In this document: positions 1 to 64,000 of the stretch, piece after piece
Numbering within the stretch: position 1 is the stretch's first letter
Layout of the letters: every line of letters starts with the position of its first letter
Source: an uncultured Alphaproteobacteria bacterium
GTDB taxonomy: Bacteria; Pseudomonadota; Alphaproteobacteria; Rhodobacterales; Rhodobacteraceae
Assembly: GCA_902611605.1 (NCBI GenBank)
Contig: CACMAH010000001.1
Location: forward strand, 1 to 64,000
DNA length: 64,000 nt
Direction of reading: 5' to 3'
Translations under genes and position numbers: made by a program
The notes under the pieces: model-generated
Told to the model about the DNA's origin: nothing
The model's input: the letters and a program-made list of their open reading frames with translations, nothing else
Database searches by the model: none

Positions 1-1137
1 CTTGGATCGGATAAATGGTTATTACATTTAGAAGCTAGAAAACTAAAAAAAAATAATCCCAATATAATTGAATTAACGATAGGTGAACCTGATCAACCCC
101 CTCCTGAAGAACTAATAGAGAAATGCTGTGATTCCATGCGATCTGGTAGAACTAAATATTCTAATGGGAGAGGTGAGGAAATTCTTCTTGATGCTCTTGT
201 ACAAAAATACCAAAAAAGAACTCCTTTAAAAGTAACAAGAAATAATTTTTTATGTTTACCTGGAACTCAAACTGCTTTGTTTGCAACAGTAATGTGCTTG
301 ACTGAAGAAGAAGACGAAATTTTGGTGGGCGATCCATATTACGCTACTTATGAAGGTATAATTAAATCTTCAGGAGCAACAATTATCCCAATCCCTTTAC
401 ATGAAAAATATGACTTTTCATTACAGGAAAAAGATTTTCGTATGAAAATAACTAGTAAAAGTAAAGCTTTACTTCTTAATTATCCTCATAATCCAACAGG
501 TGGTATTTTAAGAAAAAAAGATTTATTCGAATTGGCTGATATTGTTAAAAAACATAATTTATGGATTATATCTGATGAGGTTTATGAAGAACTCATTTTT
601 AAAGAGGATTTTGTTTCTCCTCTGGAAATACCTACTCTAGCTGAAAGAACAATAGTTGTATCTTCAATTTCAAAAAGCCATGCATCACCAGGTTTTCGAT
701 CAGGATGGGTTTTTGCCTCTGAAGAAGTTATTAATAAAATGTTACCATTAGCAGAAACTATGCTTTTTGGAAATCAACCTTTTATAGCCGATATGACGGC
801 TTATGCTATTTCAAACAAAAGTCAAACCGCCTTAAAAATGAGAACAGATTATCAGCGAAGGGCTAAGTTAATTTGTAAAAAACTAGCTAATACAAAAAAT
901 ATTCGTCCTATTATGCCAAAATCAGGTATGTTTATTCTTATAAAACTAGAGCTTAAAGATTTTAATGATGAAAAATTTGCCTGGAAACTTCTTCATTCAG
1001 AAGGTGTTGCTGTGATGCCAGGCTCTTCATTTGGTTTAAATGGAAAAGACTTTATTAGGTTAAGTCTGACAGTACCTGATAAAGAGTTAGAAAGAGCATG
1101 TGAAAGAATAGATGAATTTGTAAAAAAAATAGATTAA
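1..1137 (+). CDS. PLP-dependent class I/II aminotransferase (5'-truncated by window edge)
   Basis: Frame is open from base 1 (LGSDKWLLHLEARKLKKNNPNIIELTIGEPDQPP...); NYPHNPTGG, SDEVYEELIF and SSISKSHASPGFRSGW (PLP lysine region) motifs of fold type I aminotransferases. Confidence 0.93.
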   Translation, partial: LGSDKWLLHLEARKLKKNNPNIIELTIGEPDQPPPEELIEKCCDSMRSGRTKYSNGRGEEILLDALVQKYQKRTPLKVTRNNFLCLPGTQTALFATVMCLTEEEDEILVGDPYYATYEGIIKSSGATIIPIPLHEKYDFSLQEKDFRMKITSKSKALLLNYPHNPTGGILRKKDLFELADIVKKHNLWIISDEVYEELIFKEDFVSPLEIPTLAERTIVVSSISKSHASPGFRSGWVFASEEVINKMLPLAETMLFGNQPFIADMTAYAISNKSQTALKMRTDYQRRAKLICKKLANTKNIRPIMPKSGMFILIKLELKDFNDEKFAWKLLHSEGVAVMPGSSFGLNGKDFIRLSLTVPDKELERACERIDEFVKKID

Positions 1138-1146
1138 TCTTATTTA

Positions 1147-2778
1147 ATGATTGAAAAAGATAAAGAAAATAAGCATTCAACTATTGGGAGTTCTTTATTA
1201 CCTATATTAGAAGAATATGGTGTAGATATTATTTTTGGAATACCTGGAGTTCATACTGTTGAAATTTATCGTGGTCTTCAAAAAACAAGTATAAAACATA
1301 TTACCCCACGGCACGAGCAAGGTGCCGGATTTATGGCTGATGGATATTCTAGAGTAAGTGGCAAGCCTGCTGTATGCTTAGTAATAACTGGTCCAGGACT
1401 TACAAATATATTAACTGCCATGGCCCAAGCTCGAGCAGATTCTATTCCAATGCTTATTATTTCGTCAGTCAATCCTTATGATAATAAAAGAAAACACTCA
1501 GGATTACTTCACGAATTACCTCATCAACAAAAATTGTTAAAAAAAATAGCAATTAGTTCTTTTACAGTAAAAAAGACAAAAGATCTTCTTCCTGCAATTA
1601 AAAAGTCATTTTTAAAAATGCTTGAGGAAAGGCCAGGACCTGTTCACCTAGAAATTCCAACAAATGTATTAAATTACGAATACCTTAAATTGAAAAAAAA
1701 TAATATTTGTATTAGGAAGAAAAAAATCAAATCATCTGAAAAAAAAATAAATGAAGTTTCAAACTATTTAACCAATGCAAAATATCCAGTATTGCTCCTT
1801 GGTGGTGGCGCAAGAGGATGTGATGAATATATCCTTAAGATTGTAGAAAAATTAAGTCCCTATGTAATTACTACAATAAATGCGAGAGGTATTTTAGGGG
1901 ATCATTCAATGTGTATTCCTGCAAGTCCAACCTTAAAAACGGTTAGAAAAGAACTAAAAAAAGCAGATGTAGTGCTGGCGGTTGGTACAGAGTTTGGAGA
2001 GACAGATTATGATATGTATAAGGATGGCAATTTTCCTAAATTAAAAAAATTAATTCGGGTCGATATAAATAAAACTCAACTAACAAAAAATATTCAACCT
2101 CATTTGTCAATAAGGAGTGATGCAATTCATTTCTTTAAAAAATTGTCTGAGATTTTGTTGGTTAAAAAGCATTATAAAAAGTCATCTTTACAAACTCCTC
2201 AAACAGCAAAAATAATTAGAAAACTTTGTTTGAAAGAGATTGAACCCAAATTTAAAGTTCCACTTAATTTAATTTCAACAATATCAAGTAATTTCCCGGA
2301 TGCGATTCTTGTAGGCGATAGTACTCAGCCAACGTATGCCGGTAATCTTTATACTAAAACATCAAAACAAGGCAAATGGTTCAACTCAGCGACGGGTTAC
2401 GGTACTCTTGGCTATGCTCCTCCTGCATCTATTGGTGCTAAATTAGCCAAACCAAATAAACCAGTAATATGTATAGTAGGCGACGGAGGTTTACAATTTT
2501 CTTTAAGTGAACTGATGACTGCCTCAGAAGAAAAGATTGCTGTTATTTTTTTAATTTGGAATAACTTTGGCTATAAAGAAATTAAGGATTTTATGGTTTC
2601 AGAAAATGTGAATCCTATTGGAGTAGATATAAAACCTCCTAATCTCAAAATTCAAGCTGCTGCTTTTAACCTACAATATTATGGTTTGATTAATAGGAAT
2701 AATCTAGTTAAAACTCTAAAAAAAACAATAAGGGAAGAAAAACCTTCAATATTAGAAATTTGTGAAAATGAATATTAG
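1147..2778 (+). CDS. Thiamine-diphosphate-dependent decarboxylase, AruI-like (5-guanidino-2-oxopentanoate decarboxylase / acetolactate synthase large-subunit family)
   Basis: GVDIIFGIPGVHTVEIYRGL...RHEQGAGFMADGYSRVSGKPAVCLVITGPG N-terminus and GDGGLQFSLSELMTA...NN TPP-binding motif; closer in pattern to AruI than to anabolic IlvB. Confidence 0.8.
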   Translation: MIEKDKENKHSTIGSSLLPILEEYGVDIIFGIPGVHTVEIYRGLQKTSIKHITPRHEQGAGFMADGYSRVSGKPAVCLVITGPGLTNILTAMAQARADSIPMLIISSVNPYDNKRKHSGLLHELPHQQKLLKKIAISSFTVKKTKDLLPAIKKSFLKMLEERPGPVHLEIPTNVLNYEYLKLKKNNICIRKKKIKSSEKKINEVSNYLTNAKYPVLLLGGGARGCDEYILKIVEKLSPYVITTINARGILGDHSMCIPASPTLKTVRKELKKADVVLAVGTEFGETDYDMYKDGNFPKLKKLIRVDINKTQLTKNIQPHLSIRSDAIHFFKKLSEILLVKKHYKKSSLQTPQTAKIIRKLCLKEIEPKFKVPLNLISTISSNFPDAILVGDSTQPTYAGNLYTKTSKQGKWFNSATGYGTLGYAPPASIGAKLAKPNKPVICIVGDGGLQFSLSELMTASEEKIAVIFLIWNNFGYKEIKDFMVSENVNPIGVDIKPPNLKIQAAAFNLQYYGLINRNNLVKTLKKTIREEKPSILEICENEY

Positions 2779-2802
2779 TTCCAAAGAATAAGGATCCAAA
2801 TT

Positions 2803-3711
2803 ATGTCTTTAAATATTAACTCTGAAGTATTTATAACTTGTGCTTTAACTGGATCCGGAAGTACACAAGAAAAAAGTAAATTTGTTCCAAGATCACCAAA
2901 AGAAATTGCTGATGATGCTATATTGGCTGCTAAATCAGGTGCTTCTATAGTACATTGTCATGTTAGAGATCCAAACACAGGAGTCCCCTCTAGGAAATTA
3001 GAATATTATAAAGAAGTTACTGATAGAATAAGAAATTCAAATACAGACGTCGTTTTAAATCTTACTGCAGGAATGGGAGGAGATATGGTTTTTGGACCAA
3101 CTTCTAATCCTTTAAAATTAGGAAAAGGTACAGATATGATAAGTGCAGAGGAAAGGGTAGAACACATTGCTTCTTGTTTACCTGAAATATGCACATTAGA
3201 TTGTGGAACCATGAATTTTGCTGAAGCTGACTATGTGATGACAAATACTCCCGGAATGCTTGAAAAAATGGGAAAGCTAATAACTGACTTTGGAGTTACT
3301 CCAGAAATAGAGGCATTTGACACAGGACATCTTTGGTATGCAAAACAATTAGTATCAAATGGAATATTAAAAAACCCTGCTCTTGTTCAACTTTGTATGG
3401 GAATTCCTTGGGGAGCACCAAATGATTTAAATACATTTCTGGCCATGGTTAATAATGTTCCTAAAGATTGGACTTGGTCTGCATTTTCACTTGGGAGAAA
3501 TCAAATGCCTTATGTAGCAGCTGCAGTTTTAGCGGGTGGGAATGTAAGAGTTGGTTTAGAAGATAATTTAATGATTTCGAAAGGAAAGCTTGCAACGAAT
3601 AAAACATTGGTAGAAAAAGCAGTAGAAATAATTGAAAATTTAGGCGCTAAAATTCTAACACCTAATGAAGTAAGAAATAAACTTAATCTTACAAAAAGAG
3701 CCCCAAATTGA
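2803..3711 (+). CDS. BKACE family (DUF849, 3-keto-5-aminohexanoate cleavage enzyme-like); candidate dehydrocarnitine cleavage enzyme
   Basis: TCALTGSGSTQEKSKFVPRSPKEIADDAILAAKSGASIVHCHVRDPNTG typical BKACE N-terminus; located directly upstream of a carnitine-dehydrogenase-like gene. Confidence 0.88.
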   Translation: MSLNINSEVFITCALTGSGSTQEKSKFVPRSPKEIADDAILAAKSGASIVHCHVRDPNTGVPSRKLEYYKEVTDRIRNSNTDVVLNLTAGMGGDMVFGPTSNPLKLGKGTDMISAEERVEHIASCLPEICTLDCGTMNFAEADYVMTNTPGMLEKMGKLITDFGVTPEIEAFDTGHLWYAKQLVSNGILKNPALVQLCMGIPWGAPNDLNTFLAMVNNVPKDWTWSAFSLGRNQMPYVAAAVLAGGNVRVGLEDNLMISKGKLATNKTLVEKAVEIIENLGAKILTPNEVRNKLNLTKRAPN

Positions 3712-4691
3712 GTAATAAAATTCACAATGTTGCGTGTATTGGATGTGGAACTATTGGTGCAGGATGGGTTACAAGGTTTTTAGTTAATCAGATAAAAGTA
3801 AAAATATATGACCCTACACCTTATGCTGAAACTAGATTAGAAATTGTAATAAAAAATACTAAAAGGGCTTATAAAAATCTTTTTCCTAATGAAACAATTA
3901 ACTTTAATAATTTCGAATATTTTAATGAAATTTCTCCTGCGATAGAAAATGCTGACTTAATCATAGAAAGTGTTCCTGAAAGACTAGATATAAAACAAAA
4001 AATCTTTAAAAATATTGAAGAGGTTTGTTCAAACCAAACAATTATAGCTTCATCAACTTCTGGTATAAAACCAACAGATTTACAAAATGAAATGAAAAAT
4101 CCTGAAAGATTGATGGTAACACATCCTTTTAATCCCGTTTACCTTATACCTTTAGTAGAAGTAGTTGGAGGAAATAAAACAGAATATAAATTTATAAAAA
4201 AAATTATTGATTTTTTTAATTCAATTAATATGCAACCTATTCATTTAAAAAAGGAAATTGAAGCTTTTGTAGCTGACAGGCTTCTAGAGGCCATTTGGAG
4301 AGAGTCTCTATGGCTCATTAAGGATGGAATTTGTACAACTAGTGAACTTGATGATATTGTTCGCTATGGATTTGGTCTTAGGTATGCACAAATGGGGGTT
4401 TTTCAAACTTACAGGACAGCAGCAGGTGAAGGAGGAATGAGGAAATTTCTAGAGCATTTTGGTCCTTGTTTAACATGGCCATGGACTAAACTAATGGATG
4501 TACCTGAATTTAATGATGAGCTTATAGATCTAATTACTTATCAGTCTGATAAACAAGCTAATGGATTAAGTGTTACTGAACTTGAACAAATTCGTGATAA
4601 AAATTTAGTTGAAATTCAAAAAGCATTAGAAAAAAATAATTATGGTGCAGGAAGATTAATAAAAAAAGCTAGGGTTAAAAAAAGTCCTTAG
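3708..4691 (+). CDS. 3-hydroxyacyl-CoA dehydrogenase family, L-carnitine dehydrogenase-like
   Basis: Rossmann GCGTIGAGW, HPFNPVYLIPLVEVVGG, and C-terminal GFGLRYAQMGVFQTYRTAAGEGGMRKFLEHFGPCLTWPWTKLMDVPE characteristic of carnitine dehydrogenases; TTG start overlapping upstream stop. Confidence 0.85.
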   Translation: MSNKIHNVACIGCGTIGAGWVTRFLVNQIKVKIYDPTPYAETRLEIVIKNTKRAYKNLFPNETINFNNFEYFNEISPAIENADLIIESVPERLDIKQKIFKNIEEVCSNQTIIASSTSGIKPTDLQNEMKNPERLMVTHPFNPVYLIPLVEVVGGNKTEYKFIKKIIDFFNSINMQPIHLKKEIEAFVADRLLEAIWRESLWLIKDGICTTSELDDIVRYGFGLRYAQMGVFQTYRTAAGEGGMRKFLEHFGPCLTWPWTKLMDVPEFNDELIDLITYQSDKQANGLSVTELEQIRDKNLVEIQKALEKNNYGAGRLIKKARVKKSP

Positions 4692-4709
4692 TTTAATTGG
4701 AGATAATAA

Positions 4710-5876
4710 ATGGAATTTAGTTTGAGTGAAGAACAAAAACTCATTATCGATACAACAAAAAAATTTGTGGAATCTGAACTATTCCCGCACGAAGAATTAG
4801 TTGAAAAAACCGGAAATTTGCCAATGGATCTTATAAAAGAAATCCAAGCAAAAGCAATCAAAACTGGTATATATGCCGCTAACATACCTGAAGAATTCGG
4901 TGGAGGTGGATTAGATACTTTAACCTGGCTTCTATATGAAAAAGAATTAGGAAAAGCAAATTATGCTTTACATTGGACATGTGTTGCAAGACCTTCAAAT
5001 ATTTTATGCGCTGGGACAAAAGATCAAAAAGAAAAATATTTAAAACCCTGTATAGAAGGTAAAAAATGGGATTGTTTAGCAATGACAGAACCTAATGCGG
5101 GTTCTGATCTAAGAGGTATGACAGCCTCTGCTAGAGAAACGACTTCAGGAGATTGGGTATTGAATGGGACAAAACATTTTATAAGTCATGCAGATATTGC
5201 TGATTTTACTATTGCTTTTATGGCTTCAGGAATTGAAGAAACTAATAAAGGTCCAAAAAAGTTAATAACTGCTTTTTTTGTAGATAAAGGCACACCAGGT
5301 TTTAATGTAAGGGAAGGATATGATAATGTATCACATAGAGGTTATACGAATTCCATATTAGAATTTTCTGATGTTAAAGTGCCAAAGGAGTCAATACTTG
5401 GTGAAGTACATAAAGGATTTGAAGTAGCAAACAAATGGTTAGGAGCAACTAGACTTCAAGTTGGAGCAACCTGTTTAGGAAGAGCCGAAAGAGCTTTTAA
5501 TCATGCCATAGAATGGGCGGCAACAAGGCAGCAATTTGGACAACCAATTGGAAAGTTTCAAGGAACATCATTTAAACTATCAGATATGGCAATGGAACTG
5601 AAGGCTGCTCAATTACTTATTTTAGAAGCAGGTTGGAAGTATGATCAAGGAATAGCAACAGATTTAGACATGGCAATGGCAAAACTTAAAGCATCAGAAA
5701 TGTTGGCTATGGTTTCTGATGAAGCAATACAAATTCATGGTGGTATGGGTTTGATGACTGAACTTCCGTTAGAAAGAATATGGAGAGATGCAAGACTTGA
5801 AAGGATTTGGGAAGGAACATCAGAAATTCAAAGACATATTATTTCTAGGTCACTACTTAGGCCATATGAAAATTGA
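4710..5876 (+). CDS. Acyl-CoA dehydrogenase (candidate gamma-butyrobetainyl-/crotonobetainyl-CoA reductase-type)
   Basis: MTEPNAGSDLRGM, RQQFGQPIGKFQ, IQIHGGMGLMTELPLERIWRDARLERIWEGTSEIQR motifs. Confidence 0.92.
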   Translation: MEFSLSEEQKLIIDTTKKFVESELFPHEELVEKTGNLPMDLIKEIQAKAIKTGIYAANIPEEFGGGGLDTLTWLLYEKELGKANYALHWTCVARPSNILCAGTKDQKEKYLKPCIEGKKWDCLAMTEPNAGSDLRGMTASARETTSGDWVLNGTKHFISHADIADFTIAFMASGIEETNKGPKKLITAFFVDKGTPGFNVREGYDNVSHRGYTNSILEFSDVKVPKESILGEVHKGFEVANKWLGATRLQVGATCLGRAERAFNHAIEWAATRQQFGQPIGKFQGTSFKLSDMAMELKAAQLLILEAGWKYDQGIATDLDMAMAKLKASEMLAMVSDEAIQIHGGMGLMTELPLERIWRDARLERIWEGTSEIQRHIISRSLLRPYEN

Positions 5877-7945
5877 TGTCTTCTTATAACCTGAAAAGAT
5901 TATTACAACCAAAATCTATTGCACTATTTGGTGGATTATGGGTTGAAAATGTTGCAACTCAAATAAAAAATTCTAGTTTCAATGGAGACGTTTGGCCAAT
6001 TAATCCCAGAAGAAAATTTATTGCTGGGTTTAAATGTTTTAAAGATATTTCGGAATTACCAGGTGTACCTGATGCAGCATTTATTGGTGTAAATAGAAAT
6101 AAAACTTTAGAAATTTTAGAAAAACTAGATAGCATTGGTTGTGGTGGTGCAACTTGTTTTGCTGCAGGTTTCTCTGAAGTAGATAATTATGGAAAAGAGT
6201 TACAAAAAAAACTTTCACAAGCGTCAAAAGATATGCCTTTCTTAGGTCCTAATTGCTATGGTTTTTTGAATTATTTAGATCATGTTTATATGTGGCCAGA
6301 TCAACATGGTGGAAAGGAGTTAAAAAAAGGAGTAGCCATAATCGCTCAATCATCTAACATAGCAATAAATCTCACAATGAATACTAGAAGTACTCCGATT
6401 GCTTATATTTTAACAACTGGAAATCAAGAAAAAATTGATGTTTCAGATCTTGGACTAGCAATGATAAGTGATAAAAGGGTAAGTGCAATAGGAATATATG
6501 TTGAAGGTTTTAAAGATATAGAGAAATTTGAAAAAATGGCTTTTGTTGCGTTGCAACATAATATACCAATTGTTGTTCTAAAATCTGGTAAAACAGCTTT
6601 AAGTAAAAAACAAAGTTTTTCCCATACAGCTTCAATAACAGGTGACTCTGACATTTCGTCTGCTTTCTTAAAAAGATTAGGTATTATAGAGGTTGATGAT
6701 TTAGAGTTATTTTTAGAAAGTCTAAAAGTTTTAAATTTTAATGGAAGACTACAGAAAAATTCCATAGTTTCTGTAAGCTGTTCTGGTGGAGAGGCAAGTT
6801 TAGTATCAGACCTAAGCGAAAATATGTCATTAAAATTTCCAAAATTTTCAAAAGAAAAATCAGGTAAAATTCGTAACACTTTAGGTGAACTTGTTACAAT
6901 TAGTAACCCACTTGATTACCATACTTTTATCTGGGGTGATCAAAAAAAAATGAATGAATTATTTATCACTATTTGCGAGAATACAAAAGATTTAGTTTTA
7001 TTTGTTTTTGATGTTCCTAGGAGTGACAAATGTGATCCTAGTAGTTTTAACTGTGGGATAAAAGCCATAATCAATGCCAAGAAAAAAACTAATGCTAGAA
7101 TAGCTGTAATTGCCTCTATAGCAGAGAGTATGACTGAAGAGTTGGCTGAAATTTTTATCAAAAACAAAATTCTACCATTAGGTGGACTTAAAACTGGACT
7201 TAAAGCTTTAGAAATCTCAAATAAAAGTTTTTTATCTTCAATGCAAGTAGAGGGGACAAAAGTATTACTCAAAAAAAGAACTTCCCAATATGATAAGAAA
7301 TTTCTACTTGAAATAGATTCAAAAATTATTCTTAAAAAATTTGGAGTACCAATCCCTAAATCGCTTATAACAAATAAATCAAATTTAAAAAAAAATAATT
7401 ATTCCATAAATAAACTTAAATTTCCAATTGTTTTAAAAGGTACAGGAAGCAACCATAAAACAGAAAATGGATTAGTTTTTCTAAATATAAAATCCAAAGA
7501 GGAATTGATTAGCATTCAAAAAAAAATGAATAAGATTAAAGGAGATATCTTAATTGAAGAAATGATAGGCCCAATTAGTTTGGAACTGTTAATTGGTATC
7601 ACAAAAGATGAAACTGGTTTATTTGCTTTAACTATCGCACAAGGGGGGATTTACAGTGAATTATTCTCCAAAGCAGTTAATTCCAAAGAATTAATTATTT
7701 TACCAGCAAGTAAAAATTCTATTCAAAAAGCTCTAAAATCTTTGGCTATCTATCCAATTTTTCAAGGATACAGAGGTCTTCCAAAAGCTAATTTGAAAAA
7801 AACTATTGAAGTAATTATGAAAATATCATCTCTTATTGAAGAAAATGACAAAAATTTTGAAGAAATCGAAATCAACCCCCTCATTATTACACCAAAAAAT
7901 GCATATGCAGCAGATGCCTTAATTTCAATACAAAGTAACTCTTGA
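5876..7945 (+). CDS. Acyl-CoA ligase, ADP-forming acetate--CoA ligase family (CoA-binding, ligase and ATP-grasp domains)
   Basis: RLLQPKSIALFGG N-terminal CoA-binding domain, SHTASITGDS phospho-His region, C-terminal ATP-grasp (FPIVLKGTGSNHKTENGLV...EINPLIITPKNAYAADALI). ATG at 5876 preferred to TTG at 5873. Confidence 0.85.
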   Translation: MSSYNLKRLLQPKSIALFGGLWVENVATQIKNSSFNGDVWPINPRRKFIAGFKCFKDISELPGVPDAAFIGVNRNKTLEILEKLDSIGCGGATCFAAGFSEVDNYGKELQKKLSQASKDMPFLGPNCYGFLNYLDHVYMWPDQHGGKELKKGVAIIAQSSNIAINLTMNTRSTPIAYILTTGNQEKIDVSDLGLAMISDKRVSAIGIYVEGFKDIEKFEKMAFVALQHNIPIVVLKSGKTALSKKQSFSHTASITGDSDISSAFLKRLGIIEVDDLELFLESLKVLNFNGRLQKNSIVSVSCSGGEASLVSDLSENMSLKFPKFSKEKSGKIRNTLGELVTISNPLDYHTFIWGDQKKMNELFITICENTKDLVLFVFDVPRSDKCDPSSFNCGIKAIINAKKKTNARIAVIASIAESMTEELAEIFIKNKILPLGGLKTGLKALEISNKSFLSSMQVEGTKVLLKKRTSQYDKKFLLEIDSKIILKKFGVPIPKSLITNKSNLKKNNYSINKLKFPIVLKGTGSNHKTENGLVFLNIKSKEELISIQKKMNKIKGDILIEEMIGPISLELLIGITKDETGLFALTIAQGGIYSELFSKAVNSKELIILPASKNSIQKALKSLAIYPIFQGYRGLPKANLKKTIEVIMKISSLIEENDKNFEEIEINPLIITPKNAYAADALISIQSNS

Positions 7946-7952
7946 GGTTCAT

Positions 7953-8768
7953 ATGAAAAAAAATAAAGTTTCACATCTTAACCTAGAAGAAGGACCTATT
8001 AAAACAAAAACTATAGGTAAAATTTTAAAAATTATCATTGATAGACCAAAAGCAAACGCTATTGATCTTAAGACTAGTAGGTTAATGGGAGAGATCTTTA
8101 AATCATTTAGAGATGATAACAAATTAAGAGTAGCAATATTGACTGCAGCTGGAGAAAAGTTTTTTTGTCCGGGATGGGATTTAAAAGCTGCTTCTGAGGG
8201 TGATGCTGTTGATGGTGACTATGGTGTTGGAGGATTTGGAGGCCTTCAGGAACTCCCAAATATGAATAAACCGGTCATTGCAGCAGTTAATGGTATTTGT
8301 TGTGGTGGTGGATTAGAAATAGCTTTGTCTTGTGATATTATATTAGCAGCTGAGACTGCAACATTTGCTCTCCCTGAAATTAATTCAGGTACCGTAGCTG
8401 ATGCTGCATCTATAAAACTACCAAAGCGTATTCCTTATCATATAGCCATGGAAATGCTAATGACTGGCCGTTGGATTAATGCAGAAGAAGCGGCAAAGTG
8501 GGGACTAATTAATCATATAATTAATCAAAAAAATTTAATGCAATATGCCCTAAAAATGGCTAGAAATATTGCAGCTGGACCGCCTCTAGTTATGTCAGCC
8601 ATCAAAGAGGTTGTAAGGGAAGCCGAAGCAGCCAAATTTCAAGATACATTAAATAAAATTACTAAAAGACAACTTTCAACTGTTGATAATTTGTATGGAT
8701 CTGAAGACATATTAGAGGGACAAAGGGCATTTGTAGAAAAAAGGAAACCTAATTGGAAAGGAAAATAG
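7953..8768 (+). CDS. Enoyl-CoA hydratase/isomerase family (carnitinyl-CoA dehydratase-like)
   Basis: FFCPGWDLKAA and NGICCGGGLEIALSCDIILAAETATFALPEINSG crotonase motifs. Confidence 0.85.
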   Translation: MKKNKVSHLNLEEGPIKTKTIGKILKIIIDRPKANAIDLKTSRLMGEIFKSFRDDNKLRVAILTAAGEKFFCPGWDLKAASEGDAVDGDYGVGGFGGLQELPNMNKPVIAAVNGICCGGGLEIALSCDIILAAETATFALPEINSGTVADAASIKLPKRIPYHIAMEMLMTGRWINAEEAAKWGLINHIINQKNLMQYALKMARNIAAGPPLVMSAIKEVVREAEAAKFQDTLNKITKRQLSTVDNLYGSEDILEGQRAFVEKRKPNWKGK

Positions 8769-9229
8769 CTAAAAAAAAATTTAAAATTTTAATGGTTTGT
8801 CTAGGTAATATCTGTCGCTCTCCAATGGCACAGGGAGCAATGGAGTTTATGGCCAAGAAAAATTCTTTATCATTAATTGTGGACAGTGCTGGAACTCAAA
8901 ACTGGCATTTTAATAAATCACCTGACCAGAGAGCCCAGAATGTTGCAACTAGCAAAGGTTGGAAAATTAGTTATCAAAAAGCTCGGCAAATTTTATCCGG
9001 TGATTTTAACAATTTTGATTTAATAATAGGAATGGATAAAAGTAATATAGCAGATATTGAAAAAATAAGACCTAAAAATTCAAAAACACCAGTTATGCTC
9101 TTATTAGATTTTTCCAACATCAAGAATAAAAATTTACCAGATCCTTATTATACCAATGATTTTGAAGGTGTCGCAAAAATGATAGAAATTGCATGTGATA
9201 ACTTGTTAGTACAATATTTTAATTCATAA
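8753..9229 (+). CDS. Low-molecular-weight protein tyrosine phosphatase
   Basis: Catalytic P-loop VCLGNICRSPMAQG and C-terminal LPDPYYTNDFEGV; TTG start overlapping upstream crotonase. Confidence 0.92.
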   Translation: MERKIAKKKFKILMVCLGNICRSPMAQGAMEFMAKKNSLSLIVDSAGTQNWHFNKSPDQRAQNVATSKGWKISYQKARQILSGDFNNFDLIIGMDKSNIADIEKIRPKNSKTPVMLLLDFSNIKNKNLPDPYYTNDFEGVAKMIEIACDNLLVQYFNS

Positions 9230-9244
9230 CTAAAAAGGTATAAA

Positions 9245-10234
9245 ATGATCAAATGGGGAATACTTTCTACTGCTAAAATTGCAACTGAACAAATAATACC
9301 TGCAATACTAGAATCAAAAAATTCTATCATTTATGGAATTGCTAGTAGAGATTTAAAAAAAGCAAAAAAATTAGTAAAACAGTTTGATATAAAGGAAGCT
9401 TTTTCTTCTTATAAGGATATATTAAATTGCAAAAAAATTGATGCTATATATATACCACTACCAACATCACAACATATTGAATGGTCAATTTTTAGTTTAA
9501 GAGCACAAAAGCACGTGTTATGCGAAAAGCCAATTGCTTTAAATGTGAAAGAAATAGATAAACTAGATTTAGAAATAAAGAAATCCAACAGAATATTCTC
9601 TGAAGCCTTTATGGTTTATTATCATCCTCAGTGGAAAAAAGTAAAAAAATTAATTTCAGATGGTGAAATTGGAGATTTAAAACATGTACAAGGATGTTTT
9701 ACATATTTTAATATAGATCCAAAAAATATGAGAAATATACCGGAACTAGGCGGTGGAGTTTTACCTGATATCGGCGTTTACCCATTAGTAACAACCAGAA
9801 TGGTGACTGATCAAGAACCAATAAGTATAAGATCAAAAATTGAATATGACAAAAAATTTAAGACGGATATATACGCTAGTGTTGAAGTAAATTTTAAACA
9901 TTTTGATCTAAGCTTTTATGTTAGTACACAAATGTCTTTAAACCAAAAAATGGTATTTCACGGGAATAAAGGAAAAATTGAAGTACATTCACCATTTAAT
10001 GCAAGATTATATGGTGACGCAATAGTCTCACTAAGTAGATCTGATAATAATGAAAAAGTTTATTTTCGTTTTGGAGAAACAAATCAGTATAGATTACAAA
10101 TAGAGGCCTTTGCCCAAGCAATCAAAAAAAATGATTCTAGTGATTTGTTCTCAATTACAAATTCACGGAATAATCAAAAAATAATTGATAAAATTTTTCA
10201 ATCACACAAAATAAAAAAAACAGTTAAAATTTAA
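9245..10234 (+). CDS. Gfo/Idh/MocA family NAD(P)-dependent oxidoreductase
   Basis: KWGILSTAKIATEQIIPAI N-terminal Rossmann region, HVLCEKPIALN, GGGVLPDIGVYPL. Confidence 0.9.
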   Translation: MIKWGILSTAKIATEQIIPAILESKNSIIYGIASRDLKKAKKLVKQFDIKEAFSSYKDILNCKKIDAIYIPLPTSQHIEWSIFSLRAQKHVLCEKPIALNVKEIDKLDLEIKKSNRIFSEAFMVYYHPQWKKVKKLISDGEIGDLKHVQGCFTYFNIDPKNMRNIPELGGGVLPDIGVYPLVTTRMVTDQEPISIRSKIEYDKKFKTDIYASVEVNFKHFDLSFYVSTQMSLNQKMVFHGNKGKIEVHSPFNARLYGDAIVSLSRSDNNEKVYFRFGETNQYRLQIEAFAQAIKKNDSSDLFSITNSRNNQKIIDKIFQSHKIKKTVKI

Positions 10235-10263
10235 ATGTTTGTTGGTTGAGGTTAAAAAAAATT

Positions 10264-11217
10264 TCACTCACTAGAATTTGAAAAAATAAACCCCAGAAAG
10301 TTTAACAAAATTTGTGCTGCCAGAATTGCTGTGCTGTCAGTGGGATCGTAATCAGGGGCTACCTCAACTATATCTATACCAATTATAGAGTTCTGAACTG
10401 TTATACTTTGAAGCAGTTCTAAAACTTCATAATATAAAAAACCACCATGACTTGGAGTGCCTGTGCCTGGAGCAATTGATGGACAAAAAGCGTCTATATC
10501 TATTGTAACATAGAGTCTTTTTCCTTTTGGAATTCTCTTAGCAATATTTTTCATTCCAATTTTTCTTGCTTGTCTTACTGAAATGATATCACTACCCATT
10601 TCCCTTGCTTTTTCATAACCTTCTTTTGCAGTCGAAGAAACATTTCTTATTCCAACCTGGGTTAAACCTGAAACATAGTCTTTTTCTGCAGCTCTTCTCA
10701 TTGGATTCCCATGACCATATCTGACACCATGTCTTTCATCTACAAAATCAAGATGTGCATCTATTTGCAAAATATGAAAGGAACTTTCATCTTTATATGC
10801 TTCAATACAAGGTATATTTATAGAATGGTCACCACCAATAACTACTGGTAAACTTTTTGCATTTAGAGCAGCTTTAACAGCTTTACAAATATTATGATGG
10901 CTTTTTTCTGTATCAGTATGAACAATGTCAGCATCGCCAAGATCTACTATTTTGACAGATTTATCCAAATAAGTTTTTTCATCTTCATGATCATAAGCAC
11001 CTGCGTGTCCAAATGAAAATAATGTTGATGCTTCTCTTACGGCACGAGGTCCAAATCTTGCACCTGGCCTAAACTGAGTACCAAAGTCAAAAGGTGCACC
11101 TATAATAGAAACATCCGCTCTAAAATTATCCCAATTCTTTATATACTCTCTTTTTGCAAATGTAGAAATCCCAACAAAAGGTAAATCTAATCTTCCGTTA
11201 TCATAATTATTAGAAAT
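10264..11217 (-). CDS. Ureohydrolase family (agmatinase / guanidinobutyrase-like); probable non-canonical ATT start
   Basis: VVIGGDHSINIP, QIDAHLDF, VTIDIDAFCPSIAPGTGTPSHGG metal-binding motifs. Manual translation upstream of the listed TTG (10968) continues ISNNYDNGRLDLPFVGISTFAKREYIKNWDNFRADVSIIGAPFDFGTQFRPGARFGPRAVREAST..., a conserved ureohydrolase N-terminus; SD-like AGAGGT (11224-11229) is 6 nt before ATT (11215-11217). Confidence 0.85.
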   Translation of the reverse strand: MSNNYDNGRLDLPFVGISTFAKREYIKNWDNFRADVSIIGAPFDFGTQFRPGARFGPRAVREASTLFSFGHAGAYDHEDEKTYLDKSVKIVDLGDADIVHTDTEKSHHNICKAVKAALNAKSLPVVIGGDHSINIPCIEAYKDESSFHILQIDAHLDFVDERHGVRYGHGNPMRRAAEKDYVSGLTQVGIRNVSSTAKEGYEKAREMGSDIISVRQARKIGMKNIAKRIPKGKRLYVTIDIDAFCPSIAPGTGTPSHGGFLYYEVLELLQSITVQNSIIGIDIVEVAPDYDPTDSTAILAAQILLNFLGFIFSNSSE

Positions 11218-11316
11218 TGTAGTACCTCTTTTATTAAAATTTTCGTTTTAAGATTTTTTCAATTATGTATATTTAATATAAATTAAAAACTTAATCTACT
11301 CATCATTACAAAATCA

Positions 11317-12183
11317 ATGTTAAATAATTTTACAAAAAATTCTATTATTACGGATATTGGAAAAATTATTTATTACAAAAGGGGTGATGGTCCGCCTGTA
11401 TTGTTGCTACATGGCTATCCACAATTTAGTTTAATGTGGGAGGAATCTGCGCTCCTCTTATCGCAAAAATATACAACTATTATCCCTGATTTAAGAGGAT
11501 ATGGTGAATCTGCAAAACCAAAAGGATTACCTGACCACTCCAATTATTCTAAACGAGCAATGGCAAATGATCTTATACAAATCATGGATAGTTTAAAATA
11601 TCAAACATTCTCTGTGGTGGGTCATGATAGAGGTGGAAGAGTAGCTCACAGATTATGCAGAGATTTTCCCAATAGAACAGATAAAATGGTAGTACTTGAC
11701 ATTTGTCCAACTTTAGACATGTATAAAGCCACAAATAGCGAATTTGCTTTTGGTTATTTCCATTGGTTTTTTTTAATACAAAAATATCCGTTACCAGAAA
11801 AATTAATAGCTAATAATGCATCTATATGGTTGGATGACTGTTTTAATAGATGGTCGGGCGGTTTCAACTTTAGAAAAAAAAAGGAGGTATATTTGGAAAA
11901 GTTTAATAACCCTGAAACTATTCACTCAACATGTGAAGATTATAGAGCAAGTTTTAGTATCGATTTAGTGCATGATAAAGAAGATGCTGAAAAAAAATTA
12001 AATATTCCTATTCTAGTCTTATGGGGAAAACATGGCTTGATAAACAAGTGCTTTAATCCCATTGAAATTTGGCAAAAATATTCAGAGAAAGTTGTTATTG
12101 GAGAATCTCTAAATTGTTATCATTTCATACCAGAAGAGATCCCAAAAATTTTAGACAAAAAACTTAAGCATTTTTTGAAATAG
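11317..12183 (+). CDS. Alpha/beta hydrolase, haloacetate (fluoroacetate) dehalogenase-like
   Basis: HGYPQFSLMWEE, PDLRGYGES, GHDRGGR nucleophile elbow, FHW, CEDYRAS, YHF; spacing matches fluoroacetate dehalogenase catalytic residues. Confidence 0.82.
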   Translation: MLNNFTKNSIITDIGKIIYYKRGDGPPVLLLHGYPQFSLMWEESALLLSQKYTTIIPDLRGYGESAKPKGLPDHSNYSKRAMANDLIQIMDSLKYQTFSVVGHDRGGRVAHRLCRDFPNRTDKMVVLDICPTLDMYKATNSEFAFGYFHWFFLIQKYPLPEKLIANNASIWLDDCFNRWSGGFNFRKKKEVYLEKFNNPETIHSTCEDYRASFSIDLVHDKEDAEKKLNIPILVLWGKHGLINKCFNPIEIWQKYSEKVVIGESLNCYHFIPEEIPKILDKKLKHFLK

Positions 12184-12187
12184 AATT

Positions 12188-13822
12188 TTAATTTGGACCT
12201 CTTAGATTTCTTCTCAAGATTTTTCCAGTACTAGTAGTTGGGAGTTTTTTTACAATTTCTACTTCTCTAGGATATTCATGAGCAGATAAATTCTTTCTTA
12301 CAAAAGATTGTAATTCTAATCTTAAAACTTTACTGTCTATAAATCCTTTGTTTAAAACTATAAAAGCTTTTACGATTTGTGTTCTTAATGAGTCTTTTTT
12401 ACCAATTACGGCAGCCATACTAACTGAAGGATGCCTCATTAAACAATCTTCAATTGGTCCTGGTCCAATTCTATATCCTCCAGATGTAATTACATCATCA
12501 TCTCTTGCTACAAATCTAATCCAATTATCTTTTTCAATGACCCCCTTATCACCTGTAATCATCCAGTCATTAATATATTTTTCATTAGTTGCATTAGTGT
12601 TATTCCAATATCTTAAAAACATTTGTGGAGAACCTTTTTTTATTGCGATTGTACCTAGTTGACCCTTTTTACATTTTGTTCCATTTTGATCTATTACACT
12701 CACAATATTCCCTGGTACTGGTGGTCCTACAATCCCAGGTCTAGGTTTCATTATTTTAGAACATGATGAAAGCACTAAATTGCATTCGGTTTGACCATAA
12801 AATTCATTTATATTTACTCCTAATACTTTATTACCCCAATCCAAAAGTTCTGTACCTAATGGTTCACCACCACTAGCTACTGATTTTAAAAATAATTTTT
12901 TTGATGTTGTCTTTGGTATTGCAGTTCTTAACATTTTTAAGGCAGTAGGAGGTAAAAAAGAACCTGTTACTTTAAATTCTGACATTAATTGAATAGCTTT
13001 TAATGCATCAAATTTTTCAAACCTGTAAGCTAAAACAGGCACTCCATGATGTAATGATGAAAATAAAATATTTAATAAACCACCAATCCAAGCCCAATCT
13101 GCTGGTGTCCATAATAGATTATATATTTTATTTTTATAGGTTGAAAATAGATCAAGATAAAATTCAAATGCTGGTAAGTGACCAAGTAAAACACGATGGG
13201 CATGTAAAACGCCTTTTGGTGGACCCGTAGTACCAGACGTATAAAGAAGCAGAGCAGGATCCTCTGAGTTTGTCTTTTCTATAATAAATTCACTAGATAC
13301 ATTAATTTCTGAAAAATTTATTGTGATACTTTTTAATTTTTTAATATTACCTTCAATAGTAAAAATAATTAATTCCTTCTGAAGATCGTTTCCCATACTT
13401 CTGATTTTTTTTGCACCTGACTCATCTGTTATAATGGTTTTTATTTTTGCATCAGAAATGCGATATTCTAAAGCATCTGGACCAAAGAGTAAAAAAAGGG
13501 GAACAGATATAGCACCAATTTTGAAAACTGAGATATGCGAGACTAAGCATTGTAGCGATTGAGGGAGTAATATTCCTACCCTATCAAATTTCTTAACTCC
13601 AAAACTTTTTAAATAATTTGCAACTTTATTTGAGAACAAATTTAATTCTTTAAAATTAGTTGTATTAATTTTTCCTGAGGGTAGCAAATCAATTATAGCA
13701 GGATTTTCTGGGGTGTTTATTGACCATTTTTCACAAATATCATAACCAATATTATAAATTTTTGGGATATCCCACTGAAATTTATCGTATAACTCTTTAT
13801 AAGTTAAATTTTGGTACTGCAT
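12188..13822 (-). CDS. AMP-forming acyl-CoA synthetase (AMP-binding enzyme)
   Basis: LLYTSGTTGPPKGVLHAH, GEPLGTELLDWG, EFYGQTECN, MITGDKG, PTTSTGKILRR motifs. Confidence 0.92.
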   Translation of the reverse strand: MQYQNLTYKELYDKFQWDIPKIYNIGYDICEKWSINTPENPAIIDLLPSGKINTTNFKELNLFSNKVANYLKSFGVKKFDRVGILLPQSLQCLVSHISVFKIGAISVPLFLLFGPDALEYRISDAKIKTIITDESGAKKIRSMGNDLQKELIIFTIEGNIKKLKSITINFSEINVSSEFIIEKTNSEDPALLLYTSGTTGPPKGVLHAHRVLLGHLPAFEFYLDLFSTYKNKIYNLLWTPADWAWIGGLLNILFSSLHHGVPVLAYRFEKFDALKAIQLMSEFKVTGSFLPPTALKMLRTAIPKTTSKKLFLKSVASGGEPLGTELLDWGNKVLGVNINEFYGQTECNLVLSSCSKIMKPRPGIVGPPVPGNIVSVIDQNGTKCKKGQLGTIAIKKGSPQMFLRYWNNTNATNEKYINDWMITGDKGVIEKDNWIRFVARDDDVITSGGYRIGPGPIEDCLMRHPSVSMAAVIGKKDSLRTQIVKAFIVLNKGFIDSKVLRLELQSFVRKNLSAHEYPREVEIVKKLPTTSTGKILRRNLRGPN

Positions 13823-13845
13823 ATTTAAAATAAAAAATTCTTAAT

Positions 13846-15009
13846 TTATTTTGTTTCTTCAAAAATTTCACGACCAATCAAAATTCTTCTAATTTCAGAT
13901 GTACCTGCTCCAATCTCATAAAGCTTTGCATCCCTTAGAAGTCTTCCTACAGGATAATCATTTGTATAACCATTCCCACCAAGACACTGAATTGCATCTA
14001 ATGCAACCTGTGTAGCTTTTTCTGCAGAATAAAGAATACATCCTGCAGAATCTTTTCTTGTTATTTTTCCTTTATCACACGCTTCAGCGACACGATATAC
14101 ATAAGATTTACACGCATTATATGTTGTATACATGTCAGCTATTTTAGCTTGCATTAGCTGGAAACTACCAATGGCCTGTCCAAATTGTTTACGCTCATGA
14201 ACGTATGGAACAACTGTATCAAGAGCAGAAGCCATAATACCTAAGGGTCCAGCAGCTAAAACAACCCTCTCATAATCTAAACCTGACATTAGAACTTCAA
14301 CTCCTTTTCCTTCTTCCCCCAGAATATTTTCAAAAGGTACCTCACAATTTTCAAAAACTAATTCACAAGTATTAGAGCCTCTCATTCCTAATTTATCTAA
14401 TTTTTTACCAGTACTAAAACCCTGCATTTCCTTTTCTATAATAAAAGCAGTTATACCTCTTGAACCTAAATTTTGACTAGTTTTAGCATAGACAATTAAT
14501 GTTTCTGCATCTGGACCGTTAGTTATCCACATTTTATTTCCATTCAAAATAAACCGATCATTTCTTTTCTCTGCATTTAATTTCATTGAAACAACATCTG
14601 AGCCAGCACCAACCTCTGACATTGCTAAAGAACCCACTTTGTTCCCAGAAATTAAATCAGGTAAAAACTTCTCTTTTTGCAATTCATTACCACAACGGAA
14701 AATCTGATTAACACAAAGGTTAGAATGAGCGCCATATGACAAACCAACAGAAGCTGAGGCTCGACTTATTTCTTCTACAATTATACAGTGTGCTAAGTAT
14801 CCTAAACCAGCTCCCCCAAAATCCTCTGATACTGTAACCCCTAATAGACCTGCATTCCCCATTTTTTCCCAAAGTTGGTTAGGAAATTCATTTTCTTGGT
14901 CTATGGAATGTGCAATATCTTTTATTTCTTTTGTGGCAAACTGATTAGCCAGGTCTCTTAATGCAGCCAATTCTTTACTTAGCCCAAAATCGAGTGATCC
15001 CATAAACAT
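13846..15009 (-). CDS. Acyl-CoA dehydrogenase, isovaleryl-CoA dehydrogenase-like
   Basis: [91 protein letters not shown]. Confidence 0.88.
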
Positions 15010-15056
15010 AATGAATTTAACCTTTCATCAAATAACTTTAATATTTTTTAATAGTT

Positions 15057-16238
15057 TTAATCAACTTCAATAGCAATGGCGAGTGCTTCCCCACCACCTA
15101 TACATATTGCGGCAACTCCCTTTTTTAAATCTCTTTGCTTAAGAGCGTTGATTAATGAAACTAAAATCCTAGCTCCAGAAGCGCCTATTGGATGACCAAG
15201 GGAGCACGCACCACCATTCACATTTATTTTTTCACGAGATATTTTTAACTCTTTCATAAAAGCCATGGGTACTACTGCAAATGCTTCATTTACCTCCCAC
15301 AAATCAACTTCTTCAGTTGACCATTTGATCAATGATAACAACTTATGCGTTGCAGTTATTGGAGCTGTTGTAAACCAACCAGGCTCATGGGCATGTCCGG
15401 TATATCCTTTAATTCTAGCTTTTATTTTTAAATTTTTTTCTTCAGCATACTTTTGAGAACATATTACTAATGCTGCTGCACCATCTGAAATTGAAGAAGA
15501 ATTTGCAGCTGTGACTGTGCCGTCATTTAAAAATGCCGGTTTCAAGGTTGGGATTTTTGTAGGATTACTTCTTTTAGGTTGTTGATCTTCAGTAATTAAA
15601 ATTTCCTCTTTATTTTTTTTTGAAATTTTAACAGGTACAATCTCATTCTCAAAAAGACCCATTTTCTGTGCACTTAGGGCATTTTCCAGTGATTTAATCG
15701 CATATTCATCTTGTTGTATTCTTGTAAACTGATAATTTCTTGCGCAATCTTCAGCAAAAGAACCCATCAATCTACCTTCTTCATATGCATCCTCTAAACC
15801 ATCTAGAAACATATGATCATACATTTTGGCATGACCAATTCTTGCCCCTTCTCTATATTTTTTTGAAAGGTAAGGAGCATTTGTCATACTTTCCATACCA
15901 CCAGATACTAAAACATTATTTGTTTTTGCTTTAATTTGCTCTGAACCCATTATAACTGTCTTAAGTCCAGAACCACACATTTTATTTACTGTTACAGCTG
16001 GTATATACTTTGATAACCCCGCATTAAAACCTGCTTGTCTTGCTGGGGCTTGCCCTATCCCTGCTTGCAAAACACATCCCATAATTACTTCTTCAATATC
16101 ATCAAAATTCACACCTGATTCTAAAATTGCTTTTTTTATAGTCTCTCCTCCTAATTCAGGAGCAGAAATTTTAGATAAATCACCTTGAAAACTTCCTAGT
16201 GGAGTTCTTGCATACCCACTTATGACCACATCATTCAT
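15057..16238 (-). CDS. Acetyl-CoA acetyltransferase (thiolase)
   Basis: VNKMCGSGLKTV active-site Cys, GGMESMTNAPY, NVNGGACSLGHPIGASGARI, ICIGGGEALA. Confidence 0.94.
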   Translation of the reverse strand: MNDVVISGYARTPLGSFQGDLSKISAPELGGETIKKAILESGVNFDDIEEVIMGCVLQAGIGQAPARQAGFNAGLSKYIPAVTVNKMCGSGLKTVIMGSEQIKAKTNNVLVSGGMESMTNAPYLSKKYREGARIGHAKMYDHMFLDGLEDAYEEGRLMGSFAEDCARNYQFTRIQQDEYAIKSLENALSAQKMGLFENEIVPVKISKKNKEEILITEDQQPKRSNPTKIPTLKPAFLNDGTVTAANSSSISDGAAALVICSQKYAEEKNLKIKARIKGYTGHAHEPGWFTTAPITATHKLLSLIKWSTEEVDLWEVNEAFAVVPMAFMKELKISREKINVNGGACSLGHPIGASGARILVSLINALKQRDLKKGVAAICIGGGEALAIAIEVD

Positions 16239-16361
16239 AATATTGTTTTCCTTATAACTAGATTTAAATAGTTATTACTTAATGATTTTAAAATAAACCT
16301 TTACGAATTAAAAAAATACAAACAATAATTATAACAGTAATTAAACATATGGAAATATGAA

Positions 16362-17201
16362 ATGAAAAAATACAGTTGTTTTGATGTAATATTTGATAAT
16401 CAGCTTGCACACATTATTCTGAATAGACCAGAAAAAAGAAATTCGATGACAACTGGTTTTTGGAAAGAATTTCCTGAAATTGTATCAGATATAAATCAAG
16501 AAGGTATAATTAGAGTAATAATAATAAGTTCAACTGGACCACATTTTTGCTCTGGTCTAGATTTATCAATTTTCCAATCAGATCTTTTAGAAATAAATAA
16601 AGAAAAAGCAAATAAAGCAATACTTTTGAATAATTATATTGAAATTTTACAAAATGCCTTAAATATTTTACAGGAATGTCGAATACCTGTTATTTCAGCA
16701 ATTCAAGGTGCTTGTATTGGAGGTGGTCTAGACCTTGTTTGTGCAAGTGATATACGCCTAGGTACCAAGGATAGCTATTTTAGTATTTTGGAGACTAAAT
16801 TAGGCTTGGTAGCTGATATTGGAACATTCCCAAGACTAGTTAAATTAATTCCAGATGGATTAGTTCGTGAACTTGCATTTACAGGAAGAAATTTTAATTC
16901 CAATGAAGCAAAATTATCTGGTTTTTTGAATAATGTATACCCTGATCAAAAAAGTATGATAACTGCAGCATTTGAACTTGGCAAAGAAATATCTAATAAT
17001 TCACCTACAGTAGTTTTTGGTTGTAAAGAAGCAATTAAATTTTCAAGAGATCACACTACTGCGGAAGGTTTAGATTGGATAAAAATGTGGAATTCGGCAA
17101 TGTTCAACATGAAAGAAGTAGAAGAAAGCTTTAAAGCAAAAATTGAAAAACGTACTAGTAACTTTGACAATCTCCCAAAAAAAATAACTAAAATTAATTA
17201 A
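16362..17201 (+). CDS. Enoyl-CoA hydratase/isomerase family protein
   Basis: HFCSGLDLSIFQ, AIQGACIGGGLDLVCASDIRLGTKDSYFSILETKLGLVADIGTFPRL crotonase motifs. Confidence 0.9.
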   Translation: MKKYSCFDVIFDNQLAHIILNRPEKRNSMTTGFWKEFPEIVSDINQEGIIRVIIISSTGPHFCSGLDLSIFQSDLLEINKEKANKAILLNNYIEILQNALNILQECRIPVISAIQGACIGGGLDLVCASDIRLGTKDSYFSILETKLGLVADIGTFPRLVKLIPDGLVRELAFTGRNFNSNEAKLSGFLNNVYPDQKSMITAAFELGKEISNNSPTVVFGCKEAIKFSRDHTTAEGLDWIKMWNSAMFNMKEVEESFKAKIEKRTSNFDNLPKKITKIN

Positions 17202-17212
17202 TTTTTAGTTAT
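17184..17212. terminator. AT-rich hairpin at convergent gene ends
   Basis: Perfect 10-bp inverted repeat ATAACTAAAA (17184-17193) / TTTTAGTTAT (17203-17212) with A-run before and TCTTTT after; covers stop codons of both flanking convergent genes. Confidence 0.5.
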
Positions 17213-18438
17213 CTTTTATCATCAATTATAATCCCATCTTTAGGTAACGTGTTCGGTTTTACTTTAATAATTTTGGCTCTAAGATTAATTATGTCTCTAA
17301 GGTTTGGTAAATAATCATAAGAATTATCCGACTCAACTTCAATTTTTATAGTTAATTCGTCCTGATTATTAACTAAACTTATTTCAGCTCTTACCTTCTT
17401 AATTTCTTTATGCCTAGAAATAAATTCCTTTATTTGCTCAGGTCTTAAAAACATACCTTTAACTTTTGCAGCTTGGTCAGCTCTACCTCTCCAACCTACA
17501 ATTCTTGTATTTGTACGCCCACATTTACTTTCACCTGGAGCAAAAGCTGACATATCTCCAGTTGCAAATCGAATAAGCGGATAATCTAAATTTAAATTAG
17601 TAACCAGTATTTCACCAATTTCACCAGGTCCTACATGTTCACCTGTTCCTGGAAATACAATTTCTACTATAACTCCTTCATCTACTATCAGTGGTTCATT
17701 TTCAATTGTTTCGGTAGCAATATTACCCAAATCGGCAGTAGCATAAGACTGCATACATTTTATACCACGTTCAGAATATGCCTTTCTTAGATCGGGAAAT
17801 AATGGGCCACCTCCAACACAAGCAATATTTATATTCGATAAATCAAGATTTAGCTCATCACCCTTTTCTAAAATCTTAAATAGAAAATCTGGTGTACCCG
17901 CATAGACGTTAGTCTTTAAAAAAGATGCAGCTTTTGCCTGTAATTCTGTTTGACCAGTTCCAGCAGGTATTACTTTAGTTCCAATTTTTAAAGCACCTTC
18001 TTCAAACATCATACCTGCTGGAGTAAGATGATAAGAAAAACAATTTTGTAAAACCATTCCTTTCCTTACTCCTGTTGCATACAAGAATGGCGCAAAACGA
18101 CCCCAATCTAGTCCTCTAGTACCTGGTTCATAAATGGGACCTGGTGATTGGAAAAAATGCGTAGTTTTCTGTTCTTCAGTCCTTTCAAAACCTCCAAATG
18201 GAGGAAACAATTTTTGTTTGTTTACAAGTTCAGATTTACGTAATACAGGTATTTTTTGTAAATCTTCTATACTTCTGACTTCATTTGGATCAATACTTTC
18301 TAAATGATCTTTAAAACCCAAAGTTTCTTCTTTCGCGGTTTTTAATAATTTAGGTAAGAAAGTATTTATATATGATAACCTTGAATCATGTGTGCGAACT
18401 TCTTCTTTATTAAAAAAATCGCTTTTTAATTCAGCCAA
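17209..18438 (-). CDS. Phenylacetate--CoA ligase-like AMP-forming enzyme
   Basis: PaaK-like architecture: FFQSPGPIYEPGTRG, GGGPLFPDLRKAYSE, YATADLGNIATET, GRADQAAKVKGMFLRPEQI. Confidence 0.85.
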   Translation of the reverse strand: MAELKSDFFNKEEVRTHDSRLSYINTFLPKLLKTAKEETLGFKDHLESIDPNEVRSIEDLQKIPVLRKSELVNKQKLFPPFGGFERTEEQKTTHFFQSPGPIYEPGTRGLDWGRFAPFLYATGVRKGMVLQNCFSYHLTPAGMMFEEGALKIGTKVIPAGTGQTELQAKAASFLKTNVYAGTPDFLFKILEKGDELNLDLSNINIACVGGGPLFPDLRKAYSERGIKCMQSYATADLGNIATETIENEPLIVDEGVIVEIVFPGTGEHVGPGEIGEILVTNLNLDYPLIRFATGDMSAFAPGESKCGRTNTRIVGWRGRADQAAKVKGMFLRPEQIKEFISRHKEIKKVRAEISLVNNQDELTIKIEVESDNSYDYLPNLRDIINLRAKIIKVKPNTLPKDGIIIDDKR

Positions 18439-19241
18439 CGTTTTCTCCGCCTATATGATCTTCCATCTCTATAGGATTTACGTTTATCGCCAGATAAACC
18501 AAGATAAAATTCTTTAACATCTGGATTTTCTCTTAACTCTTCTGCAGGCCCATCCATTACAACTCTTCCACTTTCTAAGATATAACCAAAATGTGCAAAC
18601 CTTAAAGCCACATTTGTATTTTGCTCAGCAAGAAGAAAAGATACACCTTCTTTTTCATTTAGTTTTTTAACAATTTCAAATATTTCTTCAACAAGCTGTG
18701 GAGCTAAACCCATACTAGGTTCGTCAAGTAAAACAGTTTCAGGTTTTGACATTAAAGCCCTTCCAATAGCACACATTTGCTGTTCTCCACCTGAAGTATA
18801 CCCTGCTTGACTTTTTCTTCTTTGTTTAAGTCTTGGGAAATAGCTATAAACCATATCTAAGTCTTCAAGCACCCTCTTTTTTCCCTCTTTCCTTGTATAT
18901 GCTCCAGTCAGTAGATTTTCTTCAACAGTTAAATGTTCAAAACAATGCCGGCCTTCCATTACTTGAATTACACCTGATTTTACTAAATCTGATGGATTTA
19001 ACCTATCTATTTTTTCATTTCTATAAGTTATAGATCCCTTAGTAACTTCACCTCTCTCTGAATGAAGTAAGTTAGAAATGGCTTTTAAAGTTGTCGTCTT
19101 TCCTGCTCCATTTCCACCGAGTAATGCAACTATTGAACCTTTGGAAAGAGATAAGCTTACCCCTTTTAAAACAAGTATTACATGGTTATAAACAACCTCT
19201 ATATTATTTACTTCTAAAAGTGTTTCACTATCTCTTAACAT
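18426..19241 (-). CDS. livF: Branched-chain amino acid-type ABC transporter ATP-binding protein LivF
   Basis: Walker A LLGGNGAGKTTTLKAI, signature TSGGEQQMCAIGRAL, Walker B LLDEPSMGLAP. Second in-frame ATG (19239-19241) preferred: the first (19251-19253) abuts a hairpin/U-tract. Confidence 0.88.
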   Translation of the reverse strand: MLRDSETLLEVNNIEVVYNHVILVLKGVSLSLSKGSIVALLGGNGAGKTTTLKAISNLLHSERGEVTKGSITYRNEKIDRLNPSDLVKSGVIQVMEGRHCFEHLTVEENLLTGAYTRKEGKKRVLEDLDMVYSYFPRLKQRRKSQAGYTSGGEQQMCAIGRALMSKPETVLLDEPSMGLAPQLVEEIFEIVKKLNEKEGVSFLLAEQNTNVALRFAHFGYILESGRVVMDGPAEELRENPDVKEFYLGLSGDKRKSYRDGRSYRRRKRWLN

Positions 19242-19258
19242 TAGACTTCCCATTAAAA

Positions 19259-19281
19259 AGGGCCCAAAAAAATAGGGCCCT
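19259..19281 (-). terminator. GC hairpin with U-tract between livK and livF
   Basis: Minus strand reads AGGGCCC TATTTTTTT GGGCCCT TTTT; 7-bp stem plus U-run directly before livF. Confidence 0.7.
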
Positions 19282-19296
19282 AATTATTAAATCATA

Positions 19297-20583
19297 TTAG
19301 TTACAACGCTCTTTAATATTATTTTCTGCAGCATATTGAGCGCTATCTGCAAGTATCAACGGTTCAATCACACTTGCGTCTGAGTTCATGTATTCAGTGA
19401 TAAATGACCAAGTACCTTTTTTTGCATCCCATTGCTGAATAGCAGCAGATCCTTGACCTCCATGATTTTCGCATGTTGCTTTAAAAGTAGGTGAAAAACC
19501 AGCAATTCCAATTGCAGCCATTTTTTCTTCTGACATTTCAAGATTTTCCAGACCGTCGCGCATCATTGTAGGTGTAATTTTGCTTACTCCATGAATTTTC
19601 TGAGCAGTTTTAGCGGCTTCAGTAGCCATAATTGCAGCATACATTCCTCGACTATATAAAACCGTACCTACGTTTGATCCATCACCAGCGCCAAGTCCTT
19701 TATCAATTACAAACTTTCTCATATCGTCATAAACAGGAAAATTATCACCTGGAGCGTGCATAGCAAGGGACTTGTATCCATGAGCGGCATCACCGGCTGG
19801 AAGAACATCATTTTCAGAACCAGACCACCAAACTCCTATAAAATTTTCCATTGGAAATCTAATATTAGCTGCTTCTTGGATTGCAACTGAGTTCATGACT
19901 CCCCATCCCCACATAAAAATATAATCAGGTCGCTCTCTTCTTATTTGAAGCCACTGAGACTTCTGCTCCTGACCTGGATGATCTACTGGAAGAAGTGAAA
20001 GCTCAAATTTATGTTTTTCACTCAATGCCTCTAGTGTTCTAATAGGTTCTTTACCATACGCAGAATTGTGATAAACAAGAGCAATTTTTTTACCCTCTAA
20101 TGATCCACCACTCATATCCATAGCATGCTTTGTTGCTATACTTGCTGCATCCCAGTAGGTGCCCGGAAAGTTAAATACCCATTTAAAAACTTTACCATTT
20201 CTACCAGAAGTTCTTCCATATCCAGAAGATAAAATTGGAATGCTATCTGCTGCTGATTTAGGGATAAGCTGATATGTTATTCCAGTTGAAAGTGGTTGAT
20301 AAACTAAAGAACCTTCACCTTTTGTAGATTCATAACATTCCACCCCTTTTTCTGTATTATAGGCGGTTTCACATTTAACAACTCGAATTGGTTCACCCCC
20401 AAGACCACCGTCTCTTTCATTTAAAAGCGTAAAATAATCTTCATAACCATCAGCAAAAGGAATCCCGTTTGGTCCATAAGGGCCAGTTCGATAGCTTAAG
20501 GATGGAAATACTAATTCTGCTAGAACTGGAGACACTAAAAATAAGGTTGCCAGTGCAGAAAAAATTGTTTTTTTAAAATTCAT
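19297..20583 (-). CDS. ABC transporter periplasmic substrate-binding protein (LivK / Peripla_BP_6 type)
   Basis: N-terminal signal peptide (MNFKKTIFSALATLFLVSPVLA), SYRTGPYGPNGIPFADGYEDYFTLLNERDGGLGGEPI; within Liv operon. Confidence 0.9.
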   Translation of the reverse strand: MNFKKTIFSALATLFLVSPVLAELVFPSLSYRTGPYGPNGIPFADGYEDYFTLLNERDGGLGGEPIRVVKCETAYNTEKGVECYESTKGEGSLVYQPLSTGITYQLIPKSAADSIPILSSGYGRTSGRNGKVFKWVFNFPGTYWDAASIATKHAMDMSGGSLEGKKIALVYHNSAYGKEPIRTLEALSEKHKFELSLLPVDHPGQEQKSQWLQIRRERPDYIFMWGWGVMNSVAIQEAANIRFPMENFIGVWWSGSENDVLPAGDAAHGYKSLAMHAPGDNFPVYDDMRKFVIDKGLGAGDGSNVGTVLYSRGMYAAIMATEAAKTAQKIHGVSKITPTMMRDGLENLEMSEEKMAAIGIAGFSPTFKATCENHGGQGSAAIQQWDAKKGTWSFITEYMNSDASVIEPLILADSAQYAAENNIKERCN

Positions 20584-20685
20584 GTTTCCCTCTCTTTAAA
20601 TTTGTCTATTGACCCTCTAATTACACCTTTTACTTAAACTGGAGTCAATATATAGTATTAATATTTAATACTTAATTTTACCATT

Positions 20686-21762
20686 TTAATAAGGAAATGG
20701 CCAAATTCTAAGTTTTTGTTTAAGTAAATTCCAAAGTTGAGCTAAACCATGAGGTTCAACTATAAGGAAAAATATAATTAATCCTCCAATTATTATAAAT
20801 TCAAAATGAGCAGCAATATCTACTGACCATCCAAATTGTAAAACTAACAAATTTTTCAGAGCAACTGGCATCAATACCATAAAAGCAGCACCAGCAAAAG
20901 ATCCAAATATAGAACCTAATCCACCAATGATAACCATAAACAATACTATAAAAGATTTTTGTATACTAAAAGCTTCTGTTGGTTCAACAGCTCCTAAATA
21001 TACGGAAAAAAATAAAGCACCAGCTACACCAACATAAAAAGAACTAATAGCAAATGCAGAAAGTTTAGCAATCAATGGGTTAACTCCTATAATTTCTGCT
21101 GCTATATCCATATCCCTGATTGCCATCCAACTTCTACCTATCTTACCTCTGGTAAGATTTCTAGCTACCCAAGCCAATAAAAAAACAAACAGAAAACAAA
21201 AAAGATATTTAGCAGCTGGAGTAGATTCTGAACCAGTAATAAAGAAACTACCTACACTTCTACTGGGAGAAGTTATCATTCCAGTAGCAGAGTAATTATA
21301 AAACCAACCTACTTTGTTAAATAACCAAATCAAAAAAAACTGCGCAGCCAACGTTGCAACTGCCAAATAAAACCCTTTAATCCTTAGACTTGGCAACCCA
21401 AATAAAGTACCTACTAAAGCAGTTACAAAACCTGATAAAATTATAACAAAAAAGATATTTAAATCAGGAAAAGCAGTCATGAGCTTATAAGAGGCGTAGG
21501 CTCCCACAGCCATAAATCCACCTGTTCCTAGGCTTACTTGACCACAGTAACCAGTCAAAATATTAAGTCCCAAAGCAGCAATAGCATAAATTAAGAATGG
21601 TAAAAAAACTGCATTAGCCCAATAATCATTTATAACAAAAGGAATAAATAATAATCCAACAATAATAACAAAATAATATCTATACCTATCAAATCTTATA
21701 GGAAAAGTTTGACTATCCTGAGCATAAGATGTTTTGAATTCACCAACTTCTCGATATAACAT
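20686..21762 (-). CDS. livM: Branched-chain amino acid-type ABC transporter permease LivM
   Basis: Polytopic; LNILTGYCGQVSLGTGGFMAVGAYASY, VFLPF..GLGSIFGSFAGAAFMV motifs of LivM. Confidence 0.92.
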   Translation of the reverse strand: MLYREVGEFKTSYAQDSQTFPIRFDRYRYYFVIIVGLLFIPFVINDYWANAVFLPFLIYAIAALGLNILTGYCGQVSLGTGGFMAVGAYASYKLMTAFPDLNIFFVIILSGFVTALVGTLFGLPSLRIKGFYLAVATLAAQFFLIWLFNKVGWFYNYSATGMITSPSRSVGSFFITGSESTPAAKYLFCFLFVFLLAWVARNLTRGKIGRSWMAIRDMDIAAEIIGVNPLIAKLSAFAISSFYVGVAGALFFSVYLGAVEPTEAFSIQKSFIVLFMVIIGGLGSIFGSFAGAAFMVLMPVALKNLLVLQFGWSVDIAAHFEFIIIGGLIIFFLIVEPHGLAQLWNLLKQKLRIWPFPY

Positions 21763-21764
21763 TT

Positions 21765-22766
21765 TTAAACTCTTTCTATAATTTTCTCACCAAATAAACC
21801 TTGAGGCCTAAAAACTAAAAATAATAGTGCAAGTACATAAGCAAACCAATTTTCAGTAGCTCCACCAATAATAGGGGCCATAAAAAACTCAAATAATTTT
21901 TCTCCTGCACCAATTATAAGACCGCCAACTATGGCACCAGGTATTGATGTAAAGCCCCCTAACATCAACACTGGTAATGCTTTCAAAGCAATCAATGATA
22001 AAGAAAATTGAACACCTGATTTTGCTCCCCACATCATTCCGGCTACCAAAGCTACAAATCCAGAAATTGACCACACAAGAACCCATATTACTCTCAAACT
22101 TATACCCACTGAAAGTGCGGCCTGATGATCATCAGCAACTGCTCTAAGTGCTCTACCTGATTTAGTATACTGAGAAAAGACAGTAAGAAATAATACTAAA
22201 CTTATAGCGATGATGGCCGCCCACACATCTAAAAGATCAACATACATACCATAGAACTTTTCACCCTCAGCAGCCCATCCAATGGTAAAGTCTTCAAACC
22301 ATAACGATCCACCTTGAGGAATGCCTACATTTAGGGTTTTTACATCAGATCCCCACATTAAGTCACCAAAACCCTCCATGAAATAAGCAAGCCCTATAGT
22401 GGCCATAAACAAAATTATTGGCTCTTGATTAACTAAATGTTTAAGAATTAACTTTTCTACTAATACAGCAAATAAAACCATTACAAGTATTGTAAAAATA
22501 ATTGCAGCAATAGCAGGTAATGTCCAATCAAAATGATGTACTTTAGTACCAAAGACTGCATTTATAAGATGAGCAAAAGGTACCCTACCTTCTTGTAACC
22601 CTACTAATGTAAGTGCAGCAAATAAAGCCATAACACCTTGCGCGTAATTGAATATACCTGAAGCTTTAAAAATAAGGACAAATCCAAGAGCAACTAATGA
22701 ATAAAGCACTCCTGCCATTAAACCATTTAATATCACCTCAATTGTATATAAAAAATCAGCACTCAT
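21765..22766 (-). CDS. livH: Branched-chain amino acid-type ABC transporter permease LivH
   Basis: LNGLMAGVLYSLVALGFVLIFKASGIFNYAQGVMALF, RALRAVADDHQAALSVGI, LGGFTSIPGAIVGGLIIG. Confidence 0.92.
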   Translation of the reverse strand: MSADFLYTIEVILNGLMAGVLYSLVALGFVLIFKASGIFNYAQGVMALFAALTLVGLQEGRVPFAHLINAVFGTKVHHFDWTLPAIAAIIFTILVMVLFAVLVEKLILKHLVNQEPIILFMATIGLAYFMEGFGDLMWGSDVKTLNVGIPQGGSLWFEDFTIGWAAEGEKFYGMYVDLLDVWAAIIAISLVLFLTVFSQYTKSGRALRAVADDHQAALSVGISLRVIWVLVWSISGFVALVAGMMWGAKSGVQFSLSLIALKALPVLMLGGFTSIPGAIVGGLIIGAGEKLFEFFMAPIIGGATENWFAYVLALLFLVFRPQGLFGEKIIERV

Positions 22767-22775
22767 TATAAACCC

Positions 22776-23558
22776 CTAATGCTCTGAAACACCCAAATAG
22801 GCGTCAATTACAGCTTGATTGTTACGAACTTCATCTGGGGTACCATCACCAATCTTTTTTCCATAATCCATAACAACTACCCGATCAGAAATATCCATTA
22901 CAACACCCATATCATGCTCGATTAGGGCAACAGTAGTCCCAAACTCATTATTTACATCCAAAATATATCTACTCATGTCTTCTTTTTCTTCTACGTTCAT
23001 ACCAGCCATAGGTTCATCAAGTAATAGTAGTTCTGGCTGAGCAGCTAATGCCCTACCAAGTTCAACTCTTTTTTGCAAACCATAAGGTAGTGCACCAACA
23101 GGCGTTTTACGAATGTGCTGTATTTCTAAGAAATCAATTACTTTTTCAACCACTTCTCTATTCTCATATTCTTCTTTGGAAGCTCCTCCTGCCCAAATTA
23201 TTTGAGAGAAAATACTTTTTTTCATATGAGTAAATCTACCCGTCATTATGTTGTCTAACGCCGACATCCCTTTAAAAAGGGCAATATTTTGAAAAGTCCT
23301 AGCAATACCTTGGTGTGCTATTTGATAAGGTTTCATAGATCCCCTTTTTTTACCTCGAAACCAAACTTCTCCTTCTTGAGGATGATAAAATCCATTAATG
23401 ACATTGAGCATAGACGATTTTCCTGCACCATTAGGACCAATAATAGCTCTAATTTCACCTTTAAATATGTCAAAGGAAATATTTTGTATAGCTACAACAC
23501 CACCAAAGCGTAAAACTATATTTTTAATATCCATCATTTTGGTGTTATCTACATTCAT
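22776..23558 (-). CDS. livG: Branched-chain amino acid-type ABC transporter ATP-binding protein LivG
   Basis: RFGGVVAIQNISFDI, IIGPNGAGKSSMLNVINGFY, ARTFQNIALF, LLLDEPMAGMN. Confidence 0.92.
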   Translation of the reverse strand: MNVDNTKMMDIKNIVLRFGGVVAIQNISFDIFKGEIRAIIGPNGAGKSSMLNVINGFYHPQEGEVWFRGKKRGSMKPYQIAHQGIARTFQNIALFKGMSALDNIMTGRFTHMKKSIFSQIIWAGGASKEEYENREVVEKVIDFLEIQHIRKTPVGALPYGLQKRVELGRALAAQPELLLLDEPMAGMNVEEKEDMSRYILDVNNEFGTTVALIEHDMGVVMDISDRVVVMDYGKKIGDGTPDEVRNNQAVIDAYLGVSEH

Positions 23559-25504
23559 GCAGCTTCTACCCTTTTAAAAGTTTCCTCAAGCTCTTGAATT
23601 TTAATTGAAGCAGATATTTTTCCTTTTCTTCCGTCTTCATATGTTACTTCTGTTTCTGTATAAATTTCTTTTGATCCATCGTATAAAGCTTTTATTAAAT
23701 CAGAATATTTATCATTAACAAGATTTCTTCTTACTTTTCTTGTTCTAGTTATCTCTCCATCATCAGGATCTAATTCTTTATGTAGAACAAGAAATCTTCT
23801 AATTTGACAATTCGATAAATTTTTATCTTTAGAAAGTGATAAATTCACTTCTCTAATATGTTCACCAACCATTTTGTAAACTTCAGGATGTCCTGCTAAT
23901 TCCTGATAAGAAGCATAAGAAATATTATTTTTTTCAGCCCAATTCCCAACAGCTGTTAAATCAATATTAATCATAGCAACACAATATTCTTTTCCAGAAC
24001 CAAACAAAACTGCCTCTAAAATATTAGGATAAAATTTTAATTTATTTTCAACATATTTAGGAGCAAATAACGAACCTTGTTTTAACTTTCCCACATCTTT
24101 TGCTCTATCAATAATTTTAAGATGTCCTGTTTCTTCATCAATAAACCCTGCATCACCTGTAGCTACCCATCCTTCTTTATCTTTTGTTTTTTTTGTATTT
24201 GAAGGATCCTTAAAATATTCAACAAAAGAACCAGGTGAACGATAAAGTACTTCTCCTGAATTTGATATTTTTAATTCAACCCCATTTACAGGAACTCCAA
24301 CTGTTTCGGGATGAACCTGTTTGTCAGGTTGACAGGTGACAAAAACACAGGCTTCAGTTTGTCCATAAAGTTGTTTTAAATTAATACCCAAAGATCTAAA
24401 AAATTGAAAAATCTCTGGTCCAATTGCCTCTCCAGCAGTATAACCAACTTTTGTTTTTGAAAGTCCCATTCTATTTTTTAAAGGGCCGTAAATAAATATT
24501 TCACCCAGGAAATATTTAATCCTATTAATAAGTCCAACGCTCTTATTTTCTAAAATTTTTTCACCATTTTCTTTAGCAGTCGCCATGAAGTAATTAAATA
24601 ACGTTTTTTTAAATAAACCTGCATCGTCTATTTTAAGATTAACAGAAGTAAGCAGTGATTCAAAAAATCGTGGAGGACCAAAAAAGTAACTAGGACCAAT
24701 TTCACGCATATCGTCATGCAAAGTTTCTGCACTTTCTGGACAACATATACACATTCCAGATTGAAGACCTAAACCCATTGAAAATGCAAAATCACCAACC
24801 CAAGCCATTGGCAAGTAACAAATTAGGGAAAAATTGCTGTCAATTTTATCAAAAACAATACCAGCTTTTCCACTTTCAATAACATTTTTATTTGATAAAA
24901 CAACTCCTTTGGATCGTCCTGTAGTACCAGATGTATAAAGTAGAATTGACTTCGTATCTAAGTTTTGTTTGGCTTGTCTCTTTTTCAATTCAGTTTGAAA
25001 CTTGGTTATGTTTTTTAGCTTATCTGGAGAAGAAATATCGTCTAAAGAAGATAAGTTATTTTTTTTGTAATTTCTAAGTCCTCTAGGATCCAGATAAATA
25101 ATATTTTTTAATAAAGGAATGTCTTTTTTTATCTCTATAAGTTTATCAACTTGCTCTTGATTTTCTACTATAGCCATTTTTGCAGAACAGTGGGAAATAG
25201 GAAAAATCATTTCTTGAGCAACTGCATCTTGGTACAAAGGAGTTGGAATTGCCCCAACATTTTGAGCAGCAATTATTGACCAATATAGATGAGGTCTATT
25301 GCGTCCAATTATACAAATATGATCACCTTCTTTGATTCCCAGGCTGATTAAACCTAAAGACAAGTTGTTTACATACTCATATACATCTTTCCAAGACCAA
25401 GATTGCCAGATACCAAACTCCTTTTCTCTAAAAGCAGGTTTTTCAGCAAATTGAATTGAATTTCTTTCAAGGATGGCTGGTAATGTATGTAAATTTTCAG
25501 TCAA
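23555..25504 (-). CDS. AMP-forming long-chain acyl-CoA synthetase family
   Basis: ILLYTSGTTGRSKGVVLS, YGQTEACVFVT, WVATGDAGFIDEETGHLKIIDRAKDV; 4-nt overlap with livG. Confidence 0.9.
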   Translation of the reverse strand: MTENLHTLPAILERNSIQFAEKPAFREKEFGIWQSWSWKDVYEYVNNLSLGLISLGIKEGDHICIIGRNRPHLYWSIIAAQNVGAIPTPLYQDAVAQEMIFPISHCSAKMAIVENQEQVDKLIEIKKDIPLLKNIIYLDPRGLRNYKKNNLSSLDDISSPDKLKNITKFQTELKKRQAKQNLDTKSILLYTSGTTGRSKGVVLSNKNVIESGKAGIVFDKIDSNFSLICYLPMAWVGDFAFSMGLGLQSGMCICCPESAETLHDDMREIGPSYFFGPPRFFESLLTSVNLKIDDAGLFKKTLFNYFMATAKENGEKILENKSVGLINRIKYFLGEIFIYGPLKNRMGLSKTKVGYTAGEAIGPEIFQFFRSLGINLKQLYGQTEACVFVTCQPDKQVHPETVGVPVNGVELKISNSGEVLYRSPGSFVEYFKDPSNTKKTKDKEGWVATGDAGFIDEETGHLKIIDRAKDVGKLKQGSLFAPKYVENKLKFYPNILEAVLFGSGKEYCVAMINIDLTAVGNWAEKNNISYASYQELAGHPEVYKMVGEHIREVNLSLSKDKNLSNCQIRRFLVLHKELDPDDGEITRTRKVRRNLVNDKYSDLIKALYDGSKEIYTETEVTYEDGRKGKISASIKIQELEETFKRVEAA

Positions 25505-25586
25505 TAAATGACCCCATTTAACTTTATAACGTGAATACGCAGTTTTATATTTTTAATTACTTTTTGCAAGTACTGTTTTTATAAAG

Positions 25587-26540
25587 TTACTTTACCATAA
25601 TACATAATATTTCAAAAAGAATTGATGATCCCAAAAATGCCGTGCCACCACTGGGGTCAAATGGTGGTGAGATTTCTACTACATCTGCACCAATCAAATT
25701 TAAACCATTAAGTTTTCTTACAACATCCAAAGCTTGAAATGAGTTAGGTCCTCCTACCTCTGGAGTTCCCGTTCCAGGTGCAAATGCAGGGTCTATAAAA
25801 TCAATATCATAGGAAAGATATGTTTTTTTATCACCTACTATTGATTTAACCTCAGAAATTACATCGGGGATTCCTCTTTCAAAAAATTCCTCAATTGTTA
25901 TGATTCTGATACCTTCACTTTTTGCAAAATCTCTATCCTCGCTATCATAGTTAGTTCCTCTTATCCCTACTTGTACAGTTCTCTTTGGATCAATTAAGTT
26001 TTCCTCAATGGCTCTTCTAAATGGGGTTCCGTGTGTATACATTTGACCATCAAAATAGCTATGGAATAAATCAGTATGGCTATCAAATTGTATCAAACCC
26101 ACAGGTTCATTCTTGGCTAGGGATCTAAGAATTGGCAACGAACAAAGATGATCACCTCCTACTGTTAAAGGTAAAATATTTAAATCTTTTATTTTTAAAA
26201 AATAACTTTCAATTCTCTTTAAACTATCCTCCAAACTTGCTGGGTTTGGTGCTATGTCACCTAAATCTGCACAGTTTTTTAAATCAAAAGGACGTAAATT
26301 ATTAACACCATGTTGAGCTCTAATCATTGTAGACATATCTCTGACTTGTCTTGGTCCATGCCTAGGACCTGGCCTGTTGGTTGTTCCAGCATCCCATGGT
26401 GCACCAATAATTCCAATATCAACTTCAGTAATTTTGTCATGACCTAAACCTACATGTGGAAGTCTCATAAAAGTTGGCATTCCAGCAAACCGGGGTAATT
26501 CAAAACCTGAAATTGGTTCAAAAAAACTATTTTTTCCCAT
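25587..26540 (-). CDS. Ureohydrolase family (agmatinase-like)
   Basis: GAPWDAGTTNRPGPRHGPRQVRDMS, VGGDHLCSLPI, QFDSHTDLF, SYDIDFIDPAFAPGTGTPEVGG. Confidence 0.9.
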   Translation of the reverse strand: MGKNSFFEPISGFELPRFAGMPTFMRLPHVGLGHDKITEVDIGIIGAPWDAGTTNRPGPRHGPRQVRDMSTMIRAQHGVNNLRPFDLKNCADLGDIAPNPASLEDSLKRIESYFLKIKDLNILPLTVGGDHLCSLPILRSLAKNEPVGLIQFDSHTDLFHSYFDGQMYTHGTPFRRAIEENLIDPKRTVQVGIRGTNYDSEDRDFAKSEGIRIITIEEFFERGIPDVISEVKSIVGDKKTYLSYDIDFIDPAFAPGTGTPEVGGPNSFQALDVVRKLNGLNLIGADVVEISPPFDPSGGTAFLGSSILFEILCIMVK

Positions 26541-26553
26541 AATTTATCTCCAT

Positions 26554-27843
26554 TTATTGGTCTTTAATTAAAATTGCTCGAAAGTCATTTACATTTGTAC
26601 CCGTTGGTCCTGTTATGAATAATTCACCACTTGATTTAAATGCACAATAGGAATTATTCTCGATTAAAAGTTTGTCTGGATTTAAATTTTTATTTCTAAT
26701 TTTGATTAATGTATTTTCGTCTATTATAGCACCTGCGTTGTCCTCAGTCCCGTCAATCCCGTCTGTATCAGCGGCTATCGCAACAAAGGACTTGACTCGC
26801 AATAACTCTAATTCAATAGCAAGACTTAAAAGATATTCAGTATTTCTACCACCTTTTCCATTCTTATTTGTAACCTTTACTGAAGTCTCACCACCAGAAA
26901 CAAAACAAAATATTTTTTTCGATTTTTTAAATTTAATTTTTTCTATATAGCTTTTTATGAAGCTTGCATGTTCTTTTGCAACCTGTGTAGCATGTCCTTG
27001 ACTTTGATCTGAAATAACAATTACTTCCAAATCCATTAACTTAGCAAAATTAGAAGTAGCATTCATTGATTTTTTTGCTGAAGCCAACAAATAAGCGGAA
27101 TTATTTTTGAACATTATGTCAGTCTTACAAGGTATATCGTCATTATTTTTTGTTATATGATTTAATATTTTTTTTGGCAAAATTACTTTATGCTTTTCAA
27201 TACAGTGAATTGCATCCATAGGTTTCCCAGTACTAGGTAATGTAGGACCAGAAGATACTTGTGAAAGGTCATCTCCTGGAATATCTGACACTACGTAAGT
27301 TTTTACTTTGGAAGGATATGCTAATCTAGCTAATCTACCTCCCTTAATCATTGAAAAATGCTTCCTTACAAGATTTGTTTCTTTAATGTTCATTCCTGAC
27401 TGTAAAAGTTTTTTATTTAAATTTATTTCATCTTTTAAATTAAAACCTTCTGGAGGAGATGGTAAAAGTGAAGATCCACCACCTGAAACAAAAAAAATTA
27501 ATAAATCATTTTTTTTAAGTTTATCAACTTTTTCAATCAAATATTTTGAAGCCTCAAGTCCATTCTTGTTTGGGACTGGATGCCCTGCAAAAAAAATTTT
27601 AAAATTATTTAAATTTTCTGATACATTTTTAATTTTTGTGGATATTATAATTCCTTCATATTGAGATTTAATTTTATCTTGAATTTTTTCACAATATGGA
27701 ATTGACGCTTTTCCTACTCCAACTAATAAAGTTTTTCCCTTAATATCAACATTTTTAAAGCTTTTAAGACAAATTTCAGGAGAAGCAACTTCAACATATT
27801 TAAAGAATAAAGTAGTGAGCTTATCCCTTAAAACTTGATTCAA
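26554..27843 (-). CDS. Glycerate 2-kinase, MOFRL family
   Basis: GKASIPYCEKI, FFVSGGGSSLLPSPPEG, CFVSGGETSVKVTNKNGKGGRNTEYLLSLAIEL, AADTDGIDGTEDNAGA. Confidence 0.9.
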   Translation of the reverse strand: MNQVLRDKLTTLFFKYVEVASPEICLKSFKNVDIKGKTLLVGVGKASIPYCEKIQDKIKSQYEGIIISTKIKNVSENLNNFKIFFAGHPVPNKNGLEASKYLIEKVDKLKKNDLLIFFVSGGGSSLLPSPPEGFNLKDEINLNKKLLQSGMNIKETNLVRKHFSMIKGGRLARLAYPSKVKTYVVSDIPGDDLSQVSSGPTLPSTGKPMDAIHCIEKHKVILPKKILNHITKNNDDIPCKTDIMFKNNSAYLLASAKKSMNATSNFAKLMDLEVIVISDQSQGHATQVAKEHASFIKSYIEKIKFKKSKKIFCFVSGGETSVKVTNKNGKGGRNTEYLLSLAIELELLRVKSFVAIAADTDGIDGTEDNAGAIIDENTLIKIRNKNLNPDKLLIENNSYCAFKSSGELFITGPTGTNVNDFRAILIKDQ

Positions 27844-27858
27844 AATAAAATTTTTCTA

Positions 27859-28599
27859 TTAAACATGCTGACCACCATTAATGTGCAGCTCTGCACCACT
27901 TATGTAACTTGATTCATTGCTACATAGAAAATAAATAGTATTTGCAACTTCTTCGGGTAAACCTAGTCTCCTAAGGGGTATTTTTTTTACTATTTGGTCA
28001 GTGCCTTCACTAAGAATATCTGTTTCTACTTCTCCTGGTGCAATGGCATTAACTCTAACTTTAAGTGGACCAAAATCAGCAGCCATTTCCCTTGTAAGCG
28101 CAGCTAATGCTGCTTTTGAAGTTGCGTATGCCGGACCTGCAAATGGATGTACCTTACTACCTGCAATAGAGGTAATATTTACAATAGCACCTTTTGCAGA
28201 TGCTAATTCTTTTTGTAAACCTCTTGCTAATACTACGGAAGCAAAAAAATTCACATGAAAAACTTGACCCCAAGTTTTTAAGTCAGTGTTTAAGGTATTC
28301 AATCTTAAACCATTTTTACCTTTTGGAGAAATGCCAGCATTATTAACTAAAGCATGAAGGTTAGGTCCTATTTTTGACTTAATTTCTTCTATTGCTTCTA
28401 TTGTTTGGTTAGGATTTGACAAATCAAGTTGAATATGATTCATCTCTCCACCAGGCCATGGACATCTATCATCAAAAGCTTGTCTAGAACAAGTAATAAC
28501 TCTCCAGTTCTCAGAAGCAAATTTTTTAACGGTTGCATGCCCTATTCCCCTACTGGCTCCAGTTAAAACAACTATTTTTTGATCACTATCTTTTTCCAT
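27859..28599 (-). CDS. SDR family oxidoreductase
   Basis: VLTGASRGIGHATV, ALVNNAGISP, YATSKAALAALTREMA, SSYISGAELHINGGQHV. Confidence 0.93.
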   Translation of the reverse strand: MEKDSDQKIVVLTGASRGIGHATVKKFASENWRVITCSRQAFDDRCPWPGGEMNHIQLDLSNPNQTIEAIEEIKSKIGPNLHALVNNAGISPKGKNGLRLNTLNTDLKTWGQVFHVNFFASVVLARGLQKELASAKGAIVNITSIAGSKVHPFAGPAYATSKAALAALTREMAADFGPLKVRVNAIAPGEVETDILSEGTDQIVKKIPLRRLGLPEEVANTIYFLCSNESSYISGAELHINGGQHV

Positions 28600-28710
28600 A
28601 ACATTTTATAAAAAAACTTAATTATCATTCTAAATTATGATTATGATAGTACTAAAAAGTTACTTTTTCAAAAAAAAATTCAGAACAATAATTAACCACA
28701 AATTTGAGTA

Positions 28711-29802
28711 CTATTGCTTAATTGAACCTTCAGAAAATACACATAAAATTTTTGCTTTATTGTCTAATAGAAATTCTCCTTTTTTTACTAATTTTTTTAA
28801 AGCAACAAAACCAGCAGAACTAGATTGTGAAATATTTATGCCTCTTTCAGATAAAAATTTAGTTCCCTTCAATGATTCATTCTCAGTAATACTAACAAAT
28901 GCGTTAGCTGTTTTTGAAAGTGAATAAAATGCTTGTCTAGATGGAAATTTACAATCTAACCTTCCCATATTAGATGCTGGACCCTTAACCCCAGTAGGCC
29001 TCCCCATCTCTATTGATCTTTGCAAACACGGAGCATAACTTGGCTCTACAATTATAATTATTGGAGAATACCCTAATTTCTTTCTACAATAAGCTGCAAA
29101 AGAGGCAGCCAGACCACCAACTCCTGCTTGTAAAAATATATGAGTTGGATCCTGATCCATTTTATCCAGCGCTTGACTTATTGAAATTAAATAACCCTCC
29201 ATAACATCCAAACCAACATCATAATTCTTCCAGGTTGAATCTGAAATTAAAATCCATCCATTTTTTTTTGAATCGTCTATAGCTATTTTTAAGGATTCAT
29301 CATATGAGTTTCCAACGATAGAAACAGTTGCGTCCATTGATTTAAGTTGCGAAATAAAATTTTTAGGAACATTTTTTGATACATAAATAATGGATTTTGC
29401 CCCAAATAATTTTGCACCAGCAGCAAGTGACAAACCATGGTTGCCTGCACTTGCCGTTGAAAATATTAAGCCTTTAAATTTTTCTTTTGCTTCTAAAAGT
29501 AAGTTTTTATTGTCTTTATTGATAAAATTTCCTAAACCTATTTTTGCTATAGCATAAACAGCTCCAAGGGCTTTAAAGCTTCCTAGTCCTAATCTTTTAG
29601 ATTCATTAATTGCAACTAAAGAATTAATTCCAATCTCATTACTTATATGATTTAGATTTAATAGATTTACTTCATCCCTTTTGGGACACAAGCTAAAAAA
29701 CTTCAAGGGGTCAGAGATATTATCGCTGACAGTTCTTTTAGATAAAGGATCCGTACCGTCATTAAACCCTTTTGATACCATAGAGTTAAGTACAATTTTC
29801 AA
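28711..29802 (-). CDS. Diaminopropionate ammonia-lyase-like PLP enzyme
   Basis: ESKRLGLGSFKALGAVYA (PLP Lys), ASAGNHGLSLAAGAKLFGA, LQAGVGGLAASFAAYCR; fold type II architecture as in DpaL. Confidence 0.82.
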   Translation of the reverse strand: MKIVLNSMVSKGFNDGTDPLSKRTVSDNISDPLKFFSLCPKRDEVNLLNLNHISNEIGINSLVAINESKRLGLGSFKALGAVYAIAKIGLGNFINKDNKNLLLEAKEKFKGLIFSTASAGNHGLSLAAGAKLFGAKSIIYVSKNVPKNFISQLKSMDATVSIVGNSYDESLKIAIDDSKKNGWILISDSTWKNYDVGLDVMEGYLISISQALDKMDQDPTHIFLQAGVGGLAASFAAYCRKKLGYSPIIIIVEPSYAPCLQRSIEMGRPTGVKGPASNMGRLDCKFPSRQAFYSLSKTANAFVSITENESLKGTKFLSERGINISQSSSAGFVALKKLVKKGEFLLDNKAKILCVFSEGSIKQ

Positions 29803-29901
29803 ATTAAAACCAAACTTATTTTAAATACATTTTGGCTTTATATTATAATCCAAAATAAAAAAAAAGTATATTATGGTTTCAATTTTGCTCGATGAAGAAT
29901 A

Positions 29902-30291
29902 TTATTTATCTTCTTTTTTCTTATCATTAGGTAAAGGCTGCTTTTTGACTGGTGCTGGACTTACTATTTTTTTCACTATCCCATTAATTGAAGATCCATT
30001 TTCAATTGCAAGAACTTCATAAGCAATCTCAGCATCAACAGAAGCTCCTGCGTCTAATCTAATTGATTTACCTTTGATTTTCCCTTTGAATTTTCCACTG
30101 ATAATTATTTCATCTGCAGTAAGAGTGCCATCCATAACGGATTCAGGTCCTAGTATTACTTTTTCACCATTTAAGTTTCCATTTATACGACCATCAATTT
30201 GTAATTCTCCTTTACAAGAAATTGAGCCCTTTAAACTGAAACTATTAGCTAATATAGAACTAGAAAATTTTTGATCTGAAAACAATTTCAA
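29902..30291 (-). CDS. Bactofilin (polymer-forming cytoskeletal protein)
   Basis: SLKGSISCKGELQIDGRINGNLNGEKVILGPESVMDGTLTADEIIISGKFKGKIKGKSIRL repeat pattern typical of bactofilin beta-helix. Confidence 0.9.
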   Translation of the reverse strand: MKLFSDQKFSSSILANSFSLKGSISCKGELQIDGRINGNLNGEKVILGPESVMDGTLTADEIIISGKFKGKIKGKSIRLDAGASVDAEIAYEVLAIENGSSINGIVKKIVSPAPVKKQPLPNDKKKEDK

Positions 30292-30315
30292 CTCCTAATT
30301 TTTAAAAAATTAAAA

Positions 30316-30651
30316 TCAATCACTCCAAAGAGAAACCGCTAATGTAGTTTTATTTTTTTTATCATTATTAAAATGCTTTTGCATATCTATCAACCTCGCT
30401 CTAACTCTTCTACCACTTTTAATGCTAGTATTCAAAATATTTGCAATCTCGGAGGGTAAGAAACCTAATTGCTCTCTCACTTTTCTTTTAAGTCCAAAGA
30501 AAGACGAATTTATATCAGCCCAAACTGAAACTCTACCATCGTTGTCAGCCTCTACTCCTAACCAATCACCCAGATTCAAGTATTTTGAAAATTCAGAATC
30601 TCTACTGGATTCAAGTTTAGCTTGATTAACTAAATACATATTCTGCTCCAT
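30316..30651 (-). CDS. Small conserved-looking hypothetical protein
   Basis: 111-aa ORF immediately upstream of bactofilin on the same strand; balanced composition (GDWLGVEADNDGRVSVWADINSSFFGLKRKVREQLGFLP). Confidence 0.6.
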   Translation of the reverse strand: MEQNMYLVNQAKLESSRDSEFSKYLNLGDWLGVEADNDGRVSVWADINSSFFGLKRKVREQLGFLPSEIANILNTSIKSGRRVRARLIDMQKHFNNDKKNKTTLAVSLWSD

Positions 30652-30939
30652 ATATTATTTTTTTTATTTTTTGTTTTGTTAAGTACAATTAATACAGATT
30701 TTAAGCTCTTAGTGCATAAATTATTTTGTTTAACAACAATTAAAAACATTAAAATATGGCACGAAAGCAACACTTTTCCCTACTTTATTTTCAACAATAT
30801 TTTGCATAATTCATACCAAATTCATCATCAAAACTATAAGTTGATGTTTAATCATAAAATTATAATAAATATAGTATACTCAATGCAAATTAATGACTCA
30901 CTAATTTGATTTAACTTTAAAAAAACAAAGGAAGACAAA

Positions 30940-31893
30940 ATGATAGTTGGTTTTATTGGTTTAGGGAATTTAGGAGAAAAATTGGCTGCAACACTGTTAA
31001 GAAACAATATTAACTTGATAGTTCATGATAAATTAAAAAAAAATGCAGTACATTTGATAGAAAAAGGTGCTAATTGGGAAGATTCTCCAATTGAATTAGC
31101 AAAAAAAAGTGACTTTATTATCACTTGTCTACCATCACCTTCTATTTCTGCCACAGTCATGGAAACTAGATACGGTGTTATTGAAGGCATTTCAAAAGGT
31201 AAGATCTGGATAGAAATGAGTACAACCAGCAAACAAGAAGTATCAAGACTATCAAAACTTGTTCAAAATAAAGGAGGATTTTCAGCCGACTGCCCTGTTT
31301 CTGGTGGTTGTCATAGGGCTTCAACAGGTAATATTTCTATTTTTTCCGGTTGCGAAAGAAACGTATTTGAAAAAATAAAACCAATTCTTTTTATAATGGG
31401 AAAAAAAATTCTCCATACTGGAAAAATTGGAACGGCATCTGTGTTAAAAGTTATGACTAATTACTTGGCAACTTCTAATTTAATATCATGTTGTGAAGCT
31501 TTAATCACTATGAAAGGGGAAGGTATAGACTTAGCAAAAACATTTGAGGCTATAAAAATTTCATCTGGGAATTCTTTTGTTCATGAAACAGAAAGTCAGG
31601 TGATATTAAATGGAAGTAGAGATATAAATTTTACAATGGATTTAGTACTTAAAGATATTGAGCTTTTCCAACAAATAGCAGATGAAAGAAATATACCTTT
31701 AGATATTTCTCCAAAATTAATTGAAATATTTAAAGATGGAATTTCTAAATATGGAGATAGAGCATTTTCTCCTTCAATTGTACAAAGGCTTGAACATAAA
31801 ACAGGACTAAATGTTCAATGTGATGGTTTTCCTGAAAAAATTGAAGATTATGATGGGGAAAGTTTGGGTTTTGAAGTAGTTCTAAAAAATTAG
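30940..31893 (+). CDS. 3-hydroxyisobutyrate dehydrogenase / beta-hydroxyacid dehydrogenase family
   Basis: VGFIGLGNLGEKLAATLLRN, CPVSGGCHRASTGNISIFSGC, GTASVLKVMTNYLATSNL; SD AAGGAAG upstream. Confidence 0.9.
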   Translation: MIVGFIGLGNLGEKLAATLLRNNINLIVHDKLKKNAVHLIEKGANWEDSPIELAKKSDFIITCLPSPSISATVMETRYGVIEGISKGKIWIEMSTTSKQEVSRLSKLVQNKGGFSADCPVSGGCHRASTGNISIFSGCERNVFEKIKPILFIMGKKILHTGKIGTASVLKVMTNYLATSNLISCCEALITMKGEGIDLAKTFEAIKISSGNSFVHETESQVILNGSRDINFTMDLVLKDIELFQQIADERNIPLDISPKLIEIFKDGISKYGDRAFSPSIVQRLEHKTGLNVQCDGFPEKIEDYDGESLGFEVVLKN

Positions 31894-31899
31894 ATTATT

Positions 31900-32220
31900 T
31901 TAAAAGTCACAAAATTCTAACCACCGTAAATATAACCCCGCAGAATATTTACCTAGTAACCCTCCATCCCATTCAGAACGAAAATCAGAAAATAATTCTA
32001 AGTTTCTATCTGCACCAAGAATTGCGTCTTTAGTCGATAAAGCTGCAGTTGGGGCTGTATTCATACCATGCCCACCAAATCCTGTAATACAAAATAAATT
32101 ATCACTATTTTTAAAAATTAATGGCATAAGATTTGAAAAATATCCAAGTTGACCTGACCAGGCATAGTCAAAACTTAAATTATTTATATTTTTTTTCTCA
32201 TGATCCACTGCCAGTTCCAT
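31900..32220 (-). pseudogene. C-terminal remnant of a FAD-dependent glycine/D-amino acid oxidase (DAO)-like oxidoreductase
   Basis: FDYAWSGQLGYFSNLMPLIFKNSDNLFCITGFGGHGMNTAPTAA resembles the C-terminal FAD-contact segment of DAO family; no FAD-binding N-terminus upstream, where the frame reaches a stop near 32292 and the next gene is divergent at 32347. Confidence 0.7.
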
Positions 32221-32346
32221 AGAATGTATATAATTTAAATATGAGGGACTAATACAAAAAACTATTTTATTATAACTAAAACTTACTATCTAAATCAAAT
32301 ACACATTTTTTAAATAGTAAGAAAAATCAAATTATAATAATTTATC

Positions 32347-33015
32347 ATGGTACCATATTTAGTAGTCAAAAAACTTAATAAAGATTTTGAAAGCTCAGGT
32401 GAAAGTTTTGAAGTTTTTAAAGATTTAAATTTTGAAATTAATTCAAATACATCAACTGCATTAATTGGAGAAAGTGGTAGTGGGAAAACTACACTTATTC
32501 ATTTAATTGCTGGTCTTGAAAGCCCAGATTCCGGTACAATAAAAATTGGTGATTTTGATATCTGGAAATATTCAGAACAAAAAAGAGCAAATTTTAGGTT
32601 AAATAATATTTCTATAATTTTTCAGCAATATAATTTAATTCCATCTTTGAACGTGTTAAGTAATATAAATTTTCACTCACAATTGATTAAAAACTATGAT
32701 CAAAATTTTAGAGACGAACTTATTAATTTATTAGGTTTAAGTAAACTTTTAAAAAAATATCCAGAAGAAATTTCAGGTGGTCAGCAACAACGAGTTGCTA
32801 TCGCAAGGGCAATTTTAACAAAACCAAAATTATTGCTTGCTGATGAACCTACTGGAAACCTTGATGAAGAAAACTCTACAAAGGTGACTAATGCTTTTGA
32901 AATACTGCAATCAAGATATAATTCGACCATTGTTATAGCTACTCATTCAAAAAAATTAGCACAAAATTTGAATTTAAAACTTATCATCAAAAACAAAAAA
33001 ATAAATAAGATTTGA
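32347..33015 (+). CDS. ABC transporter ATP-binding protein, LolD/MacB type
   Basis: IGESGSGKTTLIHLIAGLESPDSGTI, FQQYNLIPSLNVLSNI, SGGQQQRVAIARAI, LLADEPTGNLDEE. Confidence 0.93.
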   Translation: MVPYLVVKKLNKDFESSGESFEVFKDLNFEINSNTSTALIGESGSGKTTLIHLIAGLESPDSGTIKIGDFDIWKYSEQKRANFRLNNISIIFQQYNLIPSLNVLSNINFHSQLIKNYDQNFRDELINLLGLSKLLKKYPEEISGGQQQRVAIARAILTKPKLLLADEPTGNLDEENSTKVTNAFEILQSRYNSTIVIATHSKKLAQNLNLKLIIKNKKINKI

Positions 33016-33016
33016 T

Positions 33017-35461
33017 ATGAGACTATTTGATATACTTATAATGTGTAATTTTAAGCATTGGTTTAGAAAACCATTACAATTGTTTTTTTTATTCCTTGGA
33101 ATATCTTTAGCAACTACTCTATGGTCAAGTATCCAACTAATAAATACGCAAGCTAAAAAATCATATGAGAGTGCAACCTTACTTATTTCATCTAATCAAA
33201 ATAAAATTATTAAATCAGTTAACAATGAGTTAATTGCTTTTGGAAGTTTTGCTAAACTTCGAAGGAATAAATGGCCAGTTACTCCAATTCTGGAAGGTGG
33301 TTTACCAAATAACGACCAAATTAAAATTATTGGGGTTGATCCCTTCACATTATCTAAGAATTCTAACTTTTATAAATCTTTTTTTGAAAAAAAAGACCGT
33401 TACCAAGAATTTTTAATAAATAATAGATTAGCATTCGCCTCTCCAGAAACAATAAACAAAATATTAAAATTAAATCTTAATTTAGAGTTAGTCAAAACAG
33501 ATAGTTTGGTAAAAAACTTGGTTTTAGTTGACATAAGTATTGCTGAAAATCTTTTAAATAAATCAGGAAGAATTACACGATTTGAACTAACTGACAGAAT
33601 ACCAAAAGATAGGAAAATACTAACTGAAATTGGTCTTGAAATTATTAAAACTAAATCAAGTGATGATCTAAAACAATTAACAAGGAGTTTCCATTTAAAT
33701 CTTACCGCTTTTGGTTTTTTAGGATTTATTGTTGGTCTATTTATAGTTTATTCTACTCTTAATTTATCATTTGAACAACGAAAATCAGCCTTTACAACAT
33801 TAAGGCTAATGGGCATTTCTATTAAAACACTCTTCCTGTCTACTTTATTAGAAATAATTTTACTATCTTCAATAAGTGGATTGGTAGGAGTTTTTTTTGG
33901 ACACATTTTAGCATCTTTTTTATTACCGGACGTGGCATCTACGATAGGTAATATCTATGGTGCAAATATTAAAGATCAATTGGTTTTCTCAGTGACAGAG
34001 ATTATAATTGCGCTTTTGATGCCAATTTTTGGTGCGATTTTAATTTCAACAAGCTTTTTGATACAAATATATAAATCTGAACCTCTTAGCAATTATTTAC
34101 CATTTCTAAAGATTTATTTTAATTATTATAAGAATTTTACTTCAATACCAATTATTTTTATATTAGTGATCTTATCAGTTATTATATTGTTAAGTCCGAA
34201 GGAATTGTTCTTAAGTTTTATGCTAATTGCAATTTTAATTTTAAGTTCGTCTCTTTTACTTCCATTATTTCTTAGATTAATTTTATCTCTCATTAACAAT
34301 TCAATCAAATTCAAGAACCCACTTATTACATGGTTTTTTAGAGATACTTTCAAACAGATAAGAAGAATATCACTTAGCCTTAATGCACTTATGTTATCGA
34401 TAGCCGTGACTATTGGGGTTGATAATATGGTAAAAAGTTTTGAAGAAACTTTTTCTATTTGGTTAGATAAACGCCTGATTACTGAGATGTATGTAAGAAC
34501 AAATTCTGAGACTGTAGCAAAAAAAATAAGCATGGAAACAGAAAAAGAAGAAAATATCATTGATATTTATCCAATAATTGAAACAGAAAGTTATTTTGAT
34601 AATTCAAAGATATCAGTTGTCGGATTTAAACCTAAAAAAATATATATTGATAACTGGCCAATAGTTCATAAGTCCGTTGATATGTGGAAGAAAATTCAAA
34701 AATTTAATGGAATAATAATCAACGAGCAATTTCATTATAAATTTGGTACTAATATTGGTGACGAAATACAAACAACCGACCTTTTAAACAATAATAATAA
34801 ACTAAAAAGTGTAGTTGTTGGAATTTATCCTGATTATGGTAATTCAATACCACAAATTATGATAAGCTTAGAAAGGTTTAAGGATTACTATTCGAATAGT
34901 TTTCCAAATAATTTTGCGGTTGATGTTAAGAAAGGTTCTTTCAATAATGTATCTGAATACATTCAAAACAAATATGACATTTTAGAAACAGACATTATAA
35001 ATCAAAAAACTATCAAAGAGTTTTCTAAAAATGTGTTTGAAAAAACATTTACTGTAACTAGATCGCTGTCAGATGCTATGATTATCATTGCAACACTGAC
35101 ATTGTTGACCTCACTAGTTTCCTTATCAGAAATACGTGTAATAAATTTATCACCATTATGGGCATTAGGTATCACCAGAGGATCATTGCTAAAAATTGAA
35201 TTTGCACAATTTTTATTACTAATATTAATAACTTTATTTTTTGCTATTCCTGTTGGTTTACTTATATGTTTTTTATTAACAAATTATTTAAATATTTCTG
35301 CTTTTGGTTGGAAATTACCGTTCCAATATTATCCTGCTATGTGGGGTAAAACGTTATTTGTTTCGTTGATTTGTTGTATAATTTCAATTGCATTACCAAC
35401 GTTTTTGATGTTTAAAAATTCAACATCCTTGATGGTAAAGAGATATAAAAATGAATGTTAA
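33017..35461 (+). CDS. ABC transporter permease, FtsX/LolC-like
   Basis: 814 aa with two TM/extracytoplasmic halves (FEQRKSAFTTLRLMGISIKTLF..., LSEIRVINLSPLWALGITRGSLLKIEFAQ). Confidence 0.88.
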   Translation: MRLFDILIMCNFKHWFRKPLQLFFLFLGISLATTLWSSIQLINTQAKKSYESATLLISSNQNKIIKSVNNELIAFGSFAKLRRNKWPVTPILEGGLPNNDQIKIIGVDPFTLSKNSNFYKSFFEKKDRYQEFLINNRLAFASPETINKILKLNLNLELVKTDSLVKNLVLVDISIAENLLNKSGRITRFELTDRIPKDRKILTEIGLEIIKTKSSDDLKQLTRSFHLNLTAFGFLGFIVGLFIVYSTLNLSFEQRKSAFTTLRLMGISIKTLFLSTLLEIILLSSISGLVGVFFGHILASFLLPDVASTIGNIYGANIKDQLVFSVTEIIIALLMPIFGAILISTSFLIQIYKSEPLSNYLPFLKIYFNYYKNFTSIPIIFILVILSVIILLSPKELFLSFMLIAILILSSSLLLPLFLRLILSLINNSIKFKNPLITWFFRDTFKQIRRISLSLNALMLSIAVTIGVDNMVKSFEETFSIWLDKRLITEMYVRTNSETVAKKISMETEKEENIIDIYPIIETESYFDNSKISVVGFKPKKIYIDNWPIVHKSVDMWKKIQKFNGIIINEQFHYKFGTNIGDEIQTTDLLNNNNKLKSVVVGIYPDYGNSIPQIMISLERFKDYYSNSFPNNFAVDVKKGSFNNVSEYIQNKYDILETDIINQKTIKEFSKNVFEKTFTVTRSLSDAMIIIATLTLLTSLVSLSEIRVINLSPLWALGITRGSLLKIEFAQFLLLILITLFFAIPVGLLICFLLTNYLNISAFGWKLPFQYYPAMWGKTLFVSLICCIISIALPTFLMFKNSTSLMVKRYKNEC

Positions 35462-36536
35462 GTCTTTTCTGATAGTTGTATTTATTTTACTCCTCTCAAA
35501 TATAGGAGGTGCCCAAACTTATAATCCAAAAAATAGTCTAAACGCTGAAGGCCATTTAAGTGAAAATTTTGATCTCAAATTCCCAAAAGATCATAATGCA
35601 CATTACGACTTTAAAACAGAATGGTGGTATATTACTGCTAATCTAAAAAACACAAACGGTGACTTATTTGGGATACAATGGACTCTATTCAGAAACAAAT
35701 CTGATTCAAACAATTTAAAATCTACTGAAAATATAAGAAATCCATGGATTAGCAACCAATTATGGATGGCTCACGCAGTCGTTACGTCAGAAAAAAATCA
35801 CTTTTTTAATGAAAAATTTTCTCGTGGGGGAACTGGACAAGCAGGAGTAAAAATATCACCATTCTTGGCTTGGATTGATGACTGGGATTTTTCTAGTAGT
35901 GATGACTGGTCGGTGGCTTCCATAAAAGCTGGCGGTAATAATTTTTCTTACAATCTGAAATTTGAAAGTGATGGACCACTTATATTTCACGGAAATAATG
36001 GTAAAAGCATAAAGACTAAAGATGGCCATTATTCAGCATACTACAGTCAACCATTTTTTAAAGTTAAAGGCAAATTAAATATTAATAATCAACAATTTTT
36101 AGTAGAGGGAAATGCATGGGCCGATAGAGAGTGGTCAAATGCAATTTTAGGTTCAAAACAAGAGGGATGGGATTGGATTTCTCTCCATATTGATGATGAA
36201 ACAAAATTAATGATATTTAGGGTAAGAGATAATGAAAATGGAGATTTTTACTCAGGAACTTACATACATAATAAAAATAAAAAAATTAATTTGAATGATA
36301 AAGATATAGAAATGATCCCGTTGACCTATAATACTGGTTTAAATAATTTGAATAAAAAATCTTGGAAAGTCCCAACATCATGGAGAGTAATTATTAAAAA
36401 ACATGAAATAGATTTAACATTGAAAGCATTAAATAAAAATGCATACGTTGATACAGTAATTCCATACTGGGAAGGTCCAGTGTCATTTACAGGATCACAT
36501 AAGGGTTTTGGCTATTTAGAAATGACTGGATATTAA
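35451..36536 (+). CDS. Lipocalin-like / CrtC-AttH family secreted protein
   Basis: Signal peptide, FPKDHNAHYDFKTEWWYITANLKNTNGDLFGIQWTLFR, WMAHAVVTS, EGNAWADREWSNAILGSKQEGWDWISLHIDD. Confidence 0.85.
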   Translation: MNVKSFLIVVFILLLSNIGGAQTYNPKNSLNAEGHLSENFDLKFPKDHNAHYDFKTEWWYITANLKNTNGDLFGIQWTLFRNKSDSNNLKSTENIRNPWISNQLWMAHAVVTSEKNHFFNEKFSRGGTGQAGVKISPFLAWIDDWDFSSSDDWSVASIKAGGNNFSYNLKFESDGPLIFHGNNGKSIKTKDGHYSAYYSQPFFKVKGKLNINNQQFLVEGNAWADREWSNAILGSKQEGWDWISLHIDDETKLMIFRVRDNENGDFYSGTYIHNKNKKINLNDKDIEMIPLTYNTGLNNLNKKSWKVPTSWRVIIKKHEIDLTLKALNKNAYVDTVIPYWEGPVSFTGSHKGFGYLEMTGY

Positions 36537-36544
36537 TAGAAAAT

Positions 36545-37048
36545 CTAGGCAGCTTTACCATCCAATACGGCCCCTACTTTAACTTGGGCTTTTTCTTCCT
36601 CTACTCCATCAACTGCAGCTACTTCCCTAGTTAATCTTTCTAAAGCAGCTTCATATAATTGTCTTTCTGAGTAAGATTGTTCTCTCTGCTCATCATTCCG
36701 ATGTAAATCGCGAATAACCTCGGCAATAGATATCAAATCTCCTGAATTTATTTTTTGCTCATACTCTTGAGCTCTTCTAGACCACATAGCTCTTTTTACT
36801 CTAGCCCGTCCTCTAAGAGTACTCATAGCTTTACCAACTATGTCAGGTGATGAAAGACTTCTCATACCTACTGCATCAGCTTTTGAAGTAGGTACTCTTA
36901 AAGTCATTTTATCCTTTTCAAAATGAATAACGAACATTTCCATTTCAAAACCAGCTATGATTTCCTTTTCAATAGCTTCTATTTTTCCAACACCATGTGA
37001 TGGGTAAACAACATAATCATTTTGTGAAAATTCTAGAGAGTTACTCAT
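36545..37048 (-). CDS. carD: CarD family transcriptional regulator
   Basis: FSQNDYVVYPSHGVGKIEAIEKEIIAGFEMEMFVIHFEKDKMTLRVPTSKADAVGMRSLSS. Confidence 0.95.
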   Translation of the reverse strand: MSNSLEFSQNDYVVYPSHGVGKIEAIEKEIIAGFEMEMFVIHFEKDKMTLRVPTSKADAVGMRSLSSPDIVGKAMSTLRGRARVKRAMWSRRAQEYEQKINSGDLISIAEVIRDLHRNDEQREQSYSERQLYEAALERLTREVAAVDGVEEEKAQVKVGAVLDGKAA

Positions 37049-37221
37049 ATTGATAAAGTTCCTTATTAACAGAAAAAAAGGAATCGATTAATTCGATCCC
37101 CACATGATATTATAGCAATACTGAAATGATTATAATGAATTTATAATCTAAAGATTCTAGTTTATAACACTTTTAATAAAAAAAATCAACTTTTTGAGAT
37201 TTATAGACTTTAAATTGTAGT

Positions 37222-37560
37222 TTAATCTCCCTCACCAGGATTTTCAGAAAAATATTTTTTTAATTTGTCATCTTCATCAGCTTTTGAATCAGCTTCTGGA
37301 AGAGGATCTTTTCTAATCGTAATTACTGGCCATAACTCGGAATATTTTCTATTGAATTCCACCCAATCACTTGCACCTGGATCAGTATCAGGTTTAATTG
37401 CGTCAACAGGACATTCCGGTTCACAAACACCACAGTCAATACACTCATCAGGATGAATTACCAACATATTTTCACCCTCATAAAAACAATCAACAGGACA
37501 AACTTCTACACAATCCGTATATTTACAATCTATACAATTATCATTTACAATATATGTCAT
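37222..37560 (-). CDS. fdxA: 7Fe/ferredoxin FdxA
   Basis: [55 protein letters not shown] cysteine pattern. Confidence 0.96.
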
Positions 37561-37653
37561 TCAATTACTCATTCGAAATAACGTTATTTTACTATTAGAT
37601 TACAACTGTCATACATGTAGTCAATTTATTTAGTTTAAAAAGATTTACAAATG

Positions 37654-38028
37654 TTATTTAATTAAATTCCCAAAATTTTTAAGCTTTGACAATGCTCTTC
37701 TATCCTTTTTATTTGGACGTGAAGAGTTTTTAAAAGCATCAATCACATTATTTTTATTTTTTACAAGATCTGTAATTACACTACTTTTCTTTTCATACAA
37801 AAATTTTGCTTTCTCATAGCCTTCTCTTTTTTCAGCAAAGCTTTTTACTTTAATTCTTATTATATCATGAGAGTTTTTGATTAGAATATCATCTTCTAAT
37901 TTTAAAAGTTGAGATTGCTTTTTTATTACTAATCCGTTTAAAAAAATCAATTTTTTTTCAATTGCCCTTAAAACTTTAGTCCTAGTTTTAAAAAACCGAG
38001 CAAAAACCAGCCATTTATCAATTCTCAA
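37654..38028 (-). CDS. S4-domain RNA-binding protein (Hsp15-like)
   Basis: MRIDKWLVFARFFKTRTKVLRAIEKKLIFLNGLVIKKQSQLLKLEDDILI; 4-nt overlap with helicase. Confidence 0.88.
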   Translation of the reverse strand: MRIDKWLVFARFFKTRTKVLRAIEKKLIFLNGLVIKKQSQLLKLEDDILIKNSHDIIRIKVKSFAEKREGYEKAKFLYEKKSSVITDLVKNKNNVIDAFKNSSRPNKKDRRALSKLKNFGNLIK

Positions 38029-40748
38029 TTAAATTTATCCTTATTATCTTTTATTAAAGATGCTAGGGCAGCAAATGGATTATTTGGATCTAGTCTTTTC
38101 CTATCTTTATTTTTTTTTATTTTAAAATTATTTTTATTTTTAATTTCTATAGCCTTAGTATGATTATTTTTATTTTTTGTACGCTTGTTAAAAGTTTTAC
38201 TTATTTTTATTTTTTTAAAATCAAATTTGAAAATAATTTGATTAGGGTTAATTTCATCAAGATCTAATTTTGCTTCAGGTAGGCCTAAATTTTTATCTTT
38301 ATCATTATTTTGAATAATATTTTTTAAATTTTTTTCTTTATCTATTCCTAAGGTTTTGATTTCTGTAAGTGGAATATTTTCGGATTTATAACCCAAATTT
38401 TCTAAAATATCCTTTAATTGAATAAAGCTAAGACCTGTAATTGACAACATTTCTGAATTTGCCTTAAATCCTTTTTTTGTATCTTGAGCCCTTATCAAAT
38501 CTGCTAACCTCTCTAACATATCAATTCTTATAGCCCTTGATCCAAGATTTTTAAATCCAGCAACCTCATAATAGGTGTTTTCAACTCCATCTAATATTGG
38601 AATAGTAACTAACCCTGGTAAAGGAGGATCAATACTCTTTTCTACTTGAGTAAATATTTTCCACAAAGTCATCCTTAACCTTGTAGGTTCTGGTTTTAAA
38701 AATAATGGGTGATAAACACTATACTGACCAAATCTAAATCCATATTTTCTAAATTTTGATCTACAATCTTGATCAAGACTGTTAACTTCCTTTTTCACAT
38801 GGACTCTTGATAAAACCCCCAAATGCTCACTCATTATGAAAACCAACCCAGAAGAAATACCAACAATTTCTTTGTCGTCTATAATTGAGAAGAGTGAGGA
38901 AAAATTTTGTTTGATATAGTTATTTACAAAATATTCAATACGGGTTTTTATTTTTTCTACAATTGAAGATGGAACAATATCAGAGATAATAGGTATAACA
39001 AAGGGTTTATATATTAAATTTCCTCTTTCTAGTTTTCCAATTATATTTTTTTGCCAAATAATCTCTCCCAAATTATTAATTGAGAATTCTGTATCAGGAG
39101 TTTCATATAATTGGTTAACTATATTTTTTATTTTAGAAACAACAATGTCTTTAGTAATCAATAGCAATCTTTTTTTCTCTATTGAACTTTCAGTATTGTT
39201 AAAAATAAAATTTAAACCTTCAACTCTCCCGATTATTTGATTTTCAACAATTAAATCATTATCTTGATTAAATTCTGCGTTCAACTTTCCTCTTTCCCTA
39301 ATTTTTTTTAATAGTACTGTTGTTCTTCTATCAATAAAGCGCTCAATAAGAAGTTGATGAAGCTTATCTGATAATTTTTCTTCGATTGATTTTGCAGCTT
39401 TTTGTAAAAATGACGGATTTTCGAGCCAGCTACCTCTATTAGCCACATAATTCCATGTTCTAATATATGATAATCTCCTAGATATTTTTTCAATTTCACC
39501 ATCATATTTATCTAATGATATAATTTTTTTTTCAAGCCATGTTTCAGGTAATTCACCTTTATCAATTAATAATAAAAAAATTTCAGTTAGAATTTGTACA
39601 TGATCTGTTAAAGAAATTTTTCTATAATCTGGTATTTGACATACAGTCCATAAAAGTTTTACATCTTTAATATTTAGTATTTTTTCATATATCAATTGAT
39701 TTTCTGACATCATCTTAAAAGTGCTAAGGTCAGTACTTTCTCTAGATTTCATCAAATCTATCATTTTTGGCTTAATATTTAAAGATTCAATTAGAGAGTT
39801 AAGGTTCTCAAAAGATAAATTTGAATTTCTCCATTGAATTTTCTTTATATCTAAAAAACGATGGTTTTCTATATTATTGATTACATCATATGTTAATTGC
39901 TCACAATTAGCTGTAGTACCGAATGTACCGTCAGTTGTATATCTGCCAGCCCTTCCAGCAATTTGAGCTAGCTCATTAACATAAAGTTTTCTGTGATTAA
40001 ATCCATCAAATTTGGTTAAACTTGCAAAAGAGACATTTGCTAAATCTAAGTTTAAACCCATACCTATTGCATCAGTAGCCACAAGATAATCAACCTCACC
40101 ACTTTGGTATAAAGCAACCTGTGAATTTCTAGTTTTGGGAGATAACCCACCTGTAACAATAGCAGCTCCACCTTTTTCTCTTCTTATTATTTCTGCAATA
40201 GCATAAACTTCCTCAACAGAAAAACAAACTATTGCAGACCTGGGTTGAATTTTGTTTATCTTTCTAGAATCTGAATAAGTAAGTTTTGACAATCTCTTTC
40301 TAGATAAAAATTCAACATCTGGTAAAATTTTAGATAGTATTCTTTTTATAGAACTAGAACCTAAAAAAATAGTTTCCTTTTTTCCCCTAAGGTTAAACAA
40401 CCTGTCAGTAAAAATATGACCTCTATCAAGATCGGCACATAATTGAATTTCATCAATTGCTACAAAATCAAGTGTTAGACTTACAGGCATTGCTTCAACT
40501 GTACAAATCCAATATCTTGGATTTTCAGGCATAATTCTTTCTTCACCAGTAATTAAAGCGACATTTTGTTTACCACATTTTTGAGAAACTTTCTCATAAA
40601 CTTCTCTTGCCAGTAATCTTAAAGGAAGGCCAATCATACCAGTTGGGTAATTAAGCATTTTCTCAATTGCAAAGAAAGTTTTTCCAGTATTAGTAGGACC
40701 TAATAATGCTTTTATATTTTTGTTTGAGTAAATTTTTTTAAGCATCAA
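38025..40748 (-). CDS. SUV3/MgpS-like DEAD-box RNA helicase
   Basis: LLGPTNTGKTFFAIEKML Walker A, AIDEIQLCADLDRGH, IAGRAGRYTTDGTFGTT; Lys/Asn-rich C-terminal tail ending LDPNNPFAALASLIKDNKDKF. Confidence 0.92.
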   Translation of the reverse strand: MMLKKIYSNKNIKALLGPTNTGKTFFAIEKMLNYPTGMIGLPLRLLAREVYEKVSQKCGKQNVALITGEERIMPENPRYWICTVEAMPVSLTLDFVAIDEIQLCADLDRGHIFTDRLFNLRGKKETIFLGSSSIKRILSKILPDVEFLSRKRLSKLTYSDSRKINKIQPRSAIVCFSVEEVYAIAEIIRREKGGAAIVTGGLSPKTRNSQVALYQSGEVDYLVATDAIGMGLNLDLANVSFASLTKFDGFNHRKLYVNELAQIAGRAGRYTTDGTFGTTANCEQLTYDVINNIENHRFLDIKKIQWRNSNLSFENLNSLIESLNIKPKMIDLMKSRESTDLSTFKMMSENQLIYEKILNIKDVKLLWTVCQIPDYRKISLTDHVQILTEIFLLLIDKGELPETWLEKKIISLDKYDGEIEKISRRLSYIRTWNYVANRGSWLENPSFLQKAAKSIEEKLSDKLHQLLIERFIDRRTTVLLKKIRERGKLNAEFNQDNDLIVENQIIGRVEGLNFIFNNTESSIEKKRLLLITKDIVVSKIKNIVNQLYETPDTEFSINNLGEIIWQKNIIGKLERGNLIYKPFVIPIISDIVPSSIVEKIKTRIEYFVNNYIKQNFSSLFSIIDDKEIVGISSGLVFIMSEHLGVLSRVHVKKEVNSLDQDCRSKFRKYGFRFGQYSVYHPLFLKPEPTRLRMTLWKIFTQVEKSIDPPLPGLVTIPILDGVENTYYEVAGFKNLGSRAIRIDMLERLADLIRAQDTKKGFKANSEMLSITGLSFIQLKDILENLGYKSENIPLTEIKTLGIDKEKNLKNIIQNNDKDKNLGLPEAKLDLDEINPNQIIFKFDFKKIKISKTFNKRTKNKNNHTKAIEIKNKNNFKIKKNKDRKRLDPNNPFAALASLIKDNKDKFN

Positions 40749-40900
40749 TTATAAATTATTATCTACATCAAATAATAAGGTCTTGATTCTAATAACTACA
40801 AAAATTAATAAAAAATCAGAAACCAGAAATAAATTTCATTTTAAATTTTTGAGTTTCATTTTACAATAACTAAAACTTTGAAAAAATATAAGGAATTCTT

Positions 40901-41191
40901 ATGTCAAATATAATAGAAACAGCCATTAAGGCTCTGGAAGAAAAACTTCAAGATAAAAGTATCGATTTTAGTGCAAAATTTGAAATTGAAAATGAGGGAT
41001 CCATAGTTGTTGACAGTAATGGTGTTAGAGAATCTACTGAAGAAACAGATTGTACATTAATAGCAAGTGCTGAAACTTTTCAAAATATTTTAGAAGGAGA
41101 AATGAATCCAACTTCAGCGTTCATGGGGGGCAGTCTTAAAGTAGAAGGAAGTATGGGAGTAGCAATGCAGTTAGGTAATATCCTTGCCTAA
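40901..41191 (+). CDS. SCP2 sterol-binding domain protein
   Basis: DCTLIASAETFQNILEGEMNPTSAFMGGSLKVEGSMGVAMQLGNIL. Confidence 0.9.
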   Translation: MSNIIETAIKALEEKLQDKSIDFSAKFEIENEGSIVVDSNGVRESTEETDCTLIASAETFQNILEGEMNPTSAFMGGSLKVEGSMGVAMQLGNILA

Positions 41192-42131
41192 AAGTACACT
41201 TAATCCTTTACCTAGATTAGGTATTAAACTCCTACCTGAAGGAGTACTTGATTATATTCAAACTGAAGACAGAAAATTCATAAGATACGGCTACTGGGAA
41301 AAAGGTAATAGAGGTATCGTAATAATTCTTACAGGAAGAACTGAATATATAGAAAAATATAATTTTGTAATTCAAGAATTTTTAGATAGAAACTTTTCGG
41401 TTTTGTGTTTTGACTGGAGAGGACAAGGTTTGTCACAAAGACCACATGGAAGAACAGATATAGGTCATGTAAAAGATTTCTTTGAATATCAAATAGACTT
41501 AGAAACTATATTAGAACACTTAAAAGATACTTTAAATCAAAAGCCCAAATTACTCTTAGCTCACAGCATGGGCGGCTGTATAGGTTTAAGGTATTTGTTA
41601 AGAGATACAACTTTTCAATCTGCTATTTTTTCTGCTCCTCTTTGGGGATTACCCGTATCAGATTTAACTGTTTCAATTTTAATTCCAATCTTTAATTTAG
41701 CAATTTCTATGGGCCTCGGTCTGCTAACTTATCCCTACAAAATTGATGGATTTAATATTCTTACTAAACCATTTGAAAGAAATTTATTAACAAAAAATAT
41801 AGATGCTTATAATGAAATGCGTGATAATTTACTAATAGATCCAAGGTTGGGTTTAGGACCGCCAACACTTAGTTGGCTAAAAGCCCTTAACGATGAATTA
41901 AATAAACTGGCGAAAATGCCTCCACCTGAAATACCTCAACTTACATTTTTGGGAGAATCTGACAAAGTGATTTCAAAAAAAGCCATTGAAAACCGAATGG
42001 CTAGAACTCCAATGGGTGAATTAAAAATTTTATCTGGCGCAATGCATGAAGTATTTTTTGAAACATTAGATATAAAAGAAATAATCTGGGAAGAGATTGA
42101 TAAATTTTTGAACAAAAATTTTCCTTATTAA
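41184..42131 (+). CDS. Alpha/beta hydrolase, lysophospholipase (PldB)-like
   Basis: CFDWRGQGLSQRPHGRTDIGHVKDF, LLAHSMGGCIGLRYL, GAMHEVFFE; TTG start overlapping SCP2 stop. Confidence 0.88.
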   Translation: MPKSTLNPLPRLGIKLLPEGVLDYIQTEDRKFIRYGYWEKGNRGIVIILTGRTEYIEKYNFVIQEFLDRNFSVLCFDWRGQGLSQRPHGRTDIGHVKDFFEYQIDLETILEHLKDTLNQKPKLLLAHSMGGCIGLRYLLRDTTFQSAIFSAPLWGLPVSDLTVSILIPIFNLAISMGLGLLTYPYKIDGFNILTKPFERNLLTKNIDAYNEMRDNLLIDPRLGLGPPTLSWLKALNDELNKLAKMPPPEIPQLTFLGESDKVISKKAIENRMARTPMGELKILSGAMHEVFFETLDIKEIIWEEIDKFLNKNFPY

Positions 42132-42156
42132 AAAAATAATTAATAAGTAAAGCTTA

Positions 42157-42939
42157 CTAAATATATTTAGATAGTATTTCCAAAGCTTCTTTATGAACAT
42201 GATCACTTCCACAAGCTAATATTCGTCCATCACTAAAATTATTACCACCTCTCCAATCTGAAAAAAATCCTCCTGCGGATTTGATCACACAAAGGGGTGC
42301 CTGTATATCATAGAATTGCATAGAGGATTCAACTATAAGATCAATATTACCATATGCTAATAATCCATATGCATAAGCATCCAGAGAATATCTTGAAAGT
42401 CTACAATAACTTCTTAATTTTGACATAGCAAAATTTTCAAGATTGGTCCCCATATTTGGATCAGTAGTATGAATAATCGCATTAGAAATTTTTTTACAAT
42501 TTTTTACAAAAATTTTATTCGTCTTACTTTTATGCAAATAATTACAAGAATTATTAAATCCAATAAACATTTCATCGGTAAAAGGCTGGTATATGATGCC
42601 AAAAAGATGCTTGTCTCCTTCATTTAAAGAAATCAGTACTGTCCAAGAGGTTTGTCCTGCCATAAAACCTCTCGTCCCATCTATTGGATCTATTATCCAT
42701 GAGAAGCCACTGGAACCCCTGACATCAATATTTTCTTCGCCAATTATAGTATCATTAGGTCTATGTTGAAGAATTAAATTCTTAATAATATTTTCTGCAT
42801 TTATATCAGCTTTTGATACAGGATCAAAATGGGTCTGAGATTTGTTATCAAAATCTAAATTCGGCTTTCTAAAATATTTCATTGCCTCTTTTCCACCAGC
42901 AATTGCAACCTTTTTACCTAAATTAATTAAATCTTGCAT
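42157..42939 (-). CDS. Inositol monophosphatase family (histidinol-phosphatase HisN-like)
   Basis: DPVSKADINAENIIKNLI, IIGEENI, WIIDPIDGTRGFMAG, SSMQFYDIQAPLCVIKSAGG. Confidence 0.88.
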   Translation of the reverse strand: MQDLINLGKKVAIAGGKEAMKYFRKPNLDFDNKSQTHFDPVSKADINAENIIKNLILQHRPNDTIIGEENIDVRGSSGFSWIIDPIDGTRGFMAGQTSWTVLISLNEGDKHLFGIIYQPFTDEMFIGFNNSCNYLHKSKTNKIFVKNCKKISNAIIHTTDPNMGTNLENFAMSKLRSYCRLSRYSLDAYAYGLLAYGNIDLIVESSMQFYDIQAPLCVIKSAGGFFSDWRGGNNFSDGRILACGSDHVHKEALEILSKYI

Positions 42940-42991
42940 CTTATTTGTTTTTAAAAAATTTTATTAATATCAATTTAATTTGATAAGAAAA

Positions 42992-43657
42992 TTAATTCGT
43001 ATTATTAAAGCTGTCTATAAAATTAGTAATAGTAGGTAGAATTTCCTGTACTATAATTTCAACTCCTTTTTCATTAGGATGTAACATATCTTCCTGAAGA
43101 TAGAGAGATAAATCCTCTTCTTTATTTAAAATTGGAGCCATTAAATCTGGGTATAAAAATAACTCAAACTCATCTGCTAAGTTAGAGAACATAACATCAA
43201 ATTCATTTTTATATTCTTTTCCATAGTTTTCAATTGACTTTATACCTATCAAAAGTATTGGCAAATTATTTTCTTTAACTTTCATTATTATTTTAGATAA
43301 GTTTTCCTTCGAAAAGCTTGGTGGTATTCCTCTTAACATATCATTAGCTCCAAGAGAAATAGCTACAGCATTTATATCATCAGTAATACTCCAATCAATT
43401 CTTGAAAGTCCACCTGCAGTTGTATCTCCCGATACACCACCATTTATCAGGAGAATATTAACTTTTTTTTCCAATAATTTTTTTTGTAACTGATTTACAA
43501 AACCTTTATCTTTTGGCAGTCCATATCCTTGAATTAGGCTATCACCTATGATTATTAATCTGGAGTTCTCTAATTTTTCTGTCGCATTTGTAAAGGAGTG
43601 AATAAACAAAAAGAATAAAACTAAAGATATCTTATTGTAATTAAAAATTATACTCAT
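42992..43657 (-). CDS. tesA: SGNH-hydrolase arylesterase / TesA-like
   Basis: Signal peptide; IIIGDSLIQGYGLP, LINGGVSGDTTAGGL, ISLGANDMLRGI, DMLHPNEKG blocks; divergent from ybbAP-like genes. Confidence 0.88.
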   Translation of the reverse strand: MSIIFNYNKISLVLFFLFIHSFTNATEKLENSRLIIIGDSLIQGYGLPKDKGFVNQLQKKLLEKKVNILLINGGVSGDTTAGGLSRIDWSITDDINAVAISLGANDMLRGIPPSFSKENLSKIIMKVKENNLPILLIGIKSIENYGKEYKNEFDVMFSNLADEFELFLYPDLMAPILNKEEDLSLYLQEDMLHPNEKGVEIIVQEILPTITNFIDSFNNTN

Positions 43658-43664
43658 ATATCAA

Positions 43665-44372
43665 TTGCACCTATTAAAACTGGCTAAGATGAAAAAAAAG
43701 ATACTCATCCAAACTACTGATTTAAGTTTATCATTTCCATCAGCATCTGGTAAACTACAAATTCTAAATTCAGTAAATTTTTCACTATTTGAAGAAGAAA
43801 CTGTGGCACTTGTTGGACCATCAGGTTCAGGAAAATCTTCTTTATTAATGTTATTGGGTGGTCTTGAAGATAGTGAATCTGGTTCAATTATTGTTAATGG
43901 TAGTGAAATTACTAAATTATCTGAAGACCAATTAACTAACTTAAGAAAAAATACAATTGGAATAATATTTCAATCTTTCCACTTAATTCCCACAATCACA
44001 GCCCTTGATAATGTATCTATTCCCTTAGAATTAGCAGGTTATTTAAATGTAAAAAATAGAGCAATTGAAATTCTTAATGAAGTTGGCTTAGAAAAAAGAT
44101 TAAACCACTTTCCTTCTCAGTTATCTGGAGGAGAACAACAAAGAGTTGCAATTGCAAGAGCCTTAGCAATAAAACCAAAAATTATTTTAGCAGACGAACC
44201 TACTGGAAATTTAGATCAAAATACTGGGTTAAAAATTATTGATCTTCTTTTTAGTTTAAATAAAAAAAATAAAAGTAGCCTAGTTATAGTAACTCACTCA
44301 ACTGAACTTGCAAAAAAATGTCAAAGGCAAGTTAAATTAGAGAATGGAAAAACAATAGAAAGTCACCGGTAA
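43665..44372 (+). CDS. ABC transporter ATP-binding protein, YbbA/LolD-like
   Basis: VGPSGSGKSSLLMLLGGLED, SGGEQQRVAIARAL, ADEPTGNLDQ. Start may be ATG at 43689. Confidence 0.92.
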   Translation: MHLLKLAKMKKKILIQTTDLSLSFPSASGKLQILNSVNFSLFEEETVALVGPSGSGKSSLLMLLGGLEDSESGSIIVNGSEITKLSEDQLTNLRKNTIGIIFQSFHLIPTITALDNVSIPLELAGYLNVKNRAIEILNEVGLEKRLNHFPSQLSGGEQQRVAIARALAIKPKIILADEPTGNLDQNTGLKIIDLLFSLNKKNKSSLVIVTHSTELAKKCQRQVKLENGKTIESHR

Positions 44373-44377
44373 CAATC

Positions 44378-46918
44378 TTGTCTAATCTATCGATAATAAA
44401 ATTTGCTTTTAAAGATTTAAGAGGTGGTTTAAGTAAATTTTGGATTTTTTTTATTTGTCTATTTTTTGGTGTACTTACTATTTCGTCAATTGGAACTTTT
44501 AGGGAAAGTATTAAAGAGGGATTACAAACAGAAGCATCTGAAATATTAGGCGGTGATATATCCCTTACTCTTGCTTATAGAGGTGCATCATCAGACGAAT
44601 TAAATGAAATAAAAAAAATTTCTTCTTCTTTCACAGAGGTTATTACTTTCAGAAGTATGGTTACTACAATTGATATTGGTGATGAATACAACCAAGCCTT
44701 AGTTCAAGTTAAAAGTGTAGATCAAAAATATCCATTAATAGGTAAAGTTACAATAGAACCAGAAATAAGTATAAAAGAGGCTTTAAAAAAAAATGGCGAT
44801 AATTATGGTATTTTAGTAGAAAATAATTTACTTGAACAACTAAATTTAGAGGTAGGTTCAAACTTAAAGCTTGGTGAATCTTTATACAAAATCAGAGGAA
44901 CCATGTCTAGTATTCCCGATATTGGCTCTAATGGTTTTAGTTTAGGCTCAAAAGTTATAGTAGATACTAATTCATTAAAAAATTCAGGATTGTTAAAACA
45001 AGGTACCCTTTTTGAAACAAATTACTATCTCAAAATTTCAAATAATAAAGATTTAGAAGCTGTAAAATCTCTTTTCTTAAAAAAGTTTTATGGCAAAGGC
45101 TTTCGCTGGAGAGATACTAGAAATCCAGCTCCTGGTATCGAAGCAGTAGTAAATCGGTTGTATTTCTTTCTCACTATTTTGGGTATGTCTGGTTTAATTA
45201 TCGGTGGTGTTGGAGTTAGTACTTCTGTTACTTCTTACTTAAATATTAAAAGAGGAACTATAGCAACATTAAAAACTATAGGTGCAACAAATAGCATATT
45301 GACTAGAATTTACTTAATTCAAATTTTGGCAATGTCATTTGTAGGAACTTCACTAGGCGCCATAACAGGTAGCTATCTGTTAAAATTAGCTGAACCTTCA
45401 CTTAATGCTGTTATTCCATTCCCCTTAAAAGTAGAGGTATTTATTCAGCCAATTTTAATTTCCCTTATACTGGGTATTCTTATAAGCTTAATTTTTTCCT
45501 TAATTCCTCTTTTTAACTTTTGCGATAAAAAAATTACAGACCTATATAGATCCCATAGTCTTAATAGTAGGTTGGAATTACCTAATTTACGTCAATTACT
45601 CTATATGTTTGGACTTATTTTTACTCTAATCATAATTATTTTGCTTATCTCTCCTGATATAACGTTAGCTCTTTGGTTTATTTTTGGATCAATATTTTCT
45701 TTTATCATTTTAAATTTGATGTCCTTATTCCTGAAGCACTCAACTAAAAAATTAATTACTACTAATAAAATTAATAAAATGCTTTCATTAAAATTGGCTT
45801 TGGCATCAATTGGTAGTGAAAATGGTGAAAATAAATCCGTCTTATTATCTATAGGGATTGGACTTATAATTCTTGCAACTATGGGCCAAATTGAAAAAAA
45901 TTTACAATACACGCTTACTAACGATATACCTAAAAAAGCACCATTATATTTTTTGATTGATATTCAAAAAAATCAAAAAGAAAGTTTGATTGATTCATTA
46001 AAAGAAAAAAAATTAATTTCTGACATTAAAACTGCTCCTATGCTTAGAGGTTTCATTACCAAGATAAATAATAAGGATGTGTCTGAATTAAAGATAGATC
46101 ATTGGGCTCTTAGAGGGGATAGGGGAATTACCTATGAAAACAAACCTACCACTGCTGAAAAAATAACTAAAGGTGAATGGTGGCCATCAAATTATGAAGG
46201 ACCACCACTAGTTAGTTTTGCTCAGAATGAAGCAAGTGAACTTGGCTTAAAAATTGGTGATACAATAACCGTCAATATTTTAGGAAGAGATTTGACAGGA
46301 ACTATTTATAGTTTTAGAGAAGTAAATTTTGCAACAATGGGAATAAATTTTTTAATGGTTTTTAACCCTAGCGCACTCATAAATGCTCCTCATACTAATA
46401 TTGCAACTATCTATGCACCTAAGAAATATGAAACAGAGATTATTAAAATCATAACTCAAAAATTTCCTAACGTTACATCAGTATCTGTAGGAGAAACAGT
46501 TAAAAAAGTAAAAGATATTATTTTGAAATCTTCATTAATTATTAAGTGGTGTGCTGCACTAATTATATTTCTGGGTTTTTTCGTCATTATTGGAGCACTT
46601 TCGACTTCTGAACAAAATAGGATTTTTGAGTCTTCTATTTTAAAAACACTTGGAGCTTCAAAAAAAATTATATTGTTATCTATTCTATTACGCTCTGTAA
46701 TTATTGGTAGCTTTGCAGGCTTAGTTGCAATAATCTTAGGTGCAATAATGTCGTGGGTAGTCATTTCGTATTTTTTAAATAGTGAATTTTCTTTTTTTGT
46801 ATCTTCTGCAATTTGGATAACATTAACTGGTATATTTATTTCACTAATTACAAGTACTTTTTTTGCTATTAAACCAATAAATTCAAAACCTGCAAAAATT
46901 TTAAAAACAATTGATTAA
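44378..46918 (+). CDS. ABC transporter permease, YbbP/FtsX-like
   Basis: 846 aa; IKFAFKDLRGGLSKFWIFF, LGGDISLTLAYRGASSDEL, YLNIKRGTIATLKTIGATN; TTG start. Confidence 0.9.
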   Translation: MSNLSIIKFAFKDLRGGLSKFWIFFICLFFGVLTISSIGTFRESIKEGLQTEASEILGGDISLTLAYRGASSDELNEIKKISSSFTEVITFRSMVTTIDIGDEYNQALVQVKSVDQKYPLIGKVTIEPEISIKEALKKNGDNYGILVENNLLEQLNLEVGSNLKLGESLYKIRGTMSSIPDIGSNGFSLGSKVIVDTNSLKNSGLLKQGTLFETNYYLKISNNKDLEAVKSLFLKKFYGKGFRWRDTRNPAPGIEAVVNRLYFFLTILGMSGLIIGGVGVSTSVTSYLNIKRGTIATLKTIGATNSILTRIYLIQILAMSFVGTSLGAITGSYLLKLAEPSLNAVIPFPLKVEVFIQPILISLILGILISLIFSLIPLFNFCDKKITDLYRSHSLNSRLELPNLRQLLYMFGLIFTLIIIILLISPDITLALWFIFGSIFSFIILNLMSLFLKHSTKKLITTNKINKMLSLKLALASIGSENGENKSVLLSIGIGLIILATMGQIEKNLQYTLTNDIPKKAPLYFLIDIQKNQKESLIDSLKEKKLISDIKTAPMLRGFITKINNKDVSELKIDHWALRGDRGITYENKPTTAEKITKGEWWPSNYEGPPLVSFAQNEASELGLKIGDTITVNILGRDLTGTIYSFREVNFATMGINFLMVFNPSALINAPHTNIATIYAPKKYETEIIKIITQKFPNVTSVSVGETVKKVKDIILKSSLIIKWCAALIIFLGFFVIIGALSTSEQNRIFESSILKTLGASKKIILLSILLRSVIIGSFAGLVAIILGAIMSWVVISYFLNSEFSFFVSSAIWITLTGIFISLITSTFFAIKPINSKPAKILKTID

Positions 46919-47017
46919 CCTTAAGTAAATCAAGAAAAAATTCAAAAAACTCTTGAAATTTTCATAAATAAATACGATATTTATTTCAGTTTATTCCATA
47001 ATGTGAAGGAGATATTT

Positions 47018-47746
47018 ATGGCAGAATTTGAATCAATTAGATCGACTACAAGATCTGATAGTAACATAAACATTGATAGTGGTCTAAGAGCTCATATGAA
47101 TAAAGTTTATGGCTTGATGGCAGTTGCAATGGTAATTACTGGTTTAGTTGCTTGGTCAATAGGAACTTCACCTCAACTTGTAGGTGCTTTATTCAGTAAT
47201 TCTATTATTTCGCTTATAGTGATGTTTGCTCCTTTAGGCTTCGTATTCTTTCTCTCAGCAAGAGTAATGAAAATGAGTTATTCAGCTGGACAACTATCTT
47301 TTTGGTTGTTCTCTGCCCTAATGGGACTTTCTTTGTCAACTATTTTCGTAGTATACACTGGTGCTTCTATTGCAAACGCATTTTTTACTACTGCAGTAGC
47401 TTTTGGAGCAATGAGTTTGTTCGGTTATACAACCAAAAAAGATTTATCTGGTATGGGTAGATTTTTGTTTATGGGTGTAATTGGACTTATAGTAGCAATG
47501 ATTATTAACTGGTTTACACAAAGTCCAGGCTTAGAGTTCGCGATTAATGTTTTAGGAGTATTAATATTTGCAGGTTTAACAGCCTATGATACACAAAATA
47601 TTAAAAACACTTACTTAAGTATTAGAAGCGCACCAAACGGTGAAGAAATTGCTGCAAAAGCCGGAATTTTAGGAGCATTATCCTTATACATAAATTTCTT
47701 AAATATGTTTATGTTTCTTTTACAGTTTATGGGAAATAGAGAGTAA
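47018..47746 (+). CDS. Bax inhibitor-1/YccA family membrane protein
   Basis: LRAHMNKVYGLMAVAMVITGLVAW, LTAYDTQNIKNTYL; ATG at 47018 chosen because AAGGAG lies 5' of it inside the listed ORF. Confidence 0.93.
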   Translation: MAEFESIRSTTRSDSNINIDSGLRAHMNKVYGLMAVAMVITGLVAWSIGTSPQLVGALFSNSIISLIVMFAPLGFVFFLSARVMKMSYSAGQLSFWLFSALMGLSLSTIFVVYTGASIANAFFTTAVAFGAMSLFGYTTKKDLSGMGRFLFMGVIGLIVAMIINWFTQSPGLEFAINVLGVLIFAGLTAYDTQNIKNTYLSIRSAPNGEEIAAKAGILGALSLYINFLNMFMFLLQFMGNRE

Positions 47747-47772
47747 AAATATTTCTCAAAAGACTTATCATG

Positions 47773-47795
47773 AAAGGCCACATTTAGTGGCCTTT
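47773..47795. terminator. Bidirectional intrinsic terminator between BI-1 and rpmG
   Basis: AAAGGCCAC (47773-47781) ATTTA GTGGCCTTT (47787-47795) followed by T-run. Confidence 0.85.
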
Positions 47796-47796
47796 T

Positions 47797-47964
47797 TTAT
47801 TTAATTTTACCCTCTTTATATTCTACGTGTTTTCTGGCTACAGGATCATATTTTTTTACAACCATCTTTTCAGTCATAGTTCTAGCATTTTTTTTTGTTA
47901 CATAAAAGTGACCTGTGTCAGCAGTAGAATTTAGTCTAATTTTAATTGTTGTAGGTTTCGCCAT
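47797..47964 (-). CDS. rpmG: 50S ribosomal protein L33
   Basis: Absent from the ORF track; manual minus-strand translation [55 protein letters not shown] (55 aa). Confidence 0.97.
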
Positions 47965-48042
47965 TAATTTACCCTTCTATAAATTTAAATTTGTTCTACA
48001 CAGAAAAAAAATTGTGTCAAGATAACATGAGACTAAATAATA

Positions 48043-48771
48043 TCAAAGATATGTAAAATTACTTGATGAAGATCCTTCATTATAAAATGGTACTCTTTCT
48101 TTAATATTTCCATTTTTAATGATGAAATTTACTTCTTTTAAAACTATCCTTGTGATTATGGGAAGATCAAAATCTTCTGTTTTTTTGATTTCTATCCATT
48201 GCAAATGACTTAATTCTGAAGATGCTTTGGAAAAATCATCTAAATTGCAATGTAAGTCTTCAGCAAAACAGATAAAAAAACGAGCATCAAATCTTCTTGG
48301 TCTGCCAACTGGGGTTATAGCTCGAAAAAAAAATTTTAATTTTGAGACATCTGGCGCAATATTATTTTTATAAAAATCATCCCATCCGTGAATTCTTAAA
48401 TTATTCCAATGATAAGATTCTGCAATTTTCAATCCTGTCTCTTCCCATAATTCTCTAATCACTGTTGCAGCCAGTGACTCAGATCGCGACATAGAACTTT
48501 TTAGTGATAAAAGAATTTTTTCTTCATCTGGAAGTGGTTTTGAAAAAGGAACCAAACTATCATTTTTTTCATATGCTCCTCCAGGGAATACAAATTTATT
48601 AGGCATAAAAACTGCCTCTTTTCCTCTTTGCCCCATTAATATTTTATACTTGTTATTTTCTTTTCTAACTATAACAATTGTAGCAGCATCTTTAATTTCT
48701 TTAGACTTTAAATTATTTTTGTTCAAATCATCTCCCTTGTTTAATGAAAATTTTCTATATAAAGTTCTCAA
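48043..48771 (-). CDS. NUDIX hydrolase
   Basis: VFPGGAYEKNDS...LAATVIRELWEETGLKI NUDIX box. Confidence 0.85.
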   Translation of the reverse strand: MRTLYRKFSLNKGDDLNKNNLKSKEIKDAATIVIVRKENNKYKILMGQRGKEAVFMPNKFVFPGGAYEKNDSLVPFSKPLPDEEKILLSLKSSMSRSESLAATVIRELWEETGLKIAESYHWNNLRIHGWDDFYKNNIAPDVSKLKFFFRAITPVGRPRRFDARFFICFAEDLHCNLDDFSKASSELSHLQWIEIKKTEDFDLPIITRIVLKEVNFIIKNGNIKERVPFYNEGSSSSNFTYL

Positions 48772-48811
48772 TAATTTTAAATTTAATTTTTTTATAAATA
48801 AATAAAAGCCT

Positions 48812-49459
48812 ATGATTGAAAAAACTTATAAACAAATTAAAGATTTAGATATAAAGTTAAACTTACCTCTTGTTATCGTAGATGCAGATGAAGTCATAGT
48901 ACATTTTGCAAAACCTTTTATTTTATATCTAAAAGAAAGAGGCTGGGCATTAGAACTTAATGGATATACACTAAGTAATTCAATAAAAAATATAGAAACA
49001 AACAAAATTTTAGAAAATAGAAAATCACAAAAATTAGTAATTGATTTCATACAAAAAGAAACTCATAGGCAACCAATTACAGCGGGAGCTTTAAAAACGT
49101 TAAATAATATTTCAAAATTTTCCCAAATAATCATTTTAACAAATGTTCCTGGATATGCTTACGAGAAAAGGCTTAAAAATTTTAAGGATTTAAATATTTC
49201 ATTTCCGATTATTATGAATCAAGGTCCAAAAGGACTAGCCTTAAAACAATTATGTAAAGGAATTCAAAAACCAATAATTTTCATTGATGATAATTTGTCA
49301 CAAATTGAAAGTGCAAAAAAATTTGTGCCAAGTATTTATAGATTTCATTTCACAGGATGTGATCTTGTAAGGAAATTTCTACCAAAATCGTTTGCTGCAA
49401 CCCATAATCCCAAAAGTTGGCAAGAGATAGAAATTTTATGTAATAGGTTTCTAATTTAA
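48812..49459 (+). CDS. HAD-like hypothetical phosphatase
   Basis: VIVDADEVIVHFAKPF (DxDE-type motif I), IIILTNVPGYAYEKRL, IFIDDNLSQIESA. Confidence 0.65.
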   Translation: MIEKTYKQIKDLDIKLNLPLVIVDADEVIVHFAKPFILYLKERGWALELNGYTLSNSIKNIETNKILENRKSQKLVIDFIQKETHRQPITAGALKTLNNISKFSQIIILTNVPGYAYEKRLKNFKDLNISFPIIMNQGPKGLALKQLCKGIQKPIIFIDDNLSQIESAKKFVPSIYRFHFTGCDLVRKFLPKSFAATHNPKSWQEIEILCNRFLI

Positions 49460-49890
49460 ACTTTCATTAATGATTTTAGAGGTTCTAATAATTTTGAAGG
49501 AATTTTTTTTGGTTTTCTAGTTTTTACATCTACAAAAACATGTATAAAAGAAATTCTAGCCGCAGTTTTTTCTTCAAAATTAGAAAAAAGACCTATCTCA
49601 TAATGGACAGAAGAATTACCTAATTTATTTAATTTTAGACCAGCCGTGACTAAGTCAGGGAATTTAAGTTCAGAAAAATAAGTACATCTTGTTTCTACTA
49701 CTAATCCTACAGTTTTACTTAATGGGACATTTAGCGATCCTTTATTTATTAACCAGCTATTTACAATAGTATCTGCATATTCGTAAAAAACTGCATTATT
49801 CATATGACCATATACATCACTATCCCTCCAACGAGTTTTTAGTTCTTCAAAATATAAATAATCTTGTTTGACTGCAGGGACTTGTCTCAT
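49456..49890 (-). CDS. Acyl-CoA thioesterase, 4-hydroxybenzoyl-CoA thioesterase family
   Basis: TRWRDSDVYGHMNNAVFYEYADTIVNSWL hot-dog fold motif. Confidence 0.9.
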   Translation of the reverse strand: MRQVPAVKQDYLYFEELKTRWRDSDVYGHMNNAVFYEYADTIVNSWLINKGSLNVPLSKTVGLVVETRCTYFSELKFPDLVTAGLKLNKLGNSSVHYEIGLFSNFEEKTAARISFIHVFVDVKTRKPKKIPSKLLEPLKSLMKV

Positions 49891-49942
49891 AACTTAAATT
49901 TCCTTAAATGTATAAGTCACAAATAGTATAAAGGAACCTATA

Positions 49943-50629
49943 TTGAGATTTAAAGGACTAATTTTTGATAAGGATGGAACATTATTTCATTTCCAAGAAA
50001 GTTGGGGAGACTGGTTAGACGAAGTTTTAGAAATTCTAAGCGGTGATTCAATTGAAAAAAAGCAAAAAATGGCCTATCTATTAGGCTTTAATTTATCCAG
50101 AAAAAAATTTTTAAAAGGAAGTCCTTTTATTGCTGGAACAACCAAAGAATTTTTATACACAATTGAACCTTTCTCGAAAAATTTAAAAGGAGAAGCATTA
50201 GAAAAGTTTATAAATTCAAAATTAATGACACTTACCCCAAAACCAGTTGGAGACCTGAGAGCATTATTCTATTATTTAAAATCAAAAGAAATTTCTATAG
50301 GTATAGCAACAAATGATAATGAAACCCCCTGTAGATCCCAATTAAAAGATGCGAAAATAATCGAATTTTTTGATTTTATAGCAGGCTCTGATAGTGGTTA
50401 TGGTTTTAAACCTGAAACAGGGCAGCTAGAAGCTTTTTGTAAATCTTTGAAATTAAATGTAAGAGATGTTGCTATGGTTGGTGATAGTACTCATGACCTA
50501 ATTGCTGCAAAAAAAGCTGGAGTACATGCAATTGGAGTTCTTACAGGTGTTGCAGAAAAAAAGGAATTAGATCCATATGCAGATATTATTCTAACATCTA
50601 TTGAAGATATTCCAAATTATTTAAATTAA
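49943..50629 (+). CDS. HAD hydrolase, phosphoglycolate phosphatase-like
   Basis: LIFDKDGTLFHFQESWGDWL, IATNDNETPCR, MVGDSTHDLIAAKKAG; TTG start (no upstream ATG before motif I). Confidence 0.85.
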   Translation: MRFKGLIFDKDGTLFHFQESWGDWLDEVLEILSGDSIEKKQKMAYLLGFNLSRKKFLKGSPFIAGTTKEFLYTIEPFSKNLKGEALEKFINSKLMTLTPKPVGDLRALFYYLKSKEISIGIATNDNETPCRSQLKDAKIIEFFDFIAGSDSGYGFKPETGQLEAFCKSLKLNVRDVAMVGDSTHDLIAAKKAGVHAIGVLTGVAEKKELDPYADIILTSIEDIPNYLN

Positions 50630-50685
50630 TTTGTAGATAATTTTCTTTACTTATTTTTTTTCTTGGTTTTTTATTAAATAAAAAA

Positions 50686-52251
50686 TTGGTTACTATGAAA
50701 GAAATGAAAAAGTCTAGATCAGGTGGACGCTCTGGTAATAAAAGAAGAGAAAATAGTTTTTCTATTTCTCAAACTCCCTGGTCACTACCTATTAATAATG
50801 ATAATTTCATTGAACCTATACCATTTGAAGGTATTGAAAAAATTCATAATACAGCCATGCGAATTTTAGAGGATATAGGAATTGAATTTATTAATAGTGA
50901 AGCCAAATCTATTCTCCAGAAAGCAGGATGTAAGGTAGACCCGAATTCTGACAATGTTAAGATGGATCGAAATTGGGTCATGGAAATGATAAAAAATGCA
51001 CCTAATGAATTTGAAATCATACCTAGGAATAAAAAACATAAAGTAGTTATTGGTGGACGTCACATGACATTTGTCAATGTTTCTTCTCCACCCAACGTGA
51101 TGGATTTAGACCGAGGCAGAAGACCTGGTGATTTTGAAAGTTTTAAAGACCTCCTTAAACTAACGCAATATTTTAATTGTATACATGTAGCAGGAGGCTA
51201 TCCTGTAGAGCCAATCGATGTACATTCCTCCATAAGACATCTTAAATGCATATATGAAAAATTAATTTTGACTGATAAAGTGTGTCATGCATATTCACTG
51301 GGTTCTGAAAGAGTTGAAGACGCTATTGAAATGGTTAGAATAGCTAGCGGTCTTGATAAAGATGAATTTAAAAAAGAAGCCCGAATATATACTAATATTA
51401 ACTCATCTTCACCCCTAAAACATGACTGGCCGATGCTTGATGGAGCAATGCGTTTTTCAAGAAAAAATCAGCCTGTTGTTGTTACACCATTTACCTTAGC
51501 TGGTGCCATGGCACCAGTTACCATAGTAGGAGCTGTTGCACAATCAATAGCTGAGGGATTAGCCGCAATTGCATTATTACAGTATATCAATCCTGGTTGT
51601 CCTGTTGTTTTAGGTACTTTCACTTCTAATGTAGATATGAAATCCGGAGCACCTGCATTTGGGACACCGGAGTATGTTCGTGCAACTCAAATAACTGGAC
51701 AAATGGCACGATATTACAATTTACCTCTTAGGTCATCTAATGCATGTGCTGCAAATGCACCTGATGGTCAAGCTATGTGGGAAAGTTTAAATAGCCTATG
51801 GGCCTCAGCAACTTCGGGTACAAATCTAGTTTATCACAGTGCAGGTTGGTTAGAGGGTGGATTAATAGCTTCTTATGAGAAATTTGTAATGGATTGTGAA
51901 GTTTTACAACAATTCAAAAGATATTTTGAACCTGATTTATGTAATTTTTCGGAAGATGATTTAGCATTTGGGGCGGTATCAGAGGTTGGTTCAACAGGTC
52001 ATTTTTTTGGATGCCAGCATACTCAAGAAAGATACTCAGATGCTTTTTATTCTCCTTTTTTGTCAGATTGGAGAAACTTTGAAGCTTGGAATGAGGCAGG
52101 AGCTGAATGGACGCATAAAAAAGCAAATAAAATATGGAAGAAAATACTAAATGATTTTGAACCGCCTCCAATTGACCAAGGTATCAAAGAAGAACTCAAT
52201 GAGTTTGTTGATAAAAGAATAAAAGAAGGTGGAGCCCCAACAGACTTCTAA
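50686..52251 (+). CDS. Trimethylamine methyltransferase (MttB) superfamily protein, non-pyrrolysine type
   Basis: IHNTAMRILEDIGIEF, ARIYTNINSSSPLKHDWPMLDGAMRF, VVVTPFTLAGAMAPVTI, NACAANAPDGQAMWESLNSLW; frame uninterrupted by TAG. Confidence 0.9.
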   Translation: MVTMKEMKKSRSGGRSGNKRRENSFSISQTPWSLPINNDNFIEPIPFEGIEKIHNTAMRILEDIGIEFINSEAKSILQKAGCKVDPNSDNVKMDRNWVMEMIKNAPNEFEIIPRNKKHKVVIGGRHMTFVNVSSPPNVMDLDRGRRPGDFESFKDLLKLTQYFNCIHVAGGYPVEPIDVHSSIRHLKCIYEKLILTDKVCHAYSLGSERVEDAIEMVRIASGLDKDEFKKEARIYTNINSSSPLKHDWPMLDGAMRFSRKNQPVVVTPFTLAGAMAPVTIVGAVAQSIAEGLAAIALLQYINPGCPVVLGTFTSNVDMKSGAPAFGTPEYVRATQITGQMARYYNLPLRSSNACAANAPDGQAMWESLNSLWASATSGTNLVYHSAGWLEGGLIASYEKFVMDCEVLQQFKRYFEPDLCNFSEDDLAFGAVSEVGSTGHFFGCQHTQERYSDAFYSPFLSDWRNFEAWNEAGAEWTHKKANKIWKKILNDFEPPPIDQGIKEELNEFVDKRIKEGGAPTDF

Positions 52252-52265
52252 ATTATTTAAATGTT

Positions 52266-53696
52266 TTAATCTATTTTAGTTAACAAACTATCGAGTGATT
52301 GTTTTGCATCTCCATAAAACATTCTTGTGTTTTCTTTAAAAAAGAGTGGATTTTGAATTCCAGAATATCCAGTTCCTTGTCCTCTTTTTGAAACTATAAC
52401 ATTTTTAGATTTCCAAACTTCAAGAACAGGCATTCCTGCAATAGGACTATTAGGGTCATCTTGTGCCGCTGGATTTACTATATCATTAGATCCTATAACA
52501 ATAACAACATCTGTATCGGGAAAATCATCATTTATTTCGTCCATTTCTAAAACTATGTCATAGGGTACTTTTGCTTCAGCCAACAAAACATTCATATGTC
52601 CTGGAAGCCTTCCAGCTACAGGATGAATACCAAATCTCACTTTTTTGGATTTTGCTCTTAATCTTCTAGTTAATTCAGAAACTGTTTGTTGTGCTTGAGC
52701 TACAGCCATTCCATATCCAGGTACTATTATAATTTGATCTGCATCATTTAATAATGAAGCAACACCATCTGTATCTATTGCAATTTGTTCTCCATCAATT
52801 TCAGTTTCTGTCTGAACTTGCGATCCAAAGCCACCTAAAATTACACTTATAAAGCGCCTATTCATCGCTTTACACATTATATAACTTAATATTGCTCCTG
52901 AAGATCCAACCAAAGCGCCTGTTACAATTAACAAGTCATTTCCTAAAGTAAAACCTATGGCAGCAGCAGCCCATCCAGAATAAGAATTTAACATAGAAAC
53001 AACAACAGGCATATCAGCACCACCAATACCCATTATCAAGTGCCAACCAATAAAACCAGCCAAAATAGCCATTATAATAATTGTCCAGATGCCTGACCCG
53101 TTAAAATATAAAAGTCCCAATAATATTGAAATTACCAAAGCAACCAAATTAAGACCGTGCCCACCTGGTAGTTTATAAACTTTACCATCAATTTTTCCTG
53201 ATAATTTACCAAATGCTACTACAGAACCAGTAAAGGTAATAGCGCCAATAAAAACTCCAAGGAATATTTCTACAGCCATTATTGAAATTTCTGCAGAATC
53301 TTTGGATGCTATTTTTTTCGTGAATCCACTCAACTCATTTATATTACCAGTAAAACTCTTGACAAAAGATAATTCAAGTTGAGCATTGATTCCTATAAAA
53401 ACTGCCGCTAAACCAACAAAACTGTGAAGGGCAGCTACAAGCTGAGGCATTTCGGTCATTTCAACTTTTTGTGCAACATAATAACCGATTACAGAACCGA
53501 TAATGATCATGGGAAAAAGTAACCAAAAATTCCCAGAACTACCTCCAAAAACAGTAAAAAGAACAGATAAGGCCATACCAGCGATACCAAACCAAACAGC
53601 CCTTTTTGCTTTCTCTTGGTTGCTTAAACCACCTAATGACAATATAAATAATACACTTGCCGAAATATATGCTGCAGATACTAATCCATATTCCAT
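52266..53696 (-). CDS. pntB: NAD(P) transhydrogenase subunit beta
   Basis: [78 protein letters not shown]. Confidence 0.97.
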
Positions 53697-53711
53697 AGGT
53701 ATGTCCTCTAA

Positions 53712-55277
53712 TTAAGATTTCTGAAACATTGCTAACATACGTCTTGCAACCAAGAAACCGCCAACTATGTTAATGGTCGAGATCAGTACTGAAATAGCTG
53801 CAAGAATGATTGCTATCCAACTTTCAGATGTCATTTGCAAAACTGCACCTATAATTATAATGCCTGATATTGCGTTAGTAACAGCCATAAGTGGTGTATG
53901 CAAAGCATGACTTACATTCCAAATGACTTGAAAACCAACAAAACACGCCAAGGCAAAAACAATCATGTGCTGCATAAACTCCGAAGGAGCATAATTTCCA
54001 ATCACAAACATAAATAACCCACCAATGCATAATAAAATAGTTTGTTGGATTGTATTTTTTCTAAAAGCTTCAACTTCTTCTGCTTTAATATCCTCAGGAG
54101 TTTTTTCAACGGGTTTTGGAGCTTGCTTAGCTATAGCCTGAACTTTTGGAGGAGGCGGAGGGAAAGTAATTTCTCCGTTATGAGTAACGGTGCTTCCTCT
54201 TATGACGTCATCCTTCATGTTGATGTTAATCTTGCCATCTTTCTTTGGAGTTAAGTCATCAATCATGTGCCTAATATTCGTTGAATAAAGAGTTGAAGAC
54301 TGAGATGCCATTCTACTTGGAAAATCTGTATAACCGACAATAGTTACATTATTTTTTGTAACTATCTTATCGCCTGGTTTAGTTAAATCACAATTACCAC
54401 CTTTTTCAGCGGCCAAATCTACTATCACTGATCCTGGTTTCATTTTATCAACGAATTCTTTTAACCACAACTTAGGAGCATCCATTCCAGGTATTAGTGC
54501 CGTTGTAATAACAATATCTACTTCATCTGCTTGTTTTCTAAAACATTCTAATTGTTTTTCTCTAAACTCTGGACTTGATGGAGCTGCATACCCACCTGTT
54601 TCAGATCCATCTGCACCCTCATCAAAGTCAAGCATTAGAAATTCAGCACCCATACTTTCAATTTGCTCTGCTACTTCAGGTCTAACATCAAAAGCCCTGA
54701 CAATAGCACCTAAACTTACAGATGTTCCAATAGCAGCTAAACCAGCAACTCCAGCGCCAATTACCAAAACTTTAGCTGGTGGAACTTTTCCAGCAGCTGT
54801 TATCTGGCCGGTAAGAAATCTATCAAAATTATTAGTTGCTTCTATAACTGCCCTGTAACCAGCAATATTAGACATAGATGATAATGCATCCATTTTTTGA
54901 GCACGACTTATTCTAGGTACCATATCCATGGCAATAGAAGTAACACCTTTTTTTTGTAAATTTTCTAATAAAGAATTATTTTGAGCAGGCCAAATAAAAC
55001 TAATTAAAACTTGTTTTTTTTGGAGTTTACTTTGCTCAATTTTGCTAGGTGCATTAACTTTTGCTATAACATCAGCTTCTTTAAAAATACCAGAAGATGA
55101 TTTTAAGATTTTACAACCAGATGCCTTATAATCTTTATCAGAAAACCGAGCCTTTTCTCCGGCACCTGATTGTATGATTACTTCATGACCTAATTTTATC
55201 AAAAATTTTGCAGATTCAGGCGTTATGGCTACGCGGTTTTCATTTTCACTTGATTCTTTAATAGTTCCTATAATCAT
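53712..55277 (-). CDS. pntA: NAD(P) transhydrogenase subunit alpha (fused nucleotide-binding and TM parts)
   Basis: [67 protein letters not shown]-terminal TM segment in the same ORF. Confidence 0.96.
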
Positions 55278-55436
55278 GATTTTTTTGTTCTAATGTATGG
55301 AAAGATAATATGCATTCGTGTTAAATAATATAAACAACAGGGAATTCAAGTAAAAATTACAATATATCCTGTAGAATTAATAATTAAAAAAAAATTAATG
55401 AAAACTTATCAATACTAAGAGGTTTTAATTGAATAA

Positions 55437-56222
55437 TTAATTTTCAGGTTTTTGTGCACGAAAATGATGAGGACAATGTTCACCAGTATCTAAAACTCTA
55501 ATCATAGCTTTCCAAGTTTTAATTTGATCTTCAATAAAGTTATTTGAAGTAATCTCCTCATAAGACTTTCTAGCTGGACCTGATAATATTTGTAATTCTT
55601 TTCTAGCTTCTTCTTTATACCATTTGTTCCTGTTATTCTTTTTTATAGAAACAAACCCACTTTTCTTTAATGCATTATAATATAATAATGGAGATCTCAT
55701 TCCAAAACCTAAATCCTCCAATTTCAAGTAATATTCCATCTCTTTTGATGGTTTTTGATCATGAGAAATTAACCAGTCTGAAAAGACAAAAAATCCTCCT
55801 GGTTTTAATACTTTAAAAACTTGAGAAAAAGTTTTTTCTTTATCAGGAATATGAACAAAAGAATCTTTTGAAAAAACTATATCAAAGCAGTTATCTTCAA
55901 AGGGTAAATTTGACTTGCCAATAAGAAGAATTTCAATGTTATCTTTTAATCGATTTTTTACTACTCTCCTAATAGCAGAATTTACTACATCTTCTTCAAC
56001 ATCTACGCCTATGACTTCTCTTGCACCATAATCTTTCACTAAGCTAACTGTTATACCACCTGCACCACATCCAACATCTAATATTTTTTTTTCAGTAAGA
56101 TCTAAACCATTTAATAACCTATTAATTTCTTTTTTGCCACCAGGTGACATATATCCGTCACCCCATAGTTTCTCTAAAAAAGAGATATGTGTAACATCAT
56201 AATGAATTTCTTCTTTACTCAA
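55437..56222 (-). CDS. SAM-dependent methyltransferase, phosphoethanolamine N-methyltransferase-like
   Basis: LWGDGYMSPGGKKEINRLL, ILDVGCGAGGITVSL, FSKDSFVHIPDKEKTFSQVFKVLKPGGFFVFSDWL. Confidence 0.8.
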   Translation of the reverse strand: MSKEEIHYDVTHISFLEKLWGDGYMSPGGKKEINRLLNGLDLTEKKILDVGCGAGGITVSLVKDYGAREVIGVDVEEDVVNSAIRRVVKNRLKDNIEILLIGKSNLPFEDNCFDIVFSKDSFVHIPDKEKTFSQVFKVLKPGGFFVFSDWLISHDQKPSKEMEYYLKLEDLGFGMRSPLLYYNALKKSGFVSIKKNNRNKWYKEEARKELQILSGPARKSYEEITSNNFIEDQIKTWKAMIRVLDTGEHCPHHFRAQKPEN

Positions 56223-56336
56223 GGTTAATTATCCTTTTTTAAAAATCCAGTTGAAAAAAATAGAAATGTAAAACAAAATTAATTTAATCCTAACATATGA
56301 TTAATATGATTTTATATCAAAAAGAAAGGAAAATAT

Positions 56337-56687
56337 ATGTACAAATATATAATGATTGGAAAGCTTAGTATCGAATTTAGCTCTTCTATGGTTGGGAAAC
56401 CACAAAACCGTACTGAAATAGTAACTCCCTTTTTTGAAAATCTGGGTGGTAAATTACTTCAAATGCTATATATCAATCACCCAGAAATGAATGCCATAGC
56501 TTTTATTGAAGGTCCGAATGATGAAGCGGTTGCATCAATGACAGGTATCATTAAAGCGAGTGGGATGTTTGATGATCTAAATTGGTATAGAGCATTTGAT
56601 GCTGGAGAATTACAAAAAATTTATGAATTTGCATCAAATAAAATGAATGAATATGTATCTGCAAAAGCATTTTCGGAAGACGCATAA
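56337..56687 (+). CDS. Hypothetical small protein (possible ferredoxin-like/GYD or DUF3303-type fold)
   Basis: 116-aa ORF, good SD (AAAGGAAA); stop overlaps next start (TAATG). Confidence 0.6.
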   Translation: MYKYIMIGKLSIEFSSSMVGKPQNRTEIVTPFFENLGGKLLQMLYINHPEMNAIAFIEGPNDEAVASMTGIIKASGMFDDLNWYRAFDAGELQKIYEFASNKMNEYVSAKAFSEDA

Positions 56688-56941
56688 TGTATGCTAGAGT
56701 TATAAATTTCACTTTACTAGCTCCTTCACTTTGGACAGTTATTCAAACTACTACTTCAGTTGAAACAGCTAAAGGACATACTATTCTTTTATTTAAATCT
56801 TCAGAAAATGCAGGAGTTGTTGTAGAATTATTTGCAGATATAAAAATGGCCGGAAAAGAACTTAAAACTTTAGAAATACTTCAAAAGTTTAAAGAGCAAG
56901 CAATGGCAAAAGTAAGTGTATTAGAAGGTAAGCAACAATAA
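56687..56941 (+). CDS. Hypothetical small protein
   Basis: 84-aa ORF translationally coupled to 56337..56687. Confidence 0.55.
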   Translation: MYARVINFTLLAPSLWTVIQTTTSVETAKGHTILLFKSSENAGVVVELFADIKMAGKELKTLEILQKFKEQAMAKVSVLEGKQQ

Positions 56942-56946
56942 TATAT

Positions 56947-58446
56947 TTAAAAGCTATATTCTGTAGATAATATTATGACGTCCTGTTTTTGATAAGGGTA
57001 AAGGGTATCTGTAATTTCAACAGCATCGTATTGCACATATCTTGCATTTATTGTTAAACCATCTCTAGGTTTATAACTCGTTGCAAGACTACCAATAATA
57101 CTCTTTTCTCCTGTCAATCTACTTAAATTGGCATTAATGCTTAGTAAATCATTCAGGCCTGTCCATCTAAATTGAACTGAGTGTCCTAAAGTTTGTTTTG
57201 CTATAGTCAAATCATTACTATAATTATCAATAATTCTCAAATTACCTTCATAGCCTATAGTTAAATTATTAATTCCACTATAGTCAAAACCAAGACCTAA
57301 TACATTCTGATTTTTTTTTAAACCTGGTAGATCAACCAGATTAGCTTTCAAAAATGAAGCCCCAGATATATTTGCACCCTCATATTTTAGCAAAAAATCA
57401 CCACGTGCAAGGTTTCCACTTATACCAAGAATTTGAATTCTATCAAAACCAAAATCAAGCTGACTTAACAAAGATTTTGATTTGATATTTTTCAAACTTC
57501 TTTGGTTTTGGTTTTCATCAGAAAAAACTAGAGATATGTCACCTCCATTAAATGAGTAATTTATATTTGTAAAAAATTCTATCTCATTTGATGGATTCAA
57601 ATAATTAATTGTAAAGGGATTACCTCCTGTATTAACTAGATTTTGTGAAAATGGTATTGTAGGATCAAAACTCCCCCCTTTTTCACCCATCAAATTACCA
57701 CCAGCTCGGCTTGTTACAACTAATTCTACTTTTAAATCTGAAATGGGAAAATTTAATAATATAGCTGGAACTTGCTGTCTAATTTCCGAAAGTTCTCCCT
57801 GACCAGGAATTGATAAATCTCTTGGGTTAATAGTATCAGTTATTGATAAATTATCTAACTGTCCTCTTGCTATAATTTGATTGCCAATTCTTAACCAAAT
57901 CTGGGAAGATGGATAGTAATCTAGGTAAAAGTCTTTTATATTAAATTTTGTACTATCTTCATTAGTTTGAAATTTATTATTTTTCCATTTACCCCAGTCA
58001 TAACGAAAATTACCTCCTATCTTAAAATTAAATTGAGGTGCCAATTCACCTTTGAAGTCTAGATTGAGAATAGTCTCTACTCTCTCTATACCTTTGTTAT
58101 TCCTATTAAAAATATCTGGTGGATTTTGTAGACCATAAACAAAATTCTGAATTATTGCGCCTGACAAACCATCTAAGGATTTTGATAGTAAAACTTCATC
58201 GCTTTTTTTTAGATCTGAAACGTCATTTTCATCTGCTAAAATTAAGTTATCATTTTTTTCTAATTCTAATTCTAATTGATCAAATGAAGAATCCTCTAAT
58301 AAATCAAAATCATCAGATTCTAAATTAAAATCATCATCTTGAGAATACGATATAGATGCGCAAAAAATAACAAAAGTTACAAAAAAAAACTTAATAAATA
58401 TCTTTAAAACATAATTAAAGTCCACGTTGCATAACCTCAGTTTCAA
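56947..58446 (-). CDS. Outer-membrane beta-barrel protein (DUF1302-like)
   Basis: Signal-peptide-like N-terminus, alternating beta-strand pattern (FNFKIGGNFRYDWGKW...), terminal aromatic residue (YSF). Start uncertain; GTG near 58425 possible. Confidence 0.75.
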   Translation of the reverse strand: MKLRLCNVDFNYVLKIFIKFFFVTFVIFCASISYSQDDDFNLESDDFDLLEDSSFDQLELELEKNDNLILADENDVSDLKKSDEVLLSKSLDGLSGAIIQNFVYGLQNPPDIFNRNNKGIERVETILNLDFKGELAPQFNFKIGGNFRYDWGKWKNNKFQTNEDSTKFNIKDFYLDYYPSSQIWLRIGNQIIARGQLDNLSITDTINPRDLSIPGQGELSEIRQQVPAILLNFPISDLKVELVVTSRAGGNLMGEKGGSFDPTIPFSQNLVNTGGNPFTINYLNPSNEIEFFTNINYSFNGGDISLVFSDENQNQRSLKNIKSKSLLSQLDFGFDRIQILGISGNLARGDFLLKYEGANISGASFLKANLVDLPGLKKNQNVLGLGFDYSGINNLTIGYEGNLRIIDNYSNDLTIAKQTLGHSVQFRWTGLNDLLSINANLSRLTGEKSIIGSLATSYKPRDGLTINARYVQYDAVEITDTLYPYQKQDVIILSTEYSF

Positions 58447-59224
58447 AAATCGAGTCTTCTACATTTGAATTATATTTTACACTTTTTAGTTGAAAAATGC
58501 TCTTATGCACTAGCTTTTTATTTTTGGTTGTAATCATTTGTAATGTTTTTGCAGTCCACACTCCGTCAATTTTTTGAATATCTTTTGCAGCAAATAATTT
58601 TACTTTTTTACCTTTTTTCACAAGAATTCTATTCTTAACTACAAAATAAATATCTTTTCTGACCCATTGAATAGATCTTAAATATCCAGTCTTCGCAATA
58701 ACCTTTTTGTTTTTAGGTGTGGACTCAATTACCCAACAATCTTTGCCATCTACAACATCACTATCTTTAACAAGTTTATAATTAAAATCTTCAAGTTCAA
58801 AACCATCTATATCTGAATAGGTAAAATCACTTCCCATAAATGAACCAGATCTATCAGCAGAAGCTATTCTATTCACTTTCTGTAAAGCTGGAAGATATAA
58901 CCATGAATCATCCTCCTTTGATGTTGATTCCCAATTGAAAGACATATAGGAGGTTCCCTTTACATCACCTGGACTTTTAAAAAAGGAAATTGATTTATCA
59001 ACATCATTATATTCTTTACTAAAAATCTCGATTTCCCTTATTCTTTTTCGATCCTTTTTATCAATTAAAATCATACGCCAGTCAGAAATAGCTGAGTCTC
59101 CAGTGTAACGGGCATCAACTTTAGTCATTATTTCCAGAGCAGATGATCCATATAATACGCCACTAAAAGAAAATATTAATAATAAAACCGAGGTAAATAA
59201 CTTTAATAATTTTGTTGTTATCAT
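58415..59224 (-). CDS. Outer membrane lipoprotein-sorting (LolA-like) protein
   Basis: Signal peptide; DSAISDWRMILIDKKDRKRIREIEIFSKEYNDVDKSISFFKSPGDVKGTSYMSFNW...DDSWLYLPALQKVNRIASADRSGSFMGSDFTYSDI. Confidence 0.88.
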   Translation of the reverse strand: MITTKLLKLFTSVLLLIFSFSGVLYGSSALEIMTKVDARYTGDSAISDWRMILIDKKDRKRIREIEIFSKEYNDVDKSISFFKSPGDVKGTSYMSFNWESTSKEDDSWLYLPALQKVNRIASADRSGSFMGSDFTYSDIDGFELEDFNYKLVKDSDVVDGKDCWVIESTPKNKKVIAKTGYLRSIQWVRKDIYFVVKNRILVKKGKKVKLFAAKDIQKIDGVWTAKTLQMITTKNKKLVHKSIFQLKSVKYNSNVEDSIFETEVMQRGL

Positions 59225-59238
59225 TTTTTTCCTATCAA

Positions 59239-61584
59239 TTATGCTGTTTGTAATTCTTCTTTTTTGCCGTCCAAAATATATAGTATTGATGGTATAAAAA
59301 ACAAAACACCAAATAACGCTAGCAGAAAAATAATTGCTGAAAATCTACCAATATCAATAGTTGGGACTAAACTTGCCATTAAAAAAACACTGAATCCTAT
59401 TACCAAAATAATAGATGTTGTAATTATTGCTCTTCCAGACTCATTCAACGCTCTTTTCATTGCCTGATGTACATTACTACCCTCTAATCTAGCAAGCCTA
59501 TAACGACTTACCATATGGATGCTATCATCAACAGCAATTCCCATTGTCATAGCACCAACTATTAAGGAACCTAGATTTAAATCTCTTCCCATTACAGTTG
59601 CAATACCGCCAGCTAATAATATTGGTATCACACTAGGTATTATTGCTATAGCCCCAAATTTTACGGACCTAAATAAAATGAAAAACGTTATACTTATCAA
59701 AAGTAAAGAAACAGAAAATGAACTTGTAATACCTTTGTCAGTATATTCGTTTTGAGCCTGAAACATGACCATTGGTCCCGTAGCCAAAGCATTTAGAGAG
59801 GGAAACTTTTCTTTAATTTCTGAATTTAGTTTTCTAACAAAGACATTAAATTCACTTGCATCCATATTGGTTATGGGAAAAGTCATCCTTAAATTTTTTT
59901 CATCAAAATCCTTTAAATCAGATAGATCCTCTTCAGGACCTGAATTTTCATACAATAACAAAAGTTGCGCAGTCATTTCTTTAGTATCAGGTAAAATAAA
60001 GTAATTAGGATCATCACCACTAAAGGCCTGCCTGGTCTGTTTTAAGAAATCAGGAACTGTTAAACCTTTACCAACATCAGGTTTGTCTTCTAAAAATTTT
60101 TCTAATTCTCCTACTTCTTTCAAAAACTCAGGTTCTTTGATTAAACCGTCATCAGTAAACTTTTCTTCTGAAGTTACTAAATATTCTACATTTGCTGCGC
60201 CCTTGTATGTATTATCAAAGTAAATTAAATCTTTTGTAACTTTCAAATCAGACCTAAAATATTTAAAGATGTTAGTATCTACATTTATTTGAGAAACACC
60301 ATAAATACTAAGTATTAACAGTACACATCCAAGAGAAGCAATTATTTTGCGGTATTTAAAATTAAAGTCAGGTAAAAAATTTGTAAATTTAGTAAGCCAT
60401 CCATCTTTAAATGTACTTGTTGTCCACTTTGGCATTTTGGAAAAGAAACTTAGTGCAGCAGGAAGTGCCGTCATTGAAAATAAAAATACTATCAATGGAA
60501 TAAAAGCTGCAATTATTGCAAACTCCTTAACTGGCACCAACTTTGTTACATAGAGTGCAGAAAATCCAATTGAAGTTGTTAAACAGGTAAAAAAGATTGG
60601 TTTTAAAAGATTTTTAATCAATTTAACACTTGCATCCTTGGCATTTAAACCTGCAGTTCTAAGTCCATAAAATTCAGAAAGGACATGAACAGCAGTCGCC
60701 ATACCAATTAACATCGTTATAGGAGTCAAAGATTGATTCACAACAGTTATAGGTAATCCTAAAAAGGCTTGCAAACCAGAAAATGTTATTGCACTGGTTG
60801 CTATCACAACCCAAGGAACAAACATACCAGCAATAGATTTAAATATTATACCAAGAATAATAAACATTATAGCTGCCTGTGTTGGGATCATCCAACCAAA
60901 TTCCGTATTACTTATAGTTTCAAATCTTTCTCCTATATAAGGAACACCACCAAGCTTCAAATCATAGCCTTTATCTAAATAACCTTTTTCTTTAATAAAA
61001 TTCCTAAGGTCATTAACTACTTTTATTTTATGGGAATTATCATTTGCACGATATTCTGTTCGAGCTAATATTCGCGTATGTTTAAGATCAGATGTTATAA
61101 TCGAGTCTAATGCTAGTTCCTCCCCTTTCATTATATTTCTAGCATTTTCTATTAGGGTTGGATCATCTCCAAGTTCCTCAAAATCTTCAATAAGATCATC
61201 TGTAGCAACCATTCCATTTTTATCGTATGTTCTTTGATATTTGGATAAACTTCTAACTTGTTCAACGATTTCATGATCTTCAAGCATAGTAGAAATTTCA
61301 TCAATCATAATTAAGGTTTCATATTCGAAAATATCCTTATCTTTATCTCTTGCTGTAACTCCTACTATAAGATACTCAGAGCTTCCAAAAAGATCTTGGA
61401 GTTTTTCAAAGGCTACGAGATTAGGATCACCAGGCAAAAACCACATCTCATTTGAGTTGTTATGCTTTAAGGGATAGGAAATAATCATAGCTGTTGCGAT
61501 CATAATTAATAGAAATGTAGCTATTAAAACTTTAATTCTGTTGCTAATAATAAATACAGCATATTTCGAAGTTAAACTTTCCAT
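59239..61584 (-). CDS. RND/MMPL family transporter (HpnN-like)
   Basis: 781 aa, multiple TM, VNQSLTPITMLIGMATAVHVLSEFYGLR and GAMTMGIAVDDSIHMVSRYRLARLEG repeats. Confidence 0.9.
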   Translation of the reverse strand: MESLTSKYAVFIISNRIKVLIATFLLIMIATAMIISYPLKHNNSNEMWFLPGDPNLVAFEKLQDLFGSSEYLIVGVTARDKDKDIFEYETLIMIDEISTMLEDHEIVEQVRSLSKYQRTYDKNGMVATDDLIEDFEELGDDPTLIENARNIMKGEELALDSIITSDLKHTRILARTEYRANDNSHKIKVVNDLRNFIKEKGYLDKGYDLKLGGVPYIGERFETISNTEFGWMIPTQAAIMFIILGIIFKSIAGMFVPWVVIATSAITFSGLQAFLGLPITVVNQSLTPITMLIGMATAVHVLSEFYGLRTAGLNAKDASVKLIKNLLKPIFFTCLTTSIGFSALYVTKLVPVKEFAIIAAFIPLIVFLFSMTALPAALSFFSKMPKWTTSTFKDGWLTKFTNFLPDFNFKYRKIIASLGCVLLILSIYGVSQINVDTNIFKYFRSDLKVTKDLIYFDNTYKGAANVEYLVTSEEKFTDDGLIKEPEFLKEVGELEKFLEDKPDVGKGLTVPDFLKQTRQAFSGDDPNYFILPDTKEMTAQLLLLYENSGPEEDLSDLKDFDEKNLRMTFPITNMDASEFNVFVRKLNSEIKEKFPSLNALATGPMVMFQAQNEYTDKGITSSFSVSLLLISITFFILFRSVKFGAIAIIPSVIPILLAGGIATVMGRDLNLGSLIVGAMTMGIAVDDSIHMVSRYRLARLEGSNVHQAMKRALNESGRAIITTSIILVIGFSVFLMASLVPTIDIGRFSAIIFLLALFGVLFFIPSILYILDGKKEELQTA

Positions 61585-61693
61585 TAATAATCCTACTCTA
61601 AAAGAAAAAAATTGTTTTTTGTTATCTATTAATTTTTATCTTTTTCAACAAAAATATTTTATTACGTTACGTAAGAAACAATATTTAAATTTC

Positions 61694-62017
61694 TTAACTT
61701 AACCTGGTTGGTTTATAAGATGGATTTATTGAAAATTCGCTTATTAAACCCTCAAATCTTTCTATTTTAACGTTTGCTTCTCTCAAATTTTGTAGTAGAT
61801 CATCACCAATTTCTTTCATTCTTTTATCAGCAGAAAATTTATCAGGCCAAACAAAAATTTGAACAATTTGATTTTCAGAAGTATCAAAAAAAATTCTCTG
61901 AATTAACCCCCTCTCAAAATCAACATCGTTAACGGATGAATTCAATTGGGAAATAAAACTTTTTTTTGCGAACTCACTTATAAATGTGAATTTTACTGTT
62001 CTACAATAATAAGACAT
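61694..62017 (-). CDS. Hypothetical protein (possible ABM-like dimeric alpha/beta barrel)
   Basis: 107-aa ORF upstream-oriented with glycosyltransferase genes; pattern FDTSENQIVQIFVWPDKFSADKRMKEI. Confidence 0.5.
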   Translation of the reverse strand: MSYYCRTVKFTFISEFAKKSFISQLNSSVNDVDFERGLIQRIFFDTSENQIVQIFVWPDKFSADKRMKEIGDDLLQNLREANVKIERFEGLISEFSINPSYKPTRLS

Positions 62018-62032
62018 AAATACAGAATATTT

Positions 62033-62683
62033 CTATTTAATTAATTCTTCAATACTATTTACCCATTTAATTAGCTTAACTTGTCGTTTAGATGTAATAG
62101 AAGGCATTTCTTTAATCATTTCACTTAAATCTTGAAATTCATCAACATCTGTAAATATTTTTAACTTGTATGGTTTAGGTTTCATAGAGCGTACAAAAGT
62201 TTGTAAAGTTTTGGCACAACTCCATTCAGTATTATCCCAAACTTCTTTTTTGATGTTAGATTTACTACCAACCAGATAAAATCCTCCATCAGTGGACGGG
62301 CCTATGATTTGGTCATTTTTCTCAAGATACGTAAAGGCATTATTGATAAATTTTTTACTTAATTGAGGAATGTCTATTCCTATAAGAATTACTGATTCAT
62401 AAATTTTAAGTAATTCTTGAAATATGAAATTTTGCTTCTCTGCAATATTTTTTCCTTCAGCGAAAAAGGTATTAAATTTTTTCCAATAATCATTGGATTC
62501 ACCCTCTTTTTCAGCAGTGGCAATTTTAATATCGTAGTCAAGTTTTGATGTTAAATCCTCCACACAATTTTTACACATCTCATAAAATATGTGTGTATTT
62601 TTAATTCCTATTTTTGAAGATAATCTAGTTTTTACATCTGAAAGAAACGGTGTTTTTGCTAAGATAACTAAACATTTTTTCAT
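62033..62683 (-). CDS. TIGR04282-type (DUF2064) glycosyltransferase, arsenosugar-biosynthesis family
   Basis: LVILAKTPFLSDVKTRLSSKIG, ILIGIDIPQLSKKFINNAFTYL, IIGPSTDGGFYLVG. Confidence 0.85.
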   Translation of the reverse strand: MKKCLVILAKTPFLSDVKTRLSSKIGIKNTHIFYEMCKNCVEDLTSKLDYDIKIATAEKEGESNDYWKKFNTFFAEGKNIAEKQNFIFQELLKIYESVILIGIDIPQLSKKFINNAFTYLEKNDQIIGPSTDGGFYLVGSKSNIKKEVWDNTEWSCAKTLQTFVRSMKPKPYKLKIFTDVDEFQDLSEMIKEMPSITSKRQVKLIKWVNSIEELIK

Positions 62684-62684
62684 T

Positions 62685-63290
62685 TTATTGATTTCTTTTA
62701 AAATAAAAATTAAATAGTATCAAAAGTAATCTCCATTGATGCTGTAAAGTTGTAATTAACCAACCATTATTTAAATATTTTCTTGAGCTAGTTATTATGT
62801 AATTTTGATTATTAAGAATAGATATTCCCATTTGCTTAAGTTTAAGAACAAAGTATAAGTCTTCACCATAATTTACATTTTCTGGGAATCCCCCTGTTTT
62901 CATAAAAAGTTTTCTTGATATACAAAACCCTTGGTCTCCATAAGGCAGAGAAAACAAAAAACTCCTTAAATTTGCTCCAATAGAATTTAGTCTAAGAATT
63001 TTCCCTTGATCAAATTTTAGAGAAAAATAATACATCCCCTCAACATTACGGACTTTTATGTAGTTTATTAAATTTTCAATAGTGTCATCTTCAATTTTCG
63101 AATCTGCATGTAAAAATAGAATATAATCGCTGGTTGTTTTTCTTGCACCTTCGTTTAAACTTATAGCTCTAGTTTTTTTTGAAATAATAATTGGGATGTG
63201 ACCTAAAGCTTCAAGATGGTTTGCTAAATTTGAAGCATCATCTTGACTAAATTTTGGAATTACAATTTGTAAAAAATCAGAAACTGGCAT
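62685..63290 (-). CDS. TIGR04283-type family 2 glycosyltransferase, arsenosugar-biosynthesis family
   Basis: ISLNEGARKTTSDYILFLHADSKI, LPYGDQGFCISRKLFMKTGGFPE; directly upstream of the TIGR04282-type gene. Confidence 0.83.
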   Translation of the reverse strand: MPVSDFLQIVIPKFSQDDASNLANHLEALGHIPIIISKKTRAISLNEGARKTTSDYILFLHADSKIEDDTIENLINYIKVRNVEGMYYFSLKFDQGKILRLNSIGANLRSFLFSLPYGDQGFCISRKLFMKTGGFPENVNYGEDLYFVLKLKQMGISILNNQNYIITSSRKYLNNGWLITTLQHQWRLLLILFNFYFKRNQ

Positions 63291-63354
63291 TTATGATTAT
63301 TAAAAAAATATTTCTAATTACAAAATTATTATTTTAAAATGTAAATAAAATAGA

Positions 63355-63429
63355 TGGAGCGGGCGATGAGATTCGAACTCACGACATTTACCTTGGCAAG
63401 GTAACGCTCTACCCCTGAGCTACGCCCGC
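63355..63429 (-). tRNA. tRNA-Gly (GCC)
   Basis: Minus strand GCGGGCGTAGCTCAGGGGTAGAGCGTTACCTTGCCAAGGTAAATGTCGTGAGTTCGAATCTCATCGCCCGCTCCA: full cloverleaf, GTTCGAATC T-loop, encoded CCA. Confidence 0.97.
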
Positions 63430-63547
63430 TAACTTAAGTGTACATAACTTAAATTAAAATTAATGAAAAGCAAAAAATTCTAACCTTTTCCAATCAAATT
63501 ATAATGATAGGATTTAATATTACTTATTTGTAAAAGGAAATAAGGTT

Positions 63548-64000
63548 ATGATTCGTTTTAAAAATTTTATAGAATATTTAACTAAGGTGACAGTGATCAT
63601 CTTTTTGAGTAGCGAAATTTCATTAGCAGATTTTGATGATGGTATGGACGCTATAAATAAAGGAAATTATGAACAAGCTATAGAAGAATTAAAACCTCTG
63701 GCCGATCAAGGTGATGCCAGAGCACAATTTTGGTATGGAAACCTAATCTTTAATGGTTTGGGAACTCCAAAAAATATGAAACTGGGAATAGAATTTTATC
63801 GCCTTTCAGCAGAAAAAAATTTCCCACTAGCACTTCATGAATTAGGCCATATTTTCGATAATGGTCTTGGTGTTGAACAAGATATAGACGAGGCAATTAA
63901 CTGGTATGAGAAAGCTATTACTGAAGGAAGAGTAGTATATTCTTATCATAATTTAGGTGTGATTTATCAATATGGGAGTAAAAATATTGAGGTCAATGTG
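63548..64000 (+). CDS. Sel1/TPR-repeat secreted protein (3'-truncated by window edge)
   Basis: Absent from ORF track; open frame to window end: signal peptide then LADQGDARAQFWYGNLIFNGLGTPKNMKLGIEFYRLSAEKNFPLALHELGHIFDNGLGVEQD Sel1 repeats. Confidence 0.88.
   Translation, partial: MIRFKNFIEYLTKVTVIIFLSSEISLADFDDGMDAINKGNYEQAIEELKPLADQGDARAQFWYGNLIFNGLGTPKNMKLGIEFYRLSAEKNFPLALHELGHIFDNGLGVEQDIDEAINWYEKAITEGRVVYSYHNLGVIYQYGSKNIEVNV

Follow-up and report, generated by a model that had tools for sequence, protein, structure and literature searches.

Translation from ATT start codons is rare and often regulatory, as for infC and pcnB. To our knowledge, these two are the only E. coli genes with an AUH start, i.e. 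with AUU, AUA or AUC as start codon. In E. coli and many other bacteria infC carries a conserved AUH start behind a Shine-Dalgarno (SD) sequence, as do the genes of the alphaproteobacterial genus described here; the E. coli infC record reads ATT. The infC product is an initiation factor that regulates its own gene, whereas the gene at the centre of our analysis, a predicted ureohydrolase, would encode a metabolic enzyme. Mitochondria share with the genus the AT-richness, the ATT/ATA starts and the alphaproteobacterial descent. They have no SD-guided initiation and work with altered factors and an altered code; the likeness is one of resemblance, not of kinship. For pcnB of E. coli the AUU start was measured to limit translation, according to the account that PMC13009471 gives of Binns and Masters 2002. 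Like the ureohydrolase gene, pcnB has an AUU start and does not encode an initiation factor. It differs in gene and lineage, and the ureohydrolase start is predicted from sequence. In S. aureus, ribosome profiling and reporters revealed an AUU start for cvfC1 and AUA starts for ccpN and citZ; these starts provide about 10% of AUG expression, one of them varies with the medium, and the organism has four AUH sites in all, infC included (PMC13009471). With their conserved AUU/AUA codons and strong SDs, cvfC1 and ccpN resemble the ureohydrolase gene, though in a Gram-positive host. Precedents for conserved AUU/AUA starts behind strong SDs exist; what is unusual is to find several of them in ordinary genes of one genus.

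The ureohydrolase gene occupies positions 10264..11217 on the minus strand of a 64,000-nucleotide stretch of DNA, called the window in the following. Its 5' region is bounded by a divergent alpha/beta-hydrolase-like gene (11317..12183, plus strand), and a Gfo/Idh-type oxidoreductase-like gene converges on it from the other side (9245..10234, plus strand). Both neighbours, which we named by reading their sequences, adjoin the ureohydrolase gene in the genus members examined. The reading frame extends without interruption from 11247 down to the stop codon at 10266-10264. The original prediction had placed a stop at 11245-11247; the in-frame stop that closes the frame 5' of the ATT is actually the TAA at 11250-11248, 11247 being the first open base. 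From this TAA to the conserved N-terminus our re-reading of the sequence and its open reading frames found no in-frame ATG, GTG or TTG, just as had been claimed. The first standard start codon is the internal TTG at 10968-10966, 83 codons past the ATT, such that the listed frame is indeed about 83 residues short: standard ORF calling yields only 234 aa from this TTG. Ahead of it, the SD motif AGAGGT (11229-11224) precedes the ATT at 11217-11215 by the spacer ACTACA, i.e. by exactly the 6 nt that had been proposed, and translation from the ATT gives the expected 317 aa. The predicted mRNA structure at the start was nothing unusual (z -0.14).

The encoded protein matched the Pfam Arginase model PF00491 over residues 34-307 (E 3.6e-80; 269.9 bits versus a cut-off of 22) and the NCBIfam agmatinase model TIGR01230 with 190.8 bits, above the cut-off of 174.3. 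The score for the agmatinase subfamily NF002564 (PRK02190) was 199.8, below the curated cut-off of 302. By its full-length family match above cut-off the protein is a predicted agmatinase-like enzyme of the arginase family, from which it would differ in the start codon only. In a phmmer search residues 8-313 aligned with residues 3-302 of 1wog, a solved agmatinase and the best solved relative. Since this alignment sets in at residue 8, the 83 residues before the TTG belong to the fold. They would be lost if translation began at TTG 10968, which is thus very unlikely to be the true start. A second ureohydrolase in the window (25587..26540) had been noted for its equal length. It does comprise 317 aa as well, but with an identity of only 34% this is a coincidence and provides no evidence. 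Overall, at least four genes of the arginase family are present in this small genome (window 10264-11217 and 25587-26540; G000:C4:37258-38130 and 45634-46560), the other three being 29-34% identical to the ureohydrolase described here.

We searched for orthologs in 101 related genomes and in 12 genomes of the genus. Five genus orthologs were obtained (100, 98, 92, 79 and 78% identical); the remaining 7 of the 12 genus genomes yielded none, perhaps due to incompleteness (60-89% complete). All five read ATT at the start. The SD and spacer before it were AAGAGGT-ACTACA, AAGAGGT-GCTTCA, AAGAGGT-TTTACT, AAAGGT-GATGAG and AAAGGT-GCTGAG, such that the letters of the spacer vary while its length of 6 nt after the GGT and the ATT itself stay constant. 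The two orthologs with AAAGGT carry one extra codon (ATT TCT AAA AAC AAT TAT). Outside the genus, a scan of named genomes found a standard in-frame start in 77 of 77 orthologs, nearly always an ATG at the aligned place; three outside orthologs have the ATG 13-15 codons upstream. The scan comprised 80 orthologs, and the three without a standard start were the genus single-cell genomes AG-414-O15, AG-911-F16 and AG-435-K15, which are already counted among the five genus orthologs and are not extra cases. Direct reading of the starts in relatives gave the same picture. In a tree of 46 orthologs the five ATT genes formed one clade (97/87), requiring one change, and the adjoining branch (L047) has ATG. 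The ATT start thus appears to have arisen once, in the ancestor of the genus. AT-richness alone was rejected as a cause, since Rhodobacteraceae loci with a G+C content of 37% (L093, L102) and 40% (L047) keep ATG at this place.

The stretch between the ATT and the TTG evolves like coding sequence. For codons 2-83, the pair G000/G002 shows 2/2/26 substitutions at codon positions 1/2/3, corresponding to 25 synonymous and 5 replacement codons, and the pair G000/G005 shows 11/5/41. Purifying selection on these codons was seen in every usable genus pair, and the frame is unbroken in all five species. Comparisons of the remaining sequence that involve L008 were left out because an indel misaligns them. 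The coding-type substitutions imply that translation covers the stretch upstream of the TTG, in support of the earlier view that the skipped N-terminus is conserved ureohydrolase sequence.

We hold with considerable confidence that the ureohydrolase gene is intact and translated from the ATT at 11217-11215 as a case of real non-standard initiation, and the ATT initiation proposed in the original prediction is very likely correct. The evidence that can be read from the sequences consists of the conserved ATT, the SD and its spacing, the coding selection on the N-terminus, the single clade and the further AUH genes described below. A single wrong base would suffice to turn an ATG into an ATT during sequencing or assembly; this explanation is refuted by the orthologs, with next to no probability left to it, as the same ATT stands in five separately assembled genomes, three of them single-cell genomes, and the AUH pattern repeats in other genes. 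In these five assemblies no ATG or GTG is restored, and none of the orthologs compared starts further downstream. The 234-aa frame returned by standard ORF calling is what one would expect from a gene that has lost its start, being either a pseudogene or the source of nothing but a shortened protein that begins at TTG 10968. Purifying selection on codons 2-83 in a frame that is intact in five species, together with an N-terminus that can be aligned to a solved agmatinase from residue 8 onwards, makes this very unlikely. A lost start codon, whether by pseudogenisation or by sequence error, had been named as the alternative to ATT initiation and misfits both the conserved ATT and the purifying selection. 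We attach similarly little weight to an entry of translation elsewhere, either at another nearby codon or by a shift from the out-of-frame ATG that lies shortly past the ATT within AAT TAT GAT. In the window the frame of this ATG ends after five codons (ATG ATA ACG GAA GAT TAG), and such an entry would leave unexplained the coding selection on codons 2-5 as well as the fixed spacing between SD and ATT in the orthologs.

A stronger version of ATT initiation is that the weak start serves as a regulatory device, by which ureohydrolase translation would be kept low or be tied to the IF3 level or the growth state, in the manner of infC and pcnB. It gains some support from the conserved AUU/AUA starts of S. 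aureus, at which reporter expression goes down to about 10% and in one case responds to the medium (PMC13009471). Moreover, a single change would turn the ATT into an ATG, yet none of the five genus orthologs shows an ATG. On the other hand, most AUH genes of the genus have ordinary roles in metabolism or the cell wall, and the start of one of them (an FAD oxidase) alternates between ATT and ATG across species. Moreover, at 31% G+C, once ATG is dispensable, the third base should drift among A, T and C even in the absence of selection. We therefore regard a regulatory role as possible but rather doubtful.

For ATT initiation as such, we infer the start event, its efficiency and the tRNA/IF3 mechanism as follows. 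An SD stronger than the median would set the ATT in the P site of the 30S subunit. There the initiator tRNA-fMet (anticodon CAU) would pair with the A and the U, and the mismatch at the third base would be tolerated. The protein would begin with fMet, comprise 317 aa and be produced less efficiently than from an ATG. The ATT would have arisen once in the genus ancestor, and several further genes of the lineage would have fixed similar AUU, AUA and AUC starts.

SD duplex energies were calculated with an assumed anti-SD and compared to those of 485 genes whose standard starts are shared; the median of this set was -3.9 kcal/mol. In this set the SDs of TTG and GTG genes were stronger than those of ATG genes. 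The ureohydrolase SD, with -7.2 kcal/mol, ranked within the strongest 16% of the 485 genes. Six AUH sites had energies from -5.5 to -9.4 kcal/mol, each in the strongest third, which fits a compensation of the weak codon, six screen-picked sites being few.

We also inspected the initiation machinery. The initiator tRNA of G000 (L142:17739-17815, minus strand) has the C1:A72 mismatch, and in its anticodon stem an A29:U41 pair stands where the first of three conserved G:C pairs would be. An initiator anticodon stem of this type occurs in 62 of 101 alphaproteobacterial genomes searched. Being common to most relatives, it offers no genus-specific explanation, and an altered initiator tRNA was rejected as the cause. 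This comparison rests on G000, the rRNA operon and the neighbouring tRNA being absent from the other genus assemblies. An altered IF3 was likewise rejected, as no obvious change was found with respect to relatives and E. coli. Neither IF3 nor the initiator tRNA provided a genus-specific cause of the AUH starts, and we accordingly suggest that initiation is guided by the SD in the ordinary way, with a mismatch at the third base. As a separate observation, a partial initiator tRNA is found near a tRNA-Phe at L173:9450-9494 (G006:C5:249450-249494); it lacks the 5' half and retains the 3' half, starting at the anticodon loop and ending with the CCA. From its sequence it looks like the attachment-site remnant of an integrated element.

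Beyond what the original prediction had seen, the ureohydrolase gene is not the only one in the genus with an AUH start. We screened stop-to-stop frames in joined stretches of two genomes only, G000 (0.92 Mb, 31% G+C) versus G006 (1.83 Mb, 38% G+C), for conservation well upstream of any ATG, GTG or TTG with coding-like substitutions. The screen covered 612 non-overlapping reciprocal pairs, of which 550 remained after a codon-position filter, and returned the ureohydrolase gene plus four more genes with AUH starts conserved in the genus, whose names come from reading the sequences. The cell-shape gene rodA (G000:C1 start 142974; L124:17826-18986, minus strand) begins with ATA in 9 of 10 genus members and with ATT in the tenth, whereas each of the 12 orthologs read outside the genus has an ATG or GTG no more than two codons away. 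A class-IV aminotransferase gene (G000:C10 start 13412; L157:13403-14311, plus strand) reads ATA in all 9 genus members, with a GTG also present three codons upstream in the member G004; outside the genus an ATG lies within six codons in 12 of 13 cases and 16 codons upstream in the other. The FAD-linked oxidase gene, just outside the window (G000:C1 start 64924; L121:903-2513, plus strand), has ATT in five genus members and, in three, an ATG either at this position or two codons upstream of it. For an NAD-epimerase-like gene (G000:C8 start 9260; L155:8289-9275, minus strand) five members have ATT and five ATC, three of the latter with an upstream TTG as an alternative. The infC gene starts with ATA or ATC in the genus and in four relatives. 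When 77 other Rhodobacteraceae loci were screened as a control, the result was dominated by antisense shadow ORFs arising from GC-rich DNA.

From these sequence comparisons we consider it an even call whether start-codon selection is relaxed in the genus as a whole, with AUU, AUA and AUC stably inherited in about 1% of ordinary genes behind strong SDs and standard gene callers truncating or mis-starting the corresponding proteins. Gene calling restricted to ATG, GTG and TTG cuts the enzyme described here to 234 aa and would mis-start several others, rodA among them, such that the protein set of these uncultured marine bacteria would be misread. The genus combines several natural AUH starts with orthologs that carry ATG in other lineages and, in one case, also within the genus itself. 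It provides a ready comparison set for two questions: how a strong SD offsets a weak codon, and whether ordinary metabolic genes are regulated through their weak starts.

Several further frames drew attention. A sixth candidate, an alpha/beta-hydrolase-like gene (G000:C2:137351-136551, minus strand), has a probable ATT start after TTTGGAGAGCTAG in G000 and a possible GTG in G006. A folC-like gene (L157:2518-3828, minus strand, in G000:C10; G006:C4:73732-75054) has no standard start before its conserved N-terminus in either genome. The ZapE-like ATPase gene at G000:C2:73866-72952 sets in at an A-rich run and is without the N-terminal part seen in G006; a frameshift or truncation may be the reason. 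Finally, a gene in the window that we named ubiG-like by reading (55440-56228, minus strand) starts with TTG, and its counterpart in G006 (G006:C5:53288-54088) apparently with CTG.
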